DNA of 32,297 nt, taken from the NCBI GenBank assembly GCA_020350445.1, contig CP070717.1, positions 4,585,667-4,617,963 on the forward strand, written 5' to 3'. Within the stretch, counting starts at the first letter, position 1; every line of letters starts with the position of its first letter. The notes under the pieces are model-generated. The model did no database searches. It was not told where the DNA came from and saw only the letters and a list, made by a program, of their open reading frames with translations. This document shows positions 1 to 32,297 of the stretch, one piece after another. The position numbers and the translations under genes are program-made. Source of the DNA: Acidobacteriota bacterium. Lineage in GTDB: Bacteria > Acidobacteriota > UBA6911 > RPQK01 > JAPXNP01.

Positions 1-192
1 TTTGCTTCTCCCAAGCTTGAGCAGTTCGGATTGAAACCTTCAGGAAAGCTGCAATTTCCTTCCAAGACTCCAAAAGCCGATCTTTGGAGCCAGAAGCCCG
101 GCCATTATTCACCATATGCCCCTCTTTTAACAGGCAAGGCTGGCGAAATTCAAGATTTTGCAGTGAAATCTGTTGTAAAAAGAAAAAAGTAG
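1..192 (+). CDS. C-terminal end of an unidentified protein (partial)
   Basis: Frame 1 is open from the window edge to a TAG at 190-192 and gives 63 residues of a protein that begins outside the window. The piece is rich in Lys, Pro and Ser and ends in a basic tail (VVKRKK). It shows no catalytic motif, membrane segment or recognisable domain. It is more AT-rich than the genes that follow. It ends eight bases before the stop of the convergent sugar kinase gene. No function can be assigned from this fragment. Confidence 0.5.
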   Translation, partial: FASPKLEQFGLKPSGKLQFPSKTPKADLWSQKPGHYSPYAPLLTGKAGEIQDFAVKSVVKRKK

Positions 193-200
193 CTGCGAAT

Positions 201-1154
201 TTATTGTGATTGGTGTCCAGTCTCTCCACCACTGGACCTGCGGAGAAGGTCTTCGACAGTCTCCCGGTTCGGGATCCCCGCTCTACCGCCCAATCGGGTT
301 GCACATAACGCGGCGGCAGCAGACGCAAAGCGGCAAGCTTGCTCGATCGGTTCCTTTCGGGCTACAGCGAGAGCGAAGGCGCCGTGGAAGACGTCACCGC
401 ATCCGGTCGTATCGATCGTTTCTACTGGAATCGCAGGGAATCGGCGGAGGATGTTTCCGTCAAAGGTCGAGCAGCCCTGGTCTCCCAGGGTGATCACAAC
501 GAACTGTCGTGGACGTAGCCACAGGCCCTGGGTGGCCTCGTCGAGATCAACGGAACCCGTGTAAGCCGAGGCAAAGGTCCAGGGTACGACGATGTAGTCG
601 GATGCTTGCAGGAAGGCCTTTGACAGAGGCGTGACATGTTCCGCATCGAGGATCACCGGGAGCCCTTCGCACTGGGCGGCCTGGGCCATTTTCAATCCGC
701 TGTTTCCTGCCCCCGCTGAGACCAGGAGTGTCCTTGTTGTGCGAAACCAGTCGGTGTCAGGGAACTCTTCAGGGTCCGGATACTCAACACCATCCCGTGT
801 GAAGAAGATCGTTCGTTCTCCACTTGTGGTATCGGAGAAGACGAATGCTCGAATCGGTTCTGCGCCGGCGCGTCGGAGAACGAGGCTGGTATCGACTCCA
901 TCCCGTTTGAGCGTTTCGAGAGCTTGAACGGCCATTTCCGAATAGCCGAGGACCCCGGCGAACCTGGCCGATCCTCCCAGGCGGGAAACCGCCGAAAGAG
1001 CGGTGGCGATCACTCCTCCACCCTGCACCGAGAAGGAGGAAAGGGGGACTTTGCCGCCGGGTGGAGGCCACGCTTCAGCAGTACCGATGAAGTCGATACT
1101 GATCGAACCGATGCCTGTAACGTCGAAGCGCGAGTCTCTTGTCGAATTGGGCAG
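201..1154 (-). CDS. PfkB-family carbohydrate kinase, probable CTG start
   Basis: This is a ribokinase-like sugar or nucleoside kinase that would transfer phosphate from ATP to a hydroxyl of its substrate in the cytoplasm. The second PfkB signature is clear: DTTGCGD at residues 248-254, where the last Asp is the catalytic base in the family; the more usual form is DTxGAGD. Near the N-terminus are GIGSISIDF (the first beta strand of the fold) and QGGGVIATALSAVSRLGG, the substrate-side glycine region. From the nearest conventional start (GTG at 1028) the protein would lack the first strand and half of the sugar site. The frame stays open further upstream with no ATG or GTG, and a CTG at 1154-1152 follows AGGAGA with a six-base spacer. 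That start gives 317 residues, normal for PfkB. The substrate cannot be told. The gene lies 35 bases after the cysteine-rich gene and is probably co-transcribed with it. Confidence 0.85.
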   Translation of the reverse strand: MPNSTRDSRFDVTGIGSISIDFIGTAEAWPPPGGKVPLSSFSVQGGGVIATALSAVSRLGGSARFAGVLGYSEMAVQALETLKRDGVDTSLVLRRAGAEPIRAFVFSDTTSGERTIFFTRDGVEYPDPEEFPDTDWFRTTRTLLVSAGAGNSGLKMAQAAQCEGLPVILDAEHVTPLSKAFLQASDYIVVPWTFASAYTGSVDLDEATQGLWLRPRQFVVITLGDQGCSTFDGNILRRFPAIPVETIDTTGCGDVFHGAFALAVARKEPIEQACRFASAAAALCATRLGGRAGIPNRETVEDLLRRSSGGETGHQSQ

Positions 1155-1160
1155 GGAGTT

Positions 1161-1166
1161 TCTCCT
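1161..1166 (-). promoter_or_regulatory. Shine-Dalgarno site that decides a CTG start
   Basis: On the minus strand AGGAGA sits six bases upstream of an in-frame CTG (1154-1152). This is the only well-placed start in the region that keeps the conserved N-terminal strand of the PfkB kinase. CTG starts are rare in bacteria, so the call rests on the spacing and on family length. Confidence 0.5.
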
Positions 1167-1189
1167 GGAGGGTGATCCAGCCGGGTCAC

Positions 1190-1627
1190 CTAATGGACTT
1201 TGTGAACCTTTTCCTCGCTTGCGAAGGCGTGGAGATGCTCTCCGCAGACAAGGAATTCTTGAGTCACGATGGAAGCGTATGAGGCAGGCTCTTCACAGGG
1301 GGGAGCCCCCGGGTTGAGAAAGTCGATGAACTCACAGGTGTCGCCTTTCGCCTCGATTGGGACTACCTTCCCCGTACCCAGGCCGACATACTCGAGAAAG
1401 GCTTCGGCGTCAGCCATCTCTTCAGCCTCCTGCCCGGCATGACGGTCACACAGGTGGTCCTCGACGTAGGTTTCGGTTACCACATAGCGGGGTTCTTCCG
1501 GACAGAAAAAGACAAGCCCGTCTGGATCATCTTCCATATCATCCGGAAAGTAGTCGCAGCAGTCATCCTCTTCCGGCTGGTATGGCTCAACACAGGTTTC
1601 ATGAACCTTCGTACATTGCTCACACAT
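1190..1627 (-). CDS. Small cysteine-rich protein with a duplicated C-C-C-H motif
   Basis: This 145-residue acidic, soluble protein has no family I can name. It holds two similar halves. The first has C23/C24, then C42-PEEP-x-Y with VTE downstream, then LC60-xx-H63. The second has C98, then C111-EEP-xx-Y with VTQ downstream, then VC128-xx-H131. The repeated C...C-EP-Y...VT...C-x2-H pattern looks like a duplicated zinc-binding fold. An extra C2-x2-C5 pair is at the N-terminus. The open frame extends upstream, but the start at ATG 1627 is preferred because GGAGGG lies five bases before it. A perfect 8-bp hairpin directly precedes, and overlaps, that ribosome binding site. The gene is upstream of the PfkB kinase on the same strand and divergent from the CBS gene. 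Metal binding is inferred from the residue pattern only. Confidence 0.7.
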   Translation of the reverse strand: MCEQCTKVHETCVEPYQPEEDDCCDYFPDDMEDDPDGLVFFCPEEPRYVVTETYVEDHLCDRHAGQEAEEMADAEAFLEYVGLGTGKVVPIEAKGDTCEFIDFLNPGAPPCEEPASYASIVTQEFLVCGEHLHAFASEEKVHKVH

Positions 1628-1636
1628 CAGATCCCT

Positions 1637-1665
1637 CCAGTGCTCAAACTCGATTCTAGCACTGG
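1637..1665 (-). promoter_or_regulatory. Perfect inverted repeat abutting a ribosome binding site
   Basis: CCAGTGCT (1637-1644) and AGCACTGG (1658-1665) are perfect 8-base inverted repeats around a 13-base spacer. On the minus strand the last two G of the stem are the first two of the GGAGGG Shine-Dalgarno of the cysteine-rich gene. It could be an RNA hairpin limiting ribosome access or a dimeric DNA operator between divergent genes. The symmetry is seen; the role is inferred. Confidence 0.5.
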
Positions 1666-1825
1666 CCCGTACGATTCCCAAGAACTTGTGAATCAGGCCA
1701 GAGCCGCGAAGTCTGAGATTCTGCTTGGATTAGCGGCCTTTTTCAGTAAGAAATCGCTGTGGCTTGATGTCATTAAGGCATTTCAGATTACTTTCCGTTG
1801 TAAGATAGCTTGCTTGGAGGTAAGA

Positions 1826-2395
1826 ATGAAGACTGTTTTGGTCAGGGACCTGATGTTAGCACTCACGGAATACGCGACGGTTTCCGATGAGGCCACGCTT
1901 TACGACGCGATCGTTGCCCTGGATGAGGCGCATGCAAAGAGTCAGGGTTATTATGGACATCGGGCTGTTCTCGTCTACGACAGTGAACACCGCGTCATTG
2001 GAAAACTGGGACTCTTCGATATGCTGATGGCCCTCGAAGACAAGTACGCTCAGATCGGTGATCTCGAGCGTTTATCGGGTCTTGGGCTCAGCCCCCACTT
2101 TGTGAAGTCGATTTTCAACAACTTCTCCTTCTGGTCGCGTCCCCTGGATGAAGTCTGTGCAGAGGCCGCCAAGCTCCCTGTCTCTGACATCATGCATATC
2201 CTGACCGAGAACGAGTATATCGACGAGTCGGCAAACCTTGACGAAGCCATTCATCAATTGATTATGGGACAGTGGCAGTCGTTGATAGTGACTCGGGGAG
2301 ACGAAATTATCGGAATCCTGAAGTTGAGCGACATCTTCGAGGAGGTTTCGAATAGGATTCGTTCGCACTCGGTGACGCAGTCCATCGAAGGGTGA
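1826..2395 (+). CDS. CBS-domain pair protein
   Basis: A 189-residue cytoplasmic protein made almost only of two CBS motifs, a fold that usually senses adenosine ligands (AMP, ATP, SAM). The first motif starts at VRDLM near residue 5 and closes with VIGKLGLFDML near residues 57-67. The second starts at VSDIM in the 110s and closes with IIGILKLSDIF near residues 163-173. Between them is a helical insert of about 45 residues. No other domain is attached, so it would act as a small regulatory module on a partner or as an oligomer. The frame is open well upstream, but ATG 1826 is chosen because GGAGG lies five bases before it and the protein then begins at the fold. The partner is unknown and no neighbour is an obvious client. 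Confidence 0.85.
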   Translation: MKTVLVRDLMLALTEYATVSDEATLYDAIVALDEAHAKSQGYYGHRAVLVYDSEHRVIGKLGLFDMLMALEDKYAQIGDLERLSGLGLSPHFVKSIFNNFSFWSRPLDEVCAEAAKLPVSDIMHILTENEYIDESANLDEAIHQLIMGQWQSLIVTRGDEIIGILKLSDIFEEVSNRIRSHSVTQSIEG

Positions 2396-2457
2396 TTGGG
2401 GTATAGCCTCCCGAGTTTCCAGACCCGGCAGGATGTCGTCCTCTGCGAGGGCAGTAG

Positions 2458-2976
2458 CTAGGGTTTTGGCCAACCCTTGAAGTTACCTTCGATCAGAATT
2501 CTCCGATATGAAGCGGGAGGGACCAGGAACTCGTGCATCATCTCGAGCAGGTAACGATCCTTGAGGAGTTCCCGATACGATCGATTTCGATCCGGGCGCT
2601 TCTCCGCAGGGTAGCGTGCTTCGGCCTCGTCGTCCGCTTTACGATCCATCTCGAAAGCTAGACTATAGATTGTGCGCGCTACGGCCTCATCTTCGGGCAA
2701 TGAGGGTTTGAAGAGCACGATCTCGGCCAGATTCTTGTAGATGTAGCGAGACTCCCCCGAGAACATATGAATCTTGTACCAGCTCTTCTCCTCCGCTTCG
2801 AGGACGAAGATATCGCCTCGAATTGCCGAGCCAACGACCGTGGAATTGGTCGAGGCACTCGAGCGGATGTTGGCCTTCTCCCGGGTGATCTGGATATATT
2901 CAGCAGCTTGGAGGAGAGGCGCTATTCCAGCTGTGACGGTGAACAGTAGTAGAGCTTTGAAAAACAGTTTCTGCAT
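2458..2976 (-). CDS. Exported protein with a bacterial SH3 domain
   Basis: A 172-residue protein with a Sec signal peptide (basic MQKLFFK, hydrophobic core, likely cleavage after LLQAA near residue 25). An SH3b-like domain follows at about residues 27-88: the ANIRSSASTNSTVVGSAIRG segment and later SWYKIHM are typical of SH3_3 domains that bind peptidoglycan or peptides in the envelope. The remaining 85 residues are charged and helical, with no motif I know. It lies downstream of another exported protein on the same strand and convergent with the CBS gene. The exact ligand is unknown. Confidence 0.8.
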   Translation of the reverse strand: MQKLFFKALLLFTVTAGIAPLLQAAEYIQITREKANIRSSASTNSTVVGSAIRGDIFVLEAEEKSWYKIHMFSGESRYIYKNLAEIVLFKPSLPEDEAVARTIYSLAFEMDRKADDEAEARYPAEKRPDRNRSYRELLKDRYLLEMMHEFLVPPASYRRILIEGNFKGWPKP

Positions 2977-3104
2977 TGATATCCAACAGGTATGGGTTTC
3001 TCAGTTTTTCCTCATTAATACCATATCTTGATCGAAGGGTGACTGCCAACTGGGAGATTCTGCTGGATTTCCGGGGGAAAGGTCGTGGAAGACGATCTCT
3101 GGAC

Positions 3105-3773
3105 TCAATAGATGATTTCACTTCCGGCCTTCCACTTATCGATATCGAACTTCACTTCGAGATCGACACGGTGGGGAATCCAGAGGGCTGTCCTGAAGCG
3201 AAGCGTCGAAGAACGGGCAGAAAGAGTCGGCCTGGGGAATCGGTACAGGGCTTCACCGTATTGCGAATCCCCAGGTGCAATGAATGCTTTCAGTGGGATC
3301 TCTTCGCCTTTTCCGATCTGGACTGACGTATAGGGTTGCAGCAATCGCAATGAGTAACGGTTCAGGTCGTAGTGGAAACTGGGAGGGAAACCGACAACGG
3401 CTACGACCAGTTCTTCTGGAAACCTCATCTCCTCTGCCCGTCTCCGGGTTTCATCAGGATCCACCGGACCGACAACCCTTATGTTGCGTTCTGGCTGGAA
3501 TTGGGCAAATTTGGCCAGCGCCAGACGGACAGGTTCGGCGGACTGGATTCTTACAAAGAACTCGACCTCCATTCGTGAACGGGGTGCGTTGTAGAAGAAG
3601 TAGGGCTTTCTCTTAACCCAGGGGGATTGCCAAAGGATCTTCTGTGTATCTTCCAGGGTCCATTCGGCGGAGGTTTCCCTCTCCCAAAGCTCTTCAGAAA
3701 AGAGCGGCAGGGTTGTTATGCCGAGGCAAATCATGATCAGAAAGGGCCAAGAGCGTCCCAGGAAGCTTTCCAT
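3105..3773 (-). CDS. Exported protein of unknown function
   Basis: A 222-residue protein beginning with a hydrophobic segment (residues 9-25) that reads as a signal peptide ending near LFSEE. The mature part is mostly beta-prone, with alternating charged and aromatic residues, and has no cysteine pair, lipobox or catalytic motif. It may be a periplasmic beta-sandwich protein, but I do not recognise the family. It precedes the SH3-domain gene on the same strand with a 128-base gap, so the two may be co-expressed. It is divergent from the phosphohydrolase operon at 3.9 kb. Confidence 0.65.
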   Translation of the reverse strand: MESFLGRSWPFLIMICLGITTLPLFSEELWERETSAEWTLEDTQKILWQSPWVKRKPYFFYNAPRSRMEVEFFVRIQSAEPVRLALAKFAQFQPERNIRVVGPVDPDETRRRAEEMRFPEELVVAVVGFPPSFHYDLNRYSLRLLQPYTSVQIGKGEEIPLKAFIAPGDSQYGEALYRFPRPTLSARSSTLRFRTALWIPHRVDLEVKFDIDKWKAGSEIIY

Positions 3774-3893
3774 ACGGTTGTTCGACTTTTAGGATACAGC
3801 AAGCAGGCAAACAGCCCGGGCGCCATCGCGATACAATGTAGGGTTTTAGCAGCGAAGACTTTAGATAAATGAAGCAGTTTGCGTGAGGAAGGC

Positions 3894-5894
3894 TTGGGAA
3901 TAAAGAAGGTGTTGCTCCTGGCAATTGTTGGAGCGCTTGGTTTAGTGGTGGCAATTTGGCTCGTTGGTACAGCTGTCCCGTCGACAGCGAGCCATCCCAA
4001 GATGGTCATTCTCGGGGTCGATGGCCTGGATCCGCGTCTGTTGCAGGAGTTTGTCGCTGAAGGGGAGTTGCCCAATTTCGAGAAGTTCATCCAAGCGGGC
4101 AACTTCAGTACGCTCGAGACCACGATGCCTCCTCTGAGTCCGGTTGCCTGGTCCAGCTTTATTTCGGGGATGTCCCCGGGGGGGCACGGTATCTACGATT
4201 TCATTCATCGTGATCCCCAGACAATGATTCCCGAACTTTCCATGTCGAAAGCTGAACCCTCGGACTGGACCCTGGAGTTGGGATCCTATTCAATCCCTCT
4301 TTCGGGTGGCAAGATCGAACAATTGCGCAAGGGAAAAGCCTTCTGGCAGATGCTCGAAGAGGAGGGCATCCCCACAACCGTCTTCCGGATTCCGGCCAAT
4401 TTCCCTCCCGTCGAGTCTCCTGGCCGTTCATTCTCGGGCATGGGTACACCTGATATTCGTGGAACATCGGGGACGTTCTCCTTTTATACGGATGATCCGG
4501 GAAGGGAAGCGGGTGAGGTCTCCGGTGGGGAGATCTTCCGAGTCGCGGTGGAAGATTTCCATGTCAGTTCCCGACTGGTCGGGCCTGAGAACACGTTTCG
4601 GAAGCTCCCTTCGGATGAAGAAGGGGAGGGACCGTCTCACCCCAAGATGCAGGTCGGGTTCGACGTCTATGTTGACCCGGATGAGGCGGTCGCGAAGTTC
4701 GTGGTCCAGGACGATGAGTTCATCCTGAAGGAGGGGGAGTGGAGTGACTGGGTGCGGGTTGATTTTGAAGCGCTTCCCTATGTCGTTGGGGTCAGCGCAA
4801 TCGGTCGTTTCTATCTTCAGCAGGTCCGGCCCTATTTCAAGCTTTATTTGAGCCCTCTTCAGATCAGTCCTGAAGACCCGGCGATGCCCCTTTCGACGCC
4901 GGAGGACTGGGCGGAGGAACTGTTTGGTGAACTCGGAAACTTCTATACCCAGGAACTCCCCGAAGATACGAAGGCTTACTCTGCCGGAATCTTCTCGGGC
5001 CAGGAATTCTGGGAGCAGTCCCAGTTCGTCTATCGAGAGAACCGCCGAATCATGGAACGGTTGTTCGACGAGTATGAGGAAGGTCTGCTGTTCTTCTACT
5101 TTTCGAGTGTTGATCAGGGCTGCCACATGTTGTGGCGGGACCGGGATCCAGAACACCCTTATCATCCGGATGACCTGGGTCTGAAGGATGCGATTCGGAC
5201 TCTCTACCAGGAGATCGACGATTCTCTTGGATATGTTATGGACCGAATCGATGAGGACACCATTCTCATCGTGATGTCAGACCATGGCTTTGCTCCCTTC
5301 TACTGGGGCGTCAATCTCAACTCCTGGCTGTTGCACAACGGCTATGCCGCTCTACTGAATCCTCGTGACCGGGATGACTCGTTCTTTCTTAACGTGGACT
5401 GGAATCGAACACGGGCTTATGCCCTGGGTCTCAACGGGATCTACCTCAATCTGAAGGGGCGTGAACGCCAGGGGATGGTCGACCCCGGAGAGAGCTACGA
5501 GCGTCTTCTGAGTGTCTTGGAGCGGGATCTACTGAATATGGTGGACCCGCGAACCGGCCGTAAGCCTGTTAGCCTGGTGACCCGGCCGAGTCGAGATTTC
5601 GCCGGCTCGCTCAACGCTTCGGGGCCCGATTTGATCGTTGGCTACAGTTGGGGGTACCGGAGTTCGTGGGAGAGTCCTCTGGGTGCCTATCCGCTGGATG
5701 TCTTCATCGACAACGCTGATCCGTGGAGTGGGGACCACAGTATGGACAGTCGAGAAGTCCCGGGGGTTTTGCTGACCAATCTCAAGATCACGACCGATCG
5801 ACCCGCGCTGACAGATCTAACCGTCGGGGTCCTGGATGAATTCGGGATCGCTCCACTACCTGAGATGATCGGGGAAGACTGCCTCGGAAGATGA
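3894..5894 (+). CDS. Membrane-anchored AlkP-superfamily phosphohydrolase (type I phosphodiesterase-like)
   Basis: About 666 residues. One N-terminal membrane segment (about residues 5-27) is followed by an alkaline phosphatase-superfamily catalytic domain facing the periplasm. Metal-site landmarks are GVDGLD (41-46), the nucleophile region with PPLSPVAWSSF and SPGGHGIYDF, then DQGCHMLW, and SDHGF at 462-466. This pattern fits the predicted phosphodiesterase/phosphomutase group that hydrolyses phosphate esters or diesters with two zinc ions; the substrate is unknown. The start is uncertain. TTG 3894 has a GAGGAAGG ribosome site just before it; TTG 3879 is also in frame but lacks one. A five-codon reading frame (ATG 3869 to TGA 3886) lies just upstream and could couple initiation. 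The stop overlaps the start of the MFS gene (ATGA). Confidence 0.85.
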   Translation: MGIKKVLLLAIVGALGLVVAIWLVGTAVPSTASHPKMVILGVDGLDPRLLQEFVAEGELPNFEKFIQAGNFSTLETTMPPLSPVAWSSFISGMSPGGHGIYDFIHRDPQTMIPELSMSKAEPSDWTLELGSYSIPLSGGKIEQLRKGKAFWQMLEEEGIPTTVFRIPANFPPVESPGRSFSGMGTPDIRGTSGTFSFYTDDPGREAGEVSGGEIFRVAVEDFHVSSRLVGPENTFRKLPSDEEGEGPSHPKMQVGFDVYVDPDEAVAKFVVQDDEFILKEGEWSDWVRVDFEALPYVVGVSAIGRFYLQQVRPYFKLYLSPLQISPEDPAMPLSTPEDWAEELFGELGNFYTQELPEDTKAYSAGIFSGQEFWEQSQFVYRENRRIMERLFDEYEEGLLFFYFSSVDQGCHMLWRDRDPEHPYHPDDLGLKDAIRTLYQEIDDSLGYVMDRIDEDTILIVMSDHGFAPFYWGVNLNSWLLHNGYAALLNPRDRDDSFFLNVDWNRTRAYALGLNGIYLNLKGRERQGMVDPGESYERLLSVLERDLLNMVDPRTGRKPVSLVTRPSRDFAGSLNASGPDLIVGYSWGYRSSWESPLGAYPLDVFIDNADPWSGDHSMDSREVPGVLLTNLKITTDRPALTDLTVGVLDEFGIAPLPEMIGEDCLGR

Positions 5895-7204
5895 AAGACC
5901 GCCCGCGGAAGCTCTTCAATCCTCACTTCCTACTGCTCTGGCAGGGGCAGTTCGTAAGCCAGATCGGCACTCAGGCCTTCGTGATCGCCATGATGTACTG
6001 GACCATGGAGGCCACGGGTTCGGCAACGTTGATGGGTGTCCTGATGATGTTGTCGATGCTGCCGGGTATCCTGCTGGCTCCGCTGGGAGGGGCGGTTGCG
6101 GACCGGTTCTCGAGGAAGTTCATTATCATCGTTTCAGATCTGATCGCGGGAGTGGGCGTGGTGGCTGTTGCGCTCCTCTTCTATCACGCCTCAGAGCACA
6201 CCAATCTGCTCTTGACGGGCCTCGTTCTGATCGCGGTGACCAACGGCGTCATTCAGGCGTTTTTCCGGCCGGCAATTCTGGCGGCGATTCCAGACCTGGT
6301 TCCCACTGAGAAGGTGACCGCTGCGAATTCGATGAACCAGTTCTCGTTCCAGTTCTCATCTGTCCTGGGCCAGAGTACCGGCGGTGTTCTGTATGCATTC
6401 CTGGGCGCACCCCTCCTATTCCTGATCGATGGACTCACTTTTCTCTTCTCCGGGATCAGCGAATCCTTTATCCGGATTCCACAGCATCGGGTTGAGCGCG
6501 CCGAGGGTCTCAGCAGTACACTTTCTTCGCTGCACCGGGAATTGATTGAAGGGTTGCGCTATGTCTGGCACTGGAAGGGTATGCGGGACTTTATGCTGCT
6601 GGTCAGCCTGGTGCATTTTTTCGCAATGCCGTTCATTGTGCTGATGCCTTTCTTTGTCGAGACCCGTCTGGGCGGAGGGTCGGACTGGTACGGATACCTG
6701 ATGGCCGGTTTCAGCGGAGGTTCGATCATCGGCTACGCTTCGGCCGCGGCATTCACCCCGTCACCCAGGTACAGGAGTCTTGTTCTGCTCGGATTCCTGG
6801 CCGCCGGTGGCTCCCTGTTTGGCGTTCTCGGGTTTATCGAGGTGCGTATCCTGGCCCTGTTGACCATCATCCTGGCAGGAGCGTTCCTGGGGGTCTTCAG
6901 CATCAATGTGATGACGGTGTTCCAGGTGGCCACGCGAGGCGAATTGAGGGGACGGGTGATGGGTTTGGTCATGACATTGACGAACGCTGCCTCGCCCCTG
7001 GGGATGGTTGTCGGGGGGATCCTGGGAGATCTGAGCGGCAAGAACATCCCCCTGATTTACGGGATCTGCAGTGCCATGATCGTTGCCGTTGTCTTCCTGG
7101 TTGGCTTCAGACCCTCGGTCCGGGAATACCTCACCTTTGATCCCCGCCGTCCCGACCTTGCAAGCGGGGCTTCCGGTCAAAGCAACCTTGAGACTCACTC
7201 TTGA
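5891..7204 (+). CDS. MFS transporter, drug or siderophore exporter type
   Basis: A 437-residue inner-membrane protein with about twelve hydrophobic segments. The loop after the second helix reads GGAVADRFSRKFII, the MFS motif A (GxxxDRxGRR/K), and the N-terminus FNPHFLLLWQGQFVSQIGTQAFVIA resembles the MFS_3 group of proton-driven exporters. Helices run in two bundles with a central loop near residues 195-220. The start codon overlaps the stop of the phosphohydrolase gene as ATGA, with GGAAG just before it, so the two are translationally coupled. This suggests, but does not prove, that the exporter moves a product or substrate of the phosphohydrolase. No substrate can be read from the sequence. 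Confidence 0.88.
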   Translation: MKDRPRKLFNPHFLLLWQGQFVSQIGTQAFVIAMMYWTMEATGSATLMGVLMMLSMLPGILLAPLGGAVADRFSRKFIIIVSDLIAGVGVVAVALLFYHASEHTNLLLTGLVLIAVTNGVIQAFFRPAILAAIPDLVPTEKVTAANSMNQFSFQFSSVLGQSTGGVLYAFLGAPLLFLIDGLTFLFSGISESFIRIPQHRVERAEGLSSTLSSLHRELIEGLRYVWHWKGMRDFMLLVSLVHFFAMPFIVLMPFFVETRLGGGSDWYGYLMAGFSGGSIIGYASAAAFTPSPRYRSLVLLGFLAAGGSLFGVLGFIEVRILALLTIILAGAFLGVFSINVMTVFQVATRGELRGRVMGLVMTLTNAASPLGMVVGGILGDLSGKNIPLIYGICSAMIVAVVFLVGFRPSVREYLTFDPRRPDLASGASGQSNLETHS

Positions 7205-7212
7205 CGTGAGTC
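7192..7212 (+). terminator. Short perfect hairpin at the end of the MFS gene
   Basis: GACTCAC (7192-7198) and GTGAGTC (7206-7212) form a perfect 7-bp stem with a 7-base loop that includes the MFS stop region. Only a short T-containing stretch (CTTTCT) follows, so it would be at most a weak or partial terminator, or an RNA-stabilising stem before the transporter gene at 7242. Confidence 0.35.
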
Positions 7213-7241
7213 CTTTCTGGCCTTAGCGTGTTGCACCAGAC

Positions 7242-8456
7242 ATGTTAAGTGACTTTCGGAAACGGATTCGACAGATTGGGCCGGCCTTCATCCTCGCAGC
7301 TGTTGTCTTAGGGCCGGGAAGTGTCACTCTGGCGACGATCGCCGGCAGCCGCTATGGCTATCAGCTGTTGTGGGTTCCCGTCGTCTCAACTGTATTCATG
7401 GTTGTCTTCACCGTCATGGCGGCGAGAATCGCCCTGGTGAGCCGCCAGAGTCTCTTCGATGTCGCTCGACGAAAGTACGGGGCGACGATTGCGACCTGGG
7501 GTGGCGTTTTTGGATTCCTTTCGATCCTGGCCTTTCAGGCGGGCAACAGCGCAGCGGTCGGCTTTGCTGGGAACGCGCTTTTTGGGATGGATGCGCGTCT
7601 CTGGTCGATTGGCTTCCTGTTTCCGGCGTTGGCCCTGCTCTTTCTCCCTGACCTCTACCGGAAGCTCGAGATCCTGGTAAAGGTAGTGATCGGGTTGATG
7701 ATAGTCGGGTTTGCCGGCACTCTCGTGACAGTTGGGATCGACTTTTCCGGGGCCTTTCGGGGGCTGGTTCCGTCGTTCCCGGACAATGATGCGGTCTTTC
7801 TCAGTCTTGGTATGGCAGCGACGACCTTTTCAATTGCCGCTGCAGCCTACCAGTCTTACCTGATGAAGGAAAAGCGATGGGGGCCTGACGAGCTTTCTAC
7901 CGAGGGTCTCGACAGTCTTGTCGGGATTGGGATTCTGGGCGGAATCTCGGTCGTCATTCTGCTGGTCAGTGCTGGGGTCATACGTCAGGTTGCTGAGCCG
8001 GTCTTTGACGCGCAGACCATGGCACGCCAATTGGAACCGGTCGCGGGGCCGGCTGCGTTTATTCTATTTACTGTCGGATTCTTCTTTGCCGGCTTCTCCT
8101 CACTGGTTGTGAATCCCCTGGTGGGAGCCACATTGCTCGTGGATGGAATCGGCAGGGAACCCGATTTGAAGAATAGACCGCTCCGGCTTTCCGCAGCTGG
8201 AATCCTGATTTTCGGAACCTTTGTGGCGGTTCTTTTCGGGGGGACCCCGATTGAGTTGCTTCGGGTTGCCCAGGCGCTGGCGGTTGTCGCGTTTCCTGTA
8301 CTCGGATTCCTGGTCTGGAGGCTTTCGGCCGATCGGAAGATCATGGGAGAGAATGCCAATTCACTGGGTCTCAACATCCTTGCCGGCCTGGGCTATTTGA
8401 CCGTTCTGGGGATCGCTCTGAGTTACGTACGCCAGATCCTCTCCTGGATTTGGTGA
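7242..8456 (+). CDS. Nramp-related divalent metal transporter with atypical motifs
   Basis: A 404-residue membrane protein with about eleven hydrophobic segments. The N-terminal GPAFILAAVVLGPGSVTLATIAGSRYGY, followed by long helices, has the layout of the Nramp (SLC11) fold. In canonical Nramp proteins helix 1 carries DPGN and helix 6 carries MPH, which supply the Asp, Asn and Met that bind manganese or iron. Here the equivalent parts read LGPGSVTLA and TTFSIAAAAYQSYLMKE, so the Asp and Met ligands appear absent. This resembles divergent Nramp-like branches whose ions are unsettled. Membrane transport is well supported; the ion is not. The gene follows the MFS gene by 37 bases, with no clear ribosome site before ATG 7242. 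Confidence 0.78.
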   Translation: MLSDFRKRIRQIGPAFILAAVVLGPGSVTLATIAGSRYGYQLLWVPVVSTVFMVVFTVMAARIALVSRQSLFDVARRKYGATIATWGGVFGFLSILAFQAGNSAAVGFAGNALFGMDARLWSIGFLFPALALLFLPDLYRKLEILVKVVIGLMIVGFAGTLVTVGIDFSGAFRGLVPSFPDNDAVFLSLGMAATTFSIAAAAYQSYLMKEKRWGPDELSTEGLDSLVGIGILGGISVVILLVSAGVIRQVAEPVFDAQTMARQLEPVAGPAAFILFTVGFFFAGFSSLVVNPLVGATLLVDGIGREPDLKNRPLRLSAAGILIFGTFVAVLFGGTPIELLRVAQALAVVAFPVLGFLVWRLSADRKIMGENANSLGLNILAGLGYLTVLGIALSYVRQILSWIW

Positions 8457-8580
8457 ATTCCCGTGCTGTAACCCTGAGATCTGACCGCCGTGATTCCTGA
8501 GCACTGGGGAGGTTCGGGACCATGTGCTAAGCTTTCGCTAGCAACCACGGGCAATGGTGTCATGACCCGGAGAGGAGACT

Positions 8581-9999
8581 ATGAACAAGAGCAAACTCTC
8601 ATTCTTTGAAACGGTTCTGGCTTTCTTTGACGAGGCTTCGAAGTACACGGAATACCCGGTTGGCTTACTTGATCAGATCAAGTACTGCAACAGTGTCTAC
8701 AAGATGAGTTTTCCGGTGAAGCATCGAGACGGGCAGTACGAGATTCTACAGGCCTACCGGGTGGAGCACAGTCACCACAAGCTTCCCGTCAAAGGCGGCA
8801 TCCGCTACAGCGAAATGGTCAACGAAGATGAAGTCAAGGCCTTGGCAGCATTGATGACGTACAAGTGCGCCGTGGTTGACTTGCCCTTTGGCGGGGCAAA
8901 AGGGGGCGTGAGGATCGAGCCCAGGAAATACACGGCTGAGCAACTCGAGCGGATTACGAGGCGTTACACCGCAGAACTGGTCAAGAAGAACTTTATCGGC
9001 CCGGGAGTCGATGTTCCAGCGCCTGATTATGGGACCGGTGCCCGGGAAATGGCCTGGATGGTCGATACCTATTCCGCTTTGAACCCCGGACAGATCGATG
9101 CCCTTGGTTGCGTCACCGGAAAGCCGGTCCAGCAGGGAGGTATTCGAGGTCGGTCCGAGGCAACAGGGCGAGGGGTCTTTTACGGACTTCGGCATGGACT
9201 GTCCTATGCCGATGACATGAAGAAGCTGGGTTTGACCACTGGGATTGAAGGTAAAACGGTAGTGATCCAGGGACTTGGAAATGTCGGGTTCTACGCCGCA
9301 CAGTCCTTCCACAACGCAGGAGCGAAGGTGATTGCAATTGCCGAGTACGACGGGGCGATCTACTCGGCGAAAGGTTTGGATCCTGACAAGGTTCAAGCCC
9401 ACCGTCGGGAAACGGGTTCGATCCTGGACTTTCCCGGTTCCCACAGCCTGGATCGTAGCAGCGATGCCCTCGAGTGTGAGTGCGATATTCTTATTCCAGC
9501 AGCCTTGGAGCATCAGATCACCGCGGAAAATGCTCCTCGGATCGAAGCAAGGATTGTGGGTGAAGCAGCCAACGGCCCGACTACCGCAGAGGGTGAGGCG
9601 ATTCTGAAAAAGAAGGGGGTCCTGGTGGTCCCCGATATGTATCTGAATGCGGGTGGGGTCACGGTCTCCTATTTTGAGTGGCTGAAGAACCTGAGCCATG
9701 TCCGTTTTGGCCGTATGAGCAAGCGTTTCGAAGAGGCTTCGAATCTTGCCCTGGTCAACACGGTCGAACGTCTGACCGGACAGATTCTGTCTCCGGAAGA
9801 GAAGAAGCTTGTCGTCCACGGAGCCGACGAAATAGATCTCGTCAACTCGGGCCTGGAAGATACGATGATCAATTCATATGACGAGATCCGGAACATCTAC
9901 AAGACAACCGATGGGGTGGATAGTCTGAGGGTCGCAGCCTTTATTCTTGCAATCAACCGCATTGGAGTCTCTTATATGCAGCTGGGCATCTTCCCCTAG
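8581..9999 (+). CDS. Glu/Leu/Phe/Val dehydrogenase family, probable glutamate dehydrogenase
   Basis: This cytoplasmic enzyme should interconvert glutamate and 2-oxoglutarate plus ammonia with NAD(P). The family signature [10 protein letters not shown] is at 101-110, with catalytic Lys107. A substrate-side Lys is in LMTYKCAV, and [13 protein letters not shown] follows at 141-153. The Rossmann motif GLGNVG is at 231-236. At 472 residues it is longer than typical 410-450 residue hexameric enzymes, mostly from an extended N-terminus and C-terminal tail. ATG 8581 has a good GGAGA ribosome site. It opens a group with the kinase and phospho-lyase downstream; since the lyase releases ammonia, handling that nitrogen is a plausible job. 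The split between glutamate and another amino acid is not certain. Confidence 0.9.
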
Positions 10000-10028
10000 G
10001 AAGGTGCTGGCGCGATCTCTGGCCGGAC

Positions 10029-11036
10029 GTGCAAGTCAGTAAAAAGCCAAGGTTTCAAGTCAGTACCGCCGAAGAGGTCCTCCGAGCCCGCTTCGGAGTG
10101 CTCCCGGAATTCGTCGAGGAGTTGCCTAGCGAGCGAGACCAGAACTTTGAGGTCCGCGATCGGGATGGAACGGCCTACGTTCTTAAGATTGCGCATCCCG
10201 ATGAAGCGGTCGAAGTGCTGGATTTCCAGAACAAGGTTCTCTCCTGCCTGGCCGGCTCCCCTCAGGCATCTGTTTATCCCCGTGTGATCTCTGCAGGCAA
10301 TGAAGAACTCGTACCCTTTGAGAGTGGGAGTTCACACCACTGGCTGCGATTGTTGACCTTTGTCGAGGGAGTGCCGCTCGGCCAGGCGGATCCTGAAGAC
10401 CTGAGTCTGTGGACCCGGTTGGGCGAAAGGCTGGCTCAACTGGATCGGAGCCTGGAAACCTTTCAGCATCCCCAGATGGACCGGTATCTCTATTGGGATT
10501 CCAAGCATGCCCCTCAAACGGTTTCGGCGAATTGTGACTACGTCGAGTCTCGCCCTGACCGGGAACTCCTACGGGCCGGTGCCTCTCGATTTGAAGAACT
10601 GCTCGGGCTGTATTCTGGCCAGTTGCGAGAAAGTGTCATCCACAATGACGCTAATGATTTGAATCTTCTCGTCAACCGGGCTTCCTCTCCCGACCAGATT
10701 GTCGGAATCATTGACTTCGGTGATATCGTTCGGACTTACACGGTCTGTGAGATCGCGAATGCAGGGGCCTATGCGATGATGAGGAAGGGGAACCCGATCC
10801 AGGTGGCGCGACACCTGATTCAGGGATACCATTCAACGTTTCGGTTGACGGACTTGGAGTTCGAAGTCCTTTATGAGTTTATTGTGGCCCGTCTCTGCCT
10901 GAGTGTTTCGAACGCTGCGCGGCAGAAGAAGCTGGCTCCGGAAAACCTTTATCTGACGGTATCGGAATCACCGGCCTGGGAGCTCTTGCGGGAGATGACG
11001 GATCTTGGAAGGGACCGATTTCTTGCAGGGGTCTGA
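10029..11036 (+). CDS. APH-fold kinase, hydroxylysine/ethanolamine kinase type
   Basis: A 335-residue aminoglycoside phosphotransferase-fold kinase. The N-terminal [12 protein letters not shown] (31-42) is the nucleotide-loop signature of the hydroxylysine kinase (HYKK/AGPHD1) group, followed by the ATP-binding Lys in YVLKIA (50-55). The catalytic loop [11 protein letters not shown] starts at 205 with Asp207, and IIDFGD (227-232) is the metal-binding DFG. The group phosphorylates small amino-alcohols such as 5-hydroxylysine. The gene is followed directly by a phospho-lyase of the class III aminotransferase fold, the enzyme that acts next on such phosphates. GTG 10029 is the start used; its ribosome site is weak. 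Hydroxylysine, ethanolamine or a related compound are all possible substrates. Confidence 0.85.
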
Positions 11037-11058
11037 CCTGAATGAAGCGGAGGGAAAG

Positions 11059-12357
11059 GTGACTGGAAGGAATCACGCTCGCATACTCAGTGCGCGGAAG
11101 GATTTGATCGGTAAGTCATTGAGCCTTTCCTACCGGGAACCTCTCTTGATTGTTCGCGGTGAAGGACAGTATCTGTACGACGAGCGGGGGAGGGCCTATC
11201 TCGACTGTGTCAACAATGTCTGCCATGTGGGGCATTGCCATCCCCGGGTCGTCGAGGCTGCTTCTCGCCAGATGGCGCAGCTCAATACCAACACGCGCTA
11301 CCTGCACCCCAATATCATCGACTTTGCTGAAAGGTTGACCAGTTGTCTGCCTGCACCCCTGGAGGTTTGTTTCTTTGTCAATTCGGGGAGTGAGGCGAAT
11401 GATCTGGCCTTGAGGCTGGCGCGGACCTTCACTGGTGAGCGTGACGTTTTCGTGATCGACCATGCCTATCACGGGCACACCGGTGATCTGATCGAGATCA
11501 GCCCCTACAAGTACAACGGTCCCGGAGGGCCTGGTCCGTCGGTCTTTACTCACCAGTTGAGTATTCCGGATGGATACCGGGGCCGGTATCGCTGGGGAGA
11601 ACCTGAACTGGGGCTTCTCTATGCCCGTGAAGTTGGCGAGAAGACAGCGAAACTGGCGGCCGATGGGAGGCGACCGGCCTGCTTCATTGCTGAGTCGATC
11701 GTAGGCTGCGGCGGTCAGGTGGTGCTACCCTCCGGGTATCTGGCAGCCGCTTTTGAGCCGGTACGTCAGTCTGGTGGAGTCTGCATTGTCGATGAAGTCC
11801 AGGTCGGGTTTGGCCGGGTGGGGAGTCATTTCTGGGGATTCGAGACCCAGGCAGTGGTTCCCGATATTGTGACCATGGGAAAACCGATCGGCAACGGTCA
11901 TCCCCTGGCGGCTGTCGTCACGACCCGTGAAATTGCCGATGCCTTCGCCAACGGGATGGAGTATTTCAACACCTTCGGGGGGAATCCGGTGTCCTGCGCC
12001 GTTGGCCTGGCCGTACTCGAGGTGCTGGAAATGGAAGGGCTGCAGCAGCACGCCTTCGAGGTCGGTGAGCATTTTAAGAAGGAACTGGGAGAATTGCAGA
12101 AGAGGCATTCCCTCATTGGGGATGTCCGGGGCCTGGGTCTTTTTCTCGGCGTTGAGCTGGTCCGCAACCGGGAATCTCTGGAACCCGCTGGCCCCGAGAC
12201 CGGACAGGTGGTGGAACTCATGAAGGAGCGGGGGATACTCCTCAGCACCGATGGCCCGTATCATAATGTCATCAAGATTAAGCCTCCTCTCGTCTTCAGT
12301 CGCGACGATGTCGCTTCTGTGGTCGAGAATTTGGACGAAGTACTGGGCAGGATGTAG
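11059..12357 (+). CDS. Class III aminotransferase-fold phospho-lyase (ETNPPL/PHYKPL type)
   Basis: A 432-residue PLP enzyme. The PLP Lys is Lys275 in [25 protein letters not shown] (244-253) holds the Asp that pairs with the pyridine nitrogen; NSGSEAND (108-115) binds the phosphate. [16 protein letters not shown] and [16 protein letters not shown] match the AGXT2L branch, whose vertebrate members split O-phosphoethanolamine or 5-phosphohydroxylysine into an aldehyde, ammonia and phosphate instead of transaminating. The open frame extends into the kinase gene, but GTG 11059 is preferred because GGAGG (11049-11053) lies five bases upstream. The kinase stop is 22 bases before this start, so the two are surely one operon. 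The aldehyde product cannot be fixed without knowing the kinase substrate. Confidence 0.88.
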
Positions 12358-12399
12358 GTTCAGTGCACTGGGTGTTACGGAGAGTAAGGGAGAAGTTCG

Positions 12400-13182
12400 A
12401 TGGAGTTTGAGAAGTTAGGATCGTTCTATTTAGGAAAGCATTATGACGTAGAGAGCGGAACCCTACTCGATCAGCTGTTGATGTACGATGCGAGGGACCT
12501 CACGACGCATGCCGTCTGTGTGGGAATGACGGGAAGTGGAAAGACCGGCCTTTGTATTGACTTGCTCGAAGAGGCGGCTATCGATCGCGTCCCTTCAATC
12601 ATCATCGATCCCAAGGGGGATATCACCAACCTTCTGCTCCAGTTTCCGGAACTGAGGCCTGAGGATTTCCGGCCCTGGATCAACAGTGATGATGCCCGGC
12701 GCAAGGGGCAGAGTATGGACCAGTTCGCCTCGAGTCAGGCAGAGTTGTGGCGGAATGGCCTGGCACAGTGGGGACAGGACGGTGGACGAATCCGGAATCT
12801 GGCTGAATCGGCGGATTTCAGGATTTACACCCCTGGGAGCGATGCCGGGATCGGTGTGTCCCTGCTGCAATCCTTCGCCGCCCCCTTACTCGACTGGGGG
12901 AGTGATGCCGAGGTGATTCGTGAGCGGATCCAGGGAACGGTCAGTGCTCTACTGGGTTTGATCGGAGTGGATGCCGATCCCGTCAAATCGCGGGAACATA
13001 TCCTGTTGTCCAATATCTTCGAACACTACTGGAAGAATGGAGAGGACCTGGATCTCCGAAAGCTCATCCTCTCGATTCAGACCCCGCCGATGCGGCAGCT
13101 GGGTGTGTTTGAGGTTGACACATTCTTTCCACCCAATGATCGCTTTGGATTGGCGATGACACTGAACAGCCTGATCGCCTAA
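12400..13182 (+). CDS. HerA/DUF87-type ATPase, N-terminal part before an in-frame stop
   Basis: The first 260 residues of an ATPase of the HerA/FtsK-like DUF87 group. The Walker A motif GMTGSGKTGL is at 42-51, and IIDPKGDITNLLL near residue 68 is the usual second beta strand of these pumps. ATG 12400 has AAGGGAG seven bases before it. The frame ends at TAA 13180-13182, but the same frame continues at once with conserved sequence of the family (see the next entry). Alone, this part has Walker A but lacks Walker B, so it should not hydrolyse ATP by itself. Full-length relatives run to about 800 residues. It follows the phospho-lyase gene by 42 bases. The stop may be a true nonsense mutation, a sequence error or a leaky codon. 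Confidence 0.8.
   Translation: MEFEKLGSFYLGKHYDVESGTLLDQLLMYDARDLTTHAVCVGMTGSGKTGLCIDLLEEAAIDRVPSIIIDPKGDITNLLLQFPELRPEDFRPWINSDDARRKGQSMDQFASSQAELWRNGLAQWGQDGGRIRNLAESADFRIYTPGSDAGIGVSLLQSFAAPLLDWGSDAEVIRERIQGTVSALLGLIGVDADPVKSREHILLSNIFEHYWKNGEDLDLRKLILSIQTPPMRQLGVFEVDTFFPPNDRFGLAMTLNSLIA
13180..13182 (+). other. In-frame TAA interrupting the ATPase gene
   Basis: The stop separates NSLIA from PSFASWLEGEPLD in one continuous frame. A single base change (TCA to TAA) would explain it, since Ser fits that position. The next base is C, a context known to favour readthrough in some systems. A 5-bp stem, CTCCT and AGGAG with a 7-base loop, starts 11 bases downstream. Confidence 0.75.
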
Positions 13183-13200
13183 CCGTCATTTGCCTCCTGG

Positions 13201-14895
13201 TTGGAAGGAGAGCCGCTGGATGTGCCCACTTTCCTTGCTTCAGATTCTGGTAAGCCGCGGCATTCGATCTTCTATCTGGCCCACTTGAATGAAAGTGAGC
13301 GGGTCTTTTTTGTCACCATGCTGTTGAACCAGGTCATCAGCTGGATGCGTGCACAGCCGGGAACGACCAGTCTCCGGGCGATCGTCTACATGGATGAGAT
13401 TTTCGGTTTTTTCCCGCCGGTGGCCAATCCACCGAGCAAGCGTCCGATGCTGACCCTGCTGAAGCAGGCGCGAGCCTATGGTGTCGGATTGCTACTGGCG
13501 ACGCAGAACACGATCGATCTCGATTACAAGGCCCTGACGAATGCGGGAACCTGGTTCATCGGTCGGCTTCAGACCGACCGGGATAAGGCGCGCGTTCTCG
13601 ACGGGTTACAGAGTGCCTCCGGAGGAGGGATGGACCGGGGGGAACTCGATCGATTGATTTCGAACCTGGGGAAGCGGGTGTTTCTGCTCCACAACGTCAA
13701 CGAAGATGCTCCGGCGACATTTCAGACGCGATGGGCGATGAGTTACCTGAGAGGTCCGCTGACGCGGCAGCAGATTGGCGAACTGATGAAGGATCGAGTC
13801 GAGAGTGGGAGAACTCTGACTGACGCCCCAGCTCCGGTTGTTCAGCCAGTAGCCGCTGTGACTCCGGCTGAGGCAACCGCCCTGGACAGGTATTCGGATA
13901 CCCCGCCCAACCTGGGCCCTTCGATACGACAGGTGTACTTTCCCGTTCGGAAGCCTGCGGCCTCGGCCTTACTGGACAGGGAGTCTCGCCATGCGGGGTC
14001 GACAGCCGGACTGAATCCAACACTGATTTATCGATCGGCAGCTTACGCGACGGGTCGGGTTCATTTTGTCGATCGTCGCAAGAGGATTGAAGAATGCCAG
14101 GAACTTCGGTTACTGGTGGAGTTGCCAACGGAAAGCCGCCTGGTCGCTTGGGATGAGGCGACGGAATTGGATCGGTCGGTGGCGGAGCAGTATGCCCCGG
14201 GGCCCGAAGCGTTTTTTGATGAATTGCCCGAGATGGCCAATGAAGCCAAAGAATGGGGCGCATTGGAAAAGGATCTGGCCGATCACCTCTATCGCAGTCG
14301 GAGCCTGCTCCTGCTCTATAGCCCGGTTCTCAAGGAATACTCCCAGGTTGGAGAGAACGAGCGCGATTTTCGCCTGCGGCTGTCCCAGTTGGCGCGTGAG
14401 GAAAGGGATGACGAGGTCGACAAGCTCAATGACAAATACGAGCGGAGGCTTCAGAAGCTGCAGGATCAGCTGAAGCGGGCGGAGTTGGCTCTTCTGAAGA
14501 AGGAGGAGACAGCCGAGGCGCGCAACCGCGAGCTTCTGGTATCGGTGGGGGAATCGGTTCTCGGGATGTTTCTGGGAAGGAGATCCCTCCGGGGGGCCTC
14601 CTCGTCACTGGGCAAGTATCGGATGAAGTCGACGGCGAAGATCGCCGTTCAGGAAGCTGAAGAGAAGGTCGAAGCCATTCAGCGCGAAGTCGAAGCCCTG
14701 GAAGGCGAACTCAAAGAGCAGGTTGCCGAAATCACGACTCGCTGGGACGAGGTGCTTTCTCAGTTTGACCAGGTCCCCATCTCTCCGCGGCGAAGTGATG
14801 TCGAGGTGGATGCTGTCGCGTTGGCCTGGGTTCCCTACTGGATGCTTTCTGCGGAGGGCTCTACCGGACGCGAGGAGATCGTTCCCGCTTTCTGA
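13201..14895 (+). CDS. HerA/DUF87-type ATPase, C-terminal part after the in-frame stop
   Basis: This is the in-frame continuation of the ATPase, about 564 residues. WLEGEPLDVP and HSIFYLAHLNESERVFF lead to Walker B in IVYMDEIFGFF (61-71), then KQARAYGVGLLLATQN, the sensor and arginine-finger region typical of HerA-like proteins, and GTWFIGRLQTDRDKARVLDGL. Residues 400-520 are rich in Lys, Glu and Arg heptads and read as two coiled coils around a Gly/Arg/Ser patch. If translated separately, TTG 13201 has no ribosome site, while GTG 13222 follows AAGGAG (13205-13210) at 11 bases. It may therefore be made by readthrough, by re-initiation, or not at all. It faces the zinc-ribbon and SPFH genes convergently. 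Confidence 0.8.
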   Translation: MEGEPLDVPTFLASDSGKPRHSIFYLAHLNESERVFFVTMLLNQVISWMRAQPGTTSLRAIVYMDEIFGFFPPVANPPSKRPMLTLLKQARAYGVGLLLATQNTIDLDYKALTNAGTWFIGRLQTDRDKARVLDGLQSASGGGMDRGELDRLISNLGKRVFLLHNVNEDAPATFQTRWAMSYLRGPLTRQQIGELMKDRVESGRTLTDAPAPVVQPVAAVTPAEATALDRYSDTPPNLGPSIRQVYFPVRKPAASALLDRESRHAGSTAGLNPTLIYRSAAYATGRVHFVDRRKRIEECQELRLLVELPTESRLVAWDEATELDRSVAEQYAPGPEAFFDELPEMANEAKEWGALEKDLADHLYRSRSLLLLYSPVLKEYSQVGENERDFRLRLSQLAREERDDEVDKLNDKYERRLQKLQDQLKRAELALLKKEETAEARNRELLVSVGESVLGMFLGRRSLRGASSSLGKYRMKSTAKIAVQEAEEKVEAIQREVEALEGELKEQVAEITTRWDEVLSQFDQVPISPRRSDVEVDAVALAWVPYWMLSAEGSTGREEIVPAF

Positions 14896-14931
14896 AGCAG
14901 GACCGGCCATCTCAGGCGTCAGAGCCGCTAT

Positions 14932-16023
14932 CTACTCCGAGAGCAGGATAACGACCGCGATGACCGTCAGGATGGCGAGGATCAGCAGGAAAATCTTCCA
15001 GAAGCTCTTCGGATACTCGCCGGCTATGCTGCCGGTGTATCCATTGACGAGTACCTGGAACGTCTTTGGACCGTAGTTGTAGGTCAGCAGCCACACCGGC
15101 GTCAGAATGTGTTTGAAAGTCTGACGGGAGAAGGTGGGCGAGATCTGCAGGTTGCGGTGAGTATCGCCGGGAACTTCTGATGCGCACATCCGGTAGAGGG
15201 ACTGTTCCATCCGCTGGCGGGATTGTTCGGCTGCTTCAATCAGCACCACCTGATAGTGTTCGACCACAAATCCTGACAGGTAGGAAGTATCGTAGGGGAC
15301 GAGTTCCTCGGTGGGAAAAGGCTCGATCTGGGCCAGTAACCGAGTGTCGACTCCGCGAGTCCCGGGGATCGGTTGGTCATCGAAGAAGTGTTGCACACGT
15401 CCGGCACTCGGCTGCCACCGTGTATGCCGGACCTGGCGTGTCTTCGTTTGACCGTTCGAGTCCTTGTAACTTTCGGTCGTGTAGTAGTAATACCCCGATT
15501 CGGCAGTCCACGGGCAGTCTGCGTCGGCATCAAAGGTCCAATAGGGCAGGTAGACTCCTCTGACTGTGTCCACGAGGGCTTTGCTCTTCAGTTTTCCCGG
15601 CGCAAACCACTTAGAGGCATACCATTTGCGGATCTCGTCACGGACCATGGTTTGACTGACCTTGAACTGCAGCAGCGATTCCGGTCGAATCGGTGCCTTG
15701 ATTTCTTCGTAGTCAACCAAAGCGGGAGATCCGCAGAATTCGCAGTTCTGGCCGACCCGTTCCGGATCAAAGACTGAGACGGCATTGCAGCTCTGGCAGC
15801 GCACGGTCTTCTTGTCGGCCTTCCAGCCGCGGAGTTCGTCTGACATCTCCCGCAGGGTGGCTACCAGCGGAATTTCACGGATCTCTCCCGTCGCCGCGTC
15901 CACTTCGAAGGGGCTGACCGTATGACAGTAGGGACAGACCAGTTGCTGCTTCTCAGGATGCCATTCCGCCTGTGCTCCGCAGGCAACACAAGAATGTTTC
16001 TCGAGTGCGGTGTATTCGCTCAT
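14932..16023 (-). CDS. Double zinc-ribbon membrane protein (YdjG-like)
   Basis: A 363-residue protein with two N-terminal zinc ribbons: C12-x2-C15 with C30-x2-C33, and C76-x2-C79 with C94-x2-C97. The middle is a beta-rich region containing YLPYWTFDADADCPWTAESGYYY. Near the C-terminus VWLLTYNYGPKTFQVLVNGYTGSIAGEYPKS precedes one hydrophobic helix (about 342-361) that anchors it to the membrane. Proteins of this layout occur next to SPFH proteins, as in the Bacillus pspA-ydjGHI operon, where YdjG and YdjI help place PspA at the membrane. The SPFH gene is directly upstream on the same strand (31-base gap), which supports the reading. No pspA gene is present here. The overall family match is my recognition of architecture, not a search. 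Confidence 0.75.
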   Translation of the reverse strand: MSEYTALEKHSCVACGAQAEWHPEKQQLVCPYCHTVSPFEVDAATGEIREIPLVATLREMSDELRGWKADKKTVRCQSCNAVSVFDPERVGQNCEFCGSPALVDYEEIKAPIRPESLLQFKVSQTMVRDEIRKWYASKWFAPGKLKSKALVDTVRGVYLPYWTFDADADCPWTAESGYYYYTTESYKDSNGQTKTRQVRHTRWQPSAGRVQHFFDDQPIPGTRGVDTRLLAQIEPFPTEELVPYDTSYLSGFVVEHYQVVLIEAAEQSRQRMEQSLYRMCASEVPGDTHRNLQISPTFSRQTFKHILTPVWLLTYNYGPKTFQVLVNGYTGSIAGEYPKSFWKIFLLILAILTVIAVVILLSE

Positions 16024-16054
16024 CGTTTTGGAGAGGTCTGCTCAGGTACAGCCG

Positions 16055-17131
16055 TCAGTCAGCCAGGAAAGCATCCACCGCAGTGCGTTTGATGCGATAA
16101 CTCGACCCGATTTTCTTCGCCTGCAGTTCACCTGATTCGATCACGGCAATGACATCGGTCTCCGAGACGCCGAGCAGCTCGGCGACCTGGCCGGGTGACA
16201 AGAGGTCCGGAAGGGCTGCCGCAGCTGCGGGAGTCCCACCGGCACCGACGGCCGGCTGTGCTGGAGTCCCACCCAGGAGTCCACCCCCCTGCTGCTGCAT
16301 GATCTGCTGGGCAACAGCCATTCCAACTGCGAGCTCCGTGGCCATTCCACCGGCGCCGCCACCGCCCGTTTCGAGACCTTCAGCCAACTGGAATTTGACG
16401 TAATCGTTGAGGTTTCCAACAGCGGCCATACTCGAGCGCTTGTCGATCGCTTCTTCAACCTCGGGCGGTACCGAGACGTTTTCGACAATGAAGCTCGAGA
16501 TGTAAAGGCCATACTTGGCTCCGACGACAGGGTTGATCAGGGGGAGCAGGGCATCTCCCAACTCGGTGAACCGGGTAGCGATATCGAGTGCGGGGATGTT
16601 TGATGAAGCCAGGGCATCACTGAAGATGCTGACGATTCGTGACTTCATTGTCTCGCTGAACTCGTCCAGCCGGAAGTTATGATCCGAACCGGCGACCTCT
16701 TTGAGAAAGAGCTTGGGGTCGACAATTTTGAAATCGTAGGTGCCGAACGCGCGCAATCGGACGATGCCGAAATCCTGGTCCCGGGCCATGATCGGATTTG
16801 AGGTGCCCCATTTGTTCCCGGTGAACAGTCTTGTATTCAGATAGTAGACATCAGCTTTGAACGGGGACTCGAGACCATACTTCCATGATTTCAGACGGGT
16901 CAGGATCGGGATGTTATCGGTCGTCAGTGTATGCTTGCCGGGTCCAAACGTGTCCCCAAACTCTCCCAGGTAGACAAACTGTACGGTCTGCGATTCCCGG
17001 ACGATCAACTGGGCCCCATTCTTGATCGCCTTGTCCTCATCCGGGAAGCGGAAGGAAAGAGTGTCACGGGAGTCGTCCGTCCACTCAATGATCTCTAACA
17101 GTTCGCCTTTAAGAAATTCCCAGATTGCCAT
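16055..17131 (-). CDS. SPFH (YdjI/virion-core-like) protein with a C-terminal helix-turn-helix
   Basis: A 358-residue protein. Residues 1-245 are the SPFH/band-7 domain of the YdjI type: the N-terminal EFLKGELLEIIEW, DTLSFRFPDEDKAIKNGAQLIVRESQ and YLGEFGDTFGPGKHTL are characteristic. A Gly/Ala/Gln/Pro linker (about 255-305) follows, and the last 50 residues (LLSPGQVAELLGVSETDVIA to AVDAFLAD) are an excisionase/MerR-like helix-turn-helix with a wing. Close relatives often end instead in a zinc ribbon. SPFH proteins form large membrane-bound rings or scaffolds; whether the small domain here binds DNA or a protein is unknown. There is no transmembrane helix. It is upstream of the YdjG-like gene in a two-gene unit. 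Confidence 0.82.
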   Translation of the reverse strand: MAIWEFLKGELLEIIEWTDDSRDTLSFRFPDEDKAIKNGAQLIVRESQTVQFVYLGEFGDTFGPGKHTLTTDNIPILTRLKSWKYGLESPFKADVYYLNTRLFTGNKWGTSNPIMARDQDFGIVRLRAFGTYDFKIVDPKLFLKEVAGSDHNFRLDEFSETMKSRIVSIFSDALASSNIPALDIATRFTELGDALLPLINPVVGAKYGLYISSFIVENVSVPPEVEEAIDKRSSMAAVGNLNDYVKFQLAEGLETGGGGAGGMATELAVGMAVAQQIMQQQGGGLLGGTPAQPAVGAGGTPAAAAALPDLLSPGQVAELLGVSETDVIAVIESGELQAKKIGSSYRIKRTAVDAFLAD

Positions 17132-17173
17132 GTCCTATCTCCTCATTCAGATCAGATGCAACTGCCCTCTATT

Positions 17174-18421
17174 CTAACTGACACCCAGAAGCCCCACCCA
17201 GGCCCCTGTCAGACAAGTCGACAGGGTGCCGGCGACAATTGAACGAAATCCCAGGCCGACAATCTCGTCGCGCCTCTCGGGAGCCATCGTCCCGAGGCCG
17301 CCGATCATGATGCCCAAGCTCCCGGGGTTTGCGAAACCACACATAGCGTAGATCATAATGAGCCGGCTCTTCTCACTCAAGGCGCCCGGCTGGAGCTGAC
17401 TCATATCCAGATAAGCCACCAATTCATTGACGATCGTCTTCGTCCCCATCAGTGAGCCGGCGACCATCGCCTCACTGGATGGTACACCCATCAGCCAGAC
17501 AATCGGAAACATGATCAATCCCATGATCCGCTGCAACGTTAGCGGGCTGCCGCCCCACTCGGGCAGCAAGGCCAGCATCAGGTTCGCGAGATGCACCAAC
17601 GCAACGAGTACGATGAGCATGGCGACGATATTCAACAGGAGTTGAACGCCTCGAACTGTCCCTTTGGTGATGGCGTCCATCGCATTGTGGATCTCTTCGG
17701 GTGCAACCAGTTTACCTGGAGTCGGATCGCCAATCTGGGGAATCATGATCTTCGAAATCACGACAGCGGCCGGGGCATTCAGGATTGATGCGGTGAGAAT
17801 ATGGCCCAGAACATTTGGGACCGCTTCGGAGAGCAAGCTTGCGTAAAGCACCATCACGGTTCCGGCGATGGTTGCCATGCCACAGGTCATGATCGTGAAT
17901 AACTCGCTGCGGGTCAGGCTGGCAAGGTACGGCCGAATGAACAGGGGCGATTCAACCATCCCCATAAAGATGTTGGCTCCGACCCCCACGCCCTCGGCGC
18001 CTCCGATCTTTAGCGTCCGCTCCAGGGCCTTGGAGAAGAATGTGACAACGACCGGCAGGATGCGCCAGTAGAAGAGCAGGGTCGTCAGGGCACTGATCAG
18101 AAGCAGAAGGGGCAGGGCGCGAAAGGCGAGCACATAGCTTGCGGCCGGGGTGATCGTTTCGAAAGGAGCCGTCGCTCCGCCAAGATAGCCAAAAACGAAG
18201 GCCGTGCCTGCCTGGGTCGATTCCTCAAGAGACAGTATGAGCCGATTCAGAGCGAGAAAGAGCTCTCGAGAGACAGGAATCTTCAGCAGAATCAGTGCCA
18301 GGAGGAGCTGTAACCCCAGGCCTGCCATCACCAAGCGGAAGGAAACCTTGCGGCGAGATTCGCTCAGGGCCCAGGCAATGAGGAGGAATACGGCTAGTCC
18401 GGCTGCGCTTTGAATCAACAT
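17174..18421 (-). CDS. Concentrative nucleoside transporter, CNT/NupC family
   Basis: A 415-residue inner-membrane protein with about ten hydrophobic segments, close to the bacterial CNT length. Recognisable stretches are GVGANIFMGMVESPLFIRPYLA, then MATIAGTVMVLYASLL, and GVPSSEAMVAGSLMGTKTIVNELVAY, which form the substrate and cation site in the CNT fold. These carriers import nucleosides with sodium or protons. The last cytoplasmic turn includes CGFANPGSLGIMIGGLG, also typical. The gene is 42 bases upstream of the SPFH gene on the same strand and could be part of its transcript, but there is no functional reason for linking them. Substrate preference among nucleosides is not visible. Confidence 0.9.
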   Translation of the reverse strand: MLIQSAAGLAVFLLIAWALSESRRKVSFRLVMAGLGLQLLLALILLKIPVSRELFLALNRLILSLEESTQAGTAFVFGYLGGATAPFETITPAASYVLAFRALPLLLLISALTTLLFYWRILPVVVTFFSKALERTLKIGGAEGVGVGANIFMGMVESPLFIRPYLASLTRSELFTIMTCGMATIAGTVMVLYASLLSEAVPNVLGHILTASILNAPAAVVISKIMIPQIGDPTPGKLVAPEEIHNAMDAITKGTVRGVQLLLNIVAMLIVLVALVHLANLMLALLPEWGGSPLTLQRIMGLIMFPIVWLMGVPSSEAMVAGSLMGTKTIVNELVAYLDMSQLQPGALSEKSRLIMIYAMCGFANPGSLGIMIGGLGTMAPERRDEIVGLGFRSIVAGTLSTCLTGAWVGLLGVS

Positions 18422-18440
18422 CTCTTAATCTTGGGCCGGC

Positions 18441-18761
18441 CTAACTCTCAGGCTCGATGTACTTCCGAAAGAGAGGGAGTAGGACTTCTGCTTTCCTGTC
18501 GTGGTCTCCGTAGAACTGGATGCCAAACAGTCCTCCTTCCTCATGCCGGTAGATGACGTGTGCCTTGAGCGAAATGAGTTCTTCATCATTCGTGAAGGTG
18601 ACAACGACATCTGAACCTTCCTCAAGGGATGCCGTGGGTTCTGCCACGCAAGCCCCATCGAAGGAAATATCGACTGCGTCGACAGTCAAGCGTCCAGCTT
18701 CATCTTCAAACTCACAGGGGAGGGAACACTCCCAACGGTGGTATCTTCTTTTCTCAGCCAA
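18441..18761 (-). CDS. Single-domain PilZ protein
   Basis: A 106-residue cytoplasmic protein consisting of one PilZ domain. The cyclic-di-GMP contacts are seen: the RxxxR element as RRYHR (5-9) and the DxSxxG element as DISFDG (31-36), followed by a six-strand barrel pattern. It therefore probably binds cyclic-di-GMP and relays it to a partner. The start is TTG at 18761, with GGAG about nine bases upstream. It precedes the CNT gene on the same strand by 19 bases, so the two may be co-transcribed. No diguanylate cyclase, phosphodiesterase or motility gene is in the window. Confidence 0.85.
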   Translation of the reverse strand: MAEKRRYHRWECSLPCEFEDEAGRLTVDAVDISFDGACVAEPTASLEEGSDVVVTFTNDEELISLKAHVIYRHEEGGLFGIQFYGDHDRKAEVLLPLFRKYIEPES

Positions 18762-18860
18762 TCTGATTTGCTCCGATCGGATTGTCTCACAACCCTCTGC
18801 GACTGGAAGGCAAACTTTTTGAAGGAAAGGAGTCTATCCAGGACTGCCGGGACCAGGAGA

Positions 18861-18906
18861 TAAAACAGAAGAGGCCGACACCCGCTGCGGAAGCGGTCTG
18901 CCGGCC
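18861..18906 (-). terminator. Rho-independent terminator of the Gfo/Idh/MocA gene
   Basis: On the minus strand, 24 bases after the oxidoreductase stop, two GC-rich arms (18906-18892 and 18886-18873) pair over about 14 bp with one wobble and one small bulge around a 5-base loop. A U-rich stretch (UCUUCUGUUUUA) follows. The placement between two same-strand genes fits a terminator. Confidence 0.65.
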
Positions 18907-18929
18907 CTTCTAAGCCCGTTCGGAACAGA

Positions 18930-20324
18930 CTATCCCTTCAGCTTCATTGCAACCGGATCCCATTCGACGATGCGGTTTTCGAGGAAGCAGACGTTGGCCA
19001 GAACTGCAGGTGCTGCGGCCCGGAGCCCGAATTCGACGTCTTCGACGACCTTCCCCTGGCCGCGGATCGCGTTGAAGAAGATACGGAAGTGGTCAATTCG
19101 GCTGTCATAGCCATCGGGAGCAGCAAACTCGAGGTCTCCTCCGACCTTGTCGAGATGCGGCGCTGTCTCACCGACATGGGTCTTCCTGTATTCCGCAATC
19201 CAGGCATCCCGCTGGGGTTCGGAGAAGGTACGGACTGAATTGTATCCGTAGACCAGTTCATCGAATCCGGCCGAAGTGGGAACATTGCGGCGGACGCGAA
19301 TCGAGTTCTCTCCGATCGACATGATTCCCTCATTTCCGATCAGATCGAATGTGGCACCATGTCCACCATCGGCGAAGTTCGCACCGAGCTGGAGAGTGAA
19401 CGCGGGGTGGTGGGCTGATTTCGGATACTCATAGAGACCCAGGATCAGGTCGGGAGCTTCCCGATTCTCAGTCCAGAAGCGGATACCGCCGGTAGCCATG
19501 GCCTTCGTCGGGCCGAGCGAGCTGATGATGTAATGCAGCGCGGAGAAACGGTGAACATACATGTCTCCGGCAACACCGGTCCCGTAATCCCAGTACTTTC
19601 TCCAGCGGAAGAATCGATCGGAATCGTAAGGCTTCTTCGAAGCGCTTCCCTGGAAGCTGTCCCAGTCAATCGTCTCGGGGGAGGCATCCAGCGGAATCGA
19701 ATACTGCCACGCTCCAAGGGCGGAGTTACGGCTAATGAGGATGTCCGCCATGTTGAGGTCTCCGATCACACCCTGTTCGAAGAGTTCCTTGGCCTTTTCG
19801 CAGACGATGGAACTGACGGTCTGGCTTCCAACCTGAAGTACCTGATTGGTCTTCTTCTGGGCAGCGATCAGGTCGGCACCCTGATCGATCTTCTGGACCA
19901 TCGGCTTTTCGAGGTAGACAGCCTTGCCGGCTTCCATCGCTTCAATTCCCATCTGCTGATGCCAGTGGTCAGGCGTCGCGACGATTACCGCATCGATGTC
20001 GGGGCGTGCGAGGATCTCTTTGTAGTTCTTGGTCGTTGCGACGTGACTTCCAAAAACCTCTTTGGTTCGCGCGAGACGACCATCGTAGCAATCAGCCGCT
20101 GCGACGAGTTCGACGCCAGGAACCTTCAGCGCCGTCTGGGTATCTTCAAAGCCGATGATCCCCATTCCGATAGTAGCGATTTGAATGCGATCGTTGGCAG
20201 AGACTCCTTGAGCCAGCGCTGACGATCTCAGACTGAGAATCGTTGGAGCTGCCGAAGCAGCCATCGTCGTCGAAGCCGCAAGCTTCAGGAAGTCCCGGCG
20301 CGATGATTGACTTGAATTCTTCAT
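18930..20324 (-). CDS. Tat-exported Gfo/Idh/MocA-family oxidoreductase
   Basis: A 464-residue protein with a twin-arginine signal (SRRDFLK, Arg9-Arg10, then a hydrophobic Ala/Thr core and SSALAQG near 40), so it should be folded with its nucleotide before export. The Rossmann fold follows: GMGIIG at 53-58 and [12 protein letters not shown] near 111-122. The family catalytic motif EKP is at 139-141 in YLEKPMVQK. These enzymes oxidise or reduce sugars, inositols or related compounds with NAD(P); secreted members are common in Acidobacteriota and the PVC group. ATG 20324 has GAGGAG seven bases upstream. It is divergent from the DUF6807 lipoprotein gene. The substrate is unknown. Confidence 0.9.
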
Positions 20325-20646
20325 AACCTAACTCCTCAAGAGGTGCTTTGATAGTTTAAGTGGGCCAAGAAGAACCCAACCCACCCGAGTAACCGGAAAC
20401 CTAAATCCCCGCTCAATTCTCGCTGATCAAAATCAATTCCGTCAATCCGTCATTCTCTTCGGTTGACCAGAGCAGCGAATTGAAGCTGTCGAAAATTCTA
20501 TTCTCCGGTTCGGTATCAGAGGAAGATTGGCCGCGGAAAGAGCTTGACGCAAGCCAGGTAGATCAATTGGATAGTGAGTTGTGATGCCGAAACTGTGAGC
20601 ACAATGTTCAAATCTGAAAAGAAAGTGCAAAAAACAACAAATTCAC

Positions 20647-20676
20647 TTGACAGGTAACGACCGAAAGCGCGATAAT
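20647..20676 (+). promoter_or_regulatory. Near-consensus sigma70 promoter of the small RNA candidate
   Basis: A perfect -35 box TTGACA (20647-20652) and a five-of-six -10 box GATAAT (20671-20676) are separated by 18 bases. Transcription would begin near 20683. It is the best sigma70-like match I found in the window. Confidence 0.7.
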
Positions 20677-20682
20677 TCCAAT

Positions 20683-20764
20683 CAGCCGATCACCATAAGG
20701 CCGAGAGATTTGTCCTCCTGTTTAATTGATCTCTCGGCCGCCCTTTTTTAAGGGCTTTTTTTTT
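20683..20764 (+). ncRNA. Candidate small RNA of about 80 nt with an anti-Shine-Dalgarno loop
   Basis: Starting about seven bases after the -10 box, the transcript would have a short 5' tail, then a perfect 11-bp stem (GGCCGAGAGAT 20699-20709 with ATCTCTCGGCC 20729-20739) closing a 19-base loop. The loop carries TCCTCCT at 20713-20719, complementary to Shine-Dalgarno sequences. A second stem, GCCCTT with AAGGGC (20740-20745 and 20750-20755) around a TTTT loop, follows without a gap and is trailed by nine T. No open reading frame of note lies inside. Promoter, structured body and terminator in about 120 bases are the classic layout of a trans-acting bacterial small RNA. The alternative is a 5' leader whose terminator attenuates the lipoprotein gene starting 66 bases further on. 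I recognise no Rfam family. Confidence 0.6.
20740..20764 (+). terminator. Intrinsic terminator after the anti-SD hairpin
   Basis: A 6-bp stem (GCCCTT/AAGGGC) with a four-T loop is followed by nine T (20756-20764). No protein gene on the plus strand lies upstream for it to terminate; the only plus-strand promoter nearby is that at 20647. Confidence 0.75.
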
Positions 20765-20829
20765 GCCCTCCTGAACTTCAATCGATCCCATGGTAATCTC
20801 TGCTTCTTAAATTGGGAGAGGATTGTTCT

Positions 20830-22071
20830 ATGCGCAAAATCTTGGTCTTGGGATGGGGTCTCTTACTGGGCTGTCAGTCTGCACCGCAACCGGTCGCAGA
20901 TTACATTTTGGAGGTCGATTCAGGGAGGTTCGATAGGGTCGACGCGGTCGTCTCCGTTGAATTCGAAGGCATCTCCGGTCCGGTCCATCTATTTGAAGTG
21001 ACCCAGGGCTTGCGTCGGCCAACCCCTGTTCAGATTGAGGTGGGGACGCCGAATCGGCTCTACTTCGTATTGACCGATGAAACCCCCAGGGAGACAGTCC
21101 GGCGGTTTGAGCTGTTTGTCGGGGGCGAGAACAGCGATAAGAGTTCAAGCAAGTTGTCGATGCTCAATGAGGAAGGCAAGTATCTCGAGCTTCGTCTTTC
21201 CGATGCCCCCGTCCTGAGGTACAACTACGGAACAGTCGAACCGCCTGATCCATCCACTCCGAAAATACAAGCCCGAAATGCCTACATCCATCCGGTTTGG
21301 ACTCCTCGTGGAATTGTCGTAACGGATGATTTCAATCCAGATCATTTGCACCAGAGAGGGATCTGGAATGCCTGGGTGAAGACAGAGTTTGAAGGCCGGC
21401 ATCCCGATTTCTGGAATCTGGGAGATGGAACGGGTACGGTCCGGTTCGAAGCCTTTGATGCCCAGGAGGTGGGACCGGTCTTTTCTCGACTGAAGATCCG
21501 GCACCGTCATGTCGATCTTTCGGCCCCGGAAGGGGAGAAGGCTGTCCTATCCGAGATCTGGACTCTCCGTCTATATTCCGTTGGCGGGAAGTTCAGGGGG
21601 TTTTACCTGATGGATCTCGAGTCGGTACAGACCGTGGTCGCTGACAGTCCATTAACGCTGAGTGAGTACCATTATGGAGGGATGGCCTTTCGGGGTGCCC
21701 GGGAATGGACGCCTGACGTGGCCTGGTTTCTGACCTCGGAGGGCAAGGAGCGAATCGAGGGAGATGATTCCCGGGCGGACTGGATTATCATCGGTGGGGC
21801 TTCGGAGGAAGCAGCTCAGGGGACGGCCATTCTCAGTGACCCTGAGAATCTGAGAAGTCCTCAGCCCCTGCGGATTCATCCTGAAATGCCCTACACGGCC
21901 TTCTCGCCGGTGCGGTTGGGGAAGATTGAACTTGAGCCGGGAGATCGCATCGAATCACGTTACCGGTACATCTTCTTTGATGGGAAACCAGGAATCTCCG
22001 AGGTGAGTCCCTATTGGTCTGATTTCGTGGAGCCACCTGTTGTGACGATCACTCCCAACACGGTGAATTAG
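20830..22071 (+). CDS. DUF6807 (PmoA-like) lipoprotein
   Basis: A 413-residue protein of the DUF6807/PmoA group, often found beside Gfo/Idh/MocA oxidoreductases in sugar loci. The segment YIHPVWTPRGIVVTDDFNPDHLHQRGIWNAWV contains the conserved His-rich part (HLHQRGIW here, HHRG in many relatives), and the C-terminal half is beta-rich. The open frame begins at 20812, but ATG 20830 is chosen: GGGAGAGG lies eight bases before it, and the protein then starts with a clean lipoprotein signal with LLLGC as lipobox (Cys15). It should be a periplasmic or outer-membrane lipoprotein. The exact reaction is not known for the group. It is convergent with the SSS symporter gene, and the two stop codons overlap. 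Confidence 0.82.
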   Translation: MRKILVLGWGLLLGCQSAPQPVADYILEVDSGRFDRVDAVVSVEFEGISGPVHLFEVTQGLRRPTPVQIEVGTPNRLYFVLTDETPRETVRRFELFVGGENSDKSSSKLSMLNEEGKYLELRLSDAPVLRYNYGTVEPPDPSTPKIQARNAYIHPVWTPRGIVVTDDFNPDHLHQRGIWNAWVKTEFEGRHPDFWNLGDGTGTVRFEAFDAQEVGPVFSRLKIRHRHVDLSAPEGEKAVLSEIWTLRLYSVGGKFRGFYLMDLESVQTVVADSPLTLSEYHYGGMAFRGAREWTPDVAWFLTSEGKERIEGDDSRADWIIIGGASEEAAQGTAILSDPENLRSPQPLRIHPEMPYTAFSPVRLGKIELEPGDRIESRYRYIFFDGKPGISEVSPYWSDFVEPPVVTITPNTVN

Positions 22072-23624
22072 GCGAGGCCGGTCTCGCTGGATCTCGCTTC
22101 GCTACTCTCCCGCGTCGGAAAAGCCTGGTAGGCCAGCAGGCCAAGAAGGGCTGAACTCAGTGCCGGCGGGAGCAGGATCCCGTAGGGTTCAAGTAGCGGT
22201 TCGAGGAAGGCTTCCCAGCTGAACACGAAATGGAGCCCCCAGCTCGCGCAGCCGACAATCATGCTGGCCATCGCCGATCCCTGCCCTTTAGAAGCACTGT
22301 AGATTCCCAAGGTCAGAGGCACAAGGAGACCGACCAGGGTCAGTGCATAGGCCTCTTCGAGCAGGCTGTACGCGTTGTGACCCAGGAAGGCGGTAACCAC
22401 GCTGGCCGCACTGACCCCGACGATGGAAATGCGGGTCAGAAAAAGCGTTGAATAGCGTCTTCGCAAGAGTTGGGGCAGGATATTCTGGCCGAGAACACTT
22501 GCGGGAGCGAGGATTGCACTGTCGATTGTTGAAAGAACGGCGGCACTCAGTGCCAGGATGAACAGGATGCTCATCCCTGGGGTCAGGAAGGCCCGGGCAA
22601 GCAGGGGGAGAATCGCCTGATCGGTTGCCTCGGGGAACAGGATCCTGGAGACCAGCCCCAGGATGACCGGTATAAGTCCAAAGACGATGTAGCAGATCCC
22701 GGCAATCCAGCAGGCCTGCCGTGCCACGGTGGCGGACTTCGCCGCGAAGATTCGCTGCGTCAAGTCCTGTGTGGGGACATTCCCCAGGGCCGCGATGCAG
22801 AAGACTCCGAACCAGTCCAGCAGGGAGGTCCACCGATCGGTCGGGATAAAGGTCAGGAACCCCGGTGTAGTTTCCGTCAGCAGCGCATTCCATCCAGCCA
22901 GCAGACTTCCGTCTCCGATGTTGACCAGTGCCGAGAAACCGAGAATCACAATCCCGACGAGTAGAATCGCAATCTGGACCGCGTCGGTCAGGGTGACTGA
23001 CCACATGCCGCCCAACAGGGTATATCCAGTACCCACAACCGCAATGACCACCACTCCGTAGTGAAGAGGAAGCCCGAAGATCAACTCGAGCATGGCGGCC
23101 AGTGCCAGAAACTGAACAGCGATCCAGCCAAAATAGCTGGGAACCAGGATACATGCCGAGGTCATTTCGGCACTGGAACCGAACCGCCTGCCGAAGAAGT
23201 CGGAGAGAGTCAACAACTTCATCTTCCATAGCGGGGCGGCAAAGAAGAAACCAGCGATGAGAAGGCAGAAACCCGACCCCAGGGGTTCCAGCGCCGTCGC
23301 ACTCAGTCCGACACGACGGACCTCGTCGGTCGCGGTCAACATCGTTCCCGCTCCGAACCACGTCGCCAGCAGAGTTGAAGCGGAAAGCATCAGAGGTAGT
23401 CGTCGTCCGGCCACCAGAAAATCGACTTCGTCGTGGATGCGACGCCGGGACCAAAATGCCAGGCCATACATGACCGAGACGAATGCCACCAATGCCAAGC
23501 CGAGTCTAAATTCCAAGTTGGTATCCGTGAGGTTAACAGTTCCTCTTCGCAGGAGCCGGCCCCTCGGTCCGATCCGGGTACCTTGACCCGCCTGCACCAA
23601 AAAAACCAGTTGCCGATTTTGCAC
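22068..23624 (-). CDS. Sodium:solute symporter (SSS/SLC5 family)
   Basis: A membrane protein of up to 518 residues with about thirteen hydrophobic segments. Typical SSS features are FLVAGRRLPLMLSASTLLATWFGAGTM in helices 1-2, GGMWSVTLTDAVQIAILLVGIVIL (the sodium:solute symporter signature near the middle), and ILALSAAVLSTIDSAILAPASVLGQNI, which carries sodium-site Ser/Thr residues. It would import a sugar, polyol or organic acid with sodium. The start is unsettled. GTG 23624 gives an N-terminus of about 35 unlikely residues with no ribosome site; the real start may be near residues 25-37 (CTG 23552 after GAGGGG, or TTG 23516). It lies beside the DUF6807 lipoprotein, so import of the substrate of that locus is plausible. 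Confidence 0.85.
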   Translation of the reverse strand: MQNRQLVFLVQAGQGTRIGPRGRLLRRGTVNLTDTNLEFRLGLALVAFVSVMYGLAFWSRRRIHDEVDFLVAGRRLPLMLSASTLLATWFGAGTMLTATDEVRRVGLSATALEPLGSGFCLLIAGFFFAAPLWKMKLLTLSDFFGRRFGSSAEMTSACILVPSYFGWIAVQFLALAAMLELIFGLPLHYGVVVIAVVGTGYTLLGGMWSVTLTDAVQIAILLVGIVILGFSALVNIGDGSLLAGWNALLTETTPGFLTFIPTDRWTSLLDWFGVFCIAALGNVPTQDLTQRIFAAKSATVARQACWIAGICYIVFGLIPVILGLVSRILFPEATDQAILPLLARAFLTPGMSILFILALSAAVLSTIDSAILAPASVLGQNILPQLLRRRYSTLFLTRISIVGVSAASVVTAFLGHNAYSLLEEAYALTLVGLLVPLTLGIYSASKGQGSAMASMIVGCASWGLHFVFSWEAFLEPLLEPYGILLPPALSSALLGLLAYQAFPTRESSEARSSETGLA

Positions 23625-23650
23625 AGAGTGAGGGGTGATTTCAAGCCAAG

Positions 23651-23673
23651 AGGAACCGTAGTAAGCTGTTCCT
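23651..23673. promoter_or_regulatory. Inverted repeat in the divergent symporter/Sir2 gap
   Basis: AGGAAC (23651-23656) and GTTCCT (23668-23673) are perfect 6-base inverted repeats 11 bases apart, midway in the 87-base gap between the divergent SSS symporter and Sir2 genes. The spacing of about one and a half turns would suit a dimeric repressor. The symmetry is short, so chance is possible. Confidence 0.3.
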
Positions 23674-23711
23674 ACAGTTCAGAGTGGACGATACTCAAGT
23701 GAGGTGGGTTT

Positions 23712-24518
23712 TTGGACGAACCTGTAGGAGCCGCGTCGGTGACCCGGAAAGCGGCTGAATTGTTCGTGGAATCGGAGCATCGGCTGGCCTTGACCGGTGC
23801 GGGGATTTCGGTAGCGGCCGGTATCCCCGACTTTCGTAGTCCGGGTGGTATCTGGAGTCGGTTCGAGCCGGATGAGTTCGCCACGATTGAAGCCTTTCTG
23901 GAAACGCCGGAGAAAGCATGGGAATTCTATCGCTCCCTGGGCGAGACGTTAGCGGGGAGGAGGCCAACTCGGGCGCATCGAGCGCTGGCTGAACTCGAGG
24001 CGCTTTCACTTCTTGCTGGCTTGATCACGCAGAACATCGATGGACTCCACCAGGACTCGGGCAGCACCAGGGTCTTCGAAGTCCATGGGGATCACCGCAG
24101 CTTGGAATGCCTCCGTTGTGGTGTTAGCCGTGAATTCCTGCCGGTTGATCTGTCGGGCGGGATTCCCCATTGCCTGGAATGCGGGTTTCCTTTGAAGCCC
24201 GGTGTGGTACTGTTTGGTGAACAGGTCCGGGAGATTGAAGCCGTCAGTCAGTTGGTTTCCGAATGCTCGGTTCTGCTGGTCATTGGGACGTCGGCCCAGG
24301 TTTATCCCAGTGGTGGAATTCCGGACCAGGTAAGACACTCTGGCGGACGCGTATTCGAATTTAATCGCGAGGAGACTCGTATAACGGCCAGTGCGGATTT
24401 TGTTTTTCAGGGTGAAATCGAAGAAACGGTTCCAGGATTCGTGGCAGAGGTTCGCCGGGTCATCGCTGAACCTCTCTGGGCCCGCGGTTTTGGAACGGAC
24501 TCCGTTGAATCCTCTTAG
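23712..24518 (+). CDS. cobB: Sir2-family NAD-dependent protein deacylase
   Basis: A 268-residue cytoplasmic sirtuin that removes acyl groups from lysines using NAD. The NAD pocket has TGAGISVAAGIPDFRS (28-43) and TQNIDGLH (106-113); catalytic His125 is in EVHGDHRS. The structural zinc site is complete with C133-x2-C136 and C154-x2-C157. FGE at 168-170 and GTSAQVYPS follow. The Tyr and Arg pair that marks SIRT5-like desuccinylases is not evident. The start is TTG 23712 behind GAGGTGG. The membrane-protein gene follows by eight bases, so they form an operon. The symbol is by family only. Confidence 0.9.
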   Translation: MDEPVGAASVTRKAAELFVESEHRLALTGAGISVAAGIPDFRSPGGIWSRFEPDEFATIEAFLETPEKAWEFYRSLGETLAGRRPTRAHRALAELEALSLLAGLITQNIDGLHQDSGSTRVFEVHGDHRSLECLRCGVSREFLPVDLSGGIPHCLECGFPLKPGVVLFGEQVREIEAVSQLVSECSVLLVIGTSAQVYPSGGIPDQVRHSGGRVFEFNREETRITASADFVFQGEIEETVPGFVAEVRRVIAEPLWARGFGTDSVESS

Positions 24519-24526
24519 GGGGGATA

Positions 24527-25465
24527 ATGAACTTTCATTTTGACAAAGCAGTTTCGATTCTCGGGCAGACCTACCCCTTTGTTATCCTTCGGCTCCTGGT
24601 TTATGTGGCTGCCGTTTTTGTTACGGTTGCCTGGTTTGCCGGCATCTGGTTCCTCTTTATTGACTGGCCGTTCCCGGGTCCTCCCTGGCTGGCGTGGGTG
24701 ATCGGGGGGATCCTCTATGGGAAAGGGGCCTCGCTGGTCAGAAACTATGTCCTCTACCTGGTCAAGGCCGCACATATTGGGGTCATTACCGAACTGGTCC
24801 GGAATGGGCGGCTACCTGCAGGCTCCAACCAGTTCTCATTTGGCCGGGACATCATTCTGAACCACTTCTTGCGGGTTTCAATCCTGTTTGCCGTCGACGG
24901 TCTCGTTCGTGTCGTCGTGCGCGCATTCAACCGTTCCGTGTTCAAGCTGATCGGTTTCATTCCCGGCATTGAGAATCTGAAGGGTTTCTTCCAGAAGGTC
25001 CTCGACTACAGCCTCGGATACGTGGATGAGGCGATCCTGAGCTATACCTTGACCCAGCCGGAGAGGAACCCGTGGAGTTCCGCCAAGGATGGCCTGATCC
25101 TCTATGTTCAGAACTGGAAGACTGTTTTGGGTTCAGGTTTCATTCTGGCCTTGATCAGCTATGTAGTTGTGGGTGTCTTTGCAGCGCCGGGCGTCTTGCT
25201 TGCCTACCTGGGCATCGGGCCCTTCGGCAAGGCGATTGCCGCGATCTTTGTGGGGCTGGGACTGCTGGTCAAGTTCATCTTCATGGACCCATTTGCCCTG
25301 GTTTCCGTAATCGTGAACTATCATGAGGCTATCAGGGGGCAGGTGGCTGATCCTCAGTGGAGTAACCGATTGAGCGAGGTTTCGAAGAAGTTCGGTGACT
25401 TCGACAAGAAAGCGAAGGAATGGGGATCGCCCTCCGGTCCGCCTCCGGCCCCGGCTTCCTCATAG
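24527..25465 (+). CDS. Polytopic membrane protein of unknown function
   Basis: A 312-residue inner-membrane protein with five or six hydrophobic stretches: two near residues 20-65, weaker ones near 110-145, and two or three between 200 and 265. The C-terminal 45 residues are charged, then end in a Ser/Pro/Ala-rich tail (SGPPPAPASS). No transporter, enzyme or channel motif is visible and I do not recognise the family. ATG 24527 has a strong ribosome site (GGGGGG region, 24519-24524). It directly follows the sirtuin gene, which suggests co-expression but says little about its role. Confidence 0.7.
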   Translation: MNFHFDKAVSILGQTYPFVILRLLVYVAAVFVTVAWFAGIWFLFIDWPFPGPPWLAWVIGGILYGKGASLVRNYVLYLVKAAHIGVITELVRNGRLPAGSNQFSFGRDIILNHFLRVSILFAVDGLVRVVVRAFNRSVFKLIGFIPGIENLKGFFQKVLDYSLGYVDEAILSYTLTQPERNPWSSAKDGLILYVQNWKTVLGSGFILALISYVVVGVFAAPGVLLAYLGIGPFGKAIAAIFVGLGLLVKFIFMDPFALVSVIVNYHEAIRGQVADPQWSNRLSEVSKKFGDFDKKAKEWGSPSGPPPAPASS

Positions 25466-25538
25466 TCAGCTGGCCATCTATCTTCAAGGTTGGCCGGACT
25501 CATTTCCGGTATGATTACATTCTCAAGAGAGAACGGAA

Positions 25539-25946
25539 ATGATGAGCCAACTTCTGCGAAGAATACTGCTTTCTGCGAGTCTGCTGCTTCTGGTCTGCCT
25601 GTCGGGCTGTCTCCATGACATTCACGTTGAGGGGGGACTGCCGGACGGGGACCCGGAACTGGCTTACCGGCTTGTCAATGACGAGGGAGCCCTGCTGCTG
25701 GACGTGAGGACGCCGCAGGAGTTTGCTCAGGACGGTCTGCCGGAAGCCCGTAACGTCTGGATCGAGGAACTCCCTCAGAGACTCCAGGAGATCGAATCTC
25801 TGGCTGGCGGAGACCGGAAAAAGCCGATCGTAGTCTACTGCACGGCTGGCGTGAGAGCCGCTCGTGCCAAGCGGATTCTGCTGGGTGCCGGATATACCCA
25901 GGTTTCGAATCTTGGCGGTGTCTCCGATTGGCCCGACAAGAGATAA
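25539..25946 (+). CDS. Rhodanese-like lipoprotein
   Basis: A 135-residue protein with a lipoprotein signal (basic start, hydrophobic core, lipobox LSGC, Cys24) and a single rhodanese domain. LLLDVRTPQEFAQDGLPEARN (53-72) is the first rhodanese signature and VVYCTAGVRA (98-107) is the active-site loop with Cys101. It would carry sulfane sulfur, or act as a thiol relay, in the envelope. Single-domain rhodaneses anchored by a lipid are found in many Gram-negative bacteria; the partner here is unknown. It stands between a membrane protein and a serine hydrolase with 73 and 181 base gaps. Confidence 0.88.
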   Translation: MMSQLLRRILLSASLLLLVCLSGCLHDIHVEGGLPDGDPELAYRLVNDEGALLLDVRTPQEFAQDGLPEARNVWIEELPQRLQEIESLAGGDRKKPIVVYCTAGVRAARAKRILLGAGYTQVSNLGGVSDWPDKR

Positions 25947-25962
25947 GATTAAATCTTCTAAC

Positions 25963-25992
25963 TGGACCCCTTTTCGGTTGACCCCTTATACT
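25963..25992 (+). promoter_or_regulatory. Possible promoter of the serine hydrolase gene
   Basis: TGGACC (25963-25968) and TATACT (25987-25992) are 18 bases apart and match four and five of six consensus bases. They lie 135 bases before the serine hydrolase start. The long leader holds small stems but no clear riboswitch. Confidence 0.35.
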
Positions 25993-26127
25993 TAAGAGCG
26001 CCTATCCAACCCGGATTAAGACTGCGTCCGGTGTGTACGTGTAGCCCAAGGGGAGGAGGGACCTTCGAAAAACGAGGTTCCGCGGCTGATGGGCAGCTGA
26101 ATCGGAAAACCGAATCGCGGGGGTGCT

Positions 26128-28056
26128 ATGAAGAAAGCTGTTCTAATCTTGCCTGCCTTCCTATTCTTTCTTGTCCTCACGCTGGGTCAAACTCAATCCG
26201 TTCAGGAACCGTCCGAAGTGACGGAGCCTGTCGGCCCTTACAATCCGGCCGAAGTCGAGGCTTTCGTTGACGGTCTCATGAGCGCCCAGTTTCAAGCCTA
26301 CAGTCTGGCTGGAGCTGTCGTTACCATCGTTCGGGATGGGGAAGTCCTGCTCTCGAAAGGATACGGCTTTTCTGATGTGGAGAACAGGAAGCCGGTCGAC
26401 CCCGGACGGACCCTGTTTCGAATTGGCTCGGTTTCTAAACTCTTCACCTGGACGGCACTGATGCAGCTGATCCAGGAAGGCAAGGTCCAACTGGATGCCG
26501 ATGTCAATCAGTACCTGGACCAGTTTCAGATCCCTGCGGACTTCGAATCCCCGATTACCATTAAGAACCTGATGACGCATACGCCGGGTCTCGAAGACCG
26601 TTACATTCGGCTCTTCGCCCGTACACCAGACGCATTGCAGCCACTCTCAGAGGTGTTGCGGGGAGATTTCCCCGCCCGCGTGCGGGAACCCGGGACGATT
26701 CCTGCGTACTCCAACCATGGCACCGCACTGGCAGGCTTGATCGTGGCTAACGTTTCGGGTCTCTCCTGGGAGGACTATGTACAGGAACGGATTCTCGATC
26801 CGCTACAGATTTTCAATTCGACGGTGCGCCAGCCCGTGCCCGATGCCCTCCTTCCCGATCTCTCAAAAGGATATCGATGGGATGGCAGCCGGCTTGCAGA
26901 GGAGGGCTTTGAATTCGTTCCTGCGAGACCTGCGGGCTCGGTGTCGGCTTGTGGAGATGACATGGCGAGGTTCATGCTGGCCTTTCTGGCGCCTAATCGG
27001 TCTGAGGGAGGTCAGATACTGAGCGACGAATCGATTCGACTCATGCAGGAGCAGCTCTTCACCCCAGATCCCCGGATCGCTGGATTGGGACGTGGTTTCA
27101 TCTTGAACGATTTCAATGGAGAGCGGGTGGTCGGTCACGGCGGAGATACCTTTTTCTTTCATTCCAACCTCTCGCTGTTACCCGCGCATGAGCTGGGTCT
27201 GTTCGTCTCCTATAACAGTGAAGATGGAGGGAGAGCCAGGACGGAGTTTCTCGAGGCGTTCTTCGAACGCTATTTCCCTGCCATCGATCAGCCGATGGCG
27301 GCCCCTCGTGCGGGATTCGAGGAACGAGTAGCAGAGATTGCGGGATCGTATCGATCATCTCGGCGGCCGCAGACAACGATCGATAAGATCGCCGAGTTGA
27401 TGGGTAGCTTTGATGTCTGGTCTGACCTCCCCGGTGAACTGGTGACGAGTGGTGCCGGTCCACGAAACACTCGGTGGGTCGAGATTGAACCCTTTCTTTT
27501 TGTCGAGAAGGGGGGATGGGACCGTTTGGTCTTTCGGGTAGATGAATCGTCAGGCCGGATGCTCGCTTTCCTGGGAAGTCTTCCCGTTTTTGGCTTTGAG
27601 ATGCTCAGCTGGTACGAAAGCCCGCGGTTCCACCTGACTGTGCTCGCGATCTGTTGGCTGATGCTTCTGTCAACACTGGTCTTTCCGGTGCTGGCCTTCT
27701 TCTTTGAGCGGAAACAGGAGAGTCTTCTGGCAAGGCGCAGTGTTCGTCATACGAAGGCCCGTTGGCTTGCCGTCGTCGTCACGCTCCTGTTTACTGTGTT
27801 TCTGGTGGGGCTCGTTGTGAGTCTGCGGAACCCTCTGGAAATCGTCTATGACATTCCTTCCTCGCTGGCCTTCTTACTGGTGCTTCCAGTGATCGGGGCA
27901 GTCCTGACGCTTGTGCTGACTGTGGTGGCGATCGTTGCCTGGAAAGGTCAGTACTGGTCGATTCTGGCCCGACTGCACTACTCGTTGGTTGCGGTTGCGG
28001 CGATTGTACTCGTGTGGCAGCTGAATTACTGGAACCTCCTGGGCTGGAAGTATTGA
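26128..28056 (+). CDS. Beta-lactamase-fold serine hydrolase with a C-terminal membrane domain
   Basis: A 642-residue exported protein. A signal peptide (residues 1-20) precedes a class C beta-lactamase/DD-peptidase fold: the nucleophile motif SVSK is at 101-104, the tyrosine motif YSN at 194-196, and HGG (337-339) takes the place of the KTG motif, as in esterase-like members. Residues 420-510 form a beta-rich spacer. The last 140 residues have four to five hydrophobic helices (for example FHLTVLAICWLMLLSTLVFP and the segments after ARRSVRHTK), so the enzyme is held in the inner membrane facing the periplasm. It may act on peptidoglycan, esters or D-amino acid peptides. Its stop overlaps the start of the flavoprotein gene. 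Confidence 0.85.
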   Translation: MKKAVLILPAFLFFLVLTLGQTQSVQEPSEVTEPVGPYNPAEVEAFVDGLMSAQFQAYSLAGAVVTIVRDGEVLLSKGYGFSDVENRKPVDPGRTLFRIGSVSKLFTWTALMQLIQEGKVQLDADVNQYLDQFQIPADFESPITIKNLMTHTPGLEDRYIRLFARTPDALQPLSEVLRGDFPARVREPGTIPAYSNHGTALAGLIVANVSGLSWEDYVQERILDPLQIFNSTVRQPVPDALLPDLSKGYRWDGSRLAEEGFEFVPARPAGSVSACGDDMARFMLAFLAPNRSEGGQILSDESIRLMQEQLFTPDPRIAGLGRGFILNDFNGERVVGHGGDTFFFHSNLSLLPAHELGLFVSYNSEDGGRARTEFLEAFFERYFPAIDQPMAAPRAGFEERVAEIAGSYRSSRRPQTTIDKIAELMGSFDVWSDLPGELVTSGAGPRNTRWVEIEPFLFVEKGGWDRLVFRVDESSGRMLAFLGSLPVFGFEMLSWYESPRFHLTVLAICWLMLLSTLVFPVLAFFFERKQESLLARRSVRHTKARWLAVVVTLLFTVFLVGLVVSLRNPLEIVYDIPSSLAFLLVLPVIGAVLTLVLTVVAIVAWKGQYWSILARLHYSLVAVAAIVLVWQLNYWNLLGWKY

Positions 28057-29243
28057 CCGATACTCGAAAGATCTTTGATGCTGTTGTCATTGGAGCGGGC
28101 CCCGGTGGTAGCAGTGCGGTAAGAGAATTGTTGTGCTCGGGACGTTCGGTCGTACAGTTTGACGCTGAGTCCTTCCCCCGGGTGAAGCCCTGTGCGGGAG
28201 GCCTGACAGCCAGAAGCCTGCATTGTGCACCCTACGATCCGGCACCGACACTGGTGGGAAGAGCCCCGGCGTTTGAATTCTCCACCTGGAAAGGGCCCGC
28301 CGTACGGTTCGAACAGACCGGGTCGGTCCTTCAGTTTGTCTATCGTCCCCACTTCGATAACTGGCTGGTCGAGCAGAATCTAAACCATACGGCCTTTGGT
28401 TTTCACTCCGCCGAGCCGGTCGAATCGATCGAGTGGGATGGCTTATTCCGGGTGCGGACAAAACAGCGGGAGGTGGTGGGCCGAAACCTGGTGGGTGCCG
28501 ATGGGGCCTACAGCCGTGTGAATCGGATCTTTGACCTGGCCCGACCGAAAGGCAAGGCGACGGCGGTCGAAGTAGTCTTGCCAAATCATCGGGTCGGTGG
28601 GACGACAGAGAGGGTTCCCTGTTTTGACTTTGGCTATCTGCCCCGGGGCTACGGCTGGGTCTTCCCCAAAGCGGATCATTGGTCGGTCGGTCTCTACACC
28701 CTTGCGGAAGGTTTGAGAGGTGTTCGAGGGAGACTTCTGCAGTACATATTAGAGAAGGGGCTCAAGGTTTCGGGGGACCCGCTGGACAGTTTTGAAGCCC
28801 ACCGTTATCCGGTGGGGGGCTATCGAATGCGGCGGCCGAGTTGTCCGGTTTACCTCGTGGGAGACGCTGCAGGTCTTGCCGAAGCGATCGTTGGAGAAGG
28901 AATCTACTACGCGCTTGAAAGTGGGCGGCTTGCCGGACGGGCGATCGCGTCCCACTCGGAGCCCTCCGATGGACTGCGTTGGTACTACCGGAAGCTGCGG
29001 CGAGGTCTGCTGATCGACTCCTACCTGTCCTGGAGGATCGCAGGGGTCTTTTACAGGGACCCATCCAAATGGATCAGGCGATTGGCCTCCCCTTTTCTCT
29101 GGCGCCCTTTCGTCGAAGGCTACCGTCGTGGAGCCAGTTTGGGCCGCTGCGTCGGTTTTGCCCCGTTTCTGCTGCTGCTTTCACTCTTCAGTGGCAGTTC
29201 GATTCGCACAGTCAGTCCACCTGAGACACGGTTGGACAGGTGA
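28053..29243 (+). CDS. Geranylgeranyl reductase-family FAD oxidoreductase
   Basis: A flavoprotein of 396 residues. The N-terminal dinucleotide site VVIGAGPGGSSAVREL has GAGPGG at 14-19; FPRVKPCAGGLT is the family's Cys-containing loop near the isoalloxazine; GADGAYSRVNR and VGDAAGLAEAIVGEGIYYALESG are the second and third FAD motifs. Members reduce geranylgeranyl chains of lipids, quinones or chlorophyll; here the acceptor is unknown. The C-terminal 40 residues are hydrophobic and basic and may touch the membrane. TTG 28053 is chosen because it overlaps the preceding stop (TTGA) and follows GGAAG; an upstream GTG at 28014 would add thirteen unlikely residues. Its last 124 bases overlap the histidine kinase gene on the other strand. 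Confidence 0.85.
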   Translation: MTDTRKIFDAVVIGAGPGGSSAVRELLCSGRSVVQFDAESFPRVKPCAGGLTARSLHCAPYDPAPTLVGRAPAFEFSTWKGPAVRFEQTGSVLQFVYRPHFDNWLVEQNLNHTAFGFHSAEPVESIEWDGLFRVRTKQREVVGRNLVGADGAYSRVNRIFDLARPKGKATAVEVVLPNHRVGGTTERVPCFDFGYLPRGYGWVFPKADHWSVGLYTLAEGLRGVRGRLLQYILEKGLKVSGDPLDSFEAHRYPVGGYRMRRPSCPVYLVGDAAGLAEAIVGEGIYYALESGRLAGRAIASHSEPSDGLRWYYRKLRRGLLIDSYLSWRIAGVFYRDPSKWIRRLASPFLWRPFVEGYRRGASLGRCVGFAPFLLLLSLFSGSSIRTVSPPETRLDR

Positions 29244-30229
29244 ATCGAGCCGCCATGGTTTTCAATCAGCTGGTGAGAAATTGAAAGGCCCAGGCCACTG
29301 CCGTCGGGCTTAGTTGAGTAGAATGGGTCGAAAGCCTGCTCTAGCTTCTCTTCCGGAATCCCGTCACCGGAGTCCCTGATTGCGATCGTCAGGATCTCAT
29401 TGGAGGAAACTGTTTCAATTTCGAGTTGTCCGCCCTGCGGCATGGCTTGCAGTGCGTTGAGCGTGACGTTGAGGAGAACCTGCCGGATCTGGTCTGGATC
29501 GATCTCGATTTCGGGCAAGTCTGGATCGAGTTGTCGTCTGATCTCGATGCCACTTTGTTCAGCCTCGTTTTGAAGCAGGGTGAGGATCGATTCGATCAGG
29601 CGGTTAATCGAGGTCAGCTTGATCGCCGGACTCGGTGGACGAGCGAACTTCAGAAACCCGCTGACGATATTGTTAAGGCGAGCTGTCTCCTCCTTAATGA
29701 TTTCGATGAACTCGCGTTTGGGGTTTTGAGGGGTGAATTCCCCCTCAATTATGTCGATCGAACCCTTGATCGACCCCAGTGGGTTTCGGATCTCGTGGGC
29801 TATGCCGGCACTCAACTCCCCGAGCGCAGCGAGCCGATCCGCCCGCCTGAGCTGTTCAAAGGTCTCCTGCAATTTGTCGTAGGCGTAAGACAGCTGCTGA
29901 GAGGTGAGTTCGACCTTCTCCCTCTGCCTGCGCTCTTTGAGAGAAAGGAATCCGATGACGAGAGCGATGACATGATAGAGACAGATCTCAGCGTACTGGT
30001 TGAACGTGTAGGTTGGGAAGTGATGCCAGTGCAGCTGAATATGGATGCTGTAGATCAGGCTGACCGCCAGGGAAGTGCAGAAGCCGATGAAGGGGCCAAA
30101 CCAGAAGGCCGCCAGCAGGATCGGGATGTAGTAGACCCGCTGGTAAATCTCGTGAAGGTAACGATACTCAGTGCTCGTACCGAAGTGAAGGGCGGAATCC
30201 ACAACGATCAGCGTTGCGATCAGGGCCAC
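29120..30229 (-). CDS. Membrane sensor histidine kinase
   Basis: A 369-residue kinase. Three or four hydrophobic segments lie within residues 1-97, with short loops and no large periplasmic domain, so it may sense a membrane-borne or internal signal. A coiled coil follows (98-135), then the H box GIAHEIRNP with His145, the N box LNVTLNALQAMPQGG, and the G boxes DSGDGIPEE and GSGLGLSISHQLI. This is the HisKA/HATPase_c type of the NtrB/AtoS branch that partners sigma54 activators. The GTG start at 30229 comes 22 bases after the stop of the regulator gene, so both are in one operon. Its 22 residues after the last strand are unconserved-looking and overlap the flavoprotein gene. Confidence 0.88.
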   Translation of the reverse strand: MALIATLIVVDSALHFGTSTEYRYLHEIYQRVYYIPILLAAFWFGPFIGFCTSLAVSLIYSIHIQLHWHHFPTYTFNQYAEICLYHVIALVIGFLSLKERRQREKVELTSQQLSYAYDKLQETFEQLRRADRLAALGELSAGIAHEIRNPLGSIKGSIDIIEGEFTPQNPKREFIEIIKEETARLNNIVSGFLKFARPPSPAIKLTSINRLIESILTLLQNEAEQSGIEIRRQLDPDLPEIEIDPDQIRQVLLNVTLNALQAMPQGGQLEIETVSSNEILTIAIRDSGDGIPEEKLEQAFDPFYSTKPDGSGLGLSISHQLIENHGGSIHLSNRVSGGLTVRIELPLKSESSSRNGAKPTQRPKLAPRR

Positions 30230-30251
30230 TTTGAGAGAGTCCCGCTCCCCT

Positions 30252-31640
30252 TTAAGTATCCAGCGTTTCGTGGGACCCCCCCTTTTTCAGATCGAATTTT
30301 TGCATTCGATAGATCAGTGTATTGCGAGTGATGCCCAGGTAACGTGCCGCCCGACTCTGATTCCAGTCGTGCCTCTTCAGGGCCGCCAGCAGGATATCCC
30401 TCTCGAGCGCTTCCAACGAAAAGCCCGCGTCTGGTAACTGCAGTTGGACTGTTCCCATTACCTCGACGGGCTGTCGTAGATGTGCAGGGAGTTCTCCTCT
30501 GGTGATGGTGCCGGTACGATTGAAGACGACGAGCCGTTCGAGGAGATTCTCGAGTTCTCGGACGTTTCCCGGCCAACCGTAACGCTGAAAGGCTTCGATC
30601 ACCTTCTCGTCGATGGCCACCTCTTTTTCGAGCCGCTGCTTCAGCTTTCCCATGATGAAATGGGTGAGCAGAGGGATATCCTCCACCCGTTCCCGCAGAG
30701 GTGGAATGTGGAGCGGTGCGACCGAGAGCCGGTAATAGAGATCTTCCCTGAAGGATCCCTCCTGCAGCAGTGTGAACAGATCCCTGTTGGTTGCCGCGAC
30801 AATGCGGACATCGACCGCCCGGGGAAGAGGATCACCCAGGACGTCGATTTCCTTTTCCTGGAGAACGCGCAAGAGCTTGACCTGCATATTCAGAGGAAGC
30901 TCCCCGACTTCATCCAGGAAGACCGTGCCCCCGCTGGCAACTTCGAACTTCCCCTTTCGGTTGGTGGCAGCACCGGTGAAGGCGCCCTTCTGGTAGCCGA
31001 AGAGTTCAGACTCCATCAACTCGGACGGGATCGCTCCACAATTGACTACGACAAAGGGCTGGTTCCTGCGACGGCTGTTGTAGTGGACCGCACGGGCCAT
31101 CAATTCTTTTCCCGTGCCGCTTTCTCCGGTGATCAGCACCGTCGAGTTGAAGTCGACGAGCTGGGTCGCCATTTCGATCGTTTCCTGGAAGCTTTTCGAG
31201 GAGCCGATCAACCCATCGAATTCGAAGCGCTGACTGACTGCCTCGGAGAGTCGGCGATTCTCCTGCTTCAGGTCGGCCAGTTCCAGCGCCTTGGTAATTG
31301 CATGCTGAATCTCCACCTTCTCGAAAGGTTTCGAAAGAAAGTCGGAAGCCCCCAGCTTAACTGCTTCGACTGCCTTGTCGATCGATCCATAGGCGGTCAA
31401 CACGATGACCGGAATATCCTCGCTGAGGGCCCGAATCCGGCGCAGCAGTTCGAGCCCATCCATCTCGGGCATCCGCAGATCCGTGATCACCAGGTCGTAG
31501 CTGTCGTCTCGAAGCCGCTGCAGGGCTTCCTTTCCCGAAGACAGGGGAACGACTGAGAAGCCGAGTTCCTTGATCTGGTAGGTCAGGACCCGGAGCAGAT
31601 TCCTGTCATCGTCGACGAGAATGAGTTTCGCCTTCCTCAT
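30252..31640 (-). CDS. NtrC-type sigma54-dependent response regulator
   Basis: A 462-residue activator with the full three-domain layout. The receiver has phospho-acceptor Asp54, acidic DDD at 10-12 and Lys104. The AAA+ domain has GESGTGKE (172-179, Walker A), the sigma54 contact loop GAFTGA (219-224), and FLDE (241-244, Walker B), with RLSVAPLHIPPLRER and YGWPGNVRELENL further on. A Fis-type helix-turn-helix closes the protein (about 408-450: LERDILLAALKRHDWNQSRAARYLGITRNTLIYRM). It should hydrolyse ATP to open sigma54 promoters when phosphorylated, most likely by the kinase directly downstream. No sigma54 promoter was found in the window, so its targets probably lie elsewhere. Confidence 0.93.
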   Translation of the reverse strand: MRKAKLILVDDDRNLLRVLTYQIKELGFSVVPLSSGKEALQRLRDDSYDLVITDLRMPEMDGLELLRRIRALSEDIPVIVLTAYGSIDKAVEAVKLGASDFLSKPFEKVEIQHAITKALELADLKQENRRLSEAVSQRFEFDGLIGSSKSFQETIEMATQLVDFNSTVLITGESGTGKELMARAVHYNSRRRNQPFVVVNCGAIPSELMESELFGYQKGAFTGAATNRKGKFEVASGGTVFLDEVGELPLNMQVKLLRVLQEKEIDVLGDPLPRAVDVRIVAATNRDLFTLLQEGSFREDLYYRLSVAPLHIPPLRERVEDIPLLTHFIMGKLKQRLEKEVAIDEKVIEAFQRYGWPGNVRELENLLERLVVFNRTGTITRGELPAHLRQPVEVMGTVQLQLPDAGFSLEALERDILLAALKRHDWNQSRAARYLGITRNTLIYRMQKFDLKKGGSHETLDT

Positions 31641-31688
31641 ACCTGCAAAGATCCTGGGTTTATCGGGCCGGCCGGTCCGGACCTCTTT

Positions 31689-32297
31689 CTATAGAGATTG
31701 TTCAGTATCGAAGTTCTCGAGTCCGTTCCGGATCTCCTGTACAAACTGTGCGGCAACAGCACCATCGATGATCCGATGATCATAACTGAGCGAAAGGTAC
31801 ATGACCGATCGAATCGCAATCGCGTCATTGATAACCACGGGTCTCTTCTTGATTGCCCCGACTCCGAGAATCCCCACCTGGGGTTGATTGATGATCGGTA
31901 AGCCGAAGATATTTCCGAAGACGCCGGGGTTGGTGACCGTAAAGGTTCCTCCCTGAACATCTTCGGGCATCAACTTCTTCTTCTGACCCCGCTGGGCGAG
32001 GTCATGAGCGGTGCGGGCAAGACCCAGCAGATTCCTCTCGTCGGCATTCTTGATCACCGGGACAATCAGACCTGAATCGAGCGCGACAGCGACGCCCAGA
32101 TTGATGAATTTCCGTTGGATGATCTTGTCGCCTTCCACCGAACTGTTCATCAGGGGGAAGGCCTTGAGTGCCTGGACCGTAGCGTGGAGAATGAAGTGAG
32201 TGTAGGTGATGTTGAAACCGTGATCCTGGCTGAATCTCTGCTTGATCTTCGAGCGGTAGTTGACGAGATCGGTCATATCCACTTCCGCTACGGTGTA
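31689..32297 (-). CDS. 2-oxoacid dehydrogenase E2 acyltransferase, C-terminal catalytic part (partial)
   Basis: The frame runs off the window edge, leaving about 202 residues of the catalytic domain of a dihydrolipoyl acyltransferase. GVAVALDSGLIVPVIKNAD, TFTVTNPGVFGNIFGLPIINQPQ and the active-site HRIIDGA (in SYDHRIIDGAVAAQF) are all present; the His and Asp of HxxxDG are the catalytic pair. This core forms the cube or dodecahedron of pyruvate, 2-oxoglutarate or branched-chain dehydrogenase complexes; which one cannot be told because the lipoyl and E1-binding domains are outside the window. It is upstream of the NtrC-type regulator by 48 bases on the same strand. Confidence 0.9.
   Translation of the reverse strand, partial: YTVAEVDMTDLVNYRSKIKQRFSQDHGFNITYTHFILHATVQALKAFPLMNSSVEGDKIIQRKFINLGVAVALDSGLIVPVIKNADERNLLGLARTAHDLAQRGQKKKLMPEDVQGGTFTVTNPGVFGNIFGLPIINQPQVGILGVGAIKKRPVVINDAIAIRSVMYLSLSYDHRIIDGAVAAQFVQEIRNGLENFDTEQSL

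Follow-up and report, generated by a model that had tools for sequence, protein, structure and literature searches.

A conserved element in an Acidobacteriota genome is very probably a small RNA gene and not a mere pattern, judging from comparison of its copies. It lies in a stretch of 32,297 nt (Acidobacteriota bacterium, GCA_020350445.1, CP070717.1:4,585,667-4,617,963, forward strand), hereafter the window. The interpretation we favour, and which we hold to be probable, is that of a free-standing, trans-acting small RNA (sRNA) with its own sigma-70 promoter and terminator, which would block ribosome binding sites; its transcription, Hfq dependence, targets and repressive action we infer from sequence. 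An RNA of about 81 nt would be transcribed from this promoter, ended by the intrinsic terminator, and would present two conserved unpaired segments, one being its 5' end (AGCCGAUCACCA) and the other the loop of the hairpin (UUUGUCCUCCUGUUUAAU). The loop would pair in trans with a subset of mRNAs at their strong Shine-Dalgarno sequences (target consensus ACAGGAGGA), and this pairing would block 30S binding. The 5' box would add a second contact, and Hfq would probably assist.

A DNA search and a covariance model (R1) identified four copies of the element in three genomes of one family, and R1 was built from these four. Two are in the genome of the window (G000, 5.13 Mb), namely the window copy and a paralogue at a second locus (Table 1), and one is in each of two sister-genus genomes of the same family (G001 and G002). 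The G001 and G002 copies, which are identical over the RNA, score about 90 bits each with R1. All four share a common layout: AGCCGATCACCA, 2-4 nt, GGCCGRGAG, a loop with TCCTCCTGT, then CTCTCGGCC and a short YCCT.

Table 1. Position, strand and support of the predicted RNA, its parts and its paralogue (window coordinates unless a contig is named).
Feature	Position	Strand	Support
sigma-70-type promoter, TTGACA - 18 nt - GATAAT	20647..20676	+	sequence; -35 box in 4/4 copies
predicted small RNA gene, about 81 nt	20684..20764	+	model R1 score 92.3 bits
invariant unpaired 5' box AGCCGATCACCA, predicted start A20684	20684..20695	+	identical 12/12 in four copies
hairpin 1, stem GGCCGAGAGAT / ATCTCTCGGCC, loop 17-19 nt	20699..20739	+	sequence, fold, four-copy alignment
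loop core TCCTCCTGT, anti-Shine-Dalgarno	20713..20721	+	invariant in 4/4 copies
intrinsic terminator, GCCCTT-TTTT-AAGGGC + nine T	20740..20764	+	window copy only
paralogue	G000:C1:4265157-4265223	-	model R1 82.8 bits

Conservation across genomes, and not the loop 9-mer, is what takes the element beyond chance. In about 8 kb of DNA shared by G001 and G002, no exact run exceeds 64 nt, and the run of that length is the RNA; the intergenic DNA that flanks it has diverged, and the neighbouring oxidoreductases are 94% identical. Between the window and G001, the RNA (85% identity over 68 nt) is the sole intergenic stretch that aligns, with 71% identity for the oxidoreductase and 53% for Sir2. The loop 9-mer by itself is unremarkable (0.42 expected per window). 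In 1.27 Mb of G000, TCCTCCT occurs in about 1% of strong hairpins (loop 9-24 nt; n=198), and none of these 198 carries it beyond the two copies of the element. At G000:C1:2001940-2002070 (L241:1975-2065), units of about 21 nt that contain the palindrome TGGACGTCCA (TGGACGTCCACCCCACCTCCC) are repeated in tandem and make strong hairpins.

The stem itself has changed in a compensated manner. An A-U pair has become G-C in both G001 and G002, a clear compensation, and a U-A pair has become C-G in the G000 paralogue, so that 2 of the 12 stem pairs are altered on both sides and 91.7% of pair cells are paired over the four sequences. The two innermost pairs are broken in G001 and G002. As many doubly changed pairs were obtained in 126 of 500 shuffles, and four sequences give weak covariation statistics. 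The sequence-only reading of this DNA had proposed a candidate small RNA, not described before, whose loop exposes an anti-Shine-Dalgarno sequence, and had named compensatory stem changes around a constant loop as support for it. The homologues agree with the proposal, as they keep the 5' end, stem and loop while their flanks diverge, and the changes in the stem speak in its favour, with just two of 12 pairs in only four sequences.

R1 detected no further member in the remaining genomes of the order or class, nor outside the one family among 396 sampled genomes of the phylum. One borderline match in the phylum was rejected as it sits in a protein-coding frame, and weak matches in G006, G008, G009, G010, G016 and G377 were taken as chance; where frames were checked, these lay in open frames (G009 excepted) or consisted only of the box and an unrelated short hairpin. 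A loose DNA pattern run on the genome collection gave more than 100 matches, which were chance-like apart from that on G002 contig JAUWTT010000158.1. No copy was found in the viral contigs searched, and Sir2 loci in other families of the order had no comparable upstream hairpin.

The predicted promoter, listed in the sequence-only reading as TTGACA, an 18-base spacer and GATAAT, is present exactly as stated there, with TTGACA at 20647-20652 and GATAAT at 20671-20676 in a direct read of the window. It matches the consensus at 11 of 12 positions and is the sole TTGACA-N17-19-NATAAT within the 32 kb; none of 100 shuffles had any. A general promoter scanner applied to a 5.5-kb region returned 2 sites against 1.7 expected, which is no excess. 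The -35 box reads TTGACA in three copies and TTGAGA in the G000 paralogue and, in the alignment, is separated from the first A of AGCC by 37 nt in the window, 35 nt in G001, 35 nt in G002 and 36 nt in the paralogue. This spacing to the invariant box places the predicted transcript start at the beginning of that box, and the 5' end of the RNA is thus probably A20684, seven bases past the -10 box. The earlier estimate of an RNA of about 80 nt starting near 20683 is retained for its length and corrected to A20684 for its start. The -10 boxes of the G001 and G002 copies are poor, and a scan of the G001 locus found no promoter.

Folding of the window RNA (-31.1 kcal/mol, z = -5.5; equally stable shuffles, 0/200) pairs the left arm of hairpin 1 (20699-20709) perfectly with its right arm (20729-20739). 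The 11-bp stem claimed earlier, with TCCTCCT in its loop, is right to the base, and the fold adds a U-G for 12 pairs. The TCCTCCT (20713-20719) is unpaired in this loop, which is conserved as UCCUCCUGU, and in predicted folds of the copies the loop core falls in the loop, not in the stem. Also borne out were the second hairpin (20740-20755) with its nine T (20756-20764), the recurrence of CCTCCTG at 20767-20773, past the terminator, and the lack of any plausible protein gene covering the element. A comparable terminator hairpin was looked for downstream of the other three copies and was absent. The 12-nt 5' end takes part in no pairing in the fold of the window RNA, and its exact sequence occurs only twice in G000, at the two RNA loci. 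It is likely to be a second seed or a protein-binding site.

To what extent could the loop find targets? ACAGGAGGA, the complement of the loop UCCUCCUGU, is an extended Shine-Dalgarno sequence. The 3' end of the G001 16S rRNA is canonical (GGCTGGATCACCTCCTTTCT) and has CCTCCT in common with the loop core. In G000 the only 16S rRNA match (G000:C1:738413-738935; L220/L261) ends at model position 546 and adjoins 100 consecutive N, which mark a scaffold gap. Over about 790 long ORFs of G000, AGGAG and related motifs are most frequent 6-15 nt ahead of the ATG and mark a minority of genes, so an anti-Shine-Dalgarno RNA would act on a subset. Pairing with start regions is better by about 2 sd, on average, for the loop and for the 5' box than for shuffled versions of each. 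This advantage is unspecific, in the case of the loop being expected of any anti-Shine-Dalgarno sequence, and counts as weak evidence. Strict ACAGGAGGA-ATG sites precede a DUF3604-like gene, a Gfo/Idh oxidoreductase (both names read off translations) and a few others, and no target of this strict pattern was common to G000, G001 and G002. The predicted targets include a DUF3604-like protein at G000:C1:2391229, an oxidoreductase at 2995545 and a small secreted protein at 2079450.

The genes next to the RNA, put forward in the sequence-only reading as possible targets, fared poorly: among 750 start regions ranked by loop pairing, the DUF6807 lipoprotein site came 219th and the oxidoreductase site 545th. 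The DUF6807 leader had given a duplex of -34.6 kcal/mol, a value that ignores RNA self-structure, and was rejected as a target when it failed in this ranking. Also set aside was ACAGGAGGACAAA (G000:C1:4198835), which complements the loop perfectly over 13 nt and seems to lie within a coding frame. No perfect complement of the 5' box was found elsewhere in G000. The genome encodes an Hfq-related protein (38.9 bits to Pfam Hfq_1), with relatives in G001 and G002, and the nine terminal U of the window RNA suit Hfq binding. The corresponding gene (G000:C1:2507539-2507694(-), L281, also L282 and L283) has long extra N- and C-terminal parts and scores higher with Hfq_1 (38.9 bits) than with the Pfam model Hfq (30 bits).

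The gene neighbourhood bears on whether the RNA acts in trans or in cis. In the window its left neighbour is a Gfo/Idh/MocA oxidoreductase gene on the opposite strand, transcribed away from it, and its right neighbour is the DUF6807 lipoprotein gene on the same strand. In G001 and G002, it is flanked by the oxidoreductase and Sir2 genes, which diverge from each other. In the window, a DUF6807 gene and a sodium:solute symporter gene (20830-23624) separate the RNA from Sir2, and both are absent there in G001 and G002; this segment may have been inserted in one lineage or lost from the other. The oxidoreductase-side copy is syntenic across two genera, and the paralogue stands alone between an esterase gene, about 300 nt away, and an unrelated gene. 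On the other strand, the oxidoreductase leader is about 95% identical between G001 (L181:1690-1780) and G002 over some 80 nt, is more conserved than the remaining intergenic DNA, and is possibly a regulatory leader.

The arrangement in G001 and G002 may leave room for a leader role, in which the hairpin would belong to the 5' UTR of the downstream gene and act by attenuation or by sequestering that gene's own ribosome site. The controlled gene would be Sir2 in G001 and G002 and, ancestrally, in the window lineage too. Such a role would fit the Sir2 ATG lying about 25 nt past the hairpin on the same strand in both genomes, with no strong terminator in between, and it would fit the window, where hairpin, terminator and DUF6807 gene follow one another on one strand. 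We nevertheless consider it unlikely. The downstream gene differs by locus (DUF6807, Sir2, esterase) while box, stem and loop stay constant, which favours trans action. Furthermore, the Sir2 leader lacks a purine-rich site that the loop could sequester, the DUF6807 site ranks too low for loop pairing to suggest its sequestration, and a conserved alternative antiterminator pairing is absent.

The remaining explanations dispense with specific mRNA targets or with a function of the RNA. The GAUCACC of the box and the CCUCCU of the loop copy both halves of the 16S tail GGAUCACCUCCUUU, so that the RNA might mimic the ribosome, as a decoy for a tail-binding factor or a general Shine-Dalgarno competitor. 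Both invariant unpaired segments indeed match the G001 tail over 6-7 nt, and the 5' box lacks a perfect-complement target in G000. Yet these matches are short, the stem splits their order, and the flanks (AGCC...A; U...GU) are equally invariant and unlike the tail, which makes mimicry quite improbable; that a lineage-specific RNA with both tail halves tunes general Shine-Dalgarno use or binds a tail factor is, if anything, a shade less probable. A plain terminator with a chance promoter between two genes, the RNA being functionless, would account for hairpins and T-runs that end transcription, and such single elements are expected by chance. Terminators, however, neither hold their loop and an upstream box of 12 nt invariant from one genus to another nor duplicate together with such parts, and a perfect 64-nt run in diverged DNA needs another cause. 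Nothing upstream on the RNA strand is there to terminate either, because transcription of the left neighbour leads away from the element, and we regard this explanation as highly improbable. Two copies at unrelated G000 loci could also point to a small mobile or repeated DNA element such as a palindromic repeat. This is hardly credible for an element with just two copies in 5.1 Mb, a syntenic position in two genera, and a conserved unit with a directional 5' box and promoter spacing.

Comparison with known RNAs places the predicted trans-acting sRNA, by mechanism, with sRNAs that have an anti-Shine-Dalgarno loop; by descent, as far as sequence tells, it belongs to none of the described families that were tested. 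We know of no counterpart to its two unpaired segments, above all to the invariant 5' end AGCCGAUCACCA. Searches of Rfam at curated thresholds and with cmscan (4227 families, E up to 10) returned only a match of the terminator to suhB; this match (suhB / mmgR, RF00519) was rejected, as it reached 14.1 bits against a gathering cut-off of 41 and involved the terminator alone. NfeR1 / alpha-r14 of Sinorhizobium and other Alphaproteobacteria is likewise a short trans sRNA whose hairpin-exposed anti-Shine-Dalgarno motif occludes ribosome binding sites; for NfeR1, loop blocking of ribosome binding is supported experimentally and Hfq independence has been described (PMC10746234). alpha-r14 has three hairpins, each with CCUCCUCCC, an ultraconserved motif on stems of varying sequence. 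In contrast, the present RNA has one anti-Shine-Dalgarno hairpin with UCCUCCUGU, no CCUCCUCCC, a stem conserved in sequence and not in structure alone, an invariant 12-nt unpaired 5' box and no Rfam match of its own. AbcR1/AbcR2 of Alphaproteobacteria (named in PMC10746234) are similarly paired anti-Shine-Dalgarno sRNAs, directed at transport and metabolism mRNAs, but they differ in sequence and architecture, and no homology was detected.

The C-rich hairpin loops of actinobacterial 6C / B11 RNAs pair with G-rich 5' regions of mRNAs, and repression by B11 of M. abscessus depends on them (PMC10470900). These RNAs have two C-tract loops, whereas the present one has a single mixed UCCUCCU loop and a second hairpin with a UUUU loop, and cmscan at E up to 10 gave no 6C match. 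LhrC and other UCCC-motif sRNAs of Gram-positive bacteria are also multicopy, with CU-rich loops that block the Shine-Dalgarno region; for LhrC, this blocking of ribosome binding is supported experimentally, and its UCCC-bearing sites, in two loops and a linker, are redundant (PMC4132741). LhrC has three redundant CUCCC sites and five copies, as against one UCCUCC loop and two copies here, in a different sequence and phylum, and UCCC is absent from loop and linker of the present RNA. An open-access literature search in a limited collection found no paper linking Acidobacteria, sRNAs and anti-Shine-Dalgarno motifs.

Collectively, the element is a well-bounded and testable RNA gene. If our interpretation is true, a two-seed sRNA with an anti-Shine-Dalgarno loop would extend to Acidobacteriota a solution otherwise seen separately in Alphaproteobacteria, Actinobacteria and Firmicutes. 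This suggests that the Shine-Dalgarno site has come to serve as an RNA target by convergence.
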